This document shows positions 1 through 64,000 of a stretch of 64,000 nucleotides of DNA, one piece after another (position 1 is the stretch's first letter; the number at the start of each line of letters is the position of its first letter). The notes under the pieces were generated by a model. The model did not search any database and had not been told where the DNA came from. It saw only the letters and a program-made list of their open reading frames with translations. This stretch comes from an uncultured Lachnospiraceae bacterium (GTDB lineage: Bacteria > Bacillota > Clostridia > Lachnospirales > Lachnospiraceae), in the NCBI GenBank assembly GCA_902789665.1, contig CADAOY010000004.1, positions 558,001-622,000 of the forward strand, written 5' to 3'. Both the position numbers and the translations under genes were made by a program.

Positions 1-805
1 AAGCAGCAATTAAAATGAAGATGACGGCGATTTTGGATATGAATTTCTTCTTACCAACTGATTTAATAACAAAGCCGTTCTTTCCAAAAGCAACGCCAGA
101 CATAATAAGGAATAATGCAATAATTGAGATGATATAAATAATATCCTTAAGATTAAGTCCGCAAAGTGGAGTTAAGTTGATATCATAAGATACACCAAAT
201 AACATATTAAATGGTGTTGTGATATCAATATATCTCATGATGGCATAAATCCATGAATCCTCGCCAAAGAGATACATAGTAAATGTAGGTACAAGATACA
301 TAATGAATAAAACGCCATATGTAAGAATTGCAGCTACAAACTGATGCTCTGTTAAGGATGATAAGAACATACCAATTGATACGCAGACGCATCCAAATAA
401 GAAGAATCCAAGCAGTGAAAGCACGGTTTCAACCATTGGAACAGGTCCGAATATTGTCATAACAAGAGCGCCCATAACAAGTATCAGGGTACTGATTAAA
501 AGTATTGTGGCAAGAGCAAAGAACTTACCTAAAACAACACTTGTAATACTAATAGGCGACGATATTAAAAGTCTGTCAGTTCCTGCCTTCTTCTCTTCTG
601 CGAAGGTACGCATTGTAAGTACCGGCAAAATAAGCAGCAGAATTATCATTAAAGCTGAAACTGTATATGACAAATATGGATTTGAATAAAACAGATTGTA
701 TAATACAAAATAAAGTCCTGCAAAGAATGTAAATATTGCAAGGAATAACCATCCAAAGAAGGATTTAAAATAAGTTTTAATCTCTTTAAAATAGATAGCA
801 AGCAT
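1..805 (-). CDS. ABC-2 type transporter permease (C-terminus cut by window edge)
   Basis: The frame stays open from an ATG at 805 to the window edge, about 268 codons. The translation starts MLAIYFKEIKTYFKSFFGW and carries six or so hydrophobic segments, with the motif RTFAEEKKAGTDRLLISSPI after the second. This is the layout of ABC-2 permeases of the gliding-motility or Nos type, which form the membrane channel for a partner ATPase. The stop of the upstream ATPase and this start share one base (TAATG), so translation is coupled and the two proteins are partners. The substrate cannot be told. The last hydrophobic part of the protein lies outside the window. Confidence 0.85.
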   Translation of the reverse strand, partial: MLAIYFKEIKTYFKSFFGWLFLAIFTFFAGLYFVLYNLFYSNPYLSYTVSALMIILLLILPVLTMRTFAEEKKAGTDRLLISSPISITSVVLGKFFALATILLISTLILVMGALVMTIFGPVPMVETVLSLLGFFLFGCVCVSIGMFLSSLTEHQFVAAILTYGVLFIMYLVPTFTMYLFGEDSWIYAIMRYIDITTPFNMLFGVSYDINLTPLCGLNLKDIIYIISIIALFLIMSGVAFGKNGFVIKSVGKKKFISKIAVIFILIAA

Positions 806-1881
806 TATTCTTCATCCTCCTTTCCTTCTTCATCAGAAGATTCTTCTAAATCAGAGTCATCCGACTCATCATTATCTTCATCTTCATCATCTTCCTTCTC
901 AGCAAGAGCCTCTTCCATAAGTCGTCTTTCTTCCTCTTCGAGTTCTTCGTTGAAATCTTTCATAATTTCAAGGTAACTGTCTTCAAGAGATGTCTTACTT
1001 ACGCTAAGTTCAAGGATAAGGATTCTTGCATCAGATAAAGCAAAGGATAATTCTTCCCTGACATCCTCTCCCTCTTTTGATTCAACATTAAATTTAACGC
1101 CTGATGCATTCTCTTCAATAAATTTGTAATTTTCAATTTTTTCAATCTTTGATAATACTTTTTCCACAGCATCTTTTGATCCCTTTGCTGTAAAGTCAAA
1201 AGTAACACCCTTACGCTTGGAATTAATAATATTATCTGTTGTATCAGAAGCAACAACTCTTCCGTGAGAAATAACAAGACATTCATCACAGATAGCCGCA
1301 ATCTCTGAAAGAATATGAGAACTGATAATAACAGTATGCTCTTCTTTCAAAGACTTAATTAAATTTCTGATTTCAATTATCTGTTCCGGATCAAGACCAA
1401 CCGTTGGCTCATCAAGAATGATAATATCAGGATTACCTATTAAGGCTCCCGCTATACCAACTCTTTGTCTGTAACCTTTGGAAAGATGCTTAATTAATTT
1501 ATACTGTACCTCCTGAAGTCCTGTTTTAACCAGAATATCGGCAATGGACTCATTTTTGGTATGTTTATCTATTTTTTTAAGACTACCTACAAAATTAAGG
1601 TATTCTGTTACATCCATATCCTGATAAAGTGGAGGAATTTCCGGAAGATAGCCAATACACTTCTTGGCTTCCTTTGATTCCACACCCATAATATGACCAT
1701 TAATTGTAATTACACCTTCTGTTGGTGTAAGTAAACCGGTAATGGTATTCATAATTGTGGATTTACCTGCACCATTAGGTCCAAGTAATCCGTAAATATG
1801 GCCATCTTCTACAGTAAAAGAAACATCTGTAACTGCAGGATTCTTGCCATAATACTTTGTTAAGTGTTCAACCTGTATCAT
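805..1881 (-). CDS. ABC transporter ATP-binding protein with long acidic C-terminal tail
   Basis: Residues 1-230 form a standard CcmA-type ABC ATPase: Walker A GPNGAGKS at 34-41, Q-loop near LPEIPPLYQDM, signature LSKGYRQRV, Walker B DIIILDEPTVGLDP and the switch histidine in ISSHIL. It energises the permease encoded directly downstream. A second domain of about 80 residues follows, as in many ATPases of this group. The last 45 or so residues are nearly all Glu, Asp and Ser (for example EEEERRLMEEALAEKEDDED), which is unusual and adds to the normal length of about 300. The substrate is unknown. Confidence 0.92.
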   Translation of the reverse strand: MIQVEHLTKYYGKNPAVTDVSFTVEDGHIYGLLGPNGAGKSTIMNTITGLLTPTEGVITINGHIMGVESKEAKKCIGYLPEIPPLYQDMDVTEYLNFVGSLKKIDKHTKNESIADILVKTGLQEVQYKLIKHLSKGYRQRVGIAGALIGNPDIIILDEPTVGLDPEQIIEIRNLIKSLKEEHTVIISSHILSEIAAICDECLVISHGRVVASDTTDNIINSKRKGVTFDFTAKGSKDAVEKVLSKIEKIENYKFIEENASGVKFNVESKEGEDVREELSFALSDARILILELSVSKTSLEDSYLEIMKDFNEELEEEERRLMEEALAEKEDDEDEDNDESDDSDLEESSDEEGKEDEE

Positions 1882-1943
1882 TTTTCAGCCTTTCTTATCG
1901 GATAATAATTATCCGAACATGAAATCTTTTCTCCCACACAATA

Positions 1944-1970
1944 CTTGCCACCGCATAAAGCGATGGCAAG
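1944..1970 (-). terminator. Hairpin between membrane-protein gene and ABC operon
   Basis: An 11-bp stem (one G-U pair) with a 5-base loop lies in the 116-base gap between the 160-residue membrane protein and the ABC ATPase. No run of T follows on the minus strand, so it may be a processing or attenuation hairpin rather than a true intrinsic terminator. Confidence 0.4.
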
Positions 1971-1997
1971 AATGTAATAGTATTTATAAATCAATAA

Positions 1998-2480
1998 TTA
2001 TTCAGCATCAGCTGTGCTTTCTGACTCATCAAAATGCTTCTCAACAAGCTTTGTAATAAATGGAACCTTGCAAACTTTACCCTTAAGTGAACCAAATACA
2101 AAGATAACAGTAAAGATAAAGTAAAGAAGATGTAATACATTATTACAGAATCTGATAACATCAAATGTTGAAAGCCAGTCAGCAAATCCATAGAAGAATT
2201 CACTTACGCTGAAAGCTTTGAATGTATTGAACATTCCGCCGAAGTAATAAATAACATCATAAATCACATCAGAAAACTGTGATAAGATACCTGTAACAAC
2301 TGTAAATAATGCGCTAAATACAATTGCCTGAGTTGCATTAACTCTAAGATCCTTATTCTGTGAGTAGATTAATACTACTGCAAAAAGAACTGCACATGCT
2401 GTAAAGTTATAATAACCTGCAAAATAGCAAAGCATGCTGAGTAAAGCAACTGAAATACCTAATTTTGAACATTTTTGCAT
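1998..2480 (-). CDS. Small polytopic membrane protein, function unknown
   Basis: The 160-residue protein has about four hydrophobic segments and an acidic C-terminus (HFDESESTADAE). The region KGKVCKVPFITKLVEK just before the tail recalls the short conserved end of DUF4870-like membrane proteins, but I do not recognise the family with confidence. The start is supported by TTAGGAGGTGCAGTTATG. The gene has its own promoter at 2511-2538 and stands alone between dut and the ABC transporter genes, 116 bases from the latter. Confidence 0.75.
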   Translation of the reverse strand: MQKCSKLGISVALLSMLCYFAGYYNFTACAVLFAVVLIYSQNKDLRVNATQAIVFSALFTVVTGILSQFSDVIYDVIYYFGGMFNTFKAFSVSEFFYGFADWLSTFDVIRFCNNVLHLLYFIFTVIFVFGSLKGKVCKVPFITKLVEKHFDESESTADAE

Positions 2481-2510
2481 AACTGCACCTCCTAATTAAA
2501 ATACAACTTA

Positions 2511-2538
2511 ATTATAACGACTTTTATATTTTTTACAA
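2511..2538 (-). promoter_or_regulatory. Promoter for the 160-residue membrane protein
   Basis: TTGTAA, a 16-base spacer and TATAAT lie on the minus strand about 30 bases upstream of the start at 2480. The -10 box matches the sigma-A consensus fully. Confidence 0.6.
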
Positions 2539-2549
2539 CCTTTTTAAGG

Positions 2550-2993
2550 TTAATTAACACCTGTGGCTCCGAAGCCGCCCCTGCTGTTATCATCAAGGCT
2601 TTTAACCTCTTCAAATATCAGTTTTGGCTGGTTCTTCATTATTCTGAACTGACATATTCTGTCATTAACATGAATATCCGTATCTCTCATTGCAAGAGCC
2701 GGATAAAACCATTCATCCTCATCTCCTGAATAAGAGCCATCGATTACACCCATATGATTGGTCTGTATGATACCAAAATTCTTAAAAGTAGAACTTCTTG
2801 GTACCACGTGAGCTTCATATCCATCCGGAAGTTTCATTCCAACTCCAAGTGGAATCAATGCCCATTCACCTTTATTTAAATGAATATCTTTGGCCGCTCT
2901 TAAATCAACCCAGTCTGATACGCCGCCAATATAATCAATTTTCTGTATCTCATCGCTGAAATATTTTATTTTAACAGATACTGATTCTTCCAT
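2550..2993 (-). CDS. dut: dUTP diphosphatase
   Basis: The 147-residue trimeric-type dUTPase hydrolyses dUTP to dUMP and pyrophosphate, keeping uracil out of DNA and supplying thymidylate synthesis. Visible motifs are WVDLRAA (motif 1), PRSSTF (motif 2), GVIDGSYSGDEDEW (motif 3), RICQFRI (motif 4) and the C-terminal RGGFGATG (motif 5) that closes over the active site. The ribosome binding site is AAGGAAAAGTAAAATG. It follows a 53-residue membrane peptide and the MutS-like gene, at the end of a long run of nucleotide and nucleic-acid genes. Confidence 0.93.
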   Translation of the reverse strand: MEESVSVKIKYFSDEIQKIDYIGGVSDWVDLRAAKDIHLNKGEWALIPLGVGMKLPDGYEAHVVPRSSTFKNFGIIQTNHMGVIDGSYSGDEDEWFYPALAMRDTDIHVNDRICQFRIMKNQPKLIFEEVKSLDDNSRGGFGATGVN

Positions 2994-3011
2994 TTTACTT
3001 TTCCTTAAATA

Positions 3012-3173
3012 TTACACTTCGCTTTGCTCGTTATCAGTCTCTTCGATGGCCTGATTCTTTTTCTCTTTAGCTTTGGCAAAAGTAATTCCAAGAACTACAG
3101 CAAGAACAATTACTCCAACAAAAATCAGGAAAAGAATAAGTGCTGCCACAAAATAAATTACAAATGAAAACAT
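3012..3173 (-). CDS. 53-residue single-pass membrane peptide
   Basis: A complete short frame (MFSFVIYFVAALILFLIFVG...) has one long hydrophobic segment (about residues 3-32) followed by a charged tail KAKEKKNQAIEETDNEQSEV. The start has a very strong site, AAGGAGGATATACATTAATG, which is the main reason for calling it real. It lies between the membrane-anchored MutS-like gene and dut with gaps of about 20 bases, so it is probably in the same transcript. The function is unknown; an accessory to the membrane MutS-like protein is only a guess. Confidence 0.75.
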   Translation of the reverse strand: MFSFVIYFVAALILFLIFVGVIVLAVVLGITFAKAKEKKNQAIEETDNEQSEV

Positions 3174-3193
3174 TAATGTATATCCTCCTTATG

Positions 3194-4870
3194 CTAATCC
3201 TTCCACTCTCCTGTTTTAATAAACTCAGAAGCTATGCGGTCGGCATTACTTACAATTGAATCATCATATCCCATCAGTGACAAAAGCCTGATAGCATTTC
3301 TGCTGGTCGCCTTGCCGTCATTGATATGATAATTAAATACTATGTCATTATCCTTAATCTCTTCTTCAAAATGCATATTCTGATATGTATTCTCCAAAAG
3401 AGATGTAAGTTCAATATCATGAGTTGCAGCAAAGCAAAGGGATTTTCCCCTGCTTAAGGATAATAAAATCTCATATCCTCCGGCAATTCTCTCGACGGTA
3501 TTGGTTCCCTTTAAAACCTCATCCACAAAACATAATACATTATAATCCATCGCAACCTTATCAAGCAATCTTCGAATGGATTTAATCTCAGCCATATAGT
3601 AGCTGTCACCTTTAAGTAAATCATCCTTTATTGTCATGGATGACATTATCTTATAGAATCTGCCCCTGTAACTCTTTGAAAGGGACGTATTAATGCTCTG
3701 ACTAAGGAGTGCATTAATTCCTATTGTCCTGAGGAATGTGGACTTTCCTGAGGCATTAGAACCTGTTATAAGTACACCCTTCTTTTCTACCTTTATACTG
3801 TTACTTACAGGATTATCAAGAAGCGGATGATAAACATCAGTTACTTCCATATCATATTCATTATCAAGTTCCGGATTAGAATAATAATCAATTCTGTTTC
3901 TGTAATTGATTACTGAAATCTTACTCTCAACAGAACCCAGTATTGAGAACATTTCATCAATAGCCCCGGTATTGGCCTTAACATTACCAATAAGATTATT
4001 GAAAATAAACATATCGAGGTGTGTAAGCATATTAAGGTAATCATACAAACCACCTGAAATATCACCAACTGAGTTGGTATTACTTTTAAAAAGTATATTA
4101 ATTAAAGGACCATTTATGAATTTAAGTTTCTTAATGTCTTCTTTTAATCTGACTTTTTCTTCACCGTATTCATCAGGAAGATAAGATTCAACAGCTATGG
4201 CGCATCTGACCATCTTGTTTATATATTTAAAGCAAAGCAGATATTCTGAAACATCTTTTTTATGATATAAATATATTCCTGCAACAACAATGGCATACAA
4301 AAATAGAAGCACCAGACCAAGATAAGGGCTAAATACAATCACACCAATAATAATTGCATAAATAAGCCATAAAATAATATATTTAATATTACTTTTCTTT
4401 TCCAGATTATCTAATTTATCAATATAATCATATAGGGAAAATCGGCCGGTTCTTGATAATAAATAAAAGCTTAAACTTAATTTATCCTTGTTGCCGCCAT
4501 CCTTAATTAAATCAATCTTTTTCTCGTAATCACTTATATCCCACTTATCAAGATGAGGATTTAAAAGAGTATACATTAAATACTCATCACCTACGGAAGA
4601 ATAGGAATAATTAATCTCTTTATATACAGATAAAATATCCAGATCCTCAAATGTTATTTCATCCAGAGTATCATCATTTTGATGTCTTTTGGCATATCCA
4701 TATATGGATTTAAGCCTTTTCTGACTGTAATCCTTATTTGGAGCCCTGGATAAATCTGATTTAAAAGATTCAAGTATATTCTTTATTTTCTTTTTATCAT
4801 CAAGATACCAGTATATTCTTACAAGAATAACAAATACAAGTATTCCTGACAGCACATAAATCCAAATCAT
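3194..4870 (-). CDS. Membrane-anchored MutS-like ATPase
   Basis: The C-terminal 200 residues are the MutS ABC-type ATPase (domain V): GSNASGKST (Walker A, 369-377), SSMTIKDDLLKGDSYYMAEI (410-429), CFVDEVLKGTN (Walker B, 447-457) and AATHD (481-485). A MutS-like helical core lies before it. The mismatch-binding domain I is absent. There is a transmembrane segment at residues 3-22 and a pair at about 163-201, so the protein should be membrane-bound. Such proteins are often annotated simply as MutS-related; mismatch repair is unlikely. The gene follows rnhA by 6 bases. Confidence 0.85.
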   Translation of the reverse strand: MIWIYVLSGILVFVILVRIYWYLDDKKKIKNILESFKSDLSRAPNKDYSQKRLKSIYGYAKRHQNDDTLDEITFEDLDILSVYKEINYSYSSVGDEYLMYTLLNPHLDKWDISDYEKKIDLIKDGGNKDKLSLSFYLLSRTGRFSLYDYIDKLDNLEKKSNIKYIILWLIYAIIIGVIVFSPYLGLVLLFLYAIVVAGIYLYHKKDVSEYLLCFKYINKMVRCAIAVESYLPDEYGEEKVRLKEDIKKLKFINGPLINILFKSNTNSVGDISGGLYDYLNMLTHLDMFIFNNLIGNVKANTGAIDEMFSILGSVESKISVINYRNRIDYYSNPELDNEYDMEVTDVYHPLLDNPVSNSIKVEKKGVLITGSNASGKSTFLRTIGINALLSQSINTSLSKSYRGRFYKIMSSMTIKDDLLKGDSYYMAEIKSIRRLLDKVAMDYNVLCFVDEVLKGTNTVERIAGGYEILLSLSRGKSLCFAATHDIELTSLLENTYQNMHFEEEIKDNDIVFNYHINDGKATSRNAIRLLSLMGYDDSIVSNADRIASEFIKTGEWKD

Positions 4871-4876
4871 TAAAAA

Positions 4877-5347
4877 CTATTCCCACTCATCTTTTTCCAG
4901 ATTATCAGACAAAGCAGCATCTACTGCCATGGAATCACATCTTTCATTCTCAGGATGTCCAGCATGTCCTTTAATCCAGTTATAATTAACCTCTTTACCT
5001 TCAGAGGCTTTAAGAAGTCTTTCCCATAAATCCACATTCTTAACAGGATTCTTTGTATTCCTTCTAAAATTACTTCGAAGCCAGCCCTGAATCCAGTTTT
5101 TATTAAAAGCATCGCTTACATACTTGGAATCAGTATAAACTTCAACCCTGACGCCTTTTTTAAGAGCTTCAAGTCCGGTAATTACTCCCATTAACTCCAT
5201 TCTGTTATTGGTAGTATTTTCATACCCGCATGAGAATTCTCTTTCATAGAATTTACCCTTTGGGTCTGTATATTGCAGGATTGTTCCATATCCTCCGGGC
5301 CCCGGATTACCCCTTGATGACCCGTCAGAGAAAAGTTTAACAACCAT
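4877..5347 (-). CDS. rnhA: Ribonuclease HI
   Basis: The enzyme degrades the RNA strand of RNA-DNA hybrids. The four catalytic acidic residues are visible in DGSSRGNPGPGG, NNRMELMG, YTDSKYV and ERCDSMA, and WIKGHAGHPEN is the typical late histidine loop. Length is about 156 residues, normal for the family. I place the start at the ATG at 5347, preceded by GAGGAG; an in-frame TTG at 5359 lies inside cdd and lacks a site. Only one base separates it from the cdd stop (TAATATG), so the two genes are coupled. Confidence 0.93.
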   Translation of the reverse strand: MVVKLFSDGSSRGNPGPGGYGTILQYTDPKGKFYEREFSCGYENTTNNRMELMGVITGLEALKKGVRVEVYTDSKYVSDAFNKNWIQGWLRSNFRRNTKNPVKNVDLWERLLKASEGKEVNYNWIKGHAGHPENERCDSMAVDAALSDNLEKDEWE

Positions 5348-5348
5348 A

Positions 5349-5756
5349 TTACTCCTCAAGTGTAAAAGAATGTGGCAGCAGTTCTTTTAAAGTATATTCT
5401 TTTATATCACCCTCAGGTCCTGCCACATAAATAACAGCATCAGCATCCATAAGTTCTGACATAACCTGTCTGCATGTTCCACAAGGATATGCATAATCAG
5501 TTATTGCATCACCTTTAGGACTACCAACAACCAGAATATATTTAAGGTTGGAAGCGCCTTCGGAAACTGCCTTAAACATTGCAACTCTCTCAGCGCACAC
5601 AGTATCTCCATAGGCTGCATTCTCTACATTACAACCTGAATAAATATTTCCTTTATCATCCATCACAGCTGCGCCCACAGCGAAGCCTGAATATGGACAG
5701 TATGAATTTTTTCTTGCCTTAAGCGCTGCATCAAGTAAAGTATTAATTATTTCCAT
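5349..5756 (-). CDS. cdd: Cytidine deaminase
   Basis: The 135-residue homotetrameric-type enzyme converts cytidine and deoxycytidine to uridine and deoxyuridine. Zinc ligands are in CAERVA and PCGTCRQ, with the catalytic Glu in the first; substrate contacts are in the SGFAVGAAV and GCNVENAAYG regions. It overlaps the 3' end of the purine nucleoside phosphorylase gene by 14 bases and precedes rnhA by one base. The context is nucleoside salvage, and dUMP made downstream links it to dut in the same cluster. Confidence 0.95.
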   Translation of the reverse strand: MEIINTLLDAALKARKNSYCPYSGFAVGAAVMDDKGNIYSGCNVENAAYGDTVCAERVAMFKAVSEGASNLKYILVVGSPKGDAITDYAYPCGTCRQVMSELMDADAVIYVAGPEGDIKEYTLKELLPHSFTLEE

Positions 5757-6588
5757 AAGCCTTACCCATTTTAATAACTGATTTGGTTAAAAGTTCCTTA
5801 AACTTAGGAGCCGCCTCATTGGCAGCAGCCTGAACCTCTTCATGAGTTAAAGGATTAGGACTGATACCGGCTGCAAGGTTGCATACACAGGAAATGGCGC
5901 AGATTTTAAGTCCCATATGATTAGCTGCAATTGCTTCCACAACAGTACTCATTCCAACTGCATCAGCGCCAAGTGTCTTAAGCATTCTAATCTCTGCAGG
6001 AGATTCAAAAGAAGGACCTGTAAGCTGTGCATAAACGCCTTCCTTTAAGTCAATATTATTCTCACTGGCAGTTTCTTTAATAATAATCTGTAAATCCTCA
6101 TCATATATATGAGACATATCCGGGAATCTGGTTCCAAGTTCATCAATATTTGGACCAATCAACGGATTAGGAGCAAAGCATGAAATATGATCTTTAAGCA
6201 TCATAAAATCCCCGGCTCCAAAATTCGTATTAATACCACCGGATGCATTAGTTAAGAACAGGATTTTGGCACCCATTAATCCCATTAATCTTATTGGAAG
6301 CACAACATCTGAGATATCATATCCTTCGTAATAATGAACTCTTCCCTTCATACATACAACAGGAACATCATCCACATAGCCAAATATGAACTGACCTGCA
6401 TGGCCCACAACAGTTGAAACAGGGAAACCATCAATGTCATGATAATCAATTATTGTTTCAACCTTGATATTATTCGCATAATCACCAAGTCCTGAACCAA
6501 GTACTATGGCTACAAGTGGCTTAAAATCAGTTTTTTCTCTAACCGTTTTAAGGCATTTATTTAATTTATCCATTACGGGATTACTCAT
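5743..6588 (-). CDS. punA: Purine nucleoside phosphorylase (trimeric, PNP family 2)
   Basis: The enzyme cleaves inosine or guanosine with phosphate to free base and ribose-1-phosphate. Motifs seen are IVLGSGLGD (phosphate loop), VVGHAGQF, GRVHYYEGY, LTNASGGINTNFGAGDFM, TGPSFESPAEIRM and GMSTVVEAIAANH. I place the start at the ATG at 6588, which has AAGGAGACAGCC before it, giving 281 residues; an upstream in-frame TTG at 6612 has no site. The gene overlaps the preceding 82-residue gene by 8 bases and cdd by 14, so the salvage genes are tightly coupled. Confidence 0.93.
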   Translation of the reverse strand: MSNPVMDKLNKCLKTVREKTDFKPLVAIVLGSGLGDYANNIKVETIIDYHDIDGFPVSTVVGHAGQFIFGYVDDVPVVCMKGRVHYYEGYDISDVVLPIRLMGLMGAKILFLTNASGGINTNFGAGDFMMLKDHISCFAPNPLIGPNIDELGTRFPDMSHIYDEDLQIIIKETASENNIDLKEGVYAQLTGPSFESPAEIRMLKTLGADAVGMSTVVEAIAANHMGLKICAISCVCNLAAGISPNPLTHEEVQAAANEAAPKFKELLTKSVIKMGKAYGNN

Positions 6589-6829
6589 TGGCTGTCTCCT
6601 TATTATCTTCAAGTTCTACTTTTAAATAGAAACCTGTAGGTTTATTCTCTATTTCCCTGACTATACCTTTTCTTGCCATAATTCTCTGATTGGTAGGGAA
6701 ATTACCACTCATGGCAATGGCAGGTTCTACAACATAATAGTAACTGTACGGAAGTTTACCTTCTGATATTGGAACTTCCTGTCCAACAGTTACCAGATCT
6801 TCTCTTTCCATTTTAAATTCAACAAACAT
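6581..6829 (-). CDS. Conserved small protein, function unknown
   Basis: The frame from the ATG at 6829 encodes 82 residues beginning MFVEFKMEREDLVTVGQEVP. It is soluble, with a small all-beta look (short strands broken by Gly and Pro) and no cysteines. I do not recognise a family. It fits neatly between the stop of the glycosyltransferase-like gene (10 bases) and the start of PNP (8-base overlap), which supports a real gene. Only AAGG 9 bases upstream serves as ribosome binding site, so it may depend on coupling to the gene before it. The ATG at 6814 is a possible alternative start. Confidence 0.65.
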   Translation of the reverse strand: MFVEFKMEREDLVTVGQEVPISEGKLPYSYYYVVEPAIAMSGNFPTNQRIMARKGIVREIENKPTGFYLKVELEDNKETANE

Positions 6830-6839
6830 CTTTAATACC

Positions 6840-8756
6840 TTATTTCTTATATGTGCCCACAAGCTGAGCCTTTATTGGCCAGTCATTTCTTTTTGTATAT
6901 ATATCCTCTCTTGCATATATAAATAAATCATTATAATCTACAATGAATTTATCAGGTTTATATACCTCTATTCTGTAAACAGGCAGGTAGTTTGGCATCT
7001 CTTCTCCGGTTTCAAGAATTCCAAGACCGGTATAATCTCCAACAAAGAATTCAGGATATCCAAGTTCACTTAAATCCTTAAAAATCCTTTCATTGGTGGC
7101 GCTGTCTAAAGATTGCATATTATATGTCACATCATGATTATACATATTATGATTGACAAAAATATTCTCATCTAAGTAAGCTAGAGAATCAAAGAACTGT
7201 GTTATTCCAAATTCATGCTTATAATTATGGGCATCCCTGAATGATTCCGGGCTGAGACCATCTCCGATATAACTCATATCCCATCTAAGATAAGTATTGT
7301 TATTATCAAGTCCAAGCACTTCTACCGCATCTGCCATTTCTTTGGTATGCCATGTAACTTTTGTTATATCAGTATATGAGCAAAATACGGACCAGGCCAG
7401 AGACATGCCAACACATAAGCCTATAAACAATGGCACAGTCTTACGTATATAAGCTTTATCCTTATCAAAAACATATGGCCTGTCATCTTTTTTAAACAAT
7501 GTAAAACCATCAAAACATATCCACATTACAAATAATATATATCCAAAAACAATGCCAATATGGTGATACCAGAAATATACATATGCACTGAATATGGAAA
7601 ATAATACATATGGAATAATAAGTTCCTTAAGTTTTCCACACTTTTTTGCAACATATACTAACGCAGCCACTGTAAGCGCCCCAAGAATTATATTAATAAC
7701 TGAATACGTGGACAAAGACACAAGTCTCGCCGCATAATCCTGAAGTCTTCCATCGAGCCCTGCATCAATAAACATGGAATCAGCAGGTGCAATTACAAGC
7801 ATATAAACAAGGCCTTTTATAAAAGGCACAAGTCCGGTACTTACAACACTGTTTGTATCTGCTTTTGGAGATATTAAATATGCCAGGCCAATATTAAATA
7901 ATAATATAAAACTTAATGATAATATTTCTAATATTAAGCTGCTTTTGCTTTCTTCTTTACTTTTACAGGTGCTTTCTTTTTGCCCTTCTGAAGAATTCTC
8001 TGAACTTTCTTTCTTGCATTCTTCTGGAAGTTCTTTGTCATACTGTTCAGAAGTGCTGTTGAAATCACTTTCACAAGATAAAGAATTATTATCGGAAGAA
8101 GGAGCTGTAATGCAATCAGTAATGCCCCCTTCAGCCAGGTTTTGATTAAAGGTTTGAATAGCTTGAATAGTAACATTTCTTTTCCTCCTTATAATATCTA
8201 TTATTATTTCATAAGCCCAGATAATACAGATTCCGCAGGCTATGCACATGCCATAGGCTGTGCTTAGGCAAAGCAGCAGAATCAGTATCATAAACCTGAT
8301 TGGTTTATTTCTTTTGGACTTATAATAATAAGCCATAAAAATCAGTACTGTGCAGGTTAATACATAAGGTCTTACAATAACACCAAATCTGAAAAACAGA
8401 TAATATGTAAATGGTAATACGAACCTTACATATTTATTAAAAGGCGCTTTAAAAATCAGCATATATGCCAGAGTAATATTAAGTATGGCGCCCGGTATTC
8501 TTAGAGATGCCTCGAAACCAAGTCCGCTTTTGGCAAATATTGCAATTATAAGATGCCAAAGTGGCGGATGACCTTCGTAATGTGGAATCTTTGTAAGTAT
8601 ATCAAGAAGGCTTCCATCCCTGGCAATCAAATAGCTTTGAGCCTCATCATACATCGGCTCGTGGTAAGCACAGACTATAAAATATATAACTATATAGACG
8701 GCAAGCACTATAAATTCTATATAGTGTTTGAGAATATAATCTTTAACTTTATTCAT
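6840..8756 (-). CDS. GT-C-like membrane glycosyltransferase, paralogue 1, with internal Ser/Glu-rich loop
   Basis: The 638-residue protein has about ten membrane segments and, right after the first one, HEPMYDEAQSYLIARD followed by PHYEGHPPLWH. An acidic pair in the first outer loop and this layout are typical of GT-C enzymes (PMT/ArnT/GT39 type) that move sugars from polyprenyl-phosphate donors outside the membrane. Residues about 192-273 form a low-complexity Ser/Glu/Lys loop absent from the paralogue at that place. The start has no clear ribosome binding site; it is 9 bases after the paralogue's stop and is probably coupled. Donor and acceptor are unknown. Confidence 0.8.
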   Translation of the reverse strand: MNKVKDYILKHYIEFIVLAVYIVIYFIVCAYHEPMYDEAQSYLIARDGSLLDILTKIPHYEGHPPLWHLIIAIFAKSGLGFEASLRIPGAILNITLAYMLIFKAPFNKYVRFVLPFTYYLFFRFGVIVRPYVLTCTVLIFMAYYYKSKRNKPIRFMILILLLCLSTAYGMCIACGICIIWAYEIIIDIIRRKRNVTIQAIQTFNQNLAEGGITDCITAPSSDNNSLSCESDFNSTSEQYDKELPEECKKESSENSSEGQKESTCKSKEESKSSLILEILSLSFILLFNIGLAYLISPKADTNSVVSTGLVPFIKGLVYMLVIAPADSMFIDAGLDGRLQDYAARLVSLSTYSVINIILGALTVAALVYVAKKCGKLKELIIPYVLFSIFSAYVYFWYHHIGIVFGYILFVMWICFDGFTLFKKDDRPYVFDKDKAYIRKTVPLFIGLCVGMSLAWSVFCSYTDITKVTWHTKEMADAVEVLGLDNNNTYLRWDMSYIGDGLSPESFRDAHNYKHEFGITQFFDSLAYLDENIFVNHNMYNHDVTYNMQSLDSATNERIFKDLSELGYPEFFVGDYTGLGILETGEEMPNYLPVYRIEVYKPDKFIVDYNDLFIYAREDIYTKRNDWPIKAQLVGTYKK

Positions 8757-8765
8757 ATAATCACA

Positions 8766-10691
8766 TTACTGCTGAAAAATCGGCCAGTCTGTTCTTGATG
8801 CAAATATGTCTGATCTTGCATATACATATTCATTTGCATAAATTGCATTATATTTATTTATTCTGTAACATCTCATTGAATATACAGGAATATAAGATAC
8901 ATTTGAAACATCAAGATCCATAAGACCTAATATTTCAGGACTGCCCATAATAAAATCAGGATATCCCTTCTCTCCTAATTCATGAAGATAAGCATTAGCC
9001 TCTTCTTCAGAAGGAGTATTATGATCTACATATCTCTTGTTAGGATCTCCATTGTTGAAATTATAAATATAATTTCTTCCCATAGGGTCATAAGCAAGAA
9101 CATCCACGAAATTAACCATATTTACGTAATTATGGTAATCTTCCTTGTATAACTGTCTGATTTCAGTAGAAACTTCCATTGTTCCATCATCATTATACTG
9201 AATATCATTAAGTCTCTCTTCTACTCCTGCACCTGTATATTCATAAGTCCAGGATGATGCAATACTGTAATCATATAAATCATAAGTATCTATAAAAAGA
9301 GCAAGTCTCTTGGCATACCATGAATCTGAATTATAATCATTGTAGCAGGCCATTACAGTCCAGAATAATGGAACAACAACCATGATTCCGCCAAGGAAAT
9401 ACATATATTTCTTTCCAAAACCAGGCATCTGCTCTTCTAACTTATCAAGCAGCTTGATTTTGCCTAAGGTTTCAGGCTTGTCATCAAGGCAGATCCAGAT
9501 AAAGAAAAGTGCAAATAATGAAACAATACCAATATGATGATTATAGAAATAACCAAGTGCTGCATATAAAGCAAATGCTGTATATGGCAGGATAAGAATT
9601 GCTTTTTTCTTAAATACATGTGCAATCATAATTGCTGAAGCAATAATGAATAAAGACATAAAGATGCAAAGTCCTGTAGCATAATCTGCTTTAATTACAT
9701 CAGGAGTCTGCTGAAGTCTTCCAAGTAATGAAACATCACTAAGCAGTGCATCTGCAGGAAGCACAAAGAATGTATAAATTAAACATTTAATGGCTGATGT
9801 ATTGGTCTCTCTTATCTGCGCAAAAGCATTGGATGCAGGGAATATTGAAACAAGTTCTGCTACTGCCAGTACTAAAAGGCATAAAAGTGAGTAAAATCTG
9901 CTGTCTTTAAATACTGTATTAAATGCCTTTTTGTTTTTAAGTTCAACAAGTATTTCAACTGTCCATACAACCGAGAACATGCAGGCAAAAAGCATACCGT
10001 AAGCTGAGCTTAAGCAAAGAAGCAAAAGCGATGCCACATATCTTACCGGATGTTCGTTTCTGCTCTTATAAAAGAATGCAAGAAATACGAAAGCCAAAAA
10101 CATTATTGAATACGGACGACAGATTACTGTGTACTGATAGAATAAAAAGTATGTAAATGGAATAAGACATCTGAATATTCTCTTAAATGGTGCCTTAAAT
10201 ATGATTAATCCGGCAGCAATTGTTGTAAATAACATATTCCAGATTCTAAGGCCGTAATCCATATTTACACCGGTCTTGGCAAATACTGCAAGAAGCAGTG
10301 ACCATAATGCCGGATGACCTTCATAATGAGGAGCATTAAATAAAAGTTCTTTAATTGATGCATCTTTGGCAAGCATCCATGACTGAATCTCGTCATACCA
10401 TGGTTCATGATAAATGAACATTATGATTCCAAGTCCGATAAATGCAACAATTGCAATAAGTTCCGGAAGGTATTTAACTAAAAAATCATTTTCATCATCA
10501 TCGTCTTCTGAACTTTTTTCTTCTGAATTATCTTCAGCCTTTTCTTGTGTTTCTGTTTTTGATTCTTCTTTGGATTTTTCTTTTGAATCTTCTTCTGCCT
10601 TTACTTCTTCGGCAGCATCCTTGAGGTCCTTATCTTCCTTTACCTCTTCATTAAGAACCTCTTCATTATTGACTGTCTTTTCGTTTTCCAT
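8766..10691 (-). CDS. GT-C-like membrane glycosyltransferase, paralogue 2, with acidic N-terminus
   Basis: This protein of about 640 residues is a clear paralogue of its downstream neighbour: HEPWYDEIQSWMLAKD and PHYEGHPALWS (about residues 97-132) match at the same place after the first membrane segment, and the C-terminal ends also agree. The first 70 residues are Glu/Asp/Ser/Lys-rich and presumably cytoplasmic. Two ATGs are possible at 10697 and 10691; AAAGGGG abuts the first and lies 6 bases before the second, so I choose 10691. It follows the SDR gene closely. Transfer of a lipid-linked sugar is inferred from the family, not shown. Confidence 0.8.
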   Translation of the reverse strand: MENEKTVNNEEVLNEEVKEDKDLKDAAEEVKAEEDSKEKSKEESKTETQEKAEDNSEEKSSEDDDDENDFLVKYLPELIAIVAFIGLGIIMFIYHEPWYDEIQSWMLAKDASIKELLFNAPHYEGHPALWSLLLAVFAKTGVNMDYGLRIWNMLFTTIAAGLIIFKAPFKRIFRCLIPFTYFLFYQYTVICRPYSIMFLAFVFLAFFYKSRNEHPVRYVASLLLLCLSSAYGMLFACMFSVVWTVEILVELKNKKAFNTVFKDSRFYSLLCLLVLAVAELVSIFPASNAFAQIRETNTSAIKCLIYTFFVLPADALLSDVSLLGRLQQTPDVIKADYATGLCIFMSLFIIASAIMIAHVFKKKAILILPYTAFALYAALGYFYNHHIGIVSLFALFFIWICLDDKPETLGKIKLLDKLEEQMPGFGKKYMYFLGGIMVVVPLFWTVMACYNDYNSDSWYAKRLALFIDTYDLYDYSIASSWTYEYTGAGVEERLNDIQYNDDGTMEVSTEIRQLYKEDYHNYVNMVNFVDVLAYDPMGRNYIYNFNNGDPNKRYVDHNTPSEEEANAYLHELGEKGYPDFIMGSPEILGLMDLDVSNVSYIPVYSMRCYRINKYNAIYANEYVYARSDIFASRTDWPIFQQ

Positions 10692-10702
10692 TTCCATCCC
10701 CT

Positions 10703-11446
10703 TTAAATATATAATTTAGATAAAAATCTTAAAGCTGTAATCAATATAGTATCTGTAGATACTGATTTATAAAGAGCCGCATCACATATAGCCTTCCTAG
10801 CAACTCTCTTTGGTGTATTCATAAAGAGTGATTTAAATTTCATAAAAGCTTCATCATCATAATATCTTTCACTCTTGTCAAAGAAAGGTGTATCAACAGG
10901 TCCCGGGCATACTGCCATAACATGGATTCTTCTTTTGGCAAGTTCATAATTAAGAGCCCTTGAAAGATTAAGCACATAAGCCTTTGACGCACCATAAACT
11001 GCAAAAGAAGGAAGCGGAATAAATCCGGCACTTGATGCAAGATTAATCATATGACTTCCTTTTCTCATATATGGAATACAGATATGAGCGATATTTGTTA
11101 AAGCCTTGCAGTTTAAGTCAAGCATATATGTCTGGTCTTTAGCTGTTCTTTCCATAAATCTTCCGTGAAGGCCTTCGCCTGCACTCTGGAAAAGCATTCT
11201 TATATTAGGCTCATACTGATCAAGCAAGCCTTCCAAAGCATCGATATCACTTTGTTTTGTAACATCCATCATAATGATTCTTACGCTTCTGTGTAATTTA
11301 GCTGCCAAAGCATTAAGTTTCTCCTCATTACGACCAATAATCCAGATTTCTTCAAGAGAATTAAATCTTCTGTCTATCTCAAGTGTTGCTTCGTAGCCAA
11401 TACCTGAGGATGCACCTGTGATAATCGCGATTTTCCTGCCGTACAT
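10703..11446 (-). CDS. Short-chain dehydrogenase/reductase family protein
   Basis: The 247-residue Rossmann-fold oxidoreductase has the NAD(P)-binding TGASSGIG at residues 10-17, the catalytic serine in INLASSAGF and the catalytic YGASK pair, followed by CPGPVDTPFF. A basic residue after the second strand (IIGRNEEKL) suggests NADP. The usual NNAG motif reads QSAG. The start has AAAGGAGATATATTATG. It lies 12 bases after a lipoprotein gene and 11 bases before the glycosyltransferase pair, so it may modify a sugar or lipid precursor for them. The substrate is unknown. Confidence 0.88.
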   Translation of the reverse strand: MYGRKIAIITGASSGIGYEATLEIDRRFNSLEEIWIIGRNEEKLNALAAKLHRSVRIIMMDVTKQSDIDALEGLLDQYEPNIRMLFQSAGEGLHGRFMERTAKDQTYMLDLNCKALTNIAHICIPYMRKGSHMINLASSAGFIPLPSFAVYGASKAYVLNLSRALNYELAKRRIHVMAVCPGPVDTPFFDKSERYYDDEAFMKFKSLFMNTPKRVARKAICDAALYKSVSTDTILITALRFLSKLYI

Positions 11447-11458
11447 AATATATCTCCT

Positions 11459-12217
11459 TTATAAAGTAATATTTACGCTCTTCTTATTAATTGCTGATCT
11501 TAAATTAAGTGTAAATCCATCTACACCATTTGCCACTGCACTCTCCGGAACTTCTGATACAACCACAAGTCTTATGGTCTCACCTGCTCCAAGCACATCA
11601 TTATGAAGCATCAGATCGTCAAATAAAAGTGTAGTAAGCGCTGTATAATCACTACCATTTCCTTTGAATTTGCCTCTAAGCTGAGCATCAGCAAAATTAA
11701 GGGAAATGATGGTATCTGTTGTATTGGTTACATCAAAATAAGATACGATAAAAGCATTGCCCATGGCTGAAGACATTGTAAATGCCATAGCCTCTCCAGA
11801 ATCAGGATAAGTATCCTTAATATCAGAACCTGCATATGTAATGCTGATTCCCTCAATCTCAACCACATCTTCCAGAGTTGATGCAGATGCCGAAGAACTG
11901 GAGCTTCCGCCGCCTTCAACTTCTATATCATCCGGCGCATTCTCTTTTTCCTGAATCTCTTTAAGAAGTCTTTCTTCTTCCTCAATTCTTGCAAGTTCAG
12001 CCTGTCTTTCAATTTCAACCGCAATGGCAACAGGCTTCTCTTCTTCAGCCAGAAGTTTGGAATTATAATTAACATCATGCTCTAAAAGAATCATGGACAT
12101 ATAGGTTGTAACCTTATCCATATCTTCTTCAGATAAATCAGGTATGGCATTCATACAGCCGGTCAGTATGGTCATACTAAAAGCCAATAATGAAATTGTT
12201 AAGATTTTTTTCTTCAT
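11459..12217 (-). CDS. Putative lipoprotein with C-terminal beta domain
   Basis: The N-terminus MKKKILTISLLAFSMTILTGC is a lipoprotein signal with lipobox LTGC, so the mature protein should be anchored outside the membrane. Residues about 60-95 are a charged helix rich in Glu, then a GGGSSSSSASAS linker, and the last 130 residues form a beta-rich domain of the DUF5067/DUF4352-like type (FIVSYFDVTNTTDTIISL...), often seen in Gram-positive lipoproteins. The start has AAAGGAAAACGGTATG. It sits in the operon between a coiled-coil membrane protein and the SDR. The role is unknown. Confidence 0.8.
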   Translation of the reverse strand: MKKKILTISLLAFSMTILTGCMNAIPDLSEEDMDKVTTYMSMILLEHDVNYNSKLLAEEEKPVAIAVEIERQAELARIEEEERLLKEIQEKENAPDDIEVEGGGSSSSSASASTLEDVVEIEGISITYAGSDIKDTYPDSGEAMAFTMSSAMGNAFIVSYFDVTNTTDTIISLNFADAQLRGKFKGNGSDYTALTTLLFDDLMLHNDVLGAGETIRLVVVSEVPESAVANGVDGFTLNLRSAINKKSVNITL

Positions 12218-12229
12218 ACCGTTTTCCTT

Positions 12230-12850
12230 TTATTCTTCATCTTCTTCATCAAAATTAATTATGATACCCTGTTCTTTAAGTTCTTCTTCCATCATTCTGA
12301 TTTTATTTTCCTTCTTACGAAGTTCCGCATCCTTCTCAGTCAGTTCATCAGACCATTCGGAATACTTATTAATCAGAGCATTCTCATAATTAAGAATATT
12401 AACATTGTCTCCAGTTGTGGTTATATAGAAAAGCACGCCAATTACCACAACAAGCATGGCAATTATTCCAAGACACCAGTAAAGAGCTATTGTGGAAGCA
12501 CTTGTCTTTGTCTTATTACGTTCCTTTTCCTGCTCCATGAACTTGTCATATTTTTCAAGAGTATTCCTGGAATCAAAATCATAGGTGGAATAAAGCGGAA
12601 CCGGCAAAATATCTCCAAGGCTTTCATTCTTCTCAATTCTTGCCTTAATTTCCTTCATGTAGTCCTGACCGATCGGTGTTTTAAAAGTCCTGCTTTCAAT
12701 ACATTTGTTATAAACTTTATATAATAAAACATCATCAGCCTTTGAAAGTTTCTCTTTTAATTTATTAACTTTATCCAGTTCATCTCTTGCAAGATTAGCA
12801 TCTGCCGTATTGGCAAAAAGATAATCTCCAACCTGATTCTCTTTATTCAT
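12230..12850 (-). CDS. Single-pass membrane protein with coiled coil, function unknown
   Basis: The 206-residue protein has a charged cytoplasmic helical part (1-115), one membrane segment at about 120-145, then a short outer or inner helix DELTEKDAELRKKENK predicted to coil, ending in DEEDEE. I do not recognise a family. It is the first gene after a good promoter at 12889-12917 and is followed at 12-base spacing by the lipoprotein gene. The start is supported by AGGAAGAAATTATG. Confidence 0.75.
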   Translation of the reverse strand: MNKENQVGDYLFANTADANLARDELDKVNKLKEKLSKADDVLLYKVYNKCIESRTFKTPIGQDYMKEIKARIEKNESLGDILPVPLYSTYDFDSRNTLEKYDKFMEQEKERNKTKTSASTIALYWCLGIIAMLVVVIGVLFYITTTGDNVNILNYENALINKYSEWSDELTEKDAELRKKENKIRMMEEELKEQGIIINFDEEDEE

Positions 12851-12888
12851 AATTTCTTCCTAAAAACACAATTAACGCATTATGGTTT

Positions 12889-12917
12889 ATTATACCACAA
12901 AAGCTATATTTTGTCAT
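12889..12917 (-). promoter_or_regulatory. Promoter of the long left-hand operon
   Basis: ATGACA, a 17-base spacer and TATAAT occur on the minus strand 39 bases before the first gene. It is the only good promoter seen ahead of the run of 12 close-packed genes from 12850 to 2550. Confidence 0.75.
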
Positions 12918-12985
12918 ATTTTTACTGAAAAAATCCCCGCCACTACCATATATCCAAAATATATACTTATGTAAACTAATCCGTA

Positions 12986-13024
12986 CAAAAAAATAAAAGC
13001 CACGGATTATCGTTTCCATGACTT
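12986..13024 (-). terminator. Intrinsic terminator of tmRNA
   Basis: A 9-bp stem (two G-U pairs) with a 10-base loop is followed by TTATTTTTTTG on the minus strand, beginning about 10 bases past the mature 3' end of tmRNA. Confidence 0.8.
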
Positions 13025-13033
13025 TCATTTAAG

Positions 13034-13374
13034 TGGAGTAGACGGGAGTCGAACCCGTGTCCAAAAATAAATTCCCTGTCCTTCTACTATCATAGTTGCT
13101 TATTAGTAATTCCCCGACTTAAAGGAGAAGCAACACCCCTTTTAAGTCAGGTAGCTTCATGATACGCCCTTGTACTCAAAGCTTTGTACAAGTCGTTTCC
13201 TGCGGTTCATGATGCCCTATATAAACGTGCAGGTCCGAGAATACAGGACAAGCTGCATCTTAGGCAGCTACTGCTAATTTATTATCAGCGTTTATATTTA
13301 GGTTTGTGATGTAACGTATCACATCCGGATAGCTTCTCCAGCTGCATTATCCCTGTCGAAACCTTGACTACCCC
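13034..13374 (-). ncRNA. ssrA: Transfer-messenger RNA
   Basis: The 5' end GGGGTAG pairs with CTACTCC at the 3' end to make the acceptor stem, and GGTTCGACTCCCGTC forms the tRNA-like T arm. The gene does not encode CCA: the discriminator A is followed by CTT. Near the 5' third a short reading frame ends NADNKLAVAA followed by TAA, the proteolysis tag added to stalled proteins; the exact resume codon is not certain. The rest folds as pseudoknot-rich hairpins. It lies downstream of smpB, whose product it needs, and TACAAT sits 7 bases before its first base as a possible -10. Confidence 0.95.
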
Positions 13375-13418
13375 ATATTTAATTGTATATATATTATAAC
13401 CTTTTTAAGGATTATAAT

Positions 13419-13883
13419 CTACAGTTTCAGGCTTTCTCTGAATTCTCTTTCCACAGAACGCTTAAGATCTTTCTTTGCAATATCTTCACGTTTGTCATAT
13501 AACTTCTTACCTTTGCAAAGTCCAATCTCAACCTTGGCCTTACCATTTTTAAAATAAACCGACAAAGGTATAATGGCATAACCCTTTTCAGATGCCTTAC
13601 TTGCAAGCTTGATTATCTCAGATTTATGAAGAAGAAGCTTACGTACTCTCATGGGGTCTTTATTAAATATATTACCCTTTTCATAAGGTGAAATATTCAT
13701 CGCATTTATAAAAGCCTCGTTATGGTCTATATTCACATAAGCTTCTTTAATGGAGCATTTCCCTAATCTTAAACTCTTAACTTCAGTTCCTGCAAGGGCA
13801 ATGCCGCATTCATACTTTTCTTCAACGAAATAATCGTGATATGCTTTTTTATTATTTGCAATTAATTTGCTGCCTTCACTCAT
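13419..13883 (-). CDS. smpB: SsrA-binding protein SmpB
   Basis: The protein binds tmRNA and brings it to stalled ribosomes for trans-translation. Family marks are [19 protein letters not shown] at the N-terminus, [32 protein letters not shown] and [16 protein letters not shown] followed by the basic tail. I place the start at the ATG at 13883, preceded by AGGTGAG; an in-frame GTG at 13892 overlaps rnr. One base separates the rnr stop from this start. The order rnr-smpB-ssrA is classic in Firmicutes. Confidence 0.96.
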
Positions 13884-13884
13884 T

Positions 13885-15816
13885 TTACTCACCTAAATCA
13901 AAATCAATGGTTCTGGATGATACATCAACATTTATAACCCTGATTTTAATACTGTCTCCCAGTCGGTATTTCAAATTTCTTCTATTCGATCTCACCTCTT
14001 TAGTTTTATCGTCATAGAATAATTTTTCTTTACCTCTCTGTCCTAATCTTATCATACCTTCAATGGTATTTGGAAGCATAACAAACATTCCAAAATCAGT
14101 CACTCCCGATACAACGCCTTCATATTCCTCGCCAATTCTTTCAATCATATACTGTGCTTTCTTAAGGCGGTTAACCTCTCTTTCAGCCTGAACTGCCCTT
14201 CTTTCACAGTTTGAAGATGATGCAGCAAGGCCTTCCAAAGTCATATTATAATAATTAATCTTATCATCATCCATACGATTATTTAAATAATCCTTGATAA
14301 TTCGATGCACCAGCAAGTCCGGATATCGTCTGATTGGAGATGTAAAATGGCAGTAATAATCAGACGCCAGTCCAAAATGCCTGTTCTGATATGAAGAATA
14401 TCTTGCCTGATTCATGCATCTTAAAGTCATAAAGGAAACAAAGGCTTCCTCACTCTTTCCTTCCACACTCTTAAGAAGTTTCTGAATTTCCATTGGATGA
14501 ACCTTGCCATGGTTGGTCTTAATCGTAATTCCCATGGTATGAAGAGTATTTTTAAGTTCATCGATTTTATCAGCGCCCGGCTCCTCATGAATTCTGTATA
14601 CACAAGGCATATGTTCATCATAAAGCGCCTTAGCCACAGTCTCATTGGCCATTATCATAAAATCCTCGATAATTCTGGACGCTTCATTTCTCTCATGAGC
14701 CCTGATAATAACAGGAAATCCCTCATCATTAAGAATAATCTCACTCTCATCTATGTTAAAATCAATGCCTCCTCTATCCTGCCTTCTTTTTCTGATAATG
14801 AGGGACAGTTCGTGCATTAAAGGAAAAATATGAGCAATATCATTATATTTATCATTCTCTTCCTTATCACCATCAAGTATCTTTTGCACTGATACATAAC
14901 TCATTCTGTGATTAACATTAATTACAGTTTCAGCGATTTGGTGAGAAATAACATTACCCTTATTATCAATATCCATGATGCAGGATAAAGTAAGTCTGTC
15001 CACCTGTTCATTTAAAGAGCAGATTCCATTTGACAGTTTCTTAGGAAGCATCGGAATAACCCTGTTGCAAAGATATGCGCTGGTACCTCTTTTGATTGCT
15101 TCTTCATTAAGTTTCGAGCCCAAAGTTACATACTCTGAAACATCAGCAATCGAGACATAAAGCCTGTACATATCGCCATTCTTTTCGATGGATATGGCAT
15201 CATCAAGATCCTTAGCGCTGTCAGAGTCAATGGTAACAGTTATCTTATCCCTTAAATCCATTCTTTTAGCGGCATCTTCAGGGGAAACACTGTCGGGAAT
15301 CTTCTCAGCCTCAGCCATTACTTCTTCCGGAAATTTATCAGGAATATTCATGGATTCCACAATAGCTCTTATATCAACACCCGGTTCATCCTTATAACCG
15401 ATTATTTCAATTATCTCTCCCTCTGCGTGAGAGTTTCTTGAAGCCGGATACTCAGTAATCTTACAGATAACCATCTGACCATCCTTTGCTCCATTTATGT
15501 CTTTTTTAGGGATAAATATATCTTCTTTTAAAACTTTTCCATCCGGAATCACAAAGCCGAAATCCTTACTTTTATCAAGCACGCCAACCACTTTTGTAAT
15601 GCCTCTTTCAAGAATTTCAACAACCTTTCCTTCATCCTTCTTTCCGGCTCTTTTTAAGGTAATTTCAACTTTAACCTTATCTTTTTCAAAAGCCCCGTTT
15701 CGATCAGATGACGGAATATATACAGAATAATTCTCATCCACATCCACAAAACCGCCTCTTGGCCCGGATACGTATATTCCCTCTATATATGCAATTTTGC
15801 CTTTCTTTTTTCCCAA
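13885..15816 (-). CDS. rnr: Ribonuclease R, short N-terminus, TTG start
   Basis: The 3'-5' exoribonuclease degrades structured RNA and works with tmRNA in clearing stalled mRNA. Cold-shock domains occupy about residues 1-150, the RNB catalytic domain has [15 protein letters not shown] (metal-binding aspartates), and an S1 domain near the end reads [19 protein letters not shown]. At 643 residues it is shorter than the usual 700-800, lacking the N-terminal helix-turn-helix domain. An in-frame TGA lies 9 bases upstream of the TTG, so the start cannot be further out; AGAGG precedes it. The C-terminal basic tail is also missing. Confidence 0.93.
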
Positions 15817-15852
15817 AATTAATCAACCTCTGGTTTAAAACCTTTTTTTGCA

Positions 15853-15924
15853 ATCGAGTAGGGGTCCCTACTCGATGTCCGTTAGGTGCAAATGCAGACT
15901 TGCAAGCAAGTCTTCACTTGCACC
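15853..15924. repeat. Nested palindromic element between secG and rnr
   Basis: Two hairpins stand side by side. The first has a perfect 11-bp stem with a 2-base centre (15853-15876). The second (15885-15924) has a 7-bp outer stem GGTGCAA/TTGCACC enclosing a perfect 7-bp inner stem GACTTGC/GCAAGTC. No gene or promoter is evident here. The compact arrangement is unlike an intrinsic terminator and looks like a dispersed intergenic element or an RNA leader for rnr. Confidence 0.6.
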
Positions 15925-15934
15925 CTCTTCGCTC

Positions 15935-15968
15935 AAAAAAAAGCGCCCTCTTAAATTAAGAGAGCGCT
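15935..15968 (-). terminator. Intrinsic terminator after secG
   Basis: A stem of about 12 bp (AGCGC-CTCTTAA with one mismatch) is followed directly by eight T on the minus strand, 20 bases after the secG stop. Confidence 0.9.
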
Positions 15969-15988
15969 GTAAATAACTAAATAACTAT

Positions 15989-16228
15989 TTAGAATATGGT
16001 CAGATTTAAAACAACCGCAAGTACGATAAAACCTATCGCCAGAATTCTTGTTATCTTTACAAGAACACCTTCCATAGATCTGCCCTTATTCCTGCCCCAG
16101 TAGCTTTCAGCCATACCGCCGATAGAACCGAGACCAGCACTTTTGCCCTCCTGCATTAATACAAGGAATGTTAATGCAACACATATTATAATAAAAAGAA
16201 TAGTTAAAACTATTTTAAGTACGTCCAT
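15989..16228 (-). CDS. secG: Preprotein translocase subunit SecG
   Basis: The 79-residue membrane protein has two hydrophobic helices joined by the conserved loop VLMQEGKSAGLGSIGG, the hallmark of SecG. It associates with SecYE and helps protein export. It has its own promoter (16269-16297) and terminator. secG is found just upstream of rnr in many Firmicutes, as here. Confidence 0.95.
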   Translation of the reverse strand: MDVLKIVLTILFIIICVALTFLVLMQEGKSAGLGSIGGMAESYWGRNKGRSMEGVLVKITRILAIGFIVLAVVLNLTIF

Positions 16229-16268
16229 AATTAAACCTATATCCTTTCGTTAGGCCACTAACTGTCTT

Positions 16269-16297
16269 AATATATCATAGTAAAATGGTAAATGCAA
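16269..16297 (-). promoter_or_regulatory. Promoter of secG
   Basis: TTGCAT, a 17-base spacer and TATATT lie on the minus strand 40 bases before the secG start. Confidence 0.65.
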
Positions 16298-16304
16298 GAA
16301 AAAA

Positions 16305-17471
16305 TTATAACATTTCCGTTTCAAACTTAATTGTCAGTTTATACTGAGGATAGTCTTTGGCAAGATTCTCAGTAATAGTTTTATTAATATCTTCAGGCTT
16401 ATATTTACAGTCAAAAGGAACCGGAAGTTCAAATATAATGCACAATCCTTCCTCTTTTGCCGTCACCCTGAAATCATGATATTTAAGGCGTTTATCAATA
16501 TCTGAAAGTTTTTCATTAATATAAGCCTTTAATACATCAACAACTTCATTATCCACCTGAACCGGGTCTACATGAATCGATGCATCTATTCCAAGTGTAT
16601 TTTCAATTTCACTTTCTATTTCATCGATAACATCATGTACCAAAACAAGATTATTTCGGTAATCAACCTCTGCGTGAAGTGAAAGCATTCTTCTGTTTGG
16701 ACCGTAATCATGAATTACCAGGTCATGATATCCAAGAATCATCTTCTGCTTTTTAACAATGTTTTCTATTCTTTCAACAAGTTCCGGATCAGGCTTCGTT
16801 CCAAGAAGCGGTGAAGACGTTTCTTTAAGCGCATTTATTCCGGCTCTAAGTACAAAAAGCGAAACCACAATACCTGCATAGGCATCAATGTTGATTTTAA
16901 AGAAATAATAAATAACAGCAGATGCTATAACCACACTTGTTGCAAGCACGTCGCTTGCACTGTCGAGCGCCGTAGCCCTCAAAGTTGCCGAGCCAAGACG
17001 TTTCCCATAAAAGAAATTATATGAACTCATATAAATCTTAACAAGCACTGATATTATCATAATAATCAGCGCCCATATACTGATATTAATCTCACTCGGA
17101 TTAAAAATCTCCGCAATGGATGTATGGAATAATTCAAAAGCCATGAGAATAATAACTATGGATACCACAAGGCCGGAAATATATTCCATTCTGCCATGTC
17201 CAAAAGGATGCTCTTTATCAGGTTTCTGCCTTGATACAACAAAACCAAATAATGTCACTAACGAACTTCCTGCATCCGAAAGGTTATTTAACGCATCAGC
17301 AAGAATTGATACAGAAGATGCAAAAAAGCTTAATAATATTTTAAATACAAATAATAAAACATTAAGTATGATTCCAAAAATGGCACAAATTATGCCATAT
17401 GATGTTCTTACCTTTGCATCTTCAATATTCTTATAATCTTTAATAAATATCCTGGAAAGTAATAAAATCAT
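16305..17471 (-). CDS. Cation diffusion facilitator family transporter
   Basis: The 388-residue protein has six membrane segments in its first 220 residues, with metal-site motifs SILADALNNLSDAG in helix 2, HPFGHGRMEY after it and TALDSASDVLAT in helix 5, as in proton-coupled zinc, iron or manganese exporters. A cytoplasmic dimerisation domain follows (GYHDLVIHDYGPN ... HVDP). About 80 further residues after that make it longer than the usual 300. The metal cannot be told. The start is weakly supported (GGAG 12 bases upstream). It is 16 bases after the 57-residue microprotein gene. Confidence 0.9.
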   Translation of the reverse strand: MILLLSRIFIKDYKNIEDAKVRTSYGIICAIFGIILNVLLFVFKILLSFFASSVSILADALNNLSDAGSSLVTLFGFVVSRQKPDKEHPFGHGRMEYISGLVVSIVIILMAFELFHTSIAEIFNPSEINISIWALIIMIISVLVKIYMSSYNFFYGKRLGSATLRATALDSASDVLATSVVIASAVIYYFFKINIDAYAGIVVSLFVLRAGINALKETSSPLLGTKPDPELVERIENIVKKQKMILGYHDLVIHDYGPNRRMLSLHAEVDYRNNLVLVHDVIDEIESEIENTLGIDASIHVDPVQVDNEVVDVLKAYINEKLSDIDKRLKYHDFRVTAKEEGLCIIFELPVPFDCKYKPEDINKTITENLAKDYPQYKLTIKFETEML

Positions 17472-17487
17472 TACTCAACTTAAGCTC

Positions 17488-17661
17488 CTACCTGTGATAA
17501 TTATTCTCTTTCACATAATAACGGATCGAGCCTTCGGCAAAATGATTGTAAGAACCGGTGCTGTCACCAAAATCATTGGATTTCTTCAAAAGCAATCCAG
17601 TAATAAATACAGATAAAGAAACAGCAATTAATAAGCCAAGTATAAATCCAAGTCCACTCAT
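17488..17661 (-). CDS. 57-residue membrane microprotein linked to zinc-ribbon protein 1
   Basis: The short frame begins MSGLGFILGLLIAVSLSVFI and has one membrane helix (residues 3-25) then LLKKSNDFGDSTGSYNHF and a polar tail. Its ATG overlaps the stop of the 420-residue zinc-ribbon gene by one base (TAATG), so it is translated by coupling. A similar layout (helix then KSN and a Gly/Ser/Asp tail) appears in the 42-residue microprotein at 18936-19064, which follows the other zinc-ribbon paralogue. The function is unknown. Confidence 0.65.
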   Translation of the reverse strand: MSGLGFILGLLIAVSLSVFITGLLLKKSNDFGDSTGSYNHFAEGSIRYYVKENNYHR

Positions 17662-18923
17662 TATACGTCCTGCCTTTCTTTACTAAATCTGTTTATAGCC
17701 TGCTCTTTGGTTAAATCTATACTCTTTTTAACCTTACTGAAATAATTGATTCCGGCAATAATTATAAATATTGCACCAACAATTATTACTCCTATCAGTT
17801 TACCCGGAGCATCATCCGAATCCGATAACGCACCAAGTATTCCGCTTACAATAAATGGAATAAATGTAGTAAATACTCCAAAAAGCACAATCATTGTGAC
17901 TACAACCTTCCACATTACATACGGAAGTCCGCCAACCAGTTTACCCGTCTGACCATTAACCATAAGAGTATATGGAATATTTTCATATCTGACTGTCATA
18001 AACCATACAGGTGCCAGCAGATACTTATTACCAAGTAAATCAACTTTCGGGTCGCTTGATACAACCTGATGTCCGGAACCAGGCACAGTTTTCATTACTT
18101 CTCCAACAAAAAGATCACATGCTTTTTGAATAGCATTACCTCTTATTACATTCATTGCCATATCATATCTGTCAGCATAGAATCCTGAAAGATATTTGGC
18201 GTCAAAAGGAACACTGTTTTTTACATAAAAAGGCTCAAGTTTCTGGGATGAATCATCATTAAGCATCTTGGATGCATCATATGTCAAATCCCTGAAAGTG
18301 GTTTCTCCCGCTCTTCTGGCATACTTGGTGACGGTGGTTTTGCCACTTTTAACCTTATATCTGATTATAAGGTCATCTTCATATCTCATATCATATGTCC
18401 AGAAAGGTACATATATACCTCTGACTCTTTCAATATCAATTTTCTTTAATTCAGCAGGAATATATAAACCTTTTCTTACTCTCTGCTGCATAATTTCTAT
18501 AGCCTGCTCCTTGGTTACTGAGAAAGGAATAACAATATCAGGCTTATCCATTCCCTCAACCCTGGAAAAAATAACCGTCGGCTGACCACAATAAGCACAG
18601 AAGGATGAACTTTCCACGCCATTTACTGCAAGTTCTGCGCCGCAGGAAGAACATCTGTAGATATTAACATTTAATTTTTCCTTTTCTATTGTATCCTGAT
18701 TCTTGTTTGCTGCATTTAAATCAGGATTCTGATTCTCCCTGTTAACCTGACTTTGTGCCTTAATCTGCCCGTCAGTATACTGGCTGGTCTTCTCTTCCAT
18801 GTGGGCATAAAGCTGATTAATCTCATCCATGGTAAAAATAGAACCACAGTATTCACATTCCATTTTATCCAAAGCCGCATTATATTTTAAAGCGCCATAG
18901 CAATTAGGACATTTATATGTCAT
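17661..18923 (-). CDS. Double zinc-ribbon membrane protein, paralogue 1
   Basis: Two zinc ribbons open the protein: CPNC/CEYC at residues 5-26 and CSSC/CAYC at about 91-116. A middle domain of 200 residues with little similarity to enzymes I know contains VRGIYVPFWTYDMRYED, LEPFYVKNSVPFDAKYLSGF and ALMVNGQTGKLVGGLP-type ends, followed by two membrane helices near 335-395 and a charged tail. Such proteins are sometimes labelled TFIIB-like or PriA-like because of the ribbons alone; nothing else supports those names. AAGGAGAAAGTAAGATG marks the start. It is a clear paralogue of the 412-residue gene upstream. Confidence 0.8.
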   Translation of the reverse strand: MTYKCPNCYGALKYNAALDKMECEYCGSIFTMDEINQLYAHMEEKTSQYTDGQIKAQSQVNRENQNPDLNAANKNQDTIEKEKLNVNIYRCSSCGAELAVNGVESSSFCAYCGQPTVIFSRVEGMDKPDIVIPFSVTKEQAIEIMQQRVRKGLYIPAELKKIDIERVRGIYVPFWTYDMRYEDDLIIRYKVKSGKTTVTKYARRAGETTFRDLTYDASKMLNDDSSQKLEPFYVKNSVPFDAKYLSGFYADRYDMAMNVIRGNAIQKACDLFVGEVMKTVPGSGHQVVSSDPKVDLLGNKYLLAPVWFMTVRYENIPYTLMVNGQTGKLVGGLPYVMWKVVVTMIVLFGVFTTFIPFIVSGILGALSDSDDAPGKLIGVIIVGAIFIIIAGINYFSKVKKSIDLTKEQAINRFSKERQDV

Positions 18924-18935
18924 CTTACTTTCTCC

Positions 18936-19064
18936 TTAAATATAATCATGGGTATCACCCATCTCAGTACCTGATAAATTGGATTTACAAATCCACTTTG
19001 TCATAATTGTACAGGTAAGAGCTGCTGCATTGGCAAGTAATAATAAAACCAATATTAATTTCAT
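18936..19064 (-). CDS. 42-residue membrane microprotein between zinc-ribbon paralogues
   Basis: The frame begins MKLILVLLLLANAAALTC, one membrane helix, then KSNLSGTEMGDTHDYI. The start has AGGAGAAATAGATATG. It begins 3 bases before the end of the upstream paralogue's stop region and ends 12 bases before the next gene, whose ribosome binding site follows its stop. Position and strong site make it likely to be translated. It resembles the 57-residue microprotein at 17488-17661 in layout. Confidence 0.65.
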   Translation of the reverse strand: MKLILVLLLLANAAALTCTIMTKWICKSNLSGTEMGDTHDYI

Positions 19065-19066
19065 AT

Positions 19067-20305
19067 CTATTTCTCCTGTCTCTTTGTTGCGTATCTTCTT
19101 ACTCTTCTTTCCTTCGTAAGATCAAATACTTCCAGATATTTCATAAATGAATCATATGCAATTTTCGCATTAACAATAAGAAGTACAAAAAGTCCAAATG
19201 AAAACTGGAACAATAATCTGTCTCCTAATAATTCCAGCATTTCAAGTGCAGGAATTACTATAAAAGTAATAATAAGACATATTACAGCAAAAATAATTAA
19301 TGATGTAACAATAACCTTGGATTGATCAAGAGGCATCGCACCCACCAGTTTACCGGTCTGGCCATTAACTGCGAAGGTATATGGTTCACCCTTATACTGA
19401 AGACACATGAAATAAGCAGGCAGATAAGCATATCTTGTATTTGTTCCCCAGTGATAAACCGGCGTTGATTTAATTATTTTTTTACCGCCACCATCTACCA
19501 TATCCATGGCTTCCTGGCACACAAGAGTATTGGCCTTCTTGTATGCATTAGCCTTCATTCTTGCTTCTGATATATCATATCTGTCTGAATAATATCCACT
19601 TAAGTAACTAATATCAAAAGGTTTTGATAATTCAAAATAATAAGGCTCTATCATAAATGAAATATTATCATTTAAATCTATTGAAGCATCACAGGCAAGG
19701 TTCTTAAATTCCCTGTGCATCGGAATACTTTGATAAGACTTTTTTGAATTACTTGAACCACCGGACCATCTTCCATAAGATGAAGCAAAACTTGCCTTGG
19801 ATTTTGAATATTCAACTGTAATGAAATCCGAGTACTCAAGTTCATAAAGCCAGTATGGAATATATATACCTGAGATTCTGTCTACAGTAAACTTTTTAAA
19901 AGCCTTAGGTATAAAGAACCCTTTCTGGAACTTGGTTCTTAATATATCCTCAGCCTTTCCCTTTGTAATTTCAAAAGGAATAATAACATCAGGCTTTAAA
20001 ATACCATCCACTCTGTCAAATACAATGGTTGGCTGGCCACAGTAGGCGCAGAAAGAAGAAGTCTCCTTGCCATTTATGTTTAGCTCGGCACCACATGATG
20101 TACACTTATATACATTGGTTTCAAGGATTTCCCTGACAATATCTGCCTGATCGAATACACTCCTGTCTGCTCCGGCTGTTTTGTAATCTTCATTATCCTC
20201 ATCCTGTTCAATATTAACAAAACTACCACAATGCTCACAAAACAGGTCTTTTTCGGACGGATCATATTCCAAAGAAGCGCCACAATTAGGGCATTTAATA
20301 ACCAT
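19067..20305 (-). CDS. Double zinc-ribbon membrane protein, paralogue 2
   Basis: The 412-residue protein has ribbons CPNC/CEHC (residues 5-26) and CTSC/CAYC (about 68-93), a middle domain with ISGIYIPYWLYELEYSDF, IEPYYFELSKPFDISYLSGY and FAVNGQTGKLVGAMP, and two C-terminal membrane helices. These blocks align one for one with the downstream 420-residue paralogue; a Ser/Gly-rich insert (SYGRWSGGSSNSKKSY) in the middle is specific to this copy. It is the first gene after the promoter at 20344-20372. The biochemical role is not known; recruitment of a partner by the ribbons to the membrane is a guess. Confidence 0.8.
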   Translation of the reverse strand: MVIKCPNCGASLEYDPSEKDLFCEHCGSFVNIEQDEDNEDYKTAGADRSVFDQADIVREILETNVYKCTSCGAELNINGKETSSFCAYCGQPTIVFDRVDGILKPDVIIPFEITKGKAEDILRTKFQKGFFIPKAFKKFTVDRISGIYIPYWLYELEYSDFITVEYSKSKASFASSYGRWSGGSSNSKKSYQSIPMHREFKNLACDASIDLNDNISFMIEPYYFELSKPFDISYLSGYYSDRYDISEARMKANAYKKANTLVCQEAMDMVDGGGKKIIKSTPVYHWGTNTRYAYLPAYFMCLQYKGEPYTFAVNGQTGKLVGAMPLDQSKVIVTSLIIFAVICLIITFIVIPALEMLELLGDRLLFQFSFGLFVLLIVNAKIAYDSFMKYLEVFDLTKERRVRRYATKRQEK

Positions 20306-20343
20306 CTTTTTCTCCTTTTACTAAAAAATACACAATTTGAAAT

Positions 20344-20372
20344 ATTATAACATTTTTCAGGCAAAATATAAA
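20344..20372 (-). promoter_or_regulatory. Promoter of the zinc-ribbon operon
   Basis: TTTATA, a 17-base spacer and TATAAT with an extended TGT before the -10 box lie about 40 bases upstream of the 412-residue gene. The -35 box overlaps the tpiA terminator by two bases. Confidence 0.55.
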
Positions 20373-20397
20373 GAGGAAGGCTATTAACCTTCCTCTT
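20371..20397 (-). terminator. Terminator of the gap-pgk-tpiA operon
   Basis: A perfect 10-bp stem AAGAGGAAGG/CCTTCCTCTT with a 7-base loop follows tpiA and is trailed by TTATATTTT on the minus strand. Confidence 0.75.
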
Positions 20398-20423
20398 ATA
20401 TTAAAACATAATTTTTATTAGGA

Positions 20424-21179
20424 TTATTGTTTCTCTGGATGAACAATCTTACCAAAGTCTGGCTTAAGTGAAGCACCACCAATAAGACCGCCATCAATAT
20501 CTGGCTTTGATAATAATTCATAAGCATTACCAGCATTCATTGATCCGCCGTACTGGATTCTAACAGCCTCAGCTGTAGCATTGTCGTAAAGCTTTGCAAT
20601 AAGATCACGGATAAGCTTACATACTTCTTCAGCCTGATCAGCTGTAGCTGTCTCGCCTGTACCGATAGCCCAGATTGGCTCGTATGCGATAACAAGATTC
20701 TTAACCTGATCTGCTGTTACATCAGTAAGATCCCACTTAATCTGTCTTTCAATCCACTCTTTGTAAGTACCAGCCTTACGAAGTGCAAGTGACTCACCAC
20801 AGCAAAGGATTGGCTTAAGACCAGCTGCAAATGCCTTTTTAACCTTAGCATTGATTAAGATATCATTCTCACCGAAGATATCTCTTCTCTCTGAATGTCC
20901 GATGATGATATATTCAACACCAGCATCCTTAAGCATTGGAGCAGAAATCTCACCTGTGAAAGCACCCTTGTCTTCAATGTAGAAGTTCTCAGCACCAACC
21001 TTAACATTTGTTCCCTTAACAGCCTCAGCTACAGGAACGATGTCAATTGCAGGTACACAGTAAACTACATCTACATCATCACTAACTACTAAATCTTTTA
21101 ATTCATTAACCAGAGCAACTGCCTCTGAAGGAGTCTTGTTCATTTTCCAGTTGCCGGCAATAATTTTTCTTCTAGCCAT
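20424..21179 (-). CDS. tpiA: Triosephosphate isomerase
   Basis: The TIM-barrel enzyme interconverts dihydroxyacetone phosphate and glyceraldehyde-3-phosphate. NWKMNKT carries the catalytic Lys, GHSERR the catalytic His, [11 protein letters not shown] the catalytic Glu with the flexible loop, and QYGGSMN and GGLIGGASL bind phosphate. Its 251 residues are the normal length. It follows pgk by 20 bases with a strong ribosome binding site and ends the glycolytic cluster. Confidence 0.98.
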
Positions 21180-21199
21180 TTTTAAATATCTCCTTAATC

Positions 21200-22432
21200 T
21201 TATTTATCATCTGCTGCATATACACCAGGAAGTTCCTTACCCTCTAAGAATTCAAGAGAAGCACCACCACCTGTGGAGATATGGCTCATCTTATCAGCGA
21301 AACCAAGCTGGTTACAAGCAGCTGCACTATCACCACCACCGATAATAGTTGTAGCATCTGTTTCAGCAAGTGCCTTAGCTACTGCAATTGTACCTTTAGC
21401 AAGAACAGGGTTCTCGAATACACCCATAGGTCCATTCCATACAACTGTCTTAGCATTCTTAACAGCATTAGCATATAACTCAGCTGTCTTAGGTCCGATA
21501 TCAAGACCTTCCTTGTTTGCAGGAATCTTATCAGCATCTACAACATCTACAGCGATTTCAGCATCGATAGGATTTGGGAAACCATCAGCGATTGTTGTAT
21601 CGATAGGAAGTAAGAGCTGCTTTCCAAGGCTCTCAGCCTTAGCCATCATTTCTTTACAGTAATCAATCTTCTCATCATCTACAAGTGAGTTACCAATTTC
21701 ATATCCCTTAGCTTTAAGGAATGTGAATGCCATACCACCACCGATGATAAGTGTATCGCACTTCTCAAGTAAGTTATTGATAACGTTAAGCTTATCAGCA
21801 ACCTTAGCACCACCAAGGATAGCTACGAAAGGTCTTACTGGATTCTCAACTGCATTACCTAAGAAATCGATTTCCTTCTGCATAAGGTAACCAACTGCAC
21901 AGTTGCCACCTTTTTCACGAACATACTTTGTAACAACAGCTACAGAAGCATGAGCTCTGTGTGCAGAACCGAAAGCATCACATACATAATCATCACAAAG
22001 ATCAGCAAGTTCCTTAGCGAAAGCTTCGCCGGCATCCTGAGGCTTTGTCTCTTCTTTGCCACGGAATCTTGTATTCTGAAGAAGAACTACATCTCCTTCT
22101 TTCATAGCTGCAACAGCAGCTGTAGCATCAGCGCCTGTTACATTGTAATCCTTAACGAATACAACGTTCTTACCTAATTTCTCAGATAACTTAGCAGCTA
22201 CAGGAGCAAGTGATTCCTTCTCATTTGGTCCTTCTTTAACTTTTCCAAGGTGTGAGCAAAGAATAACCTTAGCGCCATCACCAATTAACTTATTGATTGT
22301 AGGAAGAGCTGCATTAATTCTGGTTTCATCTGTGATAACGCCATCTTTTAATGGAACGTTGAAGTCACATCTTACCAATACTCTCTTACCCTTAGCATTA
22401 AAATCATCAACTGATTTCTTGTTTAATGACAT
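21200..22432 (-). CDS. pgk: Phosphoglycerate kinase
   Basis: The two-domain enzyme makes ATP from 1,3-bisphosphoglycerate. [11 protein letters not shown] and the arginine loops bind substrate; [15 protein letters not shown] and the late [13 protein letters not shown] region bind the nucleotide. It has 410 residues, slightly longer than the usual 395. It lies between gap and tpiA with AAGGAGGACATTTATCATG at the start. A stable hairpin in the gap to gap probably tunes how much transcript reaches it. Confidence 0.98.
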
Positions 22433-22468
22433 GATAAATGTCCTCCTTATTATTTATTAAATAAATAA

Positions 22469-22493
22469 GGCCCGGCCCATTCTAGGCCGGACC
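22469..22493 (-). terminator. Strong hairpin between gap and pgk
   Basis: A 9-bp very GC-rich stem GGTCCGGCC/GGCCGGGCC (one G-U) with a 7-base loop is followed by TTATTTATTTAA. The weak T tract suggests partial termination or an RNA-processing barrier that leaves gap mRNA more abundant than pgk-tpiA mRNA. Confidence 0.6.
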
Positions 22494-22530
22494 TCACTAT
22501 TATCAGAGCAAATTGAGCTTTAAGTTCTAA

Positions 22531-23562
22531 TTATAACTCAGCGAAGTACTTAATTGTTCTAACCATCTGGCTTGTGTAGCTGTTCTCATTATCATACCAT
22601 GAAACAACCTGTACAAGTGAGTTACCGTCATCCATCTTTGAAACCATTGTCTGGTTAGCATCAAAGAGTGAACCAAATCTCATACCAACGATATCAGAAG
22701 AAACAAGCTTCTCTTCTGTGTAACCGAATGATTCGTTAGCAGCTGCCTTCATTGCTGCGTTGATACCATCTACAGTAACTTCACCCTTAACAACTGCGTG
22801 AAGAATTGTTGTTGAACCTGTAGGGGTAGGAACTCTCTGAGCAGCACCGATAAGCTTGCCGTTAAGTTCAGGAATAACAAGACCGATAGCCTTAGCAGCA
22901 CCTGTTGAGTTAGGAACAATGTTAGCTGCACCAGCTCTTGCTCTCTGAAGGTCACCCTTTCTGTGAGGACCATCAAGGATCATCTGGTCACCTGTGTAAG
23001 CATGAACTGTTGTCATGATACCACTCTGGATAGCAGCATAGTCATTAAGAGCCTTTGTCATAGGTGCAAGGCAGTTTGTTGTACAAGAAGCTGCTGAAAT
23101 AATTGTATCATCCTTTGTTAATGTTGTGTGGTTTACATTGTAAACGATTGTAGGAAGGTCATTACCTGCAGGAGCAGAAATAACTACTTTCTTAGCACCA
23201 GCATTGATGTGTGCCTGTGATTTTTCCTTAGATGTATAGAAACCTGTACACTCAAGAACAACGTCTACACCGATCTGACCCCAAGGAAGGTTGTTTGCAT
23301 CTGCCTCTTTGTAGATCTGAAGTGTCTTTCCGTCAACTGTGATTGTGTTAGCTTCGTCATCAGCTGTTACTGTGTGCTTGTTCTCTCCGATTGCTCCACA
23401 GTATCCGCCCTGTGCTGTATCATACTTAAGAAGATGAGCAAGCATTGAAGGCTTTGTAAGATCGTTGATTGCAACTACTTCATATCCTTCTGCTCCGAAC
23501 ATCTGTCTGAAAGCAAGACGACCGATACGGCCAAAACCATTAATTGCTACTTTTACTGCCAT
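22531..23562 (-). CDS. gap: Glyceraldehyde-3-phosphate dehydrogenase
   Basis: The phosphorylating dehydrogenase oxidises glyceraldehyde-3-phosphate with [16 protein letters not shown] is the Rossmann loop, the Asp in INDLTKP favours NAD over [13 protein letters not shown] holds the catalytic cysteine and VPTPTGS the phosphate site. Its 343 residues are the expected length. TTTTAGGAGGATTTAAAAATG marks the start. It is first in the gap-pgk-tpiA operon under the promoter at 23612-23640. Confidence 0.98.
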
Positions 23563-23611
23563 TTTTAAATCCTCCTAAAAATATGTTTGATATTTTTTTA
23601 TCAACATTATT

Positions 23612-23640
23612 ATTGTAATAAAGTGGCGCTATAATTTCAA
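23612..23640 (-). promoter_or_regulatory. Promoter of gap operon
   Basis: TTGAAA, a 17-base spacer and TACAAT point to gap. The 5' leader contains a hairpin formed by TGTTGATA and TATCAAACA around a run of A. Confidence 0.8.
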
Positions 23641-23687
23641 GATATATTTGTTTATTTTAGTAAATTTTTATGCTACTATAAGTTATG

Positions 23688-23716
23688 TTGACGGGGATTT
23701 TAGTCGATATAATATG
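23688..23716 (+). promoter_or_regulatory. Possible promoter of the PHP gene
   Basis: TTGACG is present, but the perfect TATAAT lies only 14 bases after it; AATATG would give a 17-base spacer. A TTATGTAAA motif (23717-23725) lies just downstream, where a repressor could bind. The exact promoter is uncertain. Confidence 0.4.
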
Positions 23717-23753
23717 TTATGTAAATCTAACGTAAAATCAGAGGTTAAAAATC

Positions 23754-24569
23754 ATGATAATTACTGATGTTCATATGCATACCAATAATTCCGGGGATTC
23801 CCAGGCTCCAATGTCGGATATGGTCTCATCTGCCATAAATAAAGGGCTTAAACATATATGTTTCACAGACCATTATGATATGGACTTTCCTTATACCATT
23901 AATGGCGAAGAAGGAATGTTTGAACTGGATTTGGAGAAATACAGGAAGGATTACGAATCAAATCTTTCCTTATACGGAGACAAAATTGATTTAAATTTCG
24001 GCATTGAACTTGGAATAATGCCGACAACATATGATAAATTAAGAGATTACCTTAAGGACAAACAGTTTGATTTCATCATTGGCTCATCTCATACCTGCAC
24101 CTGCATGGATGTCTACTATCCTGCCATTTATGAAGGAAGAACCGATGTCCAGGTTTTCAATATGTATTTTAGTGAGATATATGATAATATCTGTAATTTC
24201 ACGGATTTTGATATCTATGCTCACCTTGATTATGTTGTAAGATATGCTCCAAATGGTGATGCCAATTATAAATTTAGTAATCATGCGGAAATTTTTGAAG
24301 CCATTCTTAAACGAATTATAGAACTTGGCAAGGGAATCGAACTTAATACCGGTGGTTTAAGAGCCAAGGTAAGCCGAATCAATCCATCTGAAGATGTACT
24401 TAAAATGTACCACTCTTTAGGCGGCGAAATCCTAACAATAGGCGCCGATGCTCACAGGCCTGAGGATGTGGCCCACGAGTTTAAATATGCCGAGGAACTG
24501 CTTAAAGGCATAGGCTTTAAATATCTGGCATATTATAAAAACAGAAAACCTGAATTCATTAAATTATAA
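23754..24569 (+). CDS. hisK: PHP-family phosphatase, probable histidinol-phosphatase
   Basis: This is the only plus-strand gene in the window. The 271-residue metal-dependent PHP phosphatase has metal ligands in DVHMHTNNSGD, CFTDHYDM, FGIELGIMP, SSHTCTC, YAHLDYVVRY and GADAHRPEDVA. HisJ/HisK-type proteins of this size dephosphorylate L-histidinol phosphate, but no histidine gene is nearby, so another phosphoester is possible. AGAGG lies 10 bases before the ATG. It diverges from gap across 191 bases. Confidence 0.82.
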   Translation: MIITDVHMHTNNSGDSQAPMSDMVSSAINKGLKHICFTDHYDMDFPYTINGEEGMFELDLEKYRKDYESNLSLYGDKIDLNFGIELGIMPTTYDKLRDYLKDKQFDFIIGSSHTCTCMDVYYPAIYEGRTDVQVFNMYFSEIYDNICNFTDFDIYAHLDYVVRYAPNGDANYKFSNHAEIFEAILKRIIELGKGIELNTGGLRAKVSRINPSEDVLKMYHSLGGEILTIGADAHRPEDVAHEFKYAEELLKGIGFKYLAYYKNRKPEFIKL

Positions 24570-24610
24570 AATTAAGTCCACTTTATTAAAGACTGATATA
24601 TTCTGCGTTT

Positions 24611-27600
24611 TTACTTATTTATACGAATAAAGTTACAATTCTCTCTGTTTCTTCTTGTATAAATCCACTGTGTAGCAAGTTTCTTGGCAAGATTCAGTCC
24701 AAGAGTTCCTCCTCCATTAGCAGAATCCGGATCAATAAACTTACGCTCCGCAGTAGGATCAAATCCATTGCCATCATCCCAGAAAGCAACAATTACATCA
24801 TTTCCGACTTTTCCACAATAAAACTTAAGATAATTAGCACCGGAAGTTTTCAAAACAACTACAAATAATTCTTCACAGACAAGTTTGGCCTTTGTAGCCA
24901 GAGCAATATCATCAACAGCAGAATCAATAATTTCATTAATATTATCAAGACTGTCTATATTCAAATTAATATCATTAACGGCCATCATATCAGGAGATAT
25001 ATTCCACTCTTTGGCAATTTCTCTCCAGTCTTCACCTTCATGCTCTTCTCCACTCCTTGTTTCCTTGGCATGATAGAATAAATCCTGTTTATTGCTGCTG
25101 TTTGTCTTCTTAAGAGCGGATTTAAATACAATCGACAGCGCTTCATATATAGTCTTTTTCTTAACGATTGCAATTATTATTACAAAAATCAGCAGAATAA
25201 GAAGAATCACAATCACAATCAAAGGAATAAGTACATAATATGCAATATATTTATTTATTGCAGTACAGTATACCTTAAATGTAATATCATTGCCTTCTGC
25301 TTCGAAAACAGCACTGGTTCCATTAACGCTCACATTCTCAACCGGAACCCATGTTTCTCCTTCAAGAATATATACAGCAAATGCTTCTTCAAGATTTACA
25401 CCATAAAAATAGCTGTTAAATCTGATAGTATGTTTATCAAGTCCATCATCCGGAATAATAATATTCGAATAACATATACTATAATTGTTAATATCTTCAT
25501 ATGTATTCTCATCAAGCAGATTATTTACAACCAGTTCGTCCCCTTCTTTAAACTGACCATCAACCATAATCTGTGACTGATGAAGTTCCTCATATTCAGG
25601 ACCGGCAAGGGAACTGACATATTTAGTCATTGTCGCATAAATCTTGGTATCCAGGACAACATTATCCAGTTCTTTATAATCCCAGGATGCGTAATATCCT
25701 TCTTTACCCGGAACATCAGGGTAATCTGACTCTTTCACGGAAGAATTATATGGAATATACATGGTCTTAAGAATAGTCTTTTCGTCAGTATCTTCATCCT
25801 TAAGCACAAATGTAATCTTTATTTTGTCCAAATCAGCCGGCACGAAAACTTCTTCAAGCGTTCCAAGGTCTTCTTCCTTAACAGACTGTGCTTTCATATC
25901 GTAACTGACTTTATTAATACCTGCCAGATTATCTGAAATATAATAATTATTTCTAACAAGACCATCATTTTGAACATTACCTGCTATAGCGCCATACCAG
26001 TCATCACATCCATATATACCTGCAAGAGCAATGGAATTAAGAATATTATATCCATCACCTGTAATACCACCGGCATATTCCCTGGCATAAACATTGCCTC
26101 TGAATGCACAGTTTCTAATATAAGATTTCGATATACCTGCTATACCACCTACATAACTACAGTCTTCACCCATTATGTCAGCATAGCTGATACATTCGGA
26201 TATAACACCTGTTTCCGATCTTCCGCAGATACCGCCAACATAGGACTTATATCCTTCTATATCGCTGTAATTATCAGATGAACGAATTACACACTTCGAT
26301 ATATAAGAACCACCCTTAATAAGCGAGTTAATATCCTTAAATCTGTCAAGAATGGATATATCGCTTTCTATTGACATATTACCGGCAATTCCGCCTGCAT
26401 TTAAATCTGAGCTTACAGCGCCATTGTTATAGCACTTATTAATGCATCCGTCTATACATGTATCAAGAACCTGTACGGACTCATCAGTATAAACATCTTC
26501 AAAACTGTTATCCAAAGCCTTTTCTACGGCATCACTATAAAGAATAAGCACCTTTTCAAACTGATTATTAACTGCAATAAGGTCTTTAACCACAGTCTGA
26601 TTTGCGTTATTGGATTCTGTAATCAGTAAACCGTAATTATCATTAAGACTTCGTAAATTACCACTTAAAGATGAAACATGATTAAAGTAATTGCTGTCAA
26701 GAGTTGGAAAGGCGATATCCACCTTAATGTCTTCTTTTTTAACCTCCGGAACCTGAATATCTGATGTAGTCATATTTCTGATATGATCAGCAAGGTCCTC
26801 CAAAGTCCCCTTCGTGGAGCGAAGGTCTTCTGCCACAGCCTGCAGTTTCTGCCCGGTAGTGGTAGCTGCATTTGATAAGCCATTGGCATAATTAGCTGTA
26901 GAATTCACAATATAGTCAGTATCATTAATTGCGCCGCCTGTAAGCTGCTGCATTACAGTAAGTCTTGAAGAAATAATATCTGATGATGAACCAACATCCT
27001 TTAATGTTTTATCTATCAAATCATGAAGTTCTTCAATTGATGACTTAAGCTGCACACTTGTATCATTGTCTAAATCAATGGTAACATATGGCTCAGCCTG
27101 TCCTACTATTCCACCTACATCTGACTTACCTGTTACTTTTGCATTATTTGTACAGTTATAGATATAGCCGGACTGTCTTCCTGCTATACCGCCTATGTTA
27201 GAGCCAACTTTATCATATCCAACATTTCCATCATTGGTGCTGTTCGCAATAACACCATAGGAAATACCGGCAATACCGCCTATATCAAAGGTTGATAAAT
27301 CAACACCGGAATCAGATTCTTCAGTAACCTTCTGATCAAGAATATTTAGCAGATTAATATTACCTGCATTTGAAATACTGAAAGATGATTCCTGATGCTC
27401 TGTATTAACACTGGAAGAATTGACACATCTGTTAATATTGCCCTTATTCTCTCCTGCAATACCTCCTACAAAATGCTCGCCGCTAATTTTTCCCGAAGAC
27501 TCACAGTCATAAATCTGACCATTAAGTTCATTAAAACCTGCAATACCACCCAAGTAATCTCCTGCCCTGAGATTACCCTTAAATGAGCAGTTTATAATTA

Positions 27601-28228
27601 TTCCTTCGTTATATCCACATAAACCGCCAATATAGAAGCATTCATCATCTTCTGTTATATTACCCTCTACATTAAGACCAATGATAATGGCGTCTTTTTG
27701 AACATAATCAAAGAAACCGGTATATGACCTGTCATTTGCAATATTAATTCCGGATACTGTATATCCCTGGCCATCCCAGATTCCGCCAAAGGTAGGAATA
27801 CCTTCAAAATCAGCCCCTTCAAGTGAAATATCATTATTAAGCTTAATAACCTTATTAAGTGACCAGGAATCAAGTACGCACTCATTGGCTACATCCATAA
27901 GGTCCTGGGCTGTGGAAACAGTTATTGTTTCCCATTCATCCCCTATATTCTCTCTAATGGCAGCTCTTATATCCGCATCAACATCCGACTCTTCTTTTTC
28001 TTCTGCTTCTTTAATCTGGCTTTCAGTCGCAGGAAGACTTTCATCAAGAATCTCCTCTGCACCTGCCTTTAAATCCAGAGCCTCTGTTGCTTCTTCAGAA
28101 ATTTCAGAAGTTTCCATCTCCTCATTAATCTTTGCAGCCTGCAACCTTATGTCAAAAGACATAACGGTATTAAAAATAAGCAAAGCACTTAAGAATAGAT
28201 ATAAAATTGTCTTAAATTTAGTCTTCAT
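24611..28228 (-). CDS. GLUG-repeat surface protein fused to a cytoplasmic RsbW-like ATPase domain
   Basis: The 1205-residue protein has, in order: a signal peptide (1-31); an acidic stretch (33-85); GLUG-type beta-helix repeats built on GGIAG (195-380); a long helical insert with little Gly (390-580); more GLUG repeats (605-760); a beta region (800-990); one membrane helix (994-1023); a linker; and a HATPase domain (about 1085-1205). The last has CEELFVVVL at the N-box, FWDDGNGFDP (G1) and GGGTLGLNLA (G2), as in RsbW/SpoIIAB anti-sigma kinases. The N-box Asn is replaced by Val. CAGGAGCAGGAATAGATG marks the start, overlapping the MMPL gene by 11 bases. A transmembrane sensor is inferred. Confidence 0.8.
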   Translation of the reverse strand: MKTKFKTILYLFLSALLIFNTVMSFDIRLQAAKINEEMETSEISEEATEALDLKAGAEEILDESLPATESQIKEAEEKEESDVDADIRAAIRENIGDEWETITVSTAQDLMDVANECVLDSWSLNKVIKLNNDISLEGADFEGIPTFGGIWDGQGYTVSGINIANDRSYTGFFDYVQKDAIIIGLNVEGNITEDDECFYIGGLCGYNEGIIINCSFKGNLRAGDYLGGIAGFNELNGQIYDCESSGKISGEHFVGGIAGENKGNINRCVNSSSVNTEHQESSFSISNAGNINLLNILDQKVTEESDSGVDLSTFDIGGIAGISYGVIANSTNDGNVGYDKVGSNIGGIAGRQSGYIYNCTNNAKVTGKSDVGGIVGQAEPYVTIDLDNDTSVQLKSSIEELHDLIDKTLKDVGSSSDIISSRLTVMQQLTGGAINDTDYIVNSTANYANGLSNAATTTGQKLQAVAEDLRSTKGTLEDLADHIRNMTTSDIQVPEVKKEDIKVDIAFPTLDSNYFNHVSSLSGNLRSLNDNYGLLITESNNANQTVVKDLIAVNNQFEKVLILYSDAVEKALDNSFEDVYTDESVQVLDTCIDGCINKCYNNGAVSSDLNAGGIAGNMSIESDISILDRFKDINSLIKGGSYISKCVIRSSDNYSDIEGYKSYVGGICGRSETGVISECISYADIMGEDCSYVGGIAGISKSYIRNCAFRGNVYAREYAGGITGDGYNILNSIALAGIYGCDDWYGAIAGNVQNDGLVRNNYYISDNLAGINKVSYDMKAQSVKEEDLGTLEEVFVPADLDKIKITFVLKDEDTDEKTILKTMYIPYNSSVKESDYPDVPGKEGYYASWDYKELDNVVLDTKIYATMTKYVSSLAGPEYEELHQSQIMVDGQFKEGDELVVNNLLDENTYEDINNYSICYSNIIIPDDGLDKHTIRFNSYFYGVNLEEAFAVYILEGETWVPVENVSVNGTSAVFEAEGNDITFKVYCTAINKYIAYYVLIPLIVIVILLILLIFVIIIAIVKKKTIYEALSIVFKSALKKTNSSNKQDLFYHAKETRSGEEHEGEDWREIAKEWNISPDMMAVNDINLNIDSLDNINEIIDSAVDDIALATKAKLVCEELFVVVLKTSGANYLKFYCGKVGNDVIVAFWDDGNGFDPTAERKFIDPDSANGGGTLGLNLAKKLATQWIYTRRNRENCNFIRINK

Positions 28229-30713
28229 CTATTCCTGCTCCTGTATCTTCACCAGCCGATGATTCTTCATGACTGTCATTTTCCTTTGAATCTGTTTCAT
28301 TAAGCGTGGTAATAGCACCGGATTCCACATATGCACTTACATCACCACGTACTTCAGCATTTACTACACCTGTAACAACACCATTGATATGACCTCTAAC
28401 CATACCATTAATACGCATAAGGCCTGATTTTTTCTGACTTGCAACAGGAACCTTTACACTGAAATATGTTCTTTCTATGATTCTGTCACCAACCAAAAGA
28501 ATCTGAGGCAGAACAAACATTGTAATCAAAATGGATATAATTGTACCCCGGCCGATGCACTGTCCTATACCGTAAATAGCCGCATTGGATGTGAATCTGC
28601 CAATAAGGACACCGGCCACAGCCAGCATGGTTCCCGATGTAATAATAGTCGGGAAGCACTGATTCATGGTCTTGATAACTGTCTCTTTACGAAGCATGGT
28701 CTTACGAAGATCCATATATCTGGACGCAATAACAATTGCATAGTCAATATTTGCACCCATCTGAATGGAACTAACAATAAGATATGCAAAGAAGAATAAA
28801 TAATCATGTTTAATTGTCGGTACAGAGAAGTTAATCCAGATACTTCCCTGAATAACAAGTATAAGAAGAATCGGCATTCCGACAGACTTAAATGTAAAGA
28901 GCAAAACTACAAGTACTGTCAGTACTGAAATAATATTTACAACCTTATTATCTCTTATAAAGCACTTATTAAGGTCTATTACGCTGACTGATTCGCCAAC
29001 CACAATAACCTGTTCTTTATCATAATACTTCCCTGCCACATCATGGATGGTATCAAGAAAAGCTGTTGTTTCATCAGATTCCATTGGAAGATTAAGACTT
29101 ACAACAATACGTGAATAATTCTCACCCTTAAGCTGATCTTTGGCATAATTAATCATCTTATGGGCGCTTTCCAAAGTCTCCATCTTTTCATCATCCAAAG
29201 TTACATATCCGGCCTCTACCTCTTCATATATGAAATCAAACATATCAATAAGAGGTACGCTGTAATTGGCAAGACCATTAATAACCTTGCCGTAATCCTC
29301 ATCATTTACAGCATATGCAGTATAAACAAGCTCAGCCACTTCATAATCAAGATTAAGAAGTTCAGCAAACTGTCTCGGAGTCAGTCTGTCAGTAAGACAG
29401 TAATCACCAATTGCCTTGGAATTGGCAAGAGCTGTTATGCTCTTAACCTCATCATATTTCTCAAGTTCACGGATAAGTTCGGCCTCCTTTTCATAACTAA
29501 CCACAGGAACGCAGACAGCAACGATATTGTCTTTACCAAAATTCTCTTTAATTTCATTATTAACCTTCTGCATATCATTGGTTAATGGAGTCTTAATAAG
29601 ACTGCTGCTGTATACAAGCGGAGCCTTGGCTGAAAGGAAATAAGCCACAATAATGGCAACAAAGAATGCCGGAGCAATAATATATCTTGTTTTATAAGCG
29701 AACTTTCCTACAAATGGTATTTCAGGGATAAAGCTCTTATGCTTTGTTTTTTCCATGGCAGATGAAAACCACACAAGAAGACCAGGCATAAGAGTAAATA
29801 CAGAAAGAATACTTAATACTATGGCCTTGATAAGTGTCATACCAAGGTCAGCACCTATTCCGTACTGCATGAACATCATGGCAGCAAGACCACCTACAGT
29901 TGTAAGTGAACTACCGCTGATTTCTGGAATAGCCTTGGAAAGCGCAACGATTGATGCTTCTCTTGGCAACAGTCTGTTGGCTCTCTCCTCTTTATATCTG
30001 TGAAGAAGAATTACAGCATAATCCACAGATAAAGCCAGCTGCAGCACAACCGAAACTGAATTGGAAATAGCAGAAATTGTTCCAAAGAAGAAGTTTGTAC
30101 CCATCTGAACCAGAGCAGCCAGTCCAAATGTAATAAGAAGCACAGGAACTTCTGCATAGGATGTAGATGTCAGTAAAAGAACAACCACAACAATAATAAC
30201 AACCAGAATCTTAATTGGAACCATTTCTTTCTCAAGAAGTTTGGCTCCCTTATTGCCCAGTGATGTCGATAAGGAATAATCATACATCTTGATATATTCT
30301 TCTATTTTTTCCTGGGCTTCAAGACACTTTTCATCTTTCTCATTATATTCAAAAGTTACACTAAGAAGCGCATTGTCATTATTGTAATGCGCCTCATCAT
30401 TGTCATAATCTACCTTGAAAACCCCTTCAATCTTGGAAATATCATCAGCTACAGTTCTGGCCTGAGCATCGGTAATATTATGAAGAACAACACTACATGT
30501 TCCATATGTATTAAACTCTTCATCCATCAAATTAAGACCTCTCTTGGTCTCAGTGGTCTCAGGAAGGTAACTCTCTAAGCTGTATTCAACATTTACCCAG
30601 TTTTTGGAAACTATGCAGAAAAGCACAAGAATAACGCTGATAAGAATGAATAATTTTCTCTTATCAACGATGAATTCGCATATTTTATATAATCCGCCTT
30701 TATCACCCTTCAT
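28218..30713 (-). CDS. MMPL/RND family transporter with tetrapeptide-repeat tail
   Basis: The 831-residue protein repeats the RND half-unit: helix 1 (21-37), an outer loop, then five helices (165-320) with SVDYAVILLHRY and TTVGGLAAMM; a second outer loop; and a matching set with GANIDYAIVIASRYMDLRK. The family exports lipids, peptides or other amphiphiles using the proton gradient. The tail (about 768-805) is a run of four-residue units of the form G-x-V-x (GMVR GHIN GVVT GVVN AEVR GDVS AYVE) followed by an acidic end. The gene overlaps the GLUG-ATPase gene, which is thus likely a partner. Confidence 0.88.
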   Translation of the reverse strand: MKGDKGGLYKICEFIVDKRKLFILISVILVLFCIVSKNWVNVEYSLESYLPETTETKRGLNLMDEEFNTYGTCSVVLHNITDAQARTVADDISKIEGVFKVDYDNDEAHYNNDNALLSVTFEYNEKDEKCLEAQEKIEEYIKMYDYSLSTSLGNKGAKLLEKEMVPIKILVVIIVVVVLLLTSTSYAEVPVLLITFGLAALVQMGTNFFFGTISAISNSVSVVLQLALSVDYAVILLHRYKEERANRLLPREASIVALSKAIPEISGSSLTTVGGLAAMMFMQYGIGADLGMTLIKAIVLSILSVFTLMPGLLVWFSSAMEKTKHKSFIPEIPFVGKFAYKTRYIIAPAFFVAIIVAYFLSAKAPLVYSSSLIKTPLTNDMQKVNNEIKENFGKDNIVAVCVPVVSYEKEAELIRELEKYDEVKSITALANSKAIGDYCLTDRLTPRQFAELLNLDYEVAELVYTAYAVNDEDYGKVINGLANYSVPLIDMFDFIYEEVEAGYVTLDDEKMETLESAHKMINYAKDQLKGENYSRIVVSLNLPMESDETTAFLDTIHDVAGKYYDKEQVIVVGESVSVIDLNKCFIRDNKVVNIISVLTVLVVLLFTFKSVGMPILLILVIQGSIWINFSVPTIKHDYLFFFAYLIVSSIQMGANIDYAIVIASRYMDLRKTMLRKETVIKTMNQCFPTIITSGTMLAVAGVLIGRFTSNAAIYGIGQCIGRGTIISILITMFVLPQILLVGDRIIERTYFSVKVPVASQKKSGLMRINGMVRGHINGVVTGVVNAEVRGDVSAYVESGAITTLNETDSKENDSHEESSAGEDTGAGIDED

Positions 30714-30762
30714 AAAGCGATATATATCTCCAATTCAAAATAAATACACAATATATAGTGGT

Positions 30763-30768
30763 ATTATA
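30763..30768 (-). promoter_or_regulatory. Probable -10 box of the MMPL operon
   Basis: A perfect TATAAT lies about 50 bases before the MMPL start, just after the xerD terminator. No good -35 box is at the right distance (TTTCTT at 17 bases). Confidence 0.35.
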
Positions 30769-30780
30769 CTCCAATGGTAC

Positions 30781-30819
30781 AAAAAAAGAAAGACTTTAGA
30801 ATTAATTCCTAAAGTCTTT
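30781..30819 (-). terminator. Intrinsic terminator of xerD
   Basis: A perfect 11-bp stem AAAGACTTTAG/CTAAAGTCTTT is followed by CTTTTTTTG on the minus strand, 20 bases after the xerD stop. Confidence 0.92.
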
Positions 30820-30839
30820 CATAAAATACCAAAATCAAT

Positions 30840-31724
30840 TTAGCTTCTTGGATGTGCCTTATCATACACATCTCTTAAATGCTTATTCTTCATATTCACA
30901 TAAACCTGAGTTGTGGATATGTCAGAATGACCAAGCATTTCCTGAACAGATCTTAAATCTGCTCCATTGTCTACCAGATGAGCTGCAAAAGAATGTCTTA
31001 AGGTATGCGGAGTAATATCTGCCGCAATTCCTGCCTTATCAGAATAAGCCTTAATTATCTTCCAGAAGCCCTGTCTTGTCATCAAACCGCCATTGCAGTT
31101 AACAAAAAGATAATCGCTTTCTCCTGTAAGGAGCACTTTTCTTGAGTTTGCCACATAATCCATAAGCGCTTTCTTGGCTTTTGAATTAAATGGAATGGTT
31201 CTACTCTTCTTTCCGCTTCCTATGGTTATAACACCAAGGCCTAATTCCACGTCTTCGTTCTTAAGATTAATAAGTTCACTTACACGAATACCTGTGGCAT
31301 ACATAAGCTCAAGCATTGCTCTGTCTCTGATAGCTTTAGGTGAGTCGCCTTTTGGCTGGCTAAGGAGAAGATCAACATCCTTTTCAGAAAGGATTTCAGG
31401 TGCTTTTTTTTCAACCTTTGGTGCTTTTAACTTAAGTGTTATATCATCTGAGCAGATTTTATTATTAATTAAATATCTCCAAAAAGATTTAGCACATGCT
31501 ACAAATCTTGAAACAGAAGCTGCAGCAAAATTGCCGTCGGTCAAATATCCGATATAATCTTCCAGATCCTTATCTGTAACCTTGTCCCAACTCTGAATTC
31601 CCTTTTCGTTTTTAAGGTAATTCATAAGTTTGGTCAAATCTCTTTTATAAGATAATTCAGTATTGAGTGACATCTTTTTGATATCACGCATATATACTAT
31701 AAACGCCTCAATATGCTCCAGCAT
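30840..31724 (-). CDS. xerD: Site-specific tyrosine recombinase XerD
   Basis: The 294-residue integrase-family recombinase resolves chromosome dimers at dif. The N-terminal SAM-like domain reads AFIVYMRDIKKMSLNTELSY; catalytic residues are Arg in ATGIRVSELINL, Lys in GSGKKSRTIP, HTLRHSFAAHL (His-x-x-Arg), LGHSDISTTQ (His) and the nucleophile Tyr in VYVNM. Length and the R/K/H/R/H/Y set fit XerD rather than a phage integrase, and no mobile-element genes flank it. AAGGGGTATTAAATG marks the start. Confidence 0.93.
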   Translation of the reverse strand: MLEHIEAFIVYMRDIKKMSLNTELSYKRDLTKLMNYLKNEKGIQSWDKVTDKDLEDYIGYLTDGNFAAASVSRFVACAKSFWRYLINNKICSDDITLKLKAPKVEKKAPEILSEKDVDLLLSQPKGDSPKAIRDRAMLELMYATGIRVSELINLKNEDVELGLGVITIGSGKKSRTIPFNSKAKKALMDYVANSRKVLLTGESDYLFVNCNGGLMTRQGFWKIIKAYSDKAGIAADITPHTLRHSFAAHLVDNGADLRSVQEMLGHSDISTTQVYVNMKNKHLRDVYDKAHPRS

Positions 31725-32061
31725 TTAATACCCCTTACATTCTCACATATACAATTTATATTGACCGACATGATAATTGTATTATGTGAACAAAAATAAA
31801 TTGTTATGTAAATAATTTTCGTTATGTCAATTGTTGACCGAACTGTTTTTATTATATCTATTTTTCCCTGTAATTGCAAACAATTATTTAATAAAATTTT
31901 CAAGAAAACCCTATAAAATAGGCACTTTTTCAATATCTTGTTGACAGCTTGATTATACAGACTAGATATTGTTATTCTTTACATAAAAAAATTTCCGTGA
32001 AACATTATGTAAAACATAAAATTAGTATAAAAAAATTATGACAACCTTAATTTACGTAAAC
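31725..32061. other. AT-rich intergenic region with clustered TTATGTNAA motifs
   Basis: This 400-base gap between xerD and the NUDIX gene holds no plausible gene. It has TTATGTGAA (31782), TTATGTAAA (31804), TTATGTCAA (31822), TTTACATAA (31978), TTATGTAAA (32005) and the palindrome TTTACGTAAA (32051). TTGACCGA occurs twice (31761 and 31833). No clearly spaced promoter for xerD is visible; a TATAAT on the minus strand near 31952 lacks a -35 box. The cluster looks like a binding region for a regulator. Confidence 0.5.
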
Positions 32062-32096
32062 AAAAAGCGCTTCAGATTATATTAAATCCGAAGCGC
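32062..32096 (-). terminator. Terminator of aminotransferase-NUDIX operon
   Basis: A 12-bp stem with one mismatch (GCGCTTC-GATT/AATC-GAAGCGC) is followed by TTTTTG on the minus strand, 27 bases past the NUDIX stop. Confidence 0.88.
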
Positions 32097-32123
32097 ACAT
32101 TATTGACCAGGTTGGTTTATAGC

Positions 32124-32666
32124 TTATTTTACATATTTATTCTTATAAGCCATCAAAGAGGCGATGGTTTTGGAATCTGTAATCTCCATTTTATATATCT
32201 TATCCATCAGTTCATCAATGGTAAAATATTCAACATTTACAAATTCATCATCATCGAGTTCCTGCTCTTTTCTCTCGCCTTTAATAAAGGCTACATAGAT
32301 AGGAATAATCTCATTGCAGAAAGCCACTGTTGTATTAACAGTAATAAGAGGCTCTAAATCATCACATGAATATCCAGTCTCTTCTCTTAATTCTCTTTTG
32401 GCTGCATCTATATAAGGCTCCCCTACATGATCAAGGCCACCGGCTGGAATCTCTATTGTAAATCTGTCCAGTGCATTTCTGTACTGTCTTACCATTACTA
32501 TCCTGCCATCAGGAAGTACCGGAACCACTGCCGCAGCTCCCTTATGACCAATAAAATCAAAATATTCTTCCCTGCCACCCGGGATAAGCACCTTATCCCT
32601 GTAAACATCAATAATGGCACCCTTATATACATGTTCTCTGTCTAATCTTTGAATAATCTCATCCAT
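32124..32666 (-). CDS. nudF: NUDIX hydrolase, ADP-ribose pyrophosphatase type
   Basis: The 180-residue protein carries the Nudix box GEPYIDAAKRELREETGY (about residues 82-99) preceded by VRQYRNALDRFTIEIPAGG, the pattern of ADP-ribose pyrophosphatases, which split ADP-ribose into AMP and ribose-5-phosphate. It starts 8 bases after the aminotransferase gene ends and has a terminator after it, so the two make an operon. The exact substrate could be another nucleoside diphosphate. Confidence 0.88.
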   Translation of the reverse strand: MDEIIQRLDREHVYKGAIIDVYRDKVLIPGGREEYFDFIGHKGAAAVVPVLPDGRIVMVRQYRNALDRFTIEIPAGGLDHVGEPYIDAAKRELREETGYSCDDLEPLITVNTTVAFCNEIIPIYVAFIKGERKEQELDDDEFVNVEYFTIDELMDKIYKMEITDSKTIASLMAYKNKYVK

Positions 32667-32674
32667 GGATAAGC

Positions 32675-33961
32675 CTATCTTTCTGACAAAATCTTCTCAA
32701 TACTTGAAAGTTTAACACATAATGTAAATATATTAATTGCCTTCTCAAGCTCATCAATTGGTGGGAATGTCGGAGCAATACGTATATTTGAATCATGTGG
32801 ATCATTCTTATATGGATATGTAGCGCCGGCGCCTGTTAAAGTAACGCCCGCATCCTTACACCTCTTAACAATATCCTTTGCGCAGCCGTCAAGGCTTTCA
32901 AATGATACGAAATATCCGCCAATAGGTCTTGTCCATGTACCAATGCCAAGACCGCCAAGTTCCTTATCAAGAGTACTTACGACCATTTCAAACTTAGGTC
33001 TTAAAATCCTGGCATGCTTACGCATATGTTCTCTCATACCATCAATATTCTTGAAATATCTTACATGTCTGAGCTGATTAAGCTTATCATGACCAATTGT
33101 CTGAATTGTAATAACTTTCTTAATGAAATTAATATTGTTCTCTGATGTACCAAGTGCTGCTATACCGCTACCAGGGAATGTAACCTTGGATGTAGAACAG
33201 AATTTATAAACAATATCAGGATTTCCGGCCTTCTTACACTCTTCCAAAATCTCAAGAAGGAAGTCCTGCTTATCATCATAAAGATGATGGATGCAGTAAG
33301 CATTATCCCAGAAAATACGGAAATCTTCTGCTGCAGGCTTAAGGTTGGCAAATCTCTTAACTGTTTCTTCTGAATATGTAATACCCTGAGGATTTGAATA
33401 TTTAGGAACACACCAGATACCCTTAACTGCAGGATCATTATTAACATACTGTTCAACCATATCCATGTCAGGGCCTGTTGGAAGCATTGGAATTACTATC
33501 ATTTCAATGCCAAAGCTCTCAGTGATGGCAAAATGTCTGTCATAACCCGGAGCCGGACATAAGAATTTAACCTTATCAAGCTTACACCAAGGTGTTGAAC
33601 CGCAGACACCAAGTATCATGGATCTTGCAACTGTATCATACATTACATTAAGGCTTGAATTACCAAATACAATAACATTATCAGCAGGTATCTCCATCAT
33701 GTCGCCCATAAGTTCTCTGGCTTCATGAATACCTATAAGCTCACCATAGTTACGGCAGTCAATTCCGGCTTCAGAAATGAAATTAACACTAGGATTAAGA
33801 GTATTAAAAAAATCCGCCTCCATATCAAGCTGTTCCGCACTAGGAAGTCCTCTTGCCATATTAAGCTTAAGATTAAGAGAAACCATATCATCATACTTAT
33901 TCTCTAATTCAATTTTAAGCTGTAATAATTCTTCTTTTGATAAGTCTTTGTATTCCTTCAT
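32675..33961 (-). CDS. PLP-dependent aminotransferase, AspB-like (PF12897 type)
   Basis: The 428-residue fold-type I aminotransferase has MARGLPSAEQLDM near the N-terminus, CRNYGELIGIHEARELMG, FGNSSLNVMYD, PKYSNPQGITYSEE, FWDNAYCIHHLYDD and the PLP lysine in STSKVTFPGSG. These match the group of aspartate aminotransferases once grouped with MocR-like domains, distinct from AspC. It probably makes aspartate and 2-oxoglutarate from oxaloacetate and glutamate. GAGGTAGAGAAATATG marks the start, and the NUDIX gene follows by 8 bases. Confidence 0.87.
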   Translation of the reverse strand: MKEYKDLSKEELLQLKIELENKYDDMVSLNLKLNMARGLPSAEQLDMEADFFNTLNPSVNFISEAGIDCRNYGELIGIHEARELMGDMMEIPADNVIVFGNSSLNVMYDTVARSMILGVCGSTPWCKLDKVKFLCPAPGYDRHFAITESFGIEMIVIPMLPTGPDMDMVEQYVNNDPAVKGIWCVPKYSNPQGITYSEETVKRFANLKPAAEDFRIFWDNAYCIHHLYDDKQDFLLEILEECKKAGNPDIVYKFCSTSKVTFPGSGIAALGTSENNINFIKKVITIQTIGHDKLNQLRHVRYFKNIDGMREHMRKHARILRPKFEMVVSTLDKELGGLGIGTWTRPIGGYFVSFESLDGCAKDIVKRCKDAGVTLTGAGATYPYKNDPHDSNIRIAPTFPPIDELEKAINIFTLCVKLSSIEKILSER

Positions 33962-34051
33962 ATTTCTCTACCTCGTAAATTTTTTCATACTTTATTTATT
34001 TTATAACTATTAATTACATTATTCAAGAAAAAAGATGAGCAAATGGCAATG

Positions 34052-34080
34052 AAAAACCCACCGACATTTCTATCGGTGGG
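34052..34080 (-). terminator. Intrinsic terminator of rny
   Basis: A perfect 8-bp stem CCCACCGA/TCGGTGGG with an 8-base loop and TTTTTC follows rny on the minus strand. Confidence 0.92.
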
Positions 34081-34102
34081 CATTCTTTTCTAAGTATAAT
34101 AA

Positions 34103-35668
34103 CTATTTAGCAACATCTGATACTCTTGATTCTCTGATTACATTAACCTTAATCTGACCAGGATATTCAAGCTCTGATTCAATCTTCTGAGCTATATCAT
34201 GTGCCAGGAGAACCATATCGTCATCAGTTACCTGCTCTGGAACTACCATAACACGTATCTCATGACCACCGGATATTACAAAGGACTTATCAACTCCCTT
34301 GAAGTCATTAGTTATTTCTTCAAGCTGTTTCAGACGAGATGTATATAATTCGATAGTTTCTCTTCTTGCACCAGGACGAGCGGCTGATATTGCATCGGCT
34401 GCCTGAACTATGCAGGCAATAAGAGAAGTTGGTTCCACATCACCATGATGCGCTTCTACTGCATTAATAACAATTGCAGATTCTTTGTATTTTCTACAAA
34501 GTTCTGTACCAAGCTGTACATGTGTACCTTCCATATCATGATCGATTGCTTTACCGATATCATGAAGAAGTCCTGCTCTCTTGGCAAGTCTTACATCGAG
34601 ACCAAGCTCTGATGCAAGCATACCGGAAATATGAGCAACTTCGATGGAATGCTTAAGTACATTCTGACCATAACTGGTTCTGTAATGCATCTTACCAAGT
34701 AATTTAACAAGTTCAGGATGTATGCCATGTACGCCTACATCAAGTACTGCTGCTTCACCCTGGTCAACAATGAATGCATCCAGATCCTTCTTAGCCTTCT
34801 CAACAGTTTCTTCAATTCTGGCAGGCTGAATACGTCCATCCAGTACCAGTCTTTCCAAAGCCATTCTGGCCAGATCTCTTCTCATTGGATCAAATGCAGA
34901 GATAATAATTGCTTCCGGCATATCATCAATAATAAGTTCAACACCGGTTGCATTCTCGAAGGCTTTAACATTACGGCCTTCACGACCGATGATTCTGCCC
35001 TTCATCTCATCATTAGGAAGCTCAAATACTGAGATAGCAGTTTCAGATACTATATCAGATGAACATCTCTGAATAGCACCAACGATATATTCTCTCGCCT
35101 TTTTATCTGCCTCTTCCTTAGCTCTGTTCTCCATCTCTTTAATAAGAACAGCGGTTTCATGCTTAACTTCGTCTTCTACAGTCTTTAATAAGAAATCCTT
35201 TGCCTGTTCGGCTGTCAAACCGGAGATACGTTCAAGTTCCTGTAATCTTTGCTCATTCAACTTAGATACTGTTTCTTTTTGCTTGTTAAGCTCGCTTTCT
35301 CTAGCAGCAAGTGAATTCTCTCTCTTTTCCAAGGCTTCCAGCTTTTTGTCAACATTTTCTTCTTTCTGCTGAACTCTTCTTTCGAAGCGCTGTGCTTCGG
35401 CTCTTCTTTCCTTGATTTCCTTATCAAGTTCATTCTTAGCCTTTATGCTTTCTTCCTTGACCTCGAGTAAGCCTTCTCTCTTCTTGGCATCTGCTGTTCT
35501 TAAAGCCTCATCAAGAATCTGTCTTGCTTTTTCTTCTGCATTACCAATCTTCTTCTCAACACTTTTCTTGTGAACAGAAGCTGTGATAATTGCAGTAATT
35601 ACAGCAGTAATAGCCACGCTAGCAACAATAGCGATGATCAAAACAACCATACTAACATTGCTCGGCAT
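34103..35668 (-). CDS. rny: Ribonuclease Y
   Basis: The membrane-anchored endoribonuclease starts mRNA decay in Firmicutes. An N-terminal helix (residues 5-28) anchors it; a long charged coiled coil (about 30-200) follows, then a KH domain ([19 protein letters not shown]) and an HD domain ([12 protein letters not shown] ... VEAHHGD). Its 521 residues match the family. It has its own consensus promoter and terminator and lies downstream of recA-recX, as commonly seen. Confidence 0.97.
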
Positions 35669-35752
35669 TACAGGAGCACCTCCTTATTCAATTTTCATTG
35701 TACATATCATATTGGGCTTTAACACCCTAATAAGCCAAATTACAACATTATT

Positions 35753-35781
35753 ATTATACTAGGATAACAATATTATGTCAA
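35753..35781 (-). promoter_or_regulatory. Consensus promoter of rny
   Basis: TTGACA, a 17-base spacer and TATAAT match the sigma-A consensus at all twelve positions. An 85-base leader follows with a small hairpin (TTGGCTT/AAGCCCAA). Confidence 0.92.
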
Positions 35782-35835
35782 ATAAATATGTGAAAAGTGC
35801 ACAAAATATTGTTTACACTACCACAATATATGGAT

Positions 35836-35869
35836 AAAAAATTAAAAATACCCACGAATAGTGGGTATT
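35836..35869 (-). terminator. Intrinsic terminator of recA-recX
   Basis: A perfect 9-bp stem AATACCCAC/GTGGGTATT with a 5-base loop is followed by TTTAATTTTTT on the minus strand, 24 bases after the recX stop. Confidence 0.92.
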
Positions 35870-35892
35870 AATACTTTAATAATTGTGAGATT

Positions 35893-36492
35893 TTACATAC
35901 ATCTGTTAATCAGATCCATGTCATATCCTTTTCTATAGAGATAACCTTTAAGTTTCTCCCTCTCTTCATAAGAAAAATCATCTTTTGAATAATTCTTCTT
36001 AAGTAATATCTTATTAATTCCTTCAATGGCTTTACTCTCTATCAGATTCTTATCCATACTTTCAAAGCCAGAAGATATTATATCATCAGGGATACCTTTA
36101 TTTTTCAGTTCCAGAATGACTTTATTCTTAGGCTTATTCTCAATATGTTTTCTTATATATCTTTTTACATATTCTTCATCATTAACAAAGCCTTTATTTA
36201 CCATCTCATCCCTGACTCTTGTTGCTACATCCCTGGTATAACCGTTATCAAGAAGTTTGCCAAAAATCTCATAAGATGAATAATCCCTGGTATCTAAAAG
36301 GTAAAGTATGCGTTCTTTCCCTCTTTTATAAAGCATATCCTGAATTTCATTATATGTTTTATCATCAATTTCCATATTAGATACAATATTAAACTTAAGT
36401 AAATCGCCTTTGTATAATACAAAGGCGATTCCTTCATCAGTTAATACTTTATATCTGTCTTTTTTAATTTGTATAATATTATTTATATACAT
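35893..36492 (-). CDS. recX: Regulatory protein RecX
   Basis: The 199-residue all-helical protein with three-helix repeats binds RecA filaments and modulates them. Family marks are ILYLLDTRDYSSYEIFGKL, VNDEEYVKRYIRKHIENKP, NKVILELKNKGI and LKGYLYRKGYDMDLI. It lies 11 bases after recA in the SOS-controlled unit. The ribosome binding site is weak, so the level probably depends on recA translation. Confidence 0.92.
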   Translation of the reverse strand: MYINNIIQIKKDRYKVLTDEGIAFVLYKGDLLKFNIVSNMEIDDKTYNEIQDMLYKRGKERILYLLDTRDYSSYEIFGKLLDNGYTRDVATRVRDEMVNKGFVNDEEYVKRYIRKHIENKPKNKVILELKNKGIPDDIISSGFESMDKNLIESKAIEGINKILLKKNYSKDDFSYEEREKLKGYLYRKGYDMDLINRCM

Positions 36493-36503
36493 AAGCTTAT
36501 CTT

Positions 36504-37559
36504 TTAAGCCTCATCAGACTTCTTTTTCTTCTTTTTATCAACTGTATCCATCTCAGATGCTGTACCGGCAAGACCAAAATGTTCTCTTACCTTCTGCTCT
36601 ATTATAGCACATAATTCAGGATTATCCTCTAAGAATACCTTGGCATTTTCTCTACCCTGGCCAATCTTATTGCCTTCGTAAGCATACCAGGCACCACTCT
36701 TATTGATAACACCGATTTCAGCAGCAAGGTCAAGCACATCACCTTCGAAGGATATGCCCTTACCAAACATGATATCGAATTCAGCCTCTTTAAATGGAGG
36801 AGCAATCTTATTCTTAACAATCTTTGCTCTTGTTCTGTTACCAATTATATCTGCACCGTTCTTAAGCTGTTCAACCTTTCTAATCTCCATACGTACTGAA
36901 GAATAGAACTTAAGGGCATTACCACCTGTTGTAACCTGAGGATTGCCGTAGAATACGCCAACCTTCTCTCTAAGCTGGTTAATAAATACTACAGTACAGT
37001 TAGATCTGCCAATTGCACCTGTAAGTTTTCTTAAAGCCTGTGACATAAGTCTTGCCTGAAGACCTACATGAGAATCACCCATCTCGCCTTCAAGTTCAGC
37101 CTTAGGAACCAAAGCTGCTACTGAGTCTACTACAACAATATCAATGGCACCTGAACGTACCATGGTCTCAGTAATCTCCAGTGCCTGTTCACCATTATCA
37201 GGCTGTGAAATATACATATTATCAACATCTACACCAATAGCCTTGGCATATGCAGGATCAAGAGCATGCTCAGCATCGATAAAACCTGCAATACCACCAC
37301 GTTTTTGAACCTCAGCTATCATATGAAGAGTAACTGTAGTCTTACCACTTGATTCAGGTCCGTAAATCTCAACGATTCTTCCCTTAGGAATTCCACCAAG
37401 ACCTAAAGCTATATCCAGGCTAAGTGAGCCTGTTGGAATTGTTTCAACATTCATTGCAGATGCCGGATCACCCAGCTTCATAACTGCGCCCTTACCATAC
37501 TGCCTTTCAATCTGCATTAAAGCCGCATCAAGGGCTTTCATCTTGTCTTCTCTATCCAT
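36504..37559 (-). CDS. recA: Recombinase RecA
   Basis: The ATP-dependent strand-exchange protein also triggers LexA self-cleavage. [13 protein letters not shown] is Walker [15 protein letters not shown] Walker B, and [22 protein letters not shown] the DNA-binding L2 region. I place the start at the ATG at 37559, after AAGGAGAATGAA, giving 351 residues that begin [15 protein letters not shown] longer frame up to 37625 would run through the promoter and is rejected. The C-terminus is Lys-rich ([11 protein letters not shown]), whereas many RecA tails are acidic. Confidence 0.97.
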
Positions 37560-37577
37560 TTCATTCTCCTTCTTAGT

Positions 37578-37589
37578 GAACATTTGTTC
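37578..37589 (-). promoter_or_regulatory. LexA box 1 of recA
   Basis: The palindrome GAACAAATGTTC fits the Gram-positive SOS box GAAC-N4-GTTC. It lies just downstream of the -10 box, where LexA would block initiation. Confidence 0.85.
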
Positions 37590-37596
37590 TAAAAGT

Positions 37597-37625
37597 ATAA
37601 TAAAACATCTGTTCGATTTTGTCAA
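37597..37625 (-). promoter_or_regulatory. recA promoter with LexA box 2 in the spacer
   Basis: TTGACA, a 17-base spacer and TATTAT form the promoter. The spacer contains CGAACAGATGTTT (37603-37615), a second SOS box with one weak position. Two boxes, one within and one just after the promoter, imply tight SOS control. Confidence 0.85.
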
Positions 37626-37653
37626 CTTATTTTTGATAATTTAATATTAATTG

Positions 37654-37683
37654 TTTTTGAGTCCCATAATAGGTACTCAAAAA
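37654..37683. terminator. Hairpin upstream of recA promoter
   Basis: A stem TTTTTGAGT/ACTCAAAAA with extra pairs inside has T and A runs on both sides. It could end transcription in either direction between the zinc-ribbon gene and the recA promoter. Confidence 0.5.
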
Positions 37684-37690
37684 TAGCAAT

Positions 37691-37713
37691 AGGCGAAATA
37701 TTACATTTCGCCT
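37691..37713 (-). terminator. Hairpin after the 487-residue gene
   Basis: A perfect 9-bp stem AGGCGAAAT/ATTTCGCCT with a 5-base loop follows the zinc-ribbon gene on the minus strand. The T tract is interrupted (ATTGCTATTTTTG), so it may act together with the hairpin at 37654-37683. Confidence 0.65.
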
Positions 37714-37786
37714 AATCTATATAATCTCTTATTTTATATTTTCTTTCGTCCCTTTTAATCTAACATAAAACCTAAAGGATATCAAG

Positions 37787-39250
37787 TTATAATTCTTCTC
37801 CGTCATCAGTTATTACCGGAGCTGAATCATTAAGTTCAAAATCATACCTTTTATCACTAAGACCTACTGATGTATCCATATCCTTAAACTGATCTTCAAC
37901 ATAATCATTATATTCCATGATTGATATTGTACTCCATCCCATTAAGCTTCCGGAATCTGCATCCTCATAATTAATCCCTATTTCAAGTCCGATAGGGGTA
38001 AAGAAGCAGAATGCCGAATCAGGATTATTAAGAATATCCTTAATATCATCAGAAGTCATAATACCATTAACAACCACACTATATCCATTCTGATCTTCAG
38101 ATCTTTCCATGAAGAAATCGCCAATATTCTCATCATATTCAACAATATCCTCGTAAGCGAGAATCTGACCGGAAGCAACATCAATATTAATGGCATCCAG
38201 GTAGACATCTTGATTATTATTTTCTGCATCCATAATTGATGTATCAACAATAATACTCATTTTTTTATCATCATTATAAACAATGGTTGAATCCACATAT
38301 ACATATAATTTCTCAGTTACTTCACCATTATTAATCTGATCTATGGTCTTTAATACACTATACATTGCCTTGTCATAGATTTCTTTATTAAGTTCATCCT
38401 CATTGGACAGACCTGTATTATTAAGTTCATAATAACCCACATATGCATTCATGGAGATTCCATTAGAAATCTGACCGCTAAACTGCATATATCTTCTGTC
38501 CACATCATATCCATAAAGCGGCTGATAACTTTCCGAGAAAGAATCATAATATGGTCCTACATAGCTGTCACGGTCCATATTATAATGTCCTGTCGGAACA
38601 TGCAGAATAAACTGATTATTATAGAAAATATCACTTGAAAGATTATTTTCATAATCATACATATCAGCATTATCAGTATATTCGGAAAAATCAATTTCTT
38701 CTGTTAAATTATACCAGTCTCTTGCTACATATGACTGAGGCACATAATCATCTACATCATAATCATAATCATAATCATCATCTAAATAATCATCAACGTC
38801 ATAATTATAGTTATAGGTAGGCGGAGTATAAGGATTATAATTATATGACTGGTTATTTAATATAGTATACTTTAAAAATGCCGGTACAAAAATCGCCGCC
38901 AGCAATCCTAATACAACTATCACCAAAGGAACAGCCACAGCAAAGCAGACCAGAACAATAATAACAACCATTACCGCTTTGCTGCCACCGTCTTTCTTCT
39001 CTTTCTTACGTTTACCTGCTGCATTGTTAGCTTCAAATGCCACATTATTGCCATTTACAGCCTTCTGAGGATTGCTGTCATTAAGAATATCCTTATTCAC
39101 GGATGCCAAATCATCATAAATAACATCCTTCTCCAAATCCTTAAAATCATCCGCATTCTCATCAAAAATATAGCCGCAGTTGGAACAGGTACCATTATTA
39201 AGAGTTACTGCTCCGCAGTTTGGACAAAATGTAAATGTTTCACCATACAT
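37787..39250 (-). CDS. Zinc-ribbon, single-pass membrane protein with RsiV-like outer domain
   Basis: The 487-residue protein opens with a zinc ribbon (CPNC ... CSNC, residues 9-24), a polar linker, one long membrane segment (about 93-130), a Tyr/Asn/Asp-rich linker (about 135-172), then an outer domain of 300 residues. The last part (SAFCFFTPIGLEIGINYED ... GWSTISIMEYNDY) resembles the C-terminal module of RsiV/DUF3298 proteins, which in RsiV binds lysozyme; the match is from memory. AAGGGGATATAATTATG marks the start. It sits between cinA and recA, a place where these two are normally adjacent. Confidence 0.75.
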   Translation of the reverse strand: MYGETFTFCPNCGAVTLNNGTCSNCGYIFDENADDFKDLEKDVIYDDLASVNKDILNDSNPQKAVNGNNVAFEANNAAGKRKKEKKDGGSKAVMVVIIVLVCFAVAVPLVIVVLGLLAAIFVPAFLKYTILNNQSYNYNPYTPPTYNYNYDVDDYLDDDYDYDYDVDDYVPQSYVARDWYNLTEEIDFSEYTDNADMYDYENNLSSDIFYNNQFILHVPTGHYNMDRDSYVGPYYDSFSESYQPLYGYDVDRRYMQFSGQISNGISMNAYVGYYELNNTGLSNEDELNKEIYDKAMYSVLKTIDQINNGEVTEKLYVYVDSTIVYNDDKKMSIIVDTSIMDAENNNQDVYLDAINIDVASGQILAYEDIVEYDENIGDFFMERSEDQNGYSVVVNGIMTSDDIKDILNNPDSAFCFFTPIGLEIGINYEDADSGSLMGWSTISIMEYNDYVEDQFKDMDTSVGLSDKRYDFELNDSAPVITDDGEEL

Positions 39251-39268
39251 AATTATATCCCCTTAAAG

Positions 39269-40528
39269 TTATCCGTTAACACTTTCACTTAAATACTCAA
39301 GTATACATCTTCTCATCATGAATAAAGCACTGGTAACTGCATTGGCTCTAACCTTTTCCCTGTTACCTGCAAAATTATATTCTTCAACCTTAACATTACC
39401 CTTAACACCACAGCCTATATATACGCGGCCTACAGGAATATTGGTTGAATCTGATGAAGGTCCTGCAAGACCTGTAACAGATACAATAACATCTGCCTTG
39501 TTAAAAGCACTTGCGCCCTTAACCATAAGTTCAGCAACCTCTGCACTGACTGCTGTATGCTCTGCAATAATTCTTTTCTTAATTCCAAGAGTCTTACGTT
39601 TGGACTTATTGGAATATGTAATTCTGCCCTCTTTAAATACTTCAGATACACCTGGCACATTAATTAATCTGCCGGCAAGAAGTCCACCGGTACAGGACTC
39701 AACTGTTGTAACTGTAAGATTATTGGCAACTAAAAGATCCACAACTGAACTTTCAAGTGTAGCCTCATCATCAGTTGAATATACATTAACTCCAAATCTG
39801 CTCTTAATCTCCTTAACTATAGGTCTTAAAAGCTTATGAGCGCTCTTCTCATCTTCCGCCTTGGCAGTTACTCTTACATGAACCTCACCCTCTTTGCAAT
39901 AGGTTGCAATTGTAGGATTGGTCTGTCTGTCAATCATATCCTTAAGTCTGTTTTCGACTTCACTTTCGCAGACGCCGCACATTTTGACAGTAACAGAATT
40001 AATAACTCCATCGCTCTTTGTCTTAAGATAAGGAATAACATAATCCTTAGTCATATTCTCAAGTTCAATCGGAGGACCCGGAAGCAGGATAAAAATCTTT
40101 CCATCCTTTTCAATAATGAATCCCGGCGCTGTTCCGTTATTATTCTTAAGAAGCATTGAGCCTTCCGGCTTAAGTGCCTGCTTATAATTGCTGTCGCAAA
40201 GCGGCATATTTTTCTTTTCAAAATAAGCCTCAATTGCCTTCTTTGTGTCCTCATCCATATTCATTTTAATATTTAAATATTCGCAGACACATTCCTTGGT
40301 CATATCATCTTCAGTAGGTCCAAGGCCACCATTTAAGATAATAATGTCAGACCTCTTTGCAGACATTTCAATTGTCTCCAGGATTCTTTCCCTGTTGTCC
40401 CCAACAACGCTCTGGTTATAGCATACAAAGCCAAGTGAAGAGCAAACATTGGAAAGGTAAAAAGCATTGGTATTTACAATGTTACCAAGAAGTAATTCAG
40501 TTCCAACAAAAATAAATTCAACTTTCAT
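39269..40528 (-). CDS. cinA: Competence/damage-inducible protein CinA
   Basis: The 419-residue protein joins an N-terminal MoCF-like domain (FVGTELLLGNIVNTNAFYLS, LNGGLGPTEDDMTKE, LLPGPPIELE) to a C-terminal nicotinamide-nucleotide amidase domain (TTVESCTGGLLAGRLINVPG, SVTGLAGPSSD). It is thought to recycle pyridine nucleotides and is often co-expressed with recA. AGAGGTAGCCTATG marks the start. It follows pgsA by 9 bases and is the last of the rpoZ-rimO-pgsA-cinA run. Confidence 0.95.
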   Translation of the reverse strand: MKVEFIFVGTELLLGNIVNTNAFYLSNVCSSLGFVCYNQSVVGDNRERILETIEMSAKRSDIIILNGGLGPTEDDMTKECVCEYLNIKMNMDEDTKKAIEAYFEKKNMPLCDSNYKQALKPEGSMLLKNNNGTAPGFIIEKDGKIFILLPGPPIELENMTKDYVIPYLKTKSDGVINSVTVKMCGVCESEVENRLKDMIDRQTNPTIATYCKEGEVHVRVTAKAEDEKSAHKLLRPIVKEIKSRFGVNVYSTDDEATLESSVVDLLVANNLTVTTVESCTGGLLAGRLINVPGVSEVFKEGRITYSNKSKRKTLGIKKRIIAEHTAVSAEVAELMVKGASAFNKADVIVSVTGLAGPSSDSTNIPVGRVYIGCGVKGNVKVEEYNFAGNREKVRANAVTSALFMMRRCILEYLSESVNG

Positions 40529-40537
40529 AGGCTACCT

Positions 40538-41068
40538 CTAATCTTTTAATACCGCTCTGTTTCTGATAACGTAATCGCATAATGAATATACAGTTAAAAA
40601 TACCACGATAACCTGTAATCCAATATTAATATAGAACATAAATGGCAGACTTAAAATAAGCGACATTACCATCACCATCTGCATAACTGTTTTAATCTTG
40701 CCCCACCAGTTTGCAGCAATTACAACGCCTTTCTCTGCTGCAATCAGTCTGAAACCACTTATGATAAAATCCCTGAATATAATTATCAGTACAACATATA
40801 CATTTATATCCCCAAGACTTAACAAACAAATCAAAGCTGAACATACCAGAAGTTTGTCAGCCAAAGGGTCCATAAACTTACCGAAATTGGTAACAAGGTT
40901 CTTCTTTCTTGCAATATAACCATCTAAAAAATCTGTAAAAGACGCCAGCGCAAAAATCCCCAGCGCCACATATCTTGCCCATGCCCCTTCAAACGGGAAC
41001 ATAAGAAAGAATATAAAAAACGGTATCATAATAACTCTAAGTAATGTGAGTCTGTTAGGTAAATTCAT
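40538..41068 (-). CDS. pgsA: CDP-diacylglycerol-glycerol-3-phosphate 3-phosphatidyltransferase
   Basis: The 176-residue membrane enzyme makes phosphatidylglycerol phosphate. The CDP-alcohol transferase motif D-x2-D-G-x2-A-R-x8-G-x3-D-x3-D is visible from FTDFLDGYIARKKNLVT to GKFMDPLADKLL. Several hydrophobic helices follow. Its start overlaps the rimO stop (ATGA). The pgsA-cinA-recA order is typical of Firmicutes. Confidence 0.95.
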   Translation of the reverse strand: MNLPNRLTLLRVIMIPFFIFFLMFPFEGAWARYVALGIFALASFTDFLDGYIARKKNLVTNFGKFMDPLADKLLVCSALICLLSLGDINVYVVLIIIFRDFIISGFRLIAAEKGVVIAANWWGKIKTVMQMVMVMSLILSLPFMFYINIGLQVIVVFLTVYSLCDYVIRNRAVLKD

Positions 41069-42393
41069 TCTGTAACTTCTCCAATCAAATCATATTCATT
41101 GGATGATGTAATTTGTACCTTAACCATATCTCCTGTTTTAAGTTCATAATCACAGGAATAAAATACATATCCATCAACTCCGGGAGCATCCATATAGGAG
41201 CGTCCCACATATATATCATCTTCAGGAATATATCCTTCTGTAAGCACTTCCAGTGTCCTGCCCACCTTCTCTTTGCAAAGTTCAAATGCAACTTTCTGCT
41301 GGGTAAGCATAACCTCTTTAAGTCTTCTTTTCCTGGTATTGCCATTAACCTGATTCTTCATCGAGAAAGCCTTGGTATTATCTTCCTTCGAATAGGCAAA
41401 AGCCCCGAGCCTGTCTATTCTCTCTTTTTCAATAAACTTAAGAAGATTCTGATGGTCTTCTTCGGTTTCTCCAGGGAATCCTGTCATCATCGTGGTTCTA
41501 AGCACAATATCAGGAATCTCTTTTCTAAGTCTGGCAATTGTCTTTGTAATCTCCGAATTGGTTGTCCTTCTGCCCATAGCCTTCAAAACCTTTGAAGATG
41601 CATGCTGTATAGGCATATCAAGATAATGACAAACCTTAGGATTATTCTTAATTGTCTGAATAAGCTCATCAGTTATCTCTTCAGGATAACAGTACATAAG
41701 TCTTATCCACTTAAGTTCTTCAATCTTTGAAAGTTCTTCAATTAAAGCACAAAGTTTCTTCTCACCATAAAGGTCCACGCCGTAAACTGTAGTCTCCTGA
41801 GCAACCAAAATCAGTTCCTTAACTCCAACATCATTTACAAGATACTCAGCCTTTTTTACAAGTTCCTCTATAGGAAAAGAGCGCGCCCTTCCTCTGATGA
41901 AAGGTATCGCGCAATAAGTACAGGCTTTGTTACAGCCTTCGGATATTTTTAAAAAAGCATAATGTCCGCCTGTAGTCACCACTCTTGGAAGGTCGTGAAC
42001 AAGGGATTTATCTCTGTCTGCCACACTGATAAACTGATGATCTTTGCCAATACTTTCAACTGCATCCACAATTCTTTCAATTGCAGTTGTACCAACAAAA
42101 GCATCCACCTCGGGAATAAGAGGTGTAATGTCATTAAGATATCTCTGAGCAAGGCAACCACATACAATAATTCCTGAGATGACACCTTCATTTTTAAGAT
42201 TAACCATCTCCATTATTGTATTAATACTCTCTTCTTTGGCATCACTTATAAAAGAGCAGGTATTGATACATACAATATCAGCATCCTGCTCATCTGTAGT
42301 CAGTTCAATACCCTTCGATGCAAGAAGTCCCATCATCTCTTCGGTATCAACCAGATTCTTATCGCAGCCCAGAGATATAAAACAAACTTTCAT
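41065..42393 (-). CDS. rimO: Ribosomal protein S12 methylthiotransferase RimO
   Basis: The radical-SAM enzyme adds a methylthio group to an aspartate of S12. Three N-terminal cysteines (SLGCDKNLVD, NTCSFISDA, VCGCLAQRY) bind one cluster and CNKACTYCAIPFIRGRARS holds the radical-SAM CxxxCxxC. A TRAM domain ends the protein (LEVLTEGYIPEDDIYVGRS). Its 442 residues are the expected length. There is no clear ribosome binding site; it follows rpoZ by 11 bases. Confidence 0.96.
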   Translation of the reverse strand: MKVCFISLGCDKNLVDTEEMMGLLASKGIELTTDEQDADIVCINTCSFISDAKEESINTIMEMVNLKNEGVISGIIVCGCLAQRYLNDITPLIPEVDAFVGTTAIERIVDAVESIGKDHQFISVADRDKSLVHDLPRVVTTGGHYAFLKISEGCNKACTYCAIPFIRGRARSFPIEELVKKAEYLVNDVGVKELILVAQETTVYGVDLYGEKKLCALIEELSKIEELKWIRLMYCYPEEITDELIQTIKNNPKVCHYLDMPIQHASSKVLKAMGRRTTNSEITKTIARLRKEIPDIVLRTTMMTGFPGETEEDHQNLLKFIEKERIDRLGAFAYSKEDNTKAFSMKNQVNGNTRKRRLKEVMLTQQKVAFELCKEKVGRTLEVLTEGYIPEDDIYVGRSYMDAPGVDGYVFYSCDYELKTGDMVKVQITSSNEYDLIGEVTE

Positions 42394-42404
42394 AATTTAT
42401 AATT

Positions 42405-42659
42405 TTATTCCTCGCCGTCTTCAGCAACAATTTTAAGTTTGCCCTGATATAATTCCTCAATGGCAATTGATAATGGCTTCTGATTAGGAACATCTTCAGC
42501 AGAAACAAGTGGTGTAGCACCGTCAATAATGTCTCTGGCTCTCTTGGATGTAGCCATAACGATTGAATAACGGCTGTCAACAACCTTAGCCTTTGAATCA
42601 CCATTAAGGCTGTCTTCGTTAACTACCTTCATTAAATCTGAATAAGATGGATGTAACAT
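42405..42659 (-). CDS. rpoZ: RNA polymerase omega subunit
   Basis: The 84-residue protein has the omega core SRYSIVMATSKRARDIIDG and an N-terminal MLHPSYSDLMK typical of Clostridia. It helps assemble the beta' subunit. GGAGGAAATAAAAATG marks the start. It follows yicC by only 22 bases; the genes normally between them (remA and gmk) are absent here. Confidence 0.95.
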   Translation of the reverse strand: MLHPSYSDLMKVVNEDSLNGDSKAKVVDSRYSIVMATSKRARDIIDGATPLVSAEDVPNQKPLSIAIEELYQGKLKIVAEDGEE

Positions 42660-42681
42660 TTTTATTTCCTCCGATTTATCT

Positions 42682-43560
42682 TTATTCTATATTCTGTACC
42701 TGTTCTCTTATCTTTTCGATAATAGTCTTTATATCGATGGCCTTATTGGTAACCTCAAGGTCAGCAGACTTGGACAGTGTGGTATTGGCTTCCCTGTTAA
42801 GTTCCTGCACAATGAAATCCAGTTTCTTACCAACTGCTTCTTTAGCCTCAAGTTCCTTCTTTACAGCCTTAATATGAGTCTTAAGTCTTACAATCTCTTC
42901 ATCTACACAGGACTTATCTGCAAAAATCGCCACCTCGGTAAGTATCCTGTTCTCGTCGATGTTATTGTTATCAAGCATCTCCTTGATTTTATTTGTAAGT
43001 CTTGTCTTATATTCTTCAATAATAAGTGGTGACTTCTTTTCAATGAAATCCACACACTCTGCAAGTTCATCCAGTTTAAGATTAAGGTCTTTGGCAAGCT
43101 GCTCGCCTTCTCTTTCCCTGAATGTTACAAAAGCCTTCGCTGCTTCACTAACACTCCTTGATATAAGTTCCTTCGTTTCCTCATCATCACAAGGTTCATC
43201 TTCCAAAGTAAATACCTCCGGAAATCTTGCAAGAAGTGGCGCACTTATATCCATTTTAAGATCAAGATTCTCACTCATGACATTCATATAATGAAGATAT
43301 TCTTTTGCAGCATCCTCATTATACTTAACTGCGCTGTCTGAGCCCTTAATCATTTCGTAAGAGACATATACATCAACCTTGCCTCTTTCCATATATGATT
43401 TAAGAATATTTCTAATATCTGATTCATAAGCATTAAACTTCTTAGGAAGCTTAATATTCATATCAAGATATTTATGATTAACTGATTTAATTTCTGTTGT
43501 TACTTTAAGTTTTTCGTTAGAGCATTCTGCCCTGCCGAAACCGGTCATGCTTTTAACCAT
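42682..43560 (-). CDS. yicC: YicC/YloC family endoribonuclease
   Basis: The 292-residue protein starts MVKSMTGFGRAECSNEKLKV and ends with LDFIVQELNREANTTLSKS, both strongly conserved in this family. YicC members form a hexameric clamp-like endoribonuclease acting on small RNAs. AAGGGGATAATAAATG marks the start. It is first in its operon, under a consensus promoter at 43601-43629. Confidence 0.95.
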   Translation of the reverse strand: MVKSMTGFGRAECSNEKLKVTTEIKSVNHKYLDMNIKLPKKFNAYESDIRNILKSYMERGKVDVYVSYEMIKGSDSAVKYNEDAAKEYLHYMNVMSENLDLKMDISAPLLARFPEVFTLEDEPCDDEETKELISRSVSEAAKAFVTFREREGEQLAKDLNLKLDELAECVDFIEKKSPLIIEEYKTRLTNKIKEMLDNNNIDENRILTEVAIFADKSCVDEEIVRLKTHIKAVKKELEAKEAVGKKLDFIVQELNREANTTLSKSADLEVTNKAIDIKTIIEKIREQVQNIE

Positions 43561-43600
43561 TTATTATCCCCTTCCAATAAACGCCTTTTTAACCAATATA

Positions 43601-43629
43601 ATTATATCCAAAATACCAAAACCCGTCAA
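43601..43629 (-). promoter_or_regulatory. Promoter of yicC operon
   Basis: TTGACG, a 17-base spacer and TATAAT lie 41 bases before yicC. The -35 box begins right after the rqcH stop, with no terminator between. Confidence 0.85.
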
Positions 43630-43640
43630 GTTTAGGCGCA

Positions 43641-45380
43641 TTACTGCACTTCCTTAAGGTCATAACCGGATATATCGCTCTCGCCAACCATTGAATAATT
43701 TGTATGATATATTACATAACCCTTGGCAGCTCCAGTTACTTTCTTAAGGTGTTTCTTTCTTGTATAATCAATCTCAGCCTTGTCAGAGTTTGCCTTGGAA
43801 GAATAATGAGCTGCAAGGCCTGCCGCCAGTGCAAATATCTCATCTTCCATATCCCACTCTTCAGACTGATTGGCATTTAAGTTTCTTACAATAACATGGG
43901 AACCCGGCGCATTCTTAACATGGAACCACCAGTCATTACCTGTTGCCACATCAAAGGATATATGCTCATTCTGGTAATTATTCTTACCGACATAAATATC
44001 ATAGCCTTTGTAATTATAATGAAGCGGCTTACTCTTTCTTGTTGCCTTTTTAAGTTTATTCTTCTTTCTGATAAAACCTCTGTCAGCCAATTCTTTTCTG
44101 ATTTCATCAAGATCCTCATCATTTCTGGAAAAGGTAATGAATGTCAGCATATCCTCCAGATAAGCAATATCTTCCTTGGTCTTTTGCATCTGTTCTTCAG
44201 TAATTGCCACAGACCTTTTAAGCTTATTATATTTCTGATAATACATATTGGCATTTGCTATTGCATTCATGCTTTCCTTAAGCGGTATGGTGATTTTCTC
44301 ATTAGTATAATAATTATCTACAGTTACCGACTTAATATTAGGCTCAATCTGATATGAATAAACATTTAACAGTTCGCCATATATCTTATATTTATCTCTT
44401 TCATCTGCATCCTTAAGCTGCTCAGTCTGCGCTTTGAGTTTCTTCTTATCCCTTGAAAGAATGGTATTTATGTTCTTAATTAAATCGCCGCTTTTCTGCT
44501 TTAAAAGATATTCTTCAGATTTTTCATTATAATAGTCATAAAGCATATCTGAAAGGCAGTCATAACCTTTAAGCTCAACGCACTCTATTTCCTCTTTACC
44601 TGCAAGATATCTCTTAAGCGCCGCCTTAATCTCATCCACCTGATAATCAAAAACAATATAATCGAATACCCTGCCATTAAGCATTATCATATTAAATTTA
44701 TAATTAGCATTCTTTACATCCGAAATGCTTCTTTCAAATCTGCCAAAAGTCTCCTCTTTACTCTCACCGGATAAAAATGCATTCATGAAAGAAGAAATGC
44801 CCATGTAATTATTCTGAAGACTCTCCTGCTCTTTGCTTAAGAATCCTTCTTTCGTTTCTTCCAAAGGATTACTCTTTGAATTACTCTCAGGGATAAAATA
44901 CCTGCACCCCGGCAGCACAGTTCTTACAGAACTCATGGCAGGGCCTACTCTTATGAGAGCATCCACTATTGTTTCATCTTCATTATATAGAATCAGATTA
45001 CTGTATCTTCCCATAAGTTCGAATGTAAGAATTCTGTGGCAGGTATCTCCCATTTCATTAAGGTGACGTACCTTTATATTAATTACTCTTTCAAACTTAG
45101 GCTGATATATATCTTCAACAAGGGCGCCCTGAATATGCTTTCTTAAAACCATATTAAAAGAACTGGCTGAAAGCGGACTTAAAGCCTTATTTTTGGTTAT
45201 ATATATAAGTGGCATCTGTGCAGAAATCTGCATCATAAGCTTATAGGTTACAGGGCCGTTTTTAATATTAAGCACAACCTGTTTTTCTTCAGGATGAGTA
45301 ACCTTAACTATTCTTCCGCCAACCAGCAGATTATTCAGTTCTTTGGACAATGCCGCAATTGTATATCCGTCAAAAGCCAT
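43641..45380 (-). CDS. rqcH: Ribosome quality-control protein RqcH (NFACT family)
   Basis: The 579-residue protein carries NFACT-N (MAFDGYTIAALSKELNNLL, ELMGRYSNLILYN), a helix-hairpin-helix and coiled-coil middle (about 290-420), and NFACT-R (KGYDIYVGKNNYQNEHIS, GSHVIVRNL, AAHYSSKANS). In Firmicutes it binds split 50S subunits with peptidyl-tRNA and adds C-terminal alanine tails. Old names call it fibronectin-binding protein. AAAGGATTATAAAATG marks the start. It lies between glgA and yicC, as in related genomes. Confidence 0.94.
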   Translation of the reverse strand: MAFDGYTIAALSKELNNLLVGGRIVKVTHPEEKQVVLNIKNGPVTYKLMMQISAQMPLIYITKNKALSPLSASSFNMVLRKHIQGALVEDIYQPKFERVINIKVRHLNEMGDTCHRILTFELMGRYSNLILYNEDETIVDALIRVGPAMSSVRTVLPGCRYFIPESNSKSNPLEETKEGFLSKEQESLQNNYMGISSFMNAFLSGESKEETFGRFERSISDVKNANYKFNMIMLNGRVFDYIVFDYQVDEIKAALKRYLAGKEEIECVELKGYDCLSDMLYDYYNEKSEEYLLKQKSGDLIKNINTILSRDKKKLKAQTEQLKDADERDKYKIYGELLNVYSYQIEPNIKSVTVDNYYTNEKITIPLKESMNAIANANMYYQKYNKLKRSVAITEEQMQKTKEDIAYLEDMLTFITFSRNDEDLDEIRKELADRGFIRKKNKLKKATRKSKPLHYNYKGYDIYVGKNNYQNEHISFDVATGNDWWFHVKNAPGSHVIVRNLNANQSEEWDMEDEIFALAAGLAAHYSSKANSDKAEIDYTRKKHLKKVTGAAKGYVIYHTNYSMVGESDISGYDLKEVQ

Positions 45381-45400
45381 TTTATAATCCTTTGCATTAA

Positions 45401-45424
45401 AAGAGCCTGGATATCCAGGCTCTT
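45401..45424 (-). terminator. Perfect 24-base palindrome after glgA
   Basis: AAGAGCCTGGAT/ATCCAGGCTCTT is a perfect 12-bp inverted repeat followed by TTTTAATG on the minus strand. It ends glgA but is only 20 bases before the rqcH start, leaving no room for a promoter, so some read-through must feed rqcH. Confidence 0.7.
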
Positions 45425-45443
45425 CAATCTTTGTTTAATTTAA

Positions 45444-46889
45444 TTAACCAATCAACCAGTCATACATTTCCTGATATTTTCTTGCTGATACATGCCAGGA
45501 GAAATCAGCGGCCATGGCTCTGTCAACCATCTTATTCCACTCTCTCTTCTTGTCATAATAAATCTTCTCAGCATATCGAATGGTTCCAAGCATCTCATGA
45601 GCATTATAATTAACGAAGCTGAAACCTGTACCGGTTCCTTCATACTCATTATAAGGAATAACTGTATCCTTAAGACCACCTGTCTCTCTGACGATTGGAA
45701 TTGAACCATAACGAAGGGCCATTAACTGGCTGAGTCCGCAAGGCTCAAATAAGGATGGCATTAAGAATGCATCAGATGCACCGTAAATCTTATGAGACAT
45801 GGCTTCTGAATAATAAATATTTGCAGAAACCTTATTATTATATTTCCAGTCGAAATGACGGAACATATTCTCATACTGTTCTTCACCTGTACCAAGTACA
45901 ACTATCTGTACTGCATCCTGGCAAAGCTCATCCATAATATAGGCGATAAGATCGAAACCTTTCTGATCGGTAAGTCTGGATACAATACCAATCATCATTA
46001 TCTTATCATCCTGATCAAGACCTAAGTCTTTCTGAAGGGCTCTCTTATTCTTAATCTTCTCTTTACGGAATGTTGAAGCACTGTATCTGTAATCAAGGAA
46101 CTTGTCCACACTTGGATCATATTCCTCATAATCGATACCATTAACAATACCTCTTAAGTCATTGGATCTTGCTCTCATAAGACCATCAAGACTCTCACCA
46201 TAGAATGGCATCTTAATCTCATCAGCATATGTCTCACTAACTGTAGTAATGGCATCTGCATAAACAAGACCGCCCTTAAGCAAGTTGGCATTCTTATATG
46301 CTTCAAGTTTATCAGGTGTAAAGAAGTAATCAGGAAGGCCTGTAATATCCTGAACTGTCTTAACATCCCACTTACCCTGGAACTTAAGGTTATGAATAGT
46401 CATAATAGTCTTAATTCCCTGGAAGAATTCATTACCTGCAAATCTCTCTTTAAGATATACAGGAATAAGTCCTGTCTGCCAGTCATGACAATGAATGATG
46501 TCTGGTCTGAATCCAAGAAGCGGCATGGCTGCAAGTGATGCCTTACAGAAGAATGCGAACTTCTCAATATCATCATAAACATTGGAACTGTAAGGTCTGA
46601 ATCCGCCAAACTTACCTTCGTTATCAATGAAATAATATGTTACTCCATCAACAACTGCTTCAAGAATACCAACATATTCATTTTTCCAGTGGAAATCCAT
46701 ATAGAAAGATGTTTTATAAACCATCTTATTCCTAAGTTCCTCCGGAATGCAGGTATACTTAGGAAGCATAACTCTAATATCAAAATATTTCTTATCAACA
46801 CATTTAGGCAGTGAACCTACAACATCTGCAAGACCACCGGTTTTGATAAAAGGTACACCCTCAGATGCAACAAAAAGAATATTTTTCAT
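45444..46889 (-). CDS. glgA: Glycogen synthase (ADP-glucose type)
   Basis: The GT5 enzyme extends alpha-1,4-glucan from ADP-glucose. KTGGLADVVGSLP is the N-terminal substrate loop, HCHDWQTGL and HNLKFQG are the middle motifs, and the C-terminal half has GIVSRLTDQKGFDL and SLFEPCGLSQLMALRYGSIP with the catalytic acid. I start at the ATG at 46889, preceded by GGAGGGTTAGA (481 residues); the longer frame lacks a site. No other glycogen gene is nearby. It has its own promoter. Confidence 0.96.
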   Translation of the reverse strand: MKNILFVASEGVPFIKTGGLADVVGSLPKCVDKKYFDIRVMLPKYTCIPEELRNKMVYKTSFYMDFHWKNEYVGILEAVVDGVTYYFIDNEGKFGGFRPYSSNVYDDIEKFAFFCKASLAAMPLLGFRPDIIHCHDWQTGLIPVYLKERFAGNEFFQGIKTIMTIHNLKFQGKWDVKTVQDITGLPDYFFTPDKLEAYKNANLLKGGLVYADAITTVSETYADEIKMPFYGESLDGLMRARSNDLRGIVNGIDYEEYDPSVDKFLDYRYSASTFRKEKIKNKRALQKDLGLDQDDKIMMIGIVSRLTDQKGFDLIAYIMDELCQDAVQIVVLGTGEEQYENMFRHFDWKYNNKVSANIYYSEAMSHKIYGASDAFLMPSLFEPCGLSQLMALRYGSIPIVRETGGLKDTVIPYNEYEGTGTGFSFVNYNAHEMLGTIRYAEKIYYDKKREWNKMVDRAMAADFSWHVSARKYQEMYDWLIG

Positions 46890-46929
46890 TCTAACCCTCC
46901 AATAAATATTGATTCTCAATATCATATAA

Positions 46930-46958
46930 ATTATATCGCATTTAAGGCTTTAAGTAAA
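46930..46958 (-). promoter_or_regulatory. Promoter of glgA
   Basis: TTTACT, a 17-base spacer and TATAAT lie 41 bases before glgA on the minus strand. Confidence 0.6.
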
Positions 46959-46960
46959 GT

Positions 46961-46985
46961 AAAAACCAAGGCCGAAACCTTGGTT
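46961..46985 (-). terminator. Intrinsic terminator after the diguanylate cyclase gene
   Basis: A perfect 8-bp stem AACCAAGG/CCTTGGTT with a 6-base loop is followed by TTTACTTT on the minus strand, 22 bases after the stop. Confidence 0.85.
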
Positions 46986-47006
46986 AACTCTTAAATATTT
47001 CGAAAA

Positions 47007-48062
47007 TCAGCGACGCCTTCTGTCGTGCAATTTATAATATTCTGATTTATTCTTATACATCTTTGTTTCTGCCGAAACAACAAGATTATTTATATCCAGA
47101 TTACTGGCACTTGCCACCTCATATCCAACTGCCATATGGAAGCCTTTATCTTCCACATTTTTGATGATGGTGGCGATTTTGGAAGAGATGCTTTCTTCAG
47201 CCATGTCGAGTGAGAATGCCACGAATTCATCACCACCAATTCTGTATGAATCATAAATTCCAAAAGCAGTTTTAAGTTCATCAGCTATGGTCTTAAGCAT
47301 TAAGTCGCCCTTCTCATGACCTTCTGTATTATTAAGCTGATGAAGGCCGTTGCCGTCAATATAGATACAGCAGATTTTGTCCTTCGCCCTGCCTTTGTAA
47401 TCTTTTAATCTCCACTCATAGCAGTTACGGTTATTAAGACCGGTAAGCTGATCAAGTTCGCTCATCTTCTGCAGTTTATTCTCAAGAACAAAACCGTTAA
47501 TCCTGTTCATTGTAACTATTGTTGAGCATGATGCTGACAAAAGACCATATATTACTGCATTGGTTAAATCCGAATAAAGCACGGAACCTGTTTTGGTTCT
47601 GGCTACCAGAATAAGAAAAACTACGACATAAAAGCCAAGGCATGAAATGATTCTAAGGGGTTTATCAACAAAAATCATCGGCAGCAGAACAAGCATAACC
47701 AGGAAGGTTGCTGCCTGCTGTTCAGGCCTTGAATATACTGCAATTGCGATACCATATAAAAGGAATATGGTGAAAGAAAAATAAATTGCAATATAAGAAA
47801 GTATACGAATTTTCTCCGAATAAAGGGAAATAATTATTAGTGCCAGAGAACACAGCATTCCACTTACAAATATACTTCTTGAACTTGCAAATCCTTCAAG
47901 AACAAAAGACATAACAAACATAATGCACACCAAAACAAAAGCAACAGATGAATAAATCATAACTGTCCTTGCATTAGTCTTTTCTATCTTTCTTCTGATT
48001 AAATTGTAAGTTTCCTTATCTGTTCCACCGTACAGACAAATGTTCTTGATTTTTTGAAACAT
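47007..48062 (-). CDS. Membrane diguanylate cyclase (GGDEF domain)
   Basis: The 351-residue protein has about six membrane helices (32-190) and a GGDEF domain (about 200-345) with DQLTGLNNRNCYEWRL, YIDGNGLHQLNN and the intact active site RIGGDEFVAF. It should make cyclic di-GMP from GTP. The inhibitory I-site RxxD five residues before the motif is absent (GIYDSYR), so product inhibition may be weak. There is no known sensory fold. It follows queA by 11 bases and ends the pheST-pepM18-queA run. Confidence 0.9.
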   Translation of the reverse strand: MFQKIKNICLYGGTDKETYNLIRRKIEKTNARTVMIYSSVAFVLVCIMFVMSFVLEGFASSRSIFVSGMLCSLALIIISLYSEKIRILSYIAIYFSFTIFLLYGIAIAVYSRPEQQAATFLVMLVLLPMIFVDKPLRIISCLGFYVVVFLILVARTKTGSVLYSDLTNAVIYGLLSASCSTIVTMNRINGFVLENKLQKMSELDQLTGLNNRNCYEWRLKDYKGRAKDKICCIYIDGNGLHQLNNTEGHEKGDLMLKTIADELKTAFGIYDSYRIGGDEFVAFSLDMAEESISSKIATIIKNVEDKGFHMAVGYEVASASNLDINNLVVSAETKMYKNKSEYYKLHDRRRR

Positions 48063-48073
48063 ACATTCCCCGA

Positions 48074-49126
48074 TTAAATCATCTCATCCGTTATAAACAT
48101 TGCATCACCAAAAGAGAAGAATCTGTATCTTTCCTTCACGGCTTCATTATAGGCATTAAGCACATTCTCTCTTCCTGCCAGTGCACTTACAAGCATAATA
48201 AGTGTAGACTCCGGCAAATGGAAATTGGTAATAAGACAGTCAAGAATCTTAAACTTATAACCCGGATATATAAAAATCTCCGTATTACCACTACATGCCT
48301 TAATTAATCCATTGTCATCAGCTGCGCTTTCTACTGTTCTGCAGCTTGTGGTACCAACGCATATAACTCTGCCGCCATTTCTCTTGGTTTCATTTATTAT
48401 ATCGGCACTTTCTTCAGAAATTACATAATATTCTGAATGCATATGGTGATCAAGGATATTATCTTCCTTTACAGGTCTGAATGTTCCAAGTCCCACATGC
48501 AGGGTTACATAGGCAATTTTGATACCTTTTTTCTCAATCTCAGCAAGTAGCTCTTTGGTAAAATGAAGCCCCGCAGTTGGCGCTGCAGCCGAACCATCGA
48601 ACTTCGCATATACTGTCTGATATCTGTTTTTATCCTGTAATTTATGAGTTATATACGGAGGCAGAGGCATCTGGCCGATTTTATCCAGAATCTCTTCGAA
48701 TATGCCATCATATTCGAATTCGATTTCTCTGTTTCCTTCTTCTAATATATTAACAATTTTACCTTTTAGCAAGCCTTCACCAAAAATAAATTCATCACCC
48801 GGTTTTGCTTTTTTGCCCGGCTTACAAAGGCACTCCCAGTTAGTATCGGAAAGCCTTTTTAATAAAAGGAATTCCACTGATGCTCCGCTTCCCACCTTCG
48901 TTGCATAAATTCTTGCAGGAATAACTTTGGTATCATTAAGAACAAGGCAGTCACCTTCATGAAGATAATTAATAATATCTTTAAATACATGATGGCTTAT
49001 GCTGCCGTTGTCCTTATTTAAAACCATAAGTCTTGAAGAACTTCTGTCTGTCAAAGGGTCCTGAGCAATCAGTTCTTCCGGAAGTTCATAATTAAAATCT
49101 GATTTTAGTAAAATATTATCTGACAT
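48074..49126 (-). CDS. queA: tRNA preQ1(34) S-adenosylmethionine ribosyltransferase-isomerase
   Basis: The enzyme transfers and isomerises the ribose of S-adenosylmethionine to preQ1 in tRNA, giving epoxyqueuosine. Marks are [76 protein letters not shown] and [12 protein letters not shown]. Its 350 residues are normal. Its ATG directly abuts the aminopeptidase stop, and no clear ribosome binding site is seen, so translation is coupled. Confidence 0.96.
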
Positions 49127-50545
49127 TTAAACACTCTTTAAGAAACTTACATATCCTCTGTATGTTTCATATACATCTGCTTTACTTACTACTTCAAAAG
49201 GTGCATGCATGTTAAGTACTGCAACGCCGCAGTCAATAACATTCATGCCATATTTGGCAAGAATATAGGCAATGGTTCCACCGCCGCCTAAATCAACCTT
49301 ACCAAGTTCTGCAAGCTGATACTGAACATCGTCATCATCAAATGTCTTACGGAGGAATGCAAGATATTCAGCATTGGCATCATTAGAGCCACTCTTTCCC
49401 CTGCTTCCCGTAAACTTGCAAAGTACCATACCCTTTCCAAGATATGATGTATTCTTCTTATCAAATGAAGAAGCAAACTTAGGATCAAATCCCGCATTAA
49501 CATCAGATGATAACATTCTAGAATTAGAAAGCATTCTTCTAAGTGTAAGCTGGCTTTCCTTACCTGTTGCAAGCGCTACAATTTCAGCCATTACATTTTC
49601 AAAGAAAAGTGATGTCATACCTGTTGCGCCAACAGAACCGATTTCTTCCTTATCTGTCAGAATACATACAGCAGTTCTCTCTACAGCGCTTGTATCCATA
49701 ATTGCTCTGAAAGATGGATATGAACATACTCTGTCATCATGTCCATAACCCATTATCATGCTTCTGTCTATACCTGCATCATATGCTCTTCCTGCAGGAA
49801 CAACTTCAAGTTCAGCAGATAAGAAATCTTCTTCTTCCATATCATAATAATCTTTAAGAAGTTTAAGAACACCTTTCTTAACTGCTTCTTTCTCTTCTTT
49901 ATCTTCATCATCCTTAGCGGATTTCTTCTTTGTATCAGCTATTGGTCTTGATCCGATAACAACATCCAAATCCTCACCTTCAATAACTACAGAAGCTTTC
50001 TTCTCCATCTGTTTTGCAGATAAATGAATAAGTAAGTCAGAGATAAAGAATACAGGATCATCTGCTTCCTCACCCAAATTCACAATAACTGTTGTACCGT
50101 CTTTTTTACATACAACACCGTGAATTGCAAGCGGAAGTGTTACCCACTGATATTTCTTGATACCACCATAATAATGGGTATCAAGATAAGCAATTCCGCC
50201 ATCTTCATATAAAGGATTGGATTTAATATCCATTCTTGGAGAATCAATATGAGCACCAAGAATATTAACACCCTCTTCAAGTGGCTTTTTGCCAAGCTTA
50301 ACCATAACTATTGACTTATTCATGTTTACGGCATAGATTTTATCCCCTGCCTTAAGCTTCTTTCCTGATTTAATAGCTTCACTTAATTCAATATAGCCAT
50401 CCTTAATTGCTTCATCAACAAAGAAATCAACACATTCTCTCTCTGTTTTGCAATTTGAAAGAAACTCTCTGTAACTGTCATTAAGTTTGTTAAGTTCATT
50501 TAATTTTCTGGAATTATACTTATTCCATAAGTCTTTATTTTCCAT
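49127..50545 (-). CDS. M18 family aminopeptidase
   Basis: The 472-residue protein is an M18 zinc aminopeptidase of the type found in Clostridia. It shows LGAHIDSPRMDIKSNPLYE (first metal His and Asp), TDKEEIGSVGATGM (catalytic Glu pair), NSRMLSSDVNAGFDP and the late NMHAPFEVVSKADVYE. A Lys/Glu-rich insert (KKKSAKDDEDKEEKEAVKK) lies near residue 210. It removes N-terminal residues, often acidic or neutral ones, in the cytoplasm. AAGGTGTAGTAAATG marks the start. Confidence 0.92.
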   Translation of the reverse strand: MENKDLWNKYNSRKLNELNKLNDSYREFLSNCKTERECVDFFVDEAIKDGYIELSEAIKSGKKLKAGDKIYAVNMNKSIVMVKLGKKPLEEGVNILGAHIDSPRMDIKSNPLYEDGGIAYLDTHYYGGIKKYQWVTLPLAIHGVVCKKDGTTVIVNLGEEADDPVFFISDLLIHLSAKQMEKKASVVIEGEDLDVVIGSRPIADTKKKSAKDDEDKEEKEAVKKGVLKLLKDYYDMEEEDFLSAELEVVPAGRAYDAGIDRSMIMGYGHDDRVCSYPSFRAIMDTSAVERTAVCILTDKEEIGSVGATGMTSLFFENVMAEIVALATGKESQLTLRRMLSNSRMLSSDVNAGFDPKFASSFDKKNTSYLGKGMVLCKFTGSRGKSGSNDANAEYLAFLRKTFDDDDVQYQLAELGKVDLGGGGTIAYILAKYGMNVIDCGVAVLNMHAPFEVVSKADVYETYRGYVSFLKSV

Positions 50546-50569
50546 TTACTACACCTTCTTTCTGGTAAG

Positions 50570-52990
50570 TTAACTTCTGATATCAACATCAAGTTTATAT
50601 TTAAGATTACCAAGTATCTTCTTTACATACTTATCTACACTATCAGCTGCAAAATCTTCCTCTCCCGGTGTAAATGTAATAGTAAATGCCATACTCTTCT
50701 TATCTTCAGGAATATTTTCTCCTTCATAAACGTCAAAGAGTTTAACATCAGTAATATATTTGCAGGCATCCTTAATTGTCTTTTCAACTTCACCACATGA
50801 TAATTCCTTATTCATAAGTAAAGCAAGGTCTCTGTTAACAGATGGGAACTTGGAAAGTGGCTTGAATGAAGCCTTTGTATCAAGTGCATAAAGGTAATCA
50901 AGATCTATCTCACATATGAAAGCACCGGTTCTTAAATCAAGTTTCTCGGCTACTTCATATGCTACCTTTCCAAGATATCCTATTTCCTTGTCGCCATGTT
51001 TGATTACAGCTGTCTGATAAGGATGTAAAAATGTCTTCTCAGCCTTCTCGTATGTAAATTCCGTGAAGAATGATTTGGCTACAGCATTTACAATTCCCTT
51101 AAGAGTATAGAAATCATACTTATCACCGAAAATTGAAATACAAAGTGTCTGCTTTTCTTCAGGATACTCTGTAAGAGGCAGTGACTTAGGAATAAATCTT
51201 GAAGCGATTTCGAAGAGTTTGCCTTCAAGATTACCCTTCTTCTGATTTCTTGATACTGCATGAAGCATTGATGGAACAAGTGTTGTTCTCATAATTGATA
51301 AGTCTTCATTTATAGGATTAAGAATCTTAATTGCCTGTCTTTCAGGAGCATCTTCAGGAAGATTAAGCAAATCAAAATCAGATGGTGAATAGAATGAATA
51401 ATGAATACATTCATATGCACCCTTGGCACATAAGTCTTTCTTAAGTTTAAGCTCTTTCTTCTGCTTAAGTGATAAGCCACCCATTGTAACCTGAGCATCT
51501 GGAAGGAATGTATCTACTATATGATCATAACCATACATTCTGATAACTTCTTCAGCAACATCAGGATAACTTTCCATATCCTCTCTGTATGCAGGGATCA
51601 TAAGTGTAAGTTCATCTCCATTTACCTTAGGATCAAATGATAAGTTCTTAAGAATCTTAACTATTTCATCTGTAGGTACTTCAATACCAAGCACTCTGTT
51701 AACCTTGGCAATGCTGACCTTCATCTCTCTAGGTTCAATGGAATTACCTGTATTAACATCAACATGAGTACAGGATACTTTACCGCATTCAAGTTCTTCT
51801 ACTAAATGAAGAGCTCTCTTCATTGCATTAAATGTTGAATATTCATCAACACCCTTTTCGTACTTGGCAGAAGCATCTGTTCTCTTACCAAGTGCTCTTG
51901 ATGTCTTTCTGATATTATCTCTTGCAAACTTTGCTGACTCGAAAAGCACTTCTTTTGTTGTATCTCTGATTTCAGAATTAAGACCACCCATAACACCTGC
52001 AATTGCTACAGGCTTAACGCCATCGCAGATAACCAGGTTATTGCTGTTAAGTTCATATTCCTGTTCATCAAGAGTAACGATTTTTTCCTTATCTTCGGCA
52101 CGTCTGACTACAATCTTATTTCCCTCAATATAGTCGCAGTCAAAAGCATGCATAGGCTGTCCCATTTCAAGAGAAACATAGTTTGTAATATCAACCATAT
52201 TTGAAATAGGCATCTGGCCAACCAAAGCAAGTCTTCTTTGCATCCAAAGTGGAGATTCCTTAATAACTACATCATGAACATAATGTCCGATATATCTTGG
52301 GCAGATATCCTGTGCCTTAACTTCAACTGTAAATCCGTCTTTTGTTACACTGTCTTCATGATACTTTAAAGATGGAGCTTTATATTCTCTGTCAAGCACA
52401 GCTGCAACTTCCTTTGCAATACCTGTGATACACTGGCAGTCAGGTCTGTTAGCAGTAATTGATACATCAAAAATATAATCATCAAGTCCTACAACAGGCT
52501 TAATATCTGCTCCGACTTCAGCATCATCAGATAATTCAAGCAAACCACAGTATGATGCACCAGGATACATACCACCCTGAACACCAATTTCCACACCTGA
52601 GCAGAGCATACCTTCGGAATCAATACCACGAAGTTTACCCTTCTTAATCTTCATAACACCTTCTACAGTCTTATGATCTTTAGCTGTAGCATAAACGCTT
52701 GCGCCATCAAGGGCTACAGGGAATTTCTTACCTGCTGCAACATTATCTGCACCACAGCATATCTGCAGAAGTTCCGGTTGTCCAACATCTACTTTACATA
52801 CATGAAGATGTGTATCAGGAATAGGTTCACATTCCTTTACTAAACCTACTACAACACCTGATATGTCTTTACCGATTTCAATTACTTCTTCAACTTCGAA
52901 TCCGCATGAGAAAAGTTTCTCTTCAAGAACCGAAGGATCAATATCATTAATATCTACATATTCTTTTAACCAACTTAAAGGTACTAACAT
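50570..52990 (-). CDS. pheT: Phenylalanyl-tRNA synthetase beta subunit
   Basis: The 806-residue subunit begins MLVPLSWLKEYVDI, has the tRNA-binding OB domain (about 40-150, VGLVKECEPIPDTHLHVCKV), B3/B4 editing domain (about 205-380), B5 domain with SYPDVAEEVIRMYGYD, and the C-terminal anticodon-binding FDX-ACB domain (SKFPSVNRDLALLM). It pairs with PheS to charge tRNA-Phe and to hydrolyse Tyr-tRNA-Phe. It follows pheS by 44 bases and is under the same T-box. Confidence 0.97.
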   Translation of the reverse strand: MLVPLSWLKEYVDINDIDPSVLEEKLFSCGFEVEEVIEIGKDISGVVVGLVKECEPIPDTHLHVCKVDVGQPELLQICCGADNVAAGKKFPVALDGASVYATAKDHKTVEGVMKIKKGKLRGIDSEGMLCSGVEIGVQGGMYPGASYCGLLELSDDAEVGADIKPVVGLDDYIFDVSITANRPDCQCITGIAKEVAAVLDREYKAPSLKYHEDSVTKDGFTVEVKAQDICPRYIGHYVHDVVIKESPLWMQRRLALVGQMPISNMVDITNYVSLEMGQPMHAFDCDYIEGNKIVVRRAEDKEKIVTLDEQEYELNSNNLVICDGVKPVAIAGVMGGLNSEIRDTTKEVLFESAKFARDNIRKTSRALGKRTDASAKYEKGVDEYSTFNAMKRALHLVEELECGKVSCTHVDVNTGNSIEPREMKVSIAKVNRVLGIEVPTDEIVKILKNLSFDPKVNGDELTLMIPAYREDMESYPDVAEEVIRMYGYDHIVDTFLPDAQVTMGGLSLKQKKELKLKKDLCAKGAYECIHYSFYSPSDFDLLNLPEDAPERQAIKILNPINEDLSIMRTTLVPSMLHAVSRNQKKGNLEGKLFEIASRFIPKSLPLTEYPEEKQTLCISIFGDKYDFYTLKGIVNAVAKSFFTEFTYEKAEKTFLHPYQTAVIKHGDKEIGYLGKVAYEVAEKLDLRTGAFICEIDLDYLYALDTKASFKPLSKFPSVNRDLALLMNKELSCGEVEKTIKDACKYITDVKLFDVYEGENIPEDKKSMAFTITFTPGEEDFAADSVDKYVKKILGNLKYKLDVDIRS

Positions 52991-53034
52991 GTTTTTATCC
53001 TCTCATATCTATATCAGTATTTCGTTATTAACTA

Positions 53035-54066
53035 TTAGTTGTCATCTATCTGCTTAAGAACATTTAAATCTGATTCAAATAACAGTTTGATGTTATTGAT
53101 ACCATACTTAAGCATTGCTGTTCTTTCTATACCTATACCAAATGCAAGACCTGAATATTCTTCAGAATCTATACCGCAATTCTCAAGTACTTTCTTGTTA
53201 ACGATACCTGCACCAAGGATTTCTATCCAGCCTGTACCCTTGCAAAGTTTACATCCCTTACCGCCACACTCAAAGCAGCTTACATCAACTTCAACTGAAG
53301 GCTCTGTAAATGGGAAATATGAAGGACGAAGTCTTGTTGTTGTATCTTCGCCATATATCTTCTTAACGAAATTATCAAGCATTCCCTTAAGGTCACAAAG
53401 TGTAATCTTTTTATCAACTACCAAACCTTCCATCTGAGTAAACATTGGTGAATGTGTTGCATCATCATCACTTCTGAAAACCTTACCAGGAGAAAGAATC
53501 TTGATAGGAGGTTTTGAATTCTCCATTACATGAATCTGACCTGATGAAGTCTGGGTTCTGAGTAAGAACTCAGGAGATAAATAAAAGGTATCCTGCATAT
53601 CACGTGCCGGATGATCGGCAGGTGTATTAAGTGCAGTAAAGTTATAATAATCGTTCTCGATTTCTGTTCCTTCGTAAATGGTGAATCCCATTCCTGCGAA
53701 AACATCGATAAGCTGATTTCTCATCTGAGTAATAGGATGAAGATTACCCTTCTCCTCTGCATCAGCATCGATAGTAACATCTATCTTTTCTCTTTGATAT
53801 TTAAACTCTAATTCTTTTTCCTTCATCTTCTTATCAAGATCTTCGAAGACTTCGGTTGCCCATTTCTTAAGTTCGTTAACCTGCTTACCGAATTCTGCTC
53901 TGTCTTCTGCAGCAAGATTCTTCATCTCTTTCATGAGCTGACCAATCTCACCGTTCTTGGAATCAAGGAACTGTTTTCTAAGTTCGAAAGCTGTTGCTCT
54001 TGATGTGGCTTTTTTCTCAATGCCAACCAAAATGCTTTGTCTGATTTGAGATAATTTCTCGTTCAT
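53035..54066 (-). CDS. pheS: Phenylalanyl-tRNA synthetase alpha subunit
   Basis: The 343-residue catalytic subunit has an N-terminal coiled coil for tRNA (1-100), then class II motifs [39 protein letters not shown] (motif 2) and [18 protein letters not shown] (motif 3), plus the [20 protein letters not shown] cysteine-bearing segment common in Firmicutes. AAGGAGAAAATTATG marks the start, just after the T-box. Confidence 0.97.
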
Positions 54067-54090
54067 AATTTTCTCCTTACTTTATAAAAT

Positions 54091-54337
54091 AAAAAATCCC
54101 ATCTAAGGACAATCCTTAAATGGGACGTTATTAACGCGGTACCACCCACATTCCGTTATAGAACGGCTCTCATTAGAATTTAACGCATATCTTACGAATG
54201 CTCCTACTAATAATTCAAAGCATTAGCTCCAATGTGAAATTCGGTTTTACATTCATGCCCGGAGTTCTCACCTTTTGCTCCTTCTCTTTAAGCCCTGAAT
54301 GCATCCTACTATGCATCTTCATCGCCTTTACATATCT
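54091..54337 (-). promoter_or_regulatory. T-box riboswitch controlling pheST
   Basis: The leader contains the T-box core GGGTGGTACCGCG (54135-54147), which pairs with the free CCA end of uncharged tRNA, and a terminator hairpin with GTCCCAT/ATGGGAT and a T run (54091-54126). A candidate specifier in the Stem I region reads GAATTTCAC; both in-register triplets TTT and TTC are Phe codons. Low charged tRNA-Phe should open the terminator. Confidence 0.93.
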
Positions 54338-54343
54338 TTATAC

Positions 54344-54371
54344 ATTTTAACAAATTAAAACTATAAGTCAA
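54344..54371 (-). promoter_or_regulatory. Promoter of the pheS T-box transcript
   Basis: TTGACT, a 16-base spacer and TAAAAT lie just upstream of the T-box leader, starting right after the yihY stop. Confidence 0.7.
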
Positions 54372-54388
54372 CCACAAAATGGCTATAT

Positions 54389-55414
54389 TTACATATCTTT
54401 CTTTTTCTTTTCATGCTCTTTCTTGGCTAATTTTATCTCTTCGCGAAGTTTCTTTTTCTCTTCTTTCATTCTGGCCTTGGCATGTCTTTTTTCAATAACT
54501 TTTAAAAGTTTCTCATTATCAAGTTTTCCTTCAGGCACAACATTCTCAATATATCTTGGAACCATTGCATCCTTATATGTTCCTCTTATATAAGCATCAA
54601 GAAATGCTCCAAGGAAGAAAAGATTGACATATACAAATATCCAGATCATAACAACGATAATGGTTGCCAGCGAACCATACATACTAAAGGACTGGAAATG
54701 AGTCAGATAAAAGTTAAACAGATATGAAAACAGTGACCATGTAATACCTGTAAAAAGCGCCCCTCTCCATGTCTTAAAAGGATTCTTACCCTTGCCGTTA
54801 TTAGGTATCCAGGTATAGAACGGACAGAAGAAAACTGCTACGAATATCCACTCATAAAGGAATCTGAAACGGTATAAAAAATGGAAAATGTTAAATTCAG
54901 TGAATATTACCCTGATGATATTCTCGTAGGCGATTTTGCCCGCGAAGCCTACTACAAAGAGGACTATGATTAGAATAATCAGGAAAAATGTATGCATTAT
55001 GGCTTCAAGCCTTAATATAATAAAAGGCCTTGTTTCCTTAACACCATTAGCCGCATTAAGACCTCTTGTAATGGCCTGCATACCTTTTGCTGCCGACCAG
55101 AACAGGATGATGATGGATAAGGAAATGACCGTATTTGAAGTATTATATAACTGCGAAATGATATCTTCAGTGAAATACAAAAGAGTCGTCGGCATAAATC
55201 TTTGCATGAAATCCAGAATGTCGCGCTGTGTAAGAGGTGTAAATGGAATGAATGCGATAATTAATGCCACAATCGGGATAATTGACAGGAAAATATAAAA
55301 AGACGCCGCAGCAGCATAACTTGCAGCTTCAGTATATTTATAAGCATAACCAATCTTAATGATATAGTTGTATGCTTTAATTATATAACTGTCAGCATCT
55401 CTTCTTTCATTCAT
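54389..55414 (-). CDS. YihY/BrkB-family membrane protein
   Basis: The protein of about 341 residues has six membrane helices with the family motifs AASYAAAASFYIFLSIIPI, FWSAAKGMQAITRGLNAANG, WRGALFTGITWSLFSYLF and VVMIWIFVYVNLFFLGAFLDA, then a Lys-rich cytoplasmic tail. Members were once called ribonuclease BN in error; the true role is unclear. ATGs occur at 55420 and 55414; AGGAT is 2 bases before the first and 8 before the second, so 55414 is preferred. Confidence 0.9.
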   Translation of the reverse strand: MNERRDADSYIIKAYNYIIKIGYAYKYTEAASYAAAASFYIFLSIIPIVALIIAFIPFTPLTQRDILDFMQRFMPTTLLYFTEDIISQLYNTSNTVISLSIIILFWSAAKGMQAITRGLNAANGVKETRPFIILRLEAIMHTFFLIILIIVLFVVGFAGKIAYENIIRVIFTEFNIFHFLYRFRFLYEWIFVAVFFCPFYTWIPNNGKGKNPFKTWRGALFTGITWSLFSYLFNFYLTHFQSFSMYGSLATIIVVMIWIFVYVNLFFLGAFLDAYIRGTYKDAMVPRYIENVVPEGKLDNEKLLKVIEKRHAKARMKEEKKKLREEIKLAKKEHEKKKKDM

Positions 55415-55428
55415 ACACATAATCCTAT

Positions 55429-55453
55429 AAAAAAAGCAGCTTTCCCAAGCTGC
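55429..55453 (-). terminator. Terminator of 6S RNA
   Basis: A 7-bp stem GCAGCTT/AAGCTGC with a short loop is followed by seven T on the minus strand. A T run on the other side means it could also stop plus-strand transcripts. Confidence 0.85.
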
Positions 55454-55470
55454 ATTTTTTACAATTCAGG

Positions 55471-55642
55471 CCTTCTATGTTCCGCCTATATTTTGACGCC
55501 TAGCTTTCGCCAGGTGGGCAATCGCAACTTATCTTGCTGTCTTCCACTGAATGCTTGAGGCCTGACATCCAACAAGTATATAGAAATCCCTTAAAATATA
55601 ATGTAGGTTCAAAATAAGTAGGCTCTTTGAACATATAAGGTT
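55471..55642 (-). ncRNA. ssrS: Probable 6S RNA
   Basis: A transcript expected to start near 55642 has 5' CCTTATATGTTC pairing with GGAACATAGAAGG at its 3' end (one mismatch), making the closing stem. A large internal bubble follows, with GCCTACTTATTTTGAACC on one side and AAAATATAGGC on the other, then a long hairpin with a GAAA loop (GGCGAAAGCTAGGC). This is the fold of 6S RNA, which binds the housekeeping RNA polymerase as a promoter mimic. It has its own promoter and terminator. A competing pairing TCAGGCCT/AGGCCTGA is possible. Confidence 0.7.
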
Positions 55643-55648
55643 ATATTT

Positions 55649-55676
55649 ATTATAACATAGTTATGTAAATTTGCAA
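55649..55676 (-). promoter_or_regulatory. Promoter of the 6S RNA
   Basis: TTGCAA, a 16-base spacer ending in TGT, and TATAAT (extended -10). The spacer holds the TTATGTAAA motif seen elsewhere in the window (55661-55669). Confidence 0.75.
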
Positions 55677-55696
55677 CTAAATTAAACTAATTATTT

Positions 55697-56146
55697 TTAA
55701 GTTTCTGATTCTTTTTTCTTTTTTAATTTTACCAGTAATAAATAGACAATCGCAATACCCAGAATAGCTCCAAAAGAGTCTATGTAAACATCTGATATCA
55801 TTGATCCTCTTCCGGAAAAAAGTTGTATTGTTTCATCAATAAATCCGGTAAAAAATCCTATCAGCCAGCACAGATACCATCTGTAATTTTTCTTATCAAT
55901 AAAGAGTAACATCCACTCTGCACCGATAACAAAATATTCAGTAACATGTGCAGCTTTTCTGATCAGGCTTTCAGGAATTTCAATAGGTTTTCCTTCCTGA
56001 ACATTGGCTATGTTATTTATTACTTCTTCAAGAATTTCTTTAATTGTTCCACTCTCTTCCTGGGACTGTGGAATTGGAAGCATCGACTGTCCCCAGGCAA
56101 AGAAAGTTGAAATAATGATTAAAGCAATTATTATTTTAGTTTTCAT
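55697..56146 (-). CDS. VanZ family protein
   Basis: The 149-residue membrane protein starts with a signal-anchor helix (MKTKIIIALIIISTFFAWGQ) and carries the VanZ core: RKAAHVTEYFVIGAEWML, FFTGFIDETIQLFSGRGSMISD and a last helix. VanZ members give low teicoplanin resistance in some clusters, but in general their role is unknown and no resistance genes are near. The start lacks a ribosome binding site and lies one base from the stop of the Na/Pi gene, so it is coupled. Confidence 0.9.
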   Translation of the reverse strand: MKTKIIIALIIISTFFAWGQSMLPIPQSQEESGTIKEILEEVINNIANVQEGKPIEIPESLIRKAAHVTEYFVIGAEWMLLFIDKKNYRWYLCWLIGFFTGFIDETIQLFSGRGSMISDVYIDSFGAILGIAIVYLLLVKLKKKKESET

Positions 56147-56147
56147 A

Positions 56148-57779
56148 TTAATTATTATTTACTGTAGCAAAAGCAATGTTGGTAGCATGGTCAGCAACTC
56201 TTTCAAGACCTGCAACAATATCAGTGAATATCATGCCTGCTTCAGGTGAACATTCATTTTTGGTAAGTCTCTCAACATGTGCCTGCTGAACAGCTCTTTC
56301 CATAAGGTCAATCTTGTTCTCGTTCTCTTCTATTTCTGACATATGTTCCTCATTCTTATGAGTGAACATTTCAATACATAAATAAAGATTCTTATTAACA
56401 AGGTCCATCATTTCCCTTAATTCTTCAAGGGCGGTTTTACTGAATTCCACATTATCTTCTTTTCTCATTTTGGCTGCCTCGGCTATATTGGTTGCATGGT
56501 CACCGATTCTTTCAATATCACCCACGACATGGAACAAACCACCGATGGACTGCATATCTTCCACAGGTACTGTGGACTGTGTAAGTTTAACAAGATAATT
56601 AACTATCTGATGATTAAGGAAATTAATATTCTTCTCAACCTCAAATACTTCATTCATATCATCTTCATCAAGTGTAACCAAAACATTCATTGCTCTGTTA
56701 AGATTATCAGTTGCAAGATGCGCCATTCTTTCAAGTTCGTTTGTAACATCTACTACTGCAGTTGCAGGATTGAAGATGGTTTTCTGTCCGATGAACTGAA
56801 GCTGGAAGTTATCATTATATCCAACCTTGGTCTTGTCATCACCAGGAATTACAAGGTAAGTTGCCTTAACAAGTAATGATGAGAACGGGAATAAAATAAT
56901 AACCTGGAATATCTTTATAAGAGAATGGCTGTTAGCAACAAAACGTCCTGCATTCTGACCTGATATTGCAAGTATTCCTTGCACAACAGGTTCTTTAAAG
57001 AACATTAAAATTACAAATACTATTATTGTACCAACAAGGTTAAATAAGAAATGAATCATGGCTGCTCTCTTGGCATCCTTCATACCTGCAAGTGATGCTA
57101 AAAGCGCTGATGTACATGCACCCATGTTACAGCCAAGAATAATGAATAAACATACAGGAAGATCAAGAAGTCCCTGCTGAGCCATCAAAAGAGAAATGCT
57201 GACTGTTACTGAGGAACTCTGAACTATACTTGTAAGGACAAGTCCTAAAAGTACTGCCAGGAACGGATTTGTCATTGATGAAAACAATTCTGCAATATTA
57301 GGATTTTCCTTAATTCCTGCCATTGATGCACTCATTAGTGAAAGGCCTAAGAATAAAACACCAAAACCCAGGAGAATTTCACCAATTTTTTTAACACTGT
57401 CTTTTTTAACAAACATAACCATAATTACGCCTGCAAGTAAAAATAAAGGTGCAAACTTGGAAAGGTTAAAAGATACCAGCTGTGAAGTAATTGTAGTACC
57501 GATATTGGCACCCATGATTACGCCTACAGCCTGATAAAGAGTCATTAAACCTGCATTAACAAATGATACTACCATTACGGTACATGCAGATGATGACTGA
57601 ATAATTGCTGTAAAAATTATACCGACTATAAGGCCGGAAAATTTATTCTTTGTAAAAAATTCCAATATGGAACGAAGTTTGGCACCCGCTGATTTCTCTA
57701 TGGCCTCGCTCATAAGTTTCATACCGAAAAGAAATAATCCCAATCCCCCACACATATTAAGTAAAATAGACCAATCCAT
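56148..57779 (-). CDS. Na/Pi cotransporter family protein with PhoU-like domain
   Basis: The 543-residue protein has two inverted membrane repeats with the diagnostic IQSSSACTVMVVSFVNAG and VQSSSVTVSISLLM segments, then two helical PhoU-like repeats (about 345-540; DIERIGDHATNIAEAAKMR and GLERVADHATNIAFAT). It should take up phosphate with sodium. AAGGAGATGTCATG marks the start, 17 bases after ribF. Confidence 0.93.
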   Translation of the reverse strand: MDWSILLNMCGGLGLFLFGMKLMSEAIEKSAGAKLRSILEFFTKNKFSGLIVGIIFTAIIQSSSACTVMVVSFVNAGLMTLYQAVGVIMGANIGTTITSQLVSFNLSKFAPLFLLAGVIMVMFVKKDSVKKIGEILLGFGVLFLGLSLMSASMAGIKENPNIAELFSSMTNPFLAVLLGLVLTSIVQSSSVTVSISLLMAQQGLLDLPVCLFIILGCNMGACTSALLASLAGMKDAKRAAMIHFLFNLVGTIIVFVILMFFKEPVVQGILAISGQNAGRFVANSHSLIKIFQVIILFPFSSLLVKATYLVIPGDDKTKVGYNDNFQLQFIGQKTIFNPATAVVDVTNELERMAHLATDNLNRAMNVLVTLDEDDMNEVFEVEKNINFLNHQIVNYLVKLTQSTVPVEDMQSIGGLFHVVGDIERIGDHATNIAEAAKMRKEDNVEFSKTALEELREMMDLVNKNLYLCIEMFTHKNEEHMSEIEENENKIDLMERAVQQAHVERLTKNECSPEAGMIFTDIVAGLERVADHATNIAFATVNNN

Positions 57780-57796
57780 GACATCTCCTTGTCAAA

Positions 57797-58723
57797 TTAT
57801 TTGTTATAATACTTTACTATGGCTTCCAAATCTTCATCTATAACCTGCTTAAGTTCAGCCGCTGAGCCAAACTTCTTTTCAGGTCTTCTGAATTCATCTA
57901 TATAAAGGAGAACTTTCTCTCCATAAACTTCTTCATTAAACTCAAGAATAAAGCTTTCACTAACCGGCTTCTTTGTGGCTCCAAATGTCGGTGCCACACC
58001 AACGTTGGTAATTGCAGTATATTCTTTCCCCTTAATAAGCGCCCTTGAATAATATACACCAAACTTTGGTACACATTTATTATCATCAAAAGCAATATTA
58101 ATGGTGGCATATAATTCCTTATGCCCTATTCCCTTGCCTCTTTGAACCACACCTTCAATGGAATATTTTCTTCCAAGCATTTTAGCGCTCTTAATCATAT
58201 CTCCATTTTTGATATAATTCTTTATGGCATTTGATGAAACTATCTGACCATCAATCTCTATCTTTGAAACGATGTGAATATCCAGACCTTTGTCCTTCCC
58301 GTACATAGTCAGATATTTGTCATCGCCTTCTCTATTATAACCGAAGGATACGTCTTTTCCAACAACAACCGTATCTGCTCCGGTACCATTTATCACCTTA
58401 TCAAGATAATCACCGGCCCCAATATTGGCAGTTTTCTCATCAAACGGAACCACGAAAGCATAATCAAGACCAATGTTTTCAATTATCTCAAGGCTTTCAT
58501 TTAGTGTATTAACTCTTGTTTTATCCGGAAAATCAAAGTAACTTTCAGGACCCGGGGCAAAAATCACCGCCCCCGTTCTTTTGTCACCCTTTAAAGACAT
58601 CATCTTATTCATTATGGTCTGATGGCCTAAATGCATGGCATCATACTTACCCCATGTGATGACTTTAAGGTCCTTATTATCCAGATTAATATCATTTATA
58701 TTGTTACACTTTTTTATAATCAT
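57797..58723 (-). CDS. ribF: Bifunctional riboflavin kinase/FAD synthetase
   Basis: The 308-residue enzyme makes FMN then FAD. The N-terminal adenylyltransferase has TWGKYDAMHLGHQTIMNKM, where GxxDxxHxGH is the family motif, and VVGKDVSFGYNREGD. The C-terminal kinase has GVVQRGKGIGHKELYATINI (usually GR-x-LG-x-PTAN; the PTAN is altered to YATI here), GVYYSRA and TNVGVAPTFG. The start follows truB by one base without a ribosome binding site. Confidence 0.92.
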   Translation of the reverse strand: MIIKKCNNINDINLDNKDLKVITWGKYDAMHLGHQTIMNKMMSLKGDKRTGAVIFAPGPESYFDFPDKTRVNTLNESLEIIENIGLDYAFVVPFDEKTANIGAGDYLDKVINGTGADTVVVGKDVSFGYNREGDDKYLTMYGKDKGLDIHIVSKIEIDGQIVSSNAIKNYIKNGDMIKSAKMLGRKYSIEGVVQRGKGIGHKELYATINIAFDDNKCVPKFGVYYSRALIKGKEYTAITNVGVAPTFGATKKPVSESFILEFNEEVYGEKVLLYIDEFRRPEKKFGSAAELKQVIDEDLEAIVKYYNK

Positions 58724-58724
58724 A

Positions 58725-59627
58725 TTACTTTATTTTAAGAAATCTGTATGGCTTTAGCATATTGCCTGTATATGAATATAATCCATAGAATTCATCATCC
58801 ATATAAAGCCTGAACATTTCTGATTCATTAGCCCCATCAAAGCCGTCTACCCAGGATGTTTCAAGCTTATTGCCATTGTCGGCCAGGCTCCTTACATCTT
58901 TATGAATATAAAGGGCTTTATATTCCATAAAAGGCTTATCCATTGCCATTATTATGCTTTGTAAATCATTCTCCCTGGCTTTTTTCTCGATATCACTTAT
59001 CTTAAGTGCATTATCAATATCAAAACCACAGGCCCTGACTCTTACCAAAGATTCCATTGCTCCATAGGTTCCAAGTTTTGAACCTATATCATCGCAAAGA
59101 GACCTTATATATGTTCCCTTAGAGCAGTTAACTATGAATTCTGCACTTAGGGTTTCTTTATTAACATCAATATTTAAAATATCAATATTAAAAATATGAA
59201 CTAATCTCGCCTTACGCTCTACTTCTATTCCCTGCCTTGCAAGGTCATAAAGTTTCTTTCCATCAACTTTAATTGCGGAATACATTGGAGGCACCTGCTC
59301 ATAAGAACCGATAAAACCCATTATCGCATTCCTGATTGTCTCTTCTTTCAAAGTGACATCTTTGGTATCCAGAAGTTTTCCATAAATATCCAGCGTATCA
59401 TATTTTTTGCCAAATACCATTTTACACTTATATGCCTTATCGCTGTCCGGCATAATATCGCATAATCTGGTGGCTCTTCCTATGCATACCGGAAGTACGC
59501 CTTCGGCCATTGGATCCAGGGTTCCGGTGTGGCCAATTTTCTTAATATGGGTAATACCTCTTAGTATTGCCACTACATCAAATGATGTATATTCTTTTTC
59601 CTTATAGACATTAATTATTCCGTCCAT
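58725..59627 (-). CDS. truB: tRNA pseudouridine(55) synthase TruB
   Basis: The 300-residue enzyme makes pseudouridine 55 in the T loop of tRNAs. GIINVYKEKEYTSFDVV opens it; the catalytic aspartate is in KIGHTGTLDPMAEGVLPV; KYDTLDIYG, VPPMYSAIKVDGKKLYDLAR and SKGTYIRSLCDDIG are further family motifs. It overlaps nrnA by 13 bases and belongs to the infB operon. Confidence 0.96.
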   Translation of the reverse strand: MDGIINVYKEKEYTSFDVVAILRGITHIKKIGHTGTLDPMAEGVLPVCIGRATRLCDIMPDSDKAYKCKMVFGKKYDTLDIYGKLLDTKDVTLKEETIRNAIMGFIGSYEQVPPMYSAIKVDGKKLYDLARQGIEVERKARLVHIFNIDILNIDVNKETLSAEFIVNCSKGTYIRSLCDDIGSKLGTYGAMESLVRVRACGFDIDNALKISDIEKKARENDLQSIIMAMDKPFMEYKALYIHKDVRSLADNGNKLETSWVDGFDGANESEMFRLYMDDEFYGLYSYTGNMLKPYRFLKIK

Positions 59628-60583
59628 TTAATGTCCTTATTTATACTGCTAATAAGATTATCTATAATCTCTTCCTTGTTGCCTTTAAGATATAAACCAG
59701 CCGCCCTTACGTGACCACCGCCACCAAACTCCGATGCCACTCTTGAAACATCGACGATACGGGATGAACGGAGGCTGATTTTGTAAGTTTCAGAATTAAT
59801 CTGATACATAAAAATAGAACATTCTACTCCCTTAGTTGCCCTTAATGTACTAACAACGCCATCAAAATCATTATTGGTAACACCTAATTCCTTCATTGTG
59901 CTAAGGTCGATGGCAGATGCAATTACATTGCCCCCTAAGAACAGTTTGGAATGCATAAGGACATATGACAATGCCTTATACTGAAGGTAACTCTTTTCAT
60001 AGAATGTTTCTTCTAAAATCTTATTGTGATCAAAATTATATCGCATTAATTTGGATGCGATAAGCATGGTATCACTGTTGGTATTTGTATAACGAAATAC
60101 GCCTGTATCATGGGCAATTCCCATATATAAAAGCGCTGCGATATCATCATCCAAATACTCTTCTTCTATTAAATTGTAAACAAGCTCTGAAGCAGATGAA
60201 GCCTCAGGCACAATATAATTAACATCTCCGCCACCGTCAGCGTTGCTGATATGATGGTCGATATTAATGATTTTACCCGTATTTGATGCAAACTTGGATG
60301 CAGAACCGATTCTCTCTATGTTGGTATCGATGACAATCAAAATGTCGCACTTCTCCCCGGAGAAAGTCGAATCAATAAGATCAAGACCCGGCACATAGTC
60401 AAAGCATTCTGCCGGTTTATCAAGTACTACCTTAATATCTGATTCTGGCAATCTCTTCTTAAGATATAAACAGGCAGCCAAACATGAGCCTATACAGTCT
60501 CCGTCCGGCTTTATATGACCTGTTATTATAATACTTTTAGCACCTAAACATTCATTATACAGATTAATCACTGTTTTCTCCAT
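59615..60583 (-). CDS. nrnA: Bifunctional oligoribonuclease/pAp phosphatase NrnA (DHH family)
   Basis: The enzyme degrades short RNA and dephosphorylates 3'-phosphoadenosine 5'-phosphate. DHH-domain motifs are TGHIKPDGDCIGS, VIDTN, NIDHHISNADGG and MGIAHDTG; the DHHA1 end has FGGGGHVRAAGL. The start is either the ATG at 60583 (AAGGAT only 3 bases before) or a GTG at 60571, which has GGAG 6 bases upstream; both overlap the end of rbfA. Confidence 0.93.
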   Translation of the reverse strand: MEKTVINLYNECLGAKSIIITGHIKPDGDCIGSCLAACLYLKKRLPESDIKVVLDKPAECFDYVPGLDLIDSTFSGEKCDILIVIDTNIERIGSASKFASNTGKIINIDHHISNADGGGDVNYIVPEASSASELVYNLIEEEYLDDDIAALLYMGIAHDTGVFRYTNTNSDTMLIASKLMRYNFDHNKILEETFYEKSYLQYKALSYVLMHSKLFLGGNVIASAIDLSTMKELGVTNNDFDGVVSTLRATKGVECSIFMYQINSETYKISLRSSRIVDVSRVASEFGGGGHVRAAGLYLKGNKEEIIDNLISSINKDIKWTE

Positions 60584-60956
60584 TATCCTTATGCGCTTTA
60601 GCATCTTCTGATGCAACCTTATCTATAAGATTGGACATATACATACCATATTCCATGGAATCATCATAGATAAATGTCAGTTCCGGTGTGTTGCGAAGAT
60701 TAATTCTCTTGGCAAGCTGTGATCTGATAAAACCTGAAGCCTTCTTAAGTCCTGCAAGAGTATCGTCTTTGGATGATTCATCACCAAATACACTTATATA
60801 TACTTTGCAATACTTAAGGTCGGTTGTAACATCCACCTTTGTAACGCTTGTCATCGGTGAGATGCGCGGGTCCTTAATCTCAGATCTGATAAGTTCAGCG
60901 ATTTCTCTTTGAACTTCAGAATTGACTCTGGAGCTTTTAACCGAATTTTTTCTCAT
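60564..60956 (-). CDS. rbfA: Ribosome-binding factor A
   Basis: The 130-residue KH-like protein aids maturation of the 30S subunit. VNSEVQREIAELIRSEIKDPRI, MTSVTKVDVTTDLKYCKVYI and RINLRNTPELTFIYDDSMEYG are family blocks. Its start shares one base with the infB stop (TAATG), so translation is coupled. The C-terminus is short and polar. Confidence 0.96.
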   Translation of the reverse strand: MRKNSVKSSRVNSEVQREIAELIRSEIKDPRISPMTSVTKVDVTTDLKYCKVYISVFGDESSKDDTLAGLKKASGFIRSQLAKRINLRNTPELTFIYDDSMEYGMYMSNLIDKVASEDAKAHKDNGENSD

Positions 60957-63907
60957 TATCTTGGTACCTCAACCATTGTATAAGCCTCAACGATATCGAA
61001 TTCCTGCATATCGCCGAATCCATCGAATACAATACCGCATTCGAATCCTGACTTAACTTCCTTAACGTCATCCTTAAATCTCTTAAGTGATGAAAGTTTA
61101 CCTTCGAAGATCTGCTCTCCTGCTCTTGTAATTCTGACTGAACTGTCCTTTGTAATAATACCGTCAAGCACATAACATCCTGCGATATTTCCGGCATTTG
61201 TAGACTTGTAGATTGCTCTTACCTCTACATGACCCTGAACCTTCTCTTCGTAAACAGGAGCAAGCATACCCTTAATAGCATCAGATACATCATTGGTTGC
61301 TCTGTAGATTACATCGTAGAACTTAACATCTACGCCTTCTCTTTCGGCTGTTTCCTTGGCACCTGCATCAATTCTGACATTGAAGCCGATGATAATAGCC
61401 TTACCTGCAGAAGCAAGTACAACGTCAGATTCATTAATGGTACCAACGCCTGAGTGAATTACATCAACTCTAACCTCTTCATTTGAAAGGTCTTCAAGTT
61501 CTTTCTTAACGGCCTCAACACTACCCTGAACGTCAGCCTTAACAATTAAGTTAAGAGTCTTAAGGTTACCGGTCTGAATCTGATTATATAATTCTTCAAG
61601 TGATACTTTCTTCTTGGACTCAGCAATCTTCTGTAACTTGTTCTGAGCAATGAATGTATCAGCGAAGTTTTTAGCTTCCTTATCGCTTTCATGAGCGATG
61701 AAAATCTCACCTGCATTAGGAACTTTATCAAGACCCTGAATCTCAACAGGTGTTGAAGGTGGAGCCTCTTTAATTCTGTCACCCTTATCATTAATCATGG
61801 CTCTTACCTTACCATGAGCTTCGCCGGCTGAAATGAAGTCACCAACTTTAAGTGTACCCTTCTGAACAAGTACTGTTGATACAGGACCACGGCCCTTATC
61901 AAGTCTTGCTTCAATTACAAGACCTCTTGCTTTTCTCTTGGCATCAGCCTTAAGCTCCAGGATATCAGCTGAAAGTAAGATGATATCAAGAAGTTCCTGA
62001 ATACCCTGTCTCTTCTTGGCTGAAATAGGTACATATACTGTTGTGCCACCCATGCTCTCCGGAAGAAGATCATGCTCATAAGCAAGCTCATTCATAAGAG
62101 AATTAATGCTTGGATAGCTCATCATATCCTTATTAGGATCGTCAAAATCATAGCCAATCTTATCAACCTTGTTAACAGCAACTACGATAGGTACGTTAGC
62201 TGCCTTGGCATGGTTAATAGCTTCTATTGTCTGAGGCATAACACCATCGTCTGCTGCTACTACCAAGATGGCAATATCAGTTGCGTTGGCACCTCTCATA
62301 CGCATTGCAGTGAAGGCCTCATGACCTGGTGTGTCGAGGAAGGTGATTTTGCGACCGTTCTTCTCAACCATGTAAGCACCGATGTGCTGTGTAATACCAC
62401 CGGCCTCTCTGTCGGTTACGTGTGTCTCTCTGATGGCATCAAGAAGTGATGTCTTACCATGGTCAACGTGACCCATTACACAGATAACCGGAGCTCTTTC
62501 TGTAAGGTTTGCATCGATTTCGTCTTCTTCCTTAAGAAGTTCCTCGATAACGTCCTTAACAATTTCCTTCTCGCAGAGGATATCATATTCAAGTGCGATT
62601 TCCTCAGCCTCTTCATATGAAAGTTCCTGGTTTGCAGTATATACAACGCCTTGTAAGAATTTCTTCTTGATAATCTCGTTGGACTGAATCTTCATCTTGT
62701 CAGCCAGATCCTTGATTGAGATTACCTCAGGAACTGTAATTACCTTTACTTCATCTTCAACCTTTGTTTCTTCTTTCTTAACAGGTTTGATAAAAGCACC
62801 GGCCTTTGGTTTCTTCTGATTCTTTCCGCCAAAATCCTCGTCCTCAAATCTGTAATCCTTACGGTTCTTGTCTTTTTCCTTATTCTTAAATCTCTTGTCA
62901 TTACGGTTCTTGTCATTTGAAACCATTATGACATCCTGAGTATCTTTACCCTTCTTCTTAAGCATTCCGCCGTTACCCATAGGACGCTGATTTCTGTCAT
63001 TATCCTTATTAGGAATACCGCTTCCGCCAAATGAAGTTTTCTGTGGTCTGTCATTTCTTCCGGCAAACTTATTATTTCTGTCACCGAAATCTTTCTTCTG
63101 ACCGTTGTCTCTGTTATCGTTTCTTCTGAAGTCGCCGCGATCTCTGTTGTCTCTGTTATCCCTGTTGTCTCTAGGTCTGTTATCATTCTGCGGTCTTGCA
63201 TTATTATTAACAACAACCTTTGGCTTATCCTGAGACTGAGTATTCTGAACAGGAGCACTAACCTTTGACTCTTCAGTCTTAACTTCCGGAGCCTTGGTTA
63301 CAGCTTCTTCTTTCTTGATTTCTTCTTTCTTGATTTCTTCTTTCTTTAATTCTTCTTTTCTTTCTTCAGCTTTCTTATTTTCCTGAGTATTTCTATATGA
63401 TGAAATATTAGCTGTAGGTGTTTTGGATGGAGGTGTTGTAGGCTTGATAAGCTGGTGAGGAGCTTGTGGTCTTGCCATATTGCCATTATTCTGAGCAGGT
63501 CTGTTATTATTTGCCGGAGCCTTGGCTGGTCCTCCTACAATAACAATACCCTTCTTTGGAGCAGGTTTCTTAACTGCTTCTGCCATCTTTGCCTCTTTCT
63601 TAACTTCTTCCTTAGGCTGAGCCGGAGCTTTCTCTACCGGCTTTTCAGGAGCCTTTTCTGCAGGCTTGGCTTCTGCTTTATTTTCAGCCTTAGGGGCTTC
63701 TTTCTTATCCTCGTCGGTGATTTTGCCAGATGCTTTTTTAGTATCTGCACCTTCTAATTTGGACTTATTCTTCTTAACCAAATCCACAGTTTCATCATCT
63801 ATTGCCTTCATTACACTGGTGTAAGGAAAATCTATTTCCTCCTTAAGAAAGGCTATAATACTTTTACCTGTAACATTAAGTTCTTTAGCCAAATCATTTA
63901 TTTTCAT
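60956..63907 (-). CDS. infB: Translation initiation factor IF-2
   Basis: The 983-residue GTPase brings initiator tRNA to the 30S subunit. The N-terminal 50 residues are the conserved IF2-N; about residues 55-400 are low-complexity (Lys/Glu/Ala/Pro repeats such as KKEEIKKEEIKKEE, and Arg/Asn/Asp repeats such as RDNRDNRDNRD). A second IF2-N domain follows. The GTPase starts near 485 with GHVDHGKT, DTPGHEAF and NKVDKIGYD. The start has GGAGGTGAGTGAATG, overlapping the upstream stop by three bases. Confidence 0.98.
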   Translation of the reverse strand: MKINDLAKELNVTGKSIIAFLKEEIDFPYTSVMKAIDDETVDLVKKNKSKLEGADTKKASGKITDEDKKEAPKAENKAEAKPAEKAPEKPVEKAPAQPKEEVKKEAKMAEAVKKPAPKKGIVIVGGPAKAPANNNRPAQNNGNMARPQAPHQLIKPTTPPSKTPTANISSYRNTQENKKAEERKEELKKEEIKKEEIKKEEAVTKAPEVKTEESKVSAPVQNTQSQDKPKVVVNNNARPQNDNRPRDNRDNRDNRDRGDFRRNDNRDNGQKKDFGDRNNKFAGRNDRPQKTSFGGSGIPNKDNDRNQRPMGNGGMLKKKGKDTQDVIMVSNDKNRNDKRFKNKEKDKNRKDYRFEDEDFGGKNQKKPKAGAFIKPVKKEETKVEDEVKVITVPEVISIKDLADKMKIQSNEIIKKKFLQGVVYTANQELSYEEAEEIALEYDILCEKEIVKDVIEELLKEEDEIDANLTERAPVICVMGHVDHGKTSLLDAIRETHVTDREAGGITQHIGAYMVEKNGRKITFLDTPGHEAFTAMRMRGANATDIAILVVAADDGVMPQTIEAINHAKAANVPIVVAVNKVDKIGYDFDDPNKDMMSYPSINSLMNELAYEHDLLPESMGGTTVYVPISAKKRQGIQELLDIILLSADILELKADAKRKARGLVIEARLDKGRGPVSTVLVQKGTLKVGDFISAGEAHGKVRAMINDKGDRIKEAPPSTPVEIQGLDKVPNAGEIFIAHESDKEAKNFADTFIAQNKLQKIAESKKKVSLEELYNQIQTGNLKTLNLIVKADVQGSVEAVKKELEDLSNEEVRVDVIHSGVGTINESDVVLASAGKAIIIGFNVRIDAGAKETAEREGVDVKFYDVIYRATNDVSDAIKGMLAPVYEEKVQGHVEVRAIYKSTNAGNIAGCYVLDGIITKDSSVRITRAGEQIFEGKLSSLKRFKDDVKEVKSGFECGIVFDGFGDMQEFDIVEAYTMVEVPR

Positions 63908-64000
63908 TCACTCACCTCCGAATCTTTATTCTCATCATATAACTTCATAATTGCCTTGGAAAATCCTTCATCAGTAATTCCTATGCTCACTCTGACTTCC
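63904..64000 (-). CDS. YlxQ-like L7Ae-family protein, C-terminal end only
   Basis: The frame reads EVRVSIGITDEGFSKAIMKL and ends in ENKDSEVSE before a TGA that overlaps the infB start (ATGA). Position just before infB and the ITDEGFSKAI end fit the L7Ae/L30e-type RNA-binding protein YlxQ of the nusA-ylxR-ylxQ-infB operon. Only about 31 codons are inside the window, so the call rests mainly on context. Confidence 0.6.
   Translation of the reverse strand, partial: EVRVSIGITDEGFSKAIMKLYDENKDSEVSE

Follow-up and report, generated by a model that had tools for sequence, protein, structure and literature searches.

A GLUG-repeat surface protein with a C-terminal HATPase domain, encoded beside an MMPL/RND transporter in a Lachnospiraceae lineage

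RsbW and SpoIIAB are anti-sigma kinases that are normally soluble and encoded together with STAS and sigma genes, and the known relatives of the RsbW-type HATPase domain work in partner switching. In membrane-bound phosphatases of the SpoIIE type, a HATPase domain is joined to a membrane part; all eight that we scanned carry PP2C, and HAMP scored over its cut-off in two of the eight. On the exporter side, RND periplasmic adaptors are scaffolds interrupted by a coiled coil that act with an RND pump, and FarE of Staphylococcus aureus is of the MMPL type. Two papers describe FarR as the TetR-type regulator of FarE, a fatty-acid pump (PMC10019231, PMC12671165).

We analyzed a 64,000-nucleotide stretch of DNA from an uncultured Lachnospiraceae bacterium (the window), in which a GLUG-repeat surface protein ends in a domain that belongs by profile to the same family as RsbW and SpoIIAB and keeps their Glu base and G1 motif. 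Unlike in those kinases, in both alleles the domain is fused C-terminal to a membrane helix, the N-box Asn is missing from the window copy, and no STAS or PP2C gene lies nearby (46 loci plus the window). SpoIIE-type phosphatases are the closest HATPase relatives found, but PP2C is absent here and the outer part is made of GLUG repeats. As for FarE/FarR, the likeness lies in the MMPL family transporter and in a TetR-type regulator no more than two genes away in at least 12 of 45 related loci (of 13 selected by eye, 12 were confirmed); in contrast, the transporter here has a GLUG surface partner, with a HATPase tail in this lineage, and the window pair has no TetR gene beside it. The likeness to RND adaptors is by analogy only, in that a scaffold broken by a probable coiled coil is paired with an RND pump. 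GLUG repeats take the scaffold's place here, and no adaptor family was among the matches listed for 41 members (25 of 42 Pfam families and 25 of 30 in NCBIfam). A survey of titles and abstract openings in the literature found no description of the MMPL-GLUG pairing or of the HATPase fusion.

The GLUG protein and its MMPL neighbor

The GLUG protein is encoded on the minus strand (24611..28228; 1205 aa, ATG start) and was delimited from its open reading frame, Pfam and HMM matches, and a full-length relative at 52% identity, which carries the same fusion, in Lachnospiraceae bacterium UBA4338 (G300). The outer architecture proposed in the initial annotation holds at the level of sequence. The signal peptide (residues 1 to ~32; 28133..28228; cleavage site placed by eye) has a hydrophobic stretch at residues 5-23, and the two blocks of GGIAG-type repeats split by an insert are recovered with PF07581 (48.8 bits against a cut-off of 20.5, five stretches) and with the pattern GG[ILV][AVCTS]G, which starts at 10 sites, six within 201-372 and four within 612-720 (mean 0.05 and maximum 2 in 2000 shuffles). 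The first block, assigned by Pfam and pattern count, spans residues 99-390 (27059..27934), with repeats beginning at 201-372, and the second, assigned by pattern count, spans residues 593-785 (25874..26452).

The intervening insert of ~200 residues (391-592; 26453..27058) is likely helical and likely a coiled coil, judging by its counterparts in homologues, which match generic coiled-coil models (SMC_prok_B in 14/41 members, MCE in 10/41); the window copy matched no coiled-coil model at E 0.01, and its crude helix propensity was not distinctive. Hits of the insert on myosin, SMC and similar proteins reflect generic coiled coil and were rejected. A pre-membrane region defined by position (786-990; 25259..25873), in which P837 and W849 are invariant in 41 homologues, leads to the single membrane helix that had been predicted (about 1000-1024; 25157..25231; core 1004-1022, mean hydropathy 4.06). 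KKK follows directly, which suggests that the C-terminus lies inside. The probable cytoplasmic linker (1025-1085; 24974..25156) has the motifs LFYHAKE and EGxDWR..KEWN in common with UBA4338 in the alignment. At the hydropathy threshold used, the last membrane helix was absent from 3 of 41 loci (L055, L059 and L068).

A gene for an 831-aa MMPL/RND transporter (28218..30713, minus strand; PF03176, E 1.1e-45, 156.5 bits against a cut-off of 20.5, two stretches) shares 11 bases with the GLUG gene. This overlapping gene was absent from the initial annotation. In 45 of 46 GLUG loci the next gene upstream, read from the same strand, encodes an MMPL transporter, as it does in all five loci outside the Lachnospiraceae in which the upstream part is present; one broken pair (L085) was excluded from all counts. 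The possibility had been raised that homologues would be split into two unrelated proteins, but the 45 unfused homologues checked are not split and simply lack the HATPase. Given this absence and the MMPL gene in 45 of 46 loci, the basic role of the GLUG protein is probably that of partner of the MMPL exporter, and signaling cannot be its basic function. The gene pairing suggests that the two proteins form one complex, the cargo of which may be lipid-like.

The domain order of the window protein, sought in other genomes, was found in UBA4338, so that the fusion is present in two genomes only among those searched. A scan of named genomes gave no match with the window protein alone and one locus, that of UBA4338, with the pair alignment; among five same-genus genomes compared, only UBA4338 has the fusion. 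Weaker HATPase matches from a Lachnospiraceae search fell in several long frames (531-880 residues), and the six that were scanned were all SpoIIE phosphatases; a shorter fused protein may yet lie among the remaining frames. The fused pair is sister to two loci (L038 and L039) in both the MMPL and the GLUG trees (FastTree, support 94 and 99).

The HATPase tail and the search for its partners

The HATPase_c_2-type tail (residues 1086-1205; 24614..24973, minus strand) is related to RsbW, to SpoIIAB and to the C-terminal ATPase of SpoIIE-type phosphatases. With an HMM of nine nonfused HATPases it gave an E value of 7e-20, against 0.17 for the best of 1000 shuffled tails, a test somewhat biased its way because seven of the nine training HATPases had been picked up through their similarity to the window protein; hhalign gave 99.2% for the window tail alone. 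The HATPase claimed for the C-terminus is thus borne out, below Pfam cut-offs: HATPase_c was not called on the whole protein (E 0.11), the window tail alone scored 17.3 bits for HATPase_c (cut-off 26.4) and 14.3 for HATPase_c_2 (cut-off 27.4), and the UBA4338 tail, at 27.0 bits, did not reach the latter cut-off. An 11-row profile including both tails matches RsbW (6m36, 6e-8) and SpoIIAB (1tid, 3e-5) in the PDB, which speaks for the kinship of the family rather than of the window tail itself, since nine of its rows are relatives; sequence queries against the PDB that used the window protein, a two-row tail profile or the UBA4338 tail returned chance matches only. The best HATPase relatives found were SpoIIE C-termini and free HATPases, and some of the free ones adjoin STAS genes (L079 and L080).

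Of the motifs originally reported, G1 (DDGNGFDP, 1151-1158) is canonical and G2 is only loose. The N-box of the window tail reads EELFVVVLKTSG; it keeps Glu1120 and has Val1124 in place of the Asn. Among 24 distinct domains, counted with a model that was trained on such domains, the Glu (general base) is present in all 24, the window included, and the Asn in 23, with the window as the exception. In UBA4338 the N-box, EEIFVNICNYS, is canonical, and G1 is kept too. According to one study, Asn50 of SpoIIAB chelates Mg (PMC10345196). The loss of this Asn argues against a working kinase in the window copy, and, with no STAS or SpoIIE gene near it either, its tail is likelier a binding or tethering domain than a kinase.

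The initial annotation took the protein to link an outside binding event to partner switching of a sigma factor or a STAS-type protein; the corresponding model is a working anti-sigma-type kinase that would phosphorylate a STAS protein upon surface engagement. Models built here detected neither a STAS nor a SpoIIE/PP2C gene in the 46 GLUG loci (764,604 bases) or in the window, so that co-occurrence of STAS or PP2C genes was not seen. As a control, the models were run on loci with known genes of these kinds and recovered STAS in 9/9, SpoIIE in 9/9 and HATPase in 8/9, with some control rows identical or close to training rows. One free-standing HATPase was detected in the 46 loci plus the window, where chance predicts about one (six genomes, of about 14.3 Mb together, gave 19 matches over the cut-off); it lies three genes downstream of the pair in locus L077, and we rejected it as a "split" version of the fusion, a single case in 764,604 bases being the chance expectation. 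Elsewhere in the genome there are four SpoIIE, four STAS and three HATPase matches over the cut-off, and all five same-genus genomes compared also hold genes of these types. These distant SpoIIE and STAS genes and the canonical UBA4338 motifs would fit the kinase model, but the Val at the Asn position and the lack of STAS or SpoIIE genes in the 46 loci make it unlikely. What survives of the original proposal is a surface protein anchored in the membrane, its RsbW/SpoIIE-type HATPase probably on the inner side, that is kept in a second species; the link to partner switching is not supported.

Alternatively, the tail may not signal at all and may bind ATP or ADP to gate or assemble the exporter complex from inside, as a nucleotide-sensing regulator of export. 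Its position on an exporter partner, the lack of STAS or SpoIIE genes nearby and the intact N-box and G1 of UBA4338 agree with such a role, whereas the missing Mg-binding Asn of the window allele, the partner-switching roles of known domain relatives and the unfused homologues without a HATPase speak against it; we regard it as improbable. That the tail is a relic of a chance fusion now being lost is quite improbable. The fusion is confined to two genomes of those searched, and the N-box is altered in one of them, but the reading frame and 48% identity of the domain are kept between the two despite saturated silent sites, 16 of the final 18 residues are the same, and the two tails score alike with the HMM of nonfused HATPases (67 bits for the window, 65 for UBA4338). 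Across residues 1101-1200, pN is 0.35 and pS 0.68, which indicates purifying selection across saturated silent divergence.

The divergent tract

The window comes from a bacterium close to UBA4338, and the two are collinear in all 50 genes compared, 40 of them at 94-100% identity. Identity drops sharply at both ends of a tract at 24375..30845, within which the MMPL protein is 62% and the GLUG protein 52% identical and silent sites are saturated. Values of pS rise from 0.10 in the recombinase gene and 0.16 in codons 101-200 of the PHP gene to ~0.7 inside the tract. One sharp edge falls within this PHP-domain (HisJ-like) phosphatase gene (23754..24569, plus strand; Pfam and UBA4338 alignment), the last ~63 codons of which lie inside the tract, and the other flank is a tyrosine recombinase gene (30840..31724, minus strand; PF00589) that we take, by name, to be XerC/D-like. 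The recombinase and PHP genes are neighbors in 12 of the 20 genus loci read, and none of the 18 genus loci with both flanks read has the MMPL-GLUG pair at this site.

Low identity, saturated silent sites and sharp edges together indicate that an MMPL-GLUG allele of ~6.5 kb was probably swapped between close relatives. Surface proteins often evolve fast, but the jump in silent as well as protein divergence at two sharp edges, one of them inside the PHP gene, makes rapid evolution under selection at one site, without recombination, very improbable. Besides the PHP gene, five other window genes have a pS of at least 0.49, only one of which (VanZ-like) is equally divergent in protein, so the tract is not unique in the window.

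Proposed role and meaning

The reading that we favor, at a probability of roughly 45%, is that the GLUG protein is a dedicated partner of the MMPL/RND exporter whose HATPase tail holds or frees a soluble partner according to the state outside. The protein would cross the membrane once, carry outside it a GLUG scaffold that a probable coiled coil interrupts, and serve the exporter encoded just upstream. In one lineage its inner tail would have gained a HATPase related to the SpoIIE C-terminal domain and to free RsbW-like proteins. At the exporter, this tail would most likely keep hold of a soluble partner (a STAS protein or a sigma-like factor) and release or retain it depending on the state that the outer complex is in. 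The window allele would probably do so by binding, with kinase activity low or absent, and the UBA4338 allele retains the N-box and G1 motifs.

A bolder version, which we consider doubtful, is a self-reporting exporter: the inner tail of the MMPL-GLUG complex would hold or free a regulator of the STAS or sigma type, and export status or outside binding would in this way directly set gene expression. Outer alleles would be swapped between species as at a surface-recognition locus, and some alleles would only bind, with no kinase step.

So sharp a swap of alleles suggests that whatever the pair encounters outside the cell varies. The pairing of an MMPL exporter with a GLUG surface protein recurs in the Lachnospiraceae and beyond, and the apparent gain of a switch domain by the partner in one lineage offers a natural experiment on whether exporters signal.

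Architecture of the surface protein and its HATPase tail

The minus-strand stretch 24611-28228 is a single open frame of 1,205 residues, and the architecture proposed for it in the initial annotation held up. The signal peptide corresponds to hydrophobic residues 5-23 at the N terminus, and the two blocks of GGIAG-type repeats comprise ten GG[ILV][AVCTS]G repeats (starts at 201-372 and 612-720), compared with at most two per shuffle in 2,000 shuffles of the protein. Pfam matches GLUG at 48.8 bits versus a cut-off of 20.5. The single membrane helix lies at residues 1004-1022, followed by KKK and a tail of approximately 180 residues.

The C-terminal HATPase domain, also claimed from the start, is below the Pfam cut-off (HATPase_c, 17.3 bits versus 26.4 for the tail alone) but is real as judged by homology. 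An HMM built from nine nonfused domains (four SpoIIE C termini and five free-standing domains) matches the window tail at an E value of 7.2e-20 and that of Lachnospiraceae bacterium UBA4338 at 4.6e-19, versus 0.17 for the best of 1,000 shuffled tails and 0.79 for the best unrelated window ORF; the test is partly dependent, as seven of the nine rows were originally picked up by likeness to the window protein. RsbW (6m36, 6e-8) and SpoIIAB (1tid, 3e-5) were matched by an 11-row alignment that included both tails and were unmatched by the two fused tails alone. The relatives found for the tail are SpoIIE-type phosphatases and free HATPases.

Asn50 of SpoIIAB chelates Mg, and Glu46 is the catalytic base (PMC10345196). 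The nine-domain HMM, itself trained on Asn-bearing rows, was also used to collect 24 distinct HATPase domains; the Glu46 equivalent is present in all and the Asn50 equivalent in 23, the sole exception being Val1124 of the window protein. The N-box reads EEIFVNICNYS in UBA4338 and EELFVVVLKTS in the window. Sequencing error may lie behind Val1124, but the surrounding residues also differ from UBA4338. Tail residues 1101-1200 are constrained between the two species (pN of 0.35 at a pS of 0.68), which argues that the tail probably does something in both alleles. It may be a working kinase; the window allele's lack of an equivalent to the Mg-chelating Asn50 of SpoIIAB favors binding rather than catalysis in the window species.

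Pairing with an MMPL transporter and distribution of the fusion

The gene that precedes the GLUG-HATPase gene, overlapping it by 11 bases, encodes an MMPL/RND transporter (28218-30713; PF03176, E value of 1.1e-45). Ahead of the MMPL gene, a T-run hairpin and then a TATAAT-like box were seen by eye at 30713-30843, which suggests that this gene has its own promoter. The surface protein was matched at an E value of 0.001 in 98 of 299 family genomes, many via GLUG repeats alone. An MMPL gene stands directly upstream in 40 of 41 family loci read with a long GLUG homologue (the exception is locus L061, homologue at 7041-9794), in 45 of 46 GLUG loci with five genus loci added, and outside the family in all five loci whose upstream part was covered. 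A 42nd family locus (L085, in genome G205), where the pair is in pieces and apparently decayed, was excluded from these counts.

Apart from the window and UBA4338 proteins, 45 homologues were checked, and all lack the HATPase. The window protein was matched in 8 of 31 genus genomes and near full length in two, its own and UBA4338, where the same domain order recurs at 52% identity over the whole protein (48% in the HATPase domain). A profile of both tails found no further protein of comparable length in 397 family genomes, a sample outside which UBA4338 falls, or in 395 relatives, among which UBA4338 was recovered again. Of 398 genomes sampled across the phylum, six others matched, and the tail is absent from all five of these proteins whose C terminus was covered; the samples overlap. 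Across the genomes sampled, the fusion is conserved but rare. Six of the longer frames with weaker HATPase matches were scanned and proved to be SpoIIE phosphatases; the remaining such frames are all shorter than 900 residues. One GLUG homologue (locus L066, 6539-11152) carries approximately 420 more residues past its last membrane helix, unmatched by the HATPase model, a second, different tail among these homologues.

The MMPL and GLUG trees (FastTree) agree in placing the fused pair closest to L038 and L039, pairs of other genera (support of 94 and 99), and apart from the unfused pairs found within its genus, which argues for probable acquisition from outside the genus.

A divergent tract between two species

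All 50 window ORFs compared with UBA4338 (at least 100 amino acids, picked as nonoverlapping, a few compared in part) are collinear with their counterparts; protein identity is at least 94% in 40, and pS is at most 0.26 in 41 (median of approximately 0.17). The GLUG-HATPase gene has 51.5% identity and a pS of 0.70, and the MMPL gene has 62.0% and 0.69. Identity drops sharply at approximately 24,375, near codon 208 of the PHP gene (23754-24569, plus strand), and returns at approximately 30,845, where the recombinase gene (30840-31724, minus strand) ends; a slightly elevated pS of 0.28 is also seen in PHP codons 1-100. Fast selection could be invoked for the divergence but is disfavored by the saturated silent sites and sharp edges, which together point to replacement of the tract by homologous recombination. 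The donor probably shared the gene order, since the tract includes the last part of the PHP gene.

Six other window genes, PHP among them, have a pS of at least 0.37. The only other gene as divergent in protein is VanZ-like (55700-56146; 66%, pS of 0.70; neighbor at 98%), possibly another swapped allele. At 47010-49126, a GGDEF gene (79%, pS of 0.58) and an adjoining queuosine synthesis gene (94%, pS of 0.56) are also above background.

The PHP gene is present in 27 of 31 genus genomes, and none of the 20 loci read around it has an MMPL, GLUG, or HATPase tail match. PHP and recombinase are direct neighbors in 12, with one gene between them in 5 and several in 1 (genome G120); in 2, the recombinase lies beyond the covered stretch. 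The absence of the pair from these loci suggests that the lineage of the two species probably gained it at this site and that it was exchanged afterwards.

Partner switching and a possible role

The proposed link to partner switching did not find support, as STAS and SpoIIE models had no matches in the window or in the 46 GLUG loci (764,604 bases). On control loci where such genes are known to lie, some of them identical or close to training rows, the models recovered STAS in 9/9, SpoIIE in 9/9, and HATPase in 8/9. Besides the two fused proteins, the HATPase model matched one free protein, in locus L077, with about one expected by chance (six genomes, approximately 14.3 Mb, gave 19 matches over the cut-off). 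This HATPase_c_2 gene (3989-4468) lies three genes downstream of an MMPL-GLUG pair on the same strand, with WapI-like and Rce1-like genes in between.

The window's genome holds four SpoIIE, four STAS, and three HATPase matches over the cut-off, and one more HATPase below it. All three kinds occur in 5/5 genus genomes compared, among which only UBA4338 has the fusion. Switching components are present, and none is tied by these data to the window protein. Elsewhere in that genome, a SpoIIE gene adjoins a free HATPase gene (L128, 6933-9146), with a 1,812-amino-acid ORF farther on. In L130 (4384-5353), a STAS gene lies directly behind an ORF (220 amino acids as listed) without a Pfam match; in its UBA4338 counterpart (L137, 5902-6796), the ORF before the STAS gene contains LLAEEM, a stretch that may represent a divergent HATPase.

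Thirteen of 45 loci were picked by eye as having a TetR-type regulator within two genes, and 12 were confirmed, a lower bound; the arrangement resembles Staphylococcus aureus FarE/FarR, a fatty acid efflux pump with a TetR-type regulator (PMC10019231 and PMC12671165). From this likeness we infer the cargo, and export of a lipid-like compound is the likely basic function. Among the titles and abstracts listed, with few subscription papers covered, none describes an MMPL-GLUG pairing or the HATPase fusion; the parts are of known kinds, and the MMPL-GLUG-HATPase combination would be new. The surface protein would be positioned with the MMPL exporter, where its tail may have a gating role or, as we propose, would bind a soluble partner and so make that partner responsive to the state of the outer complex.
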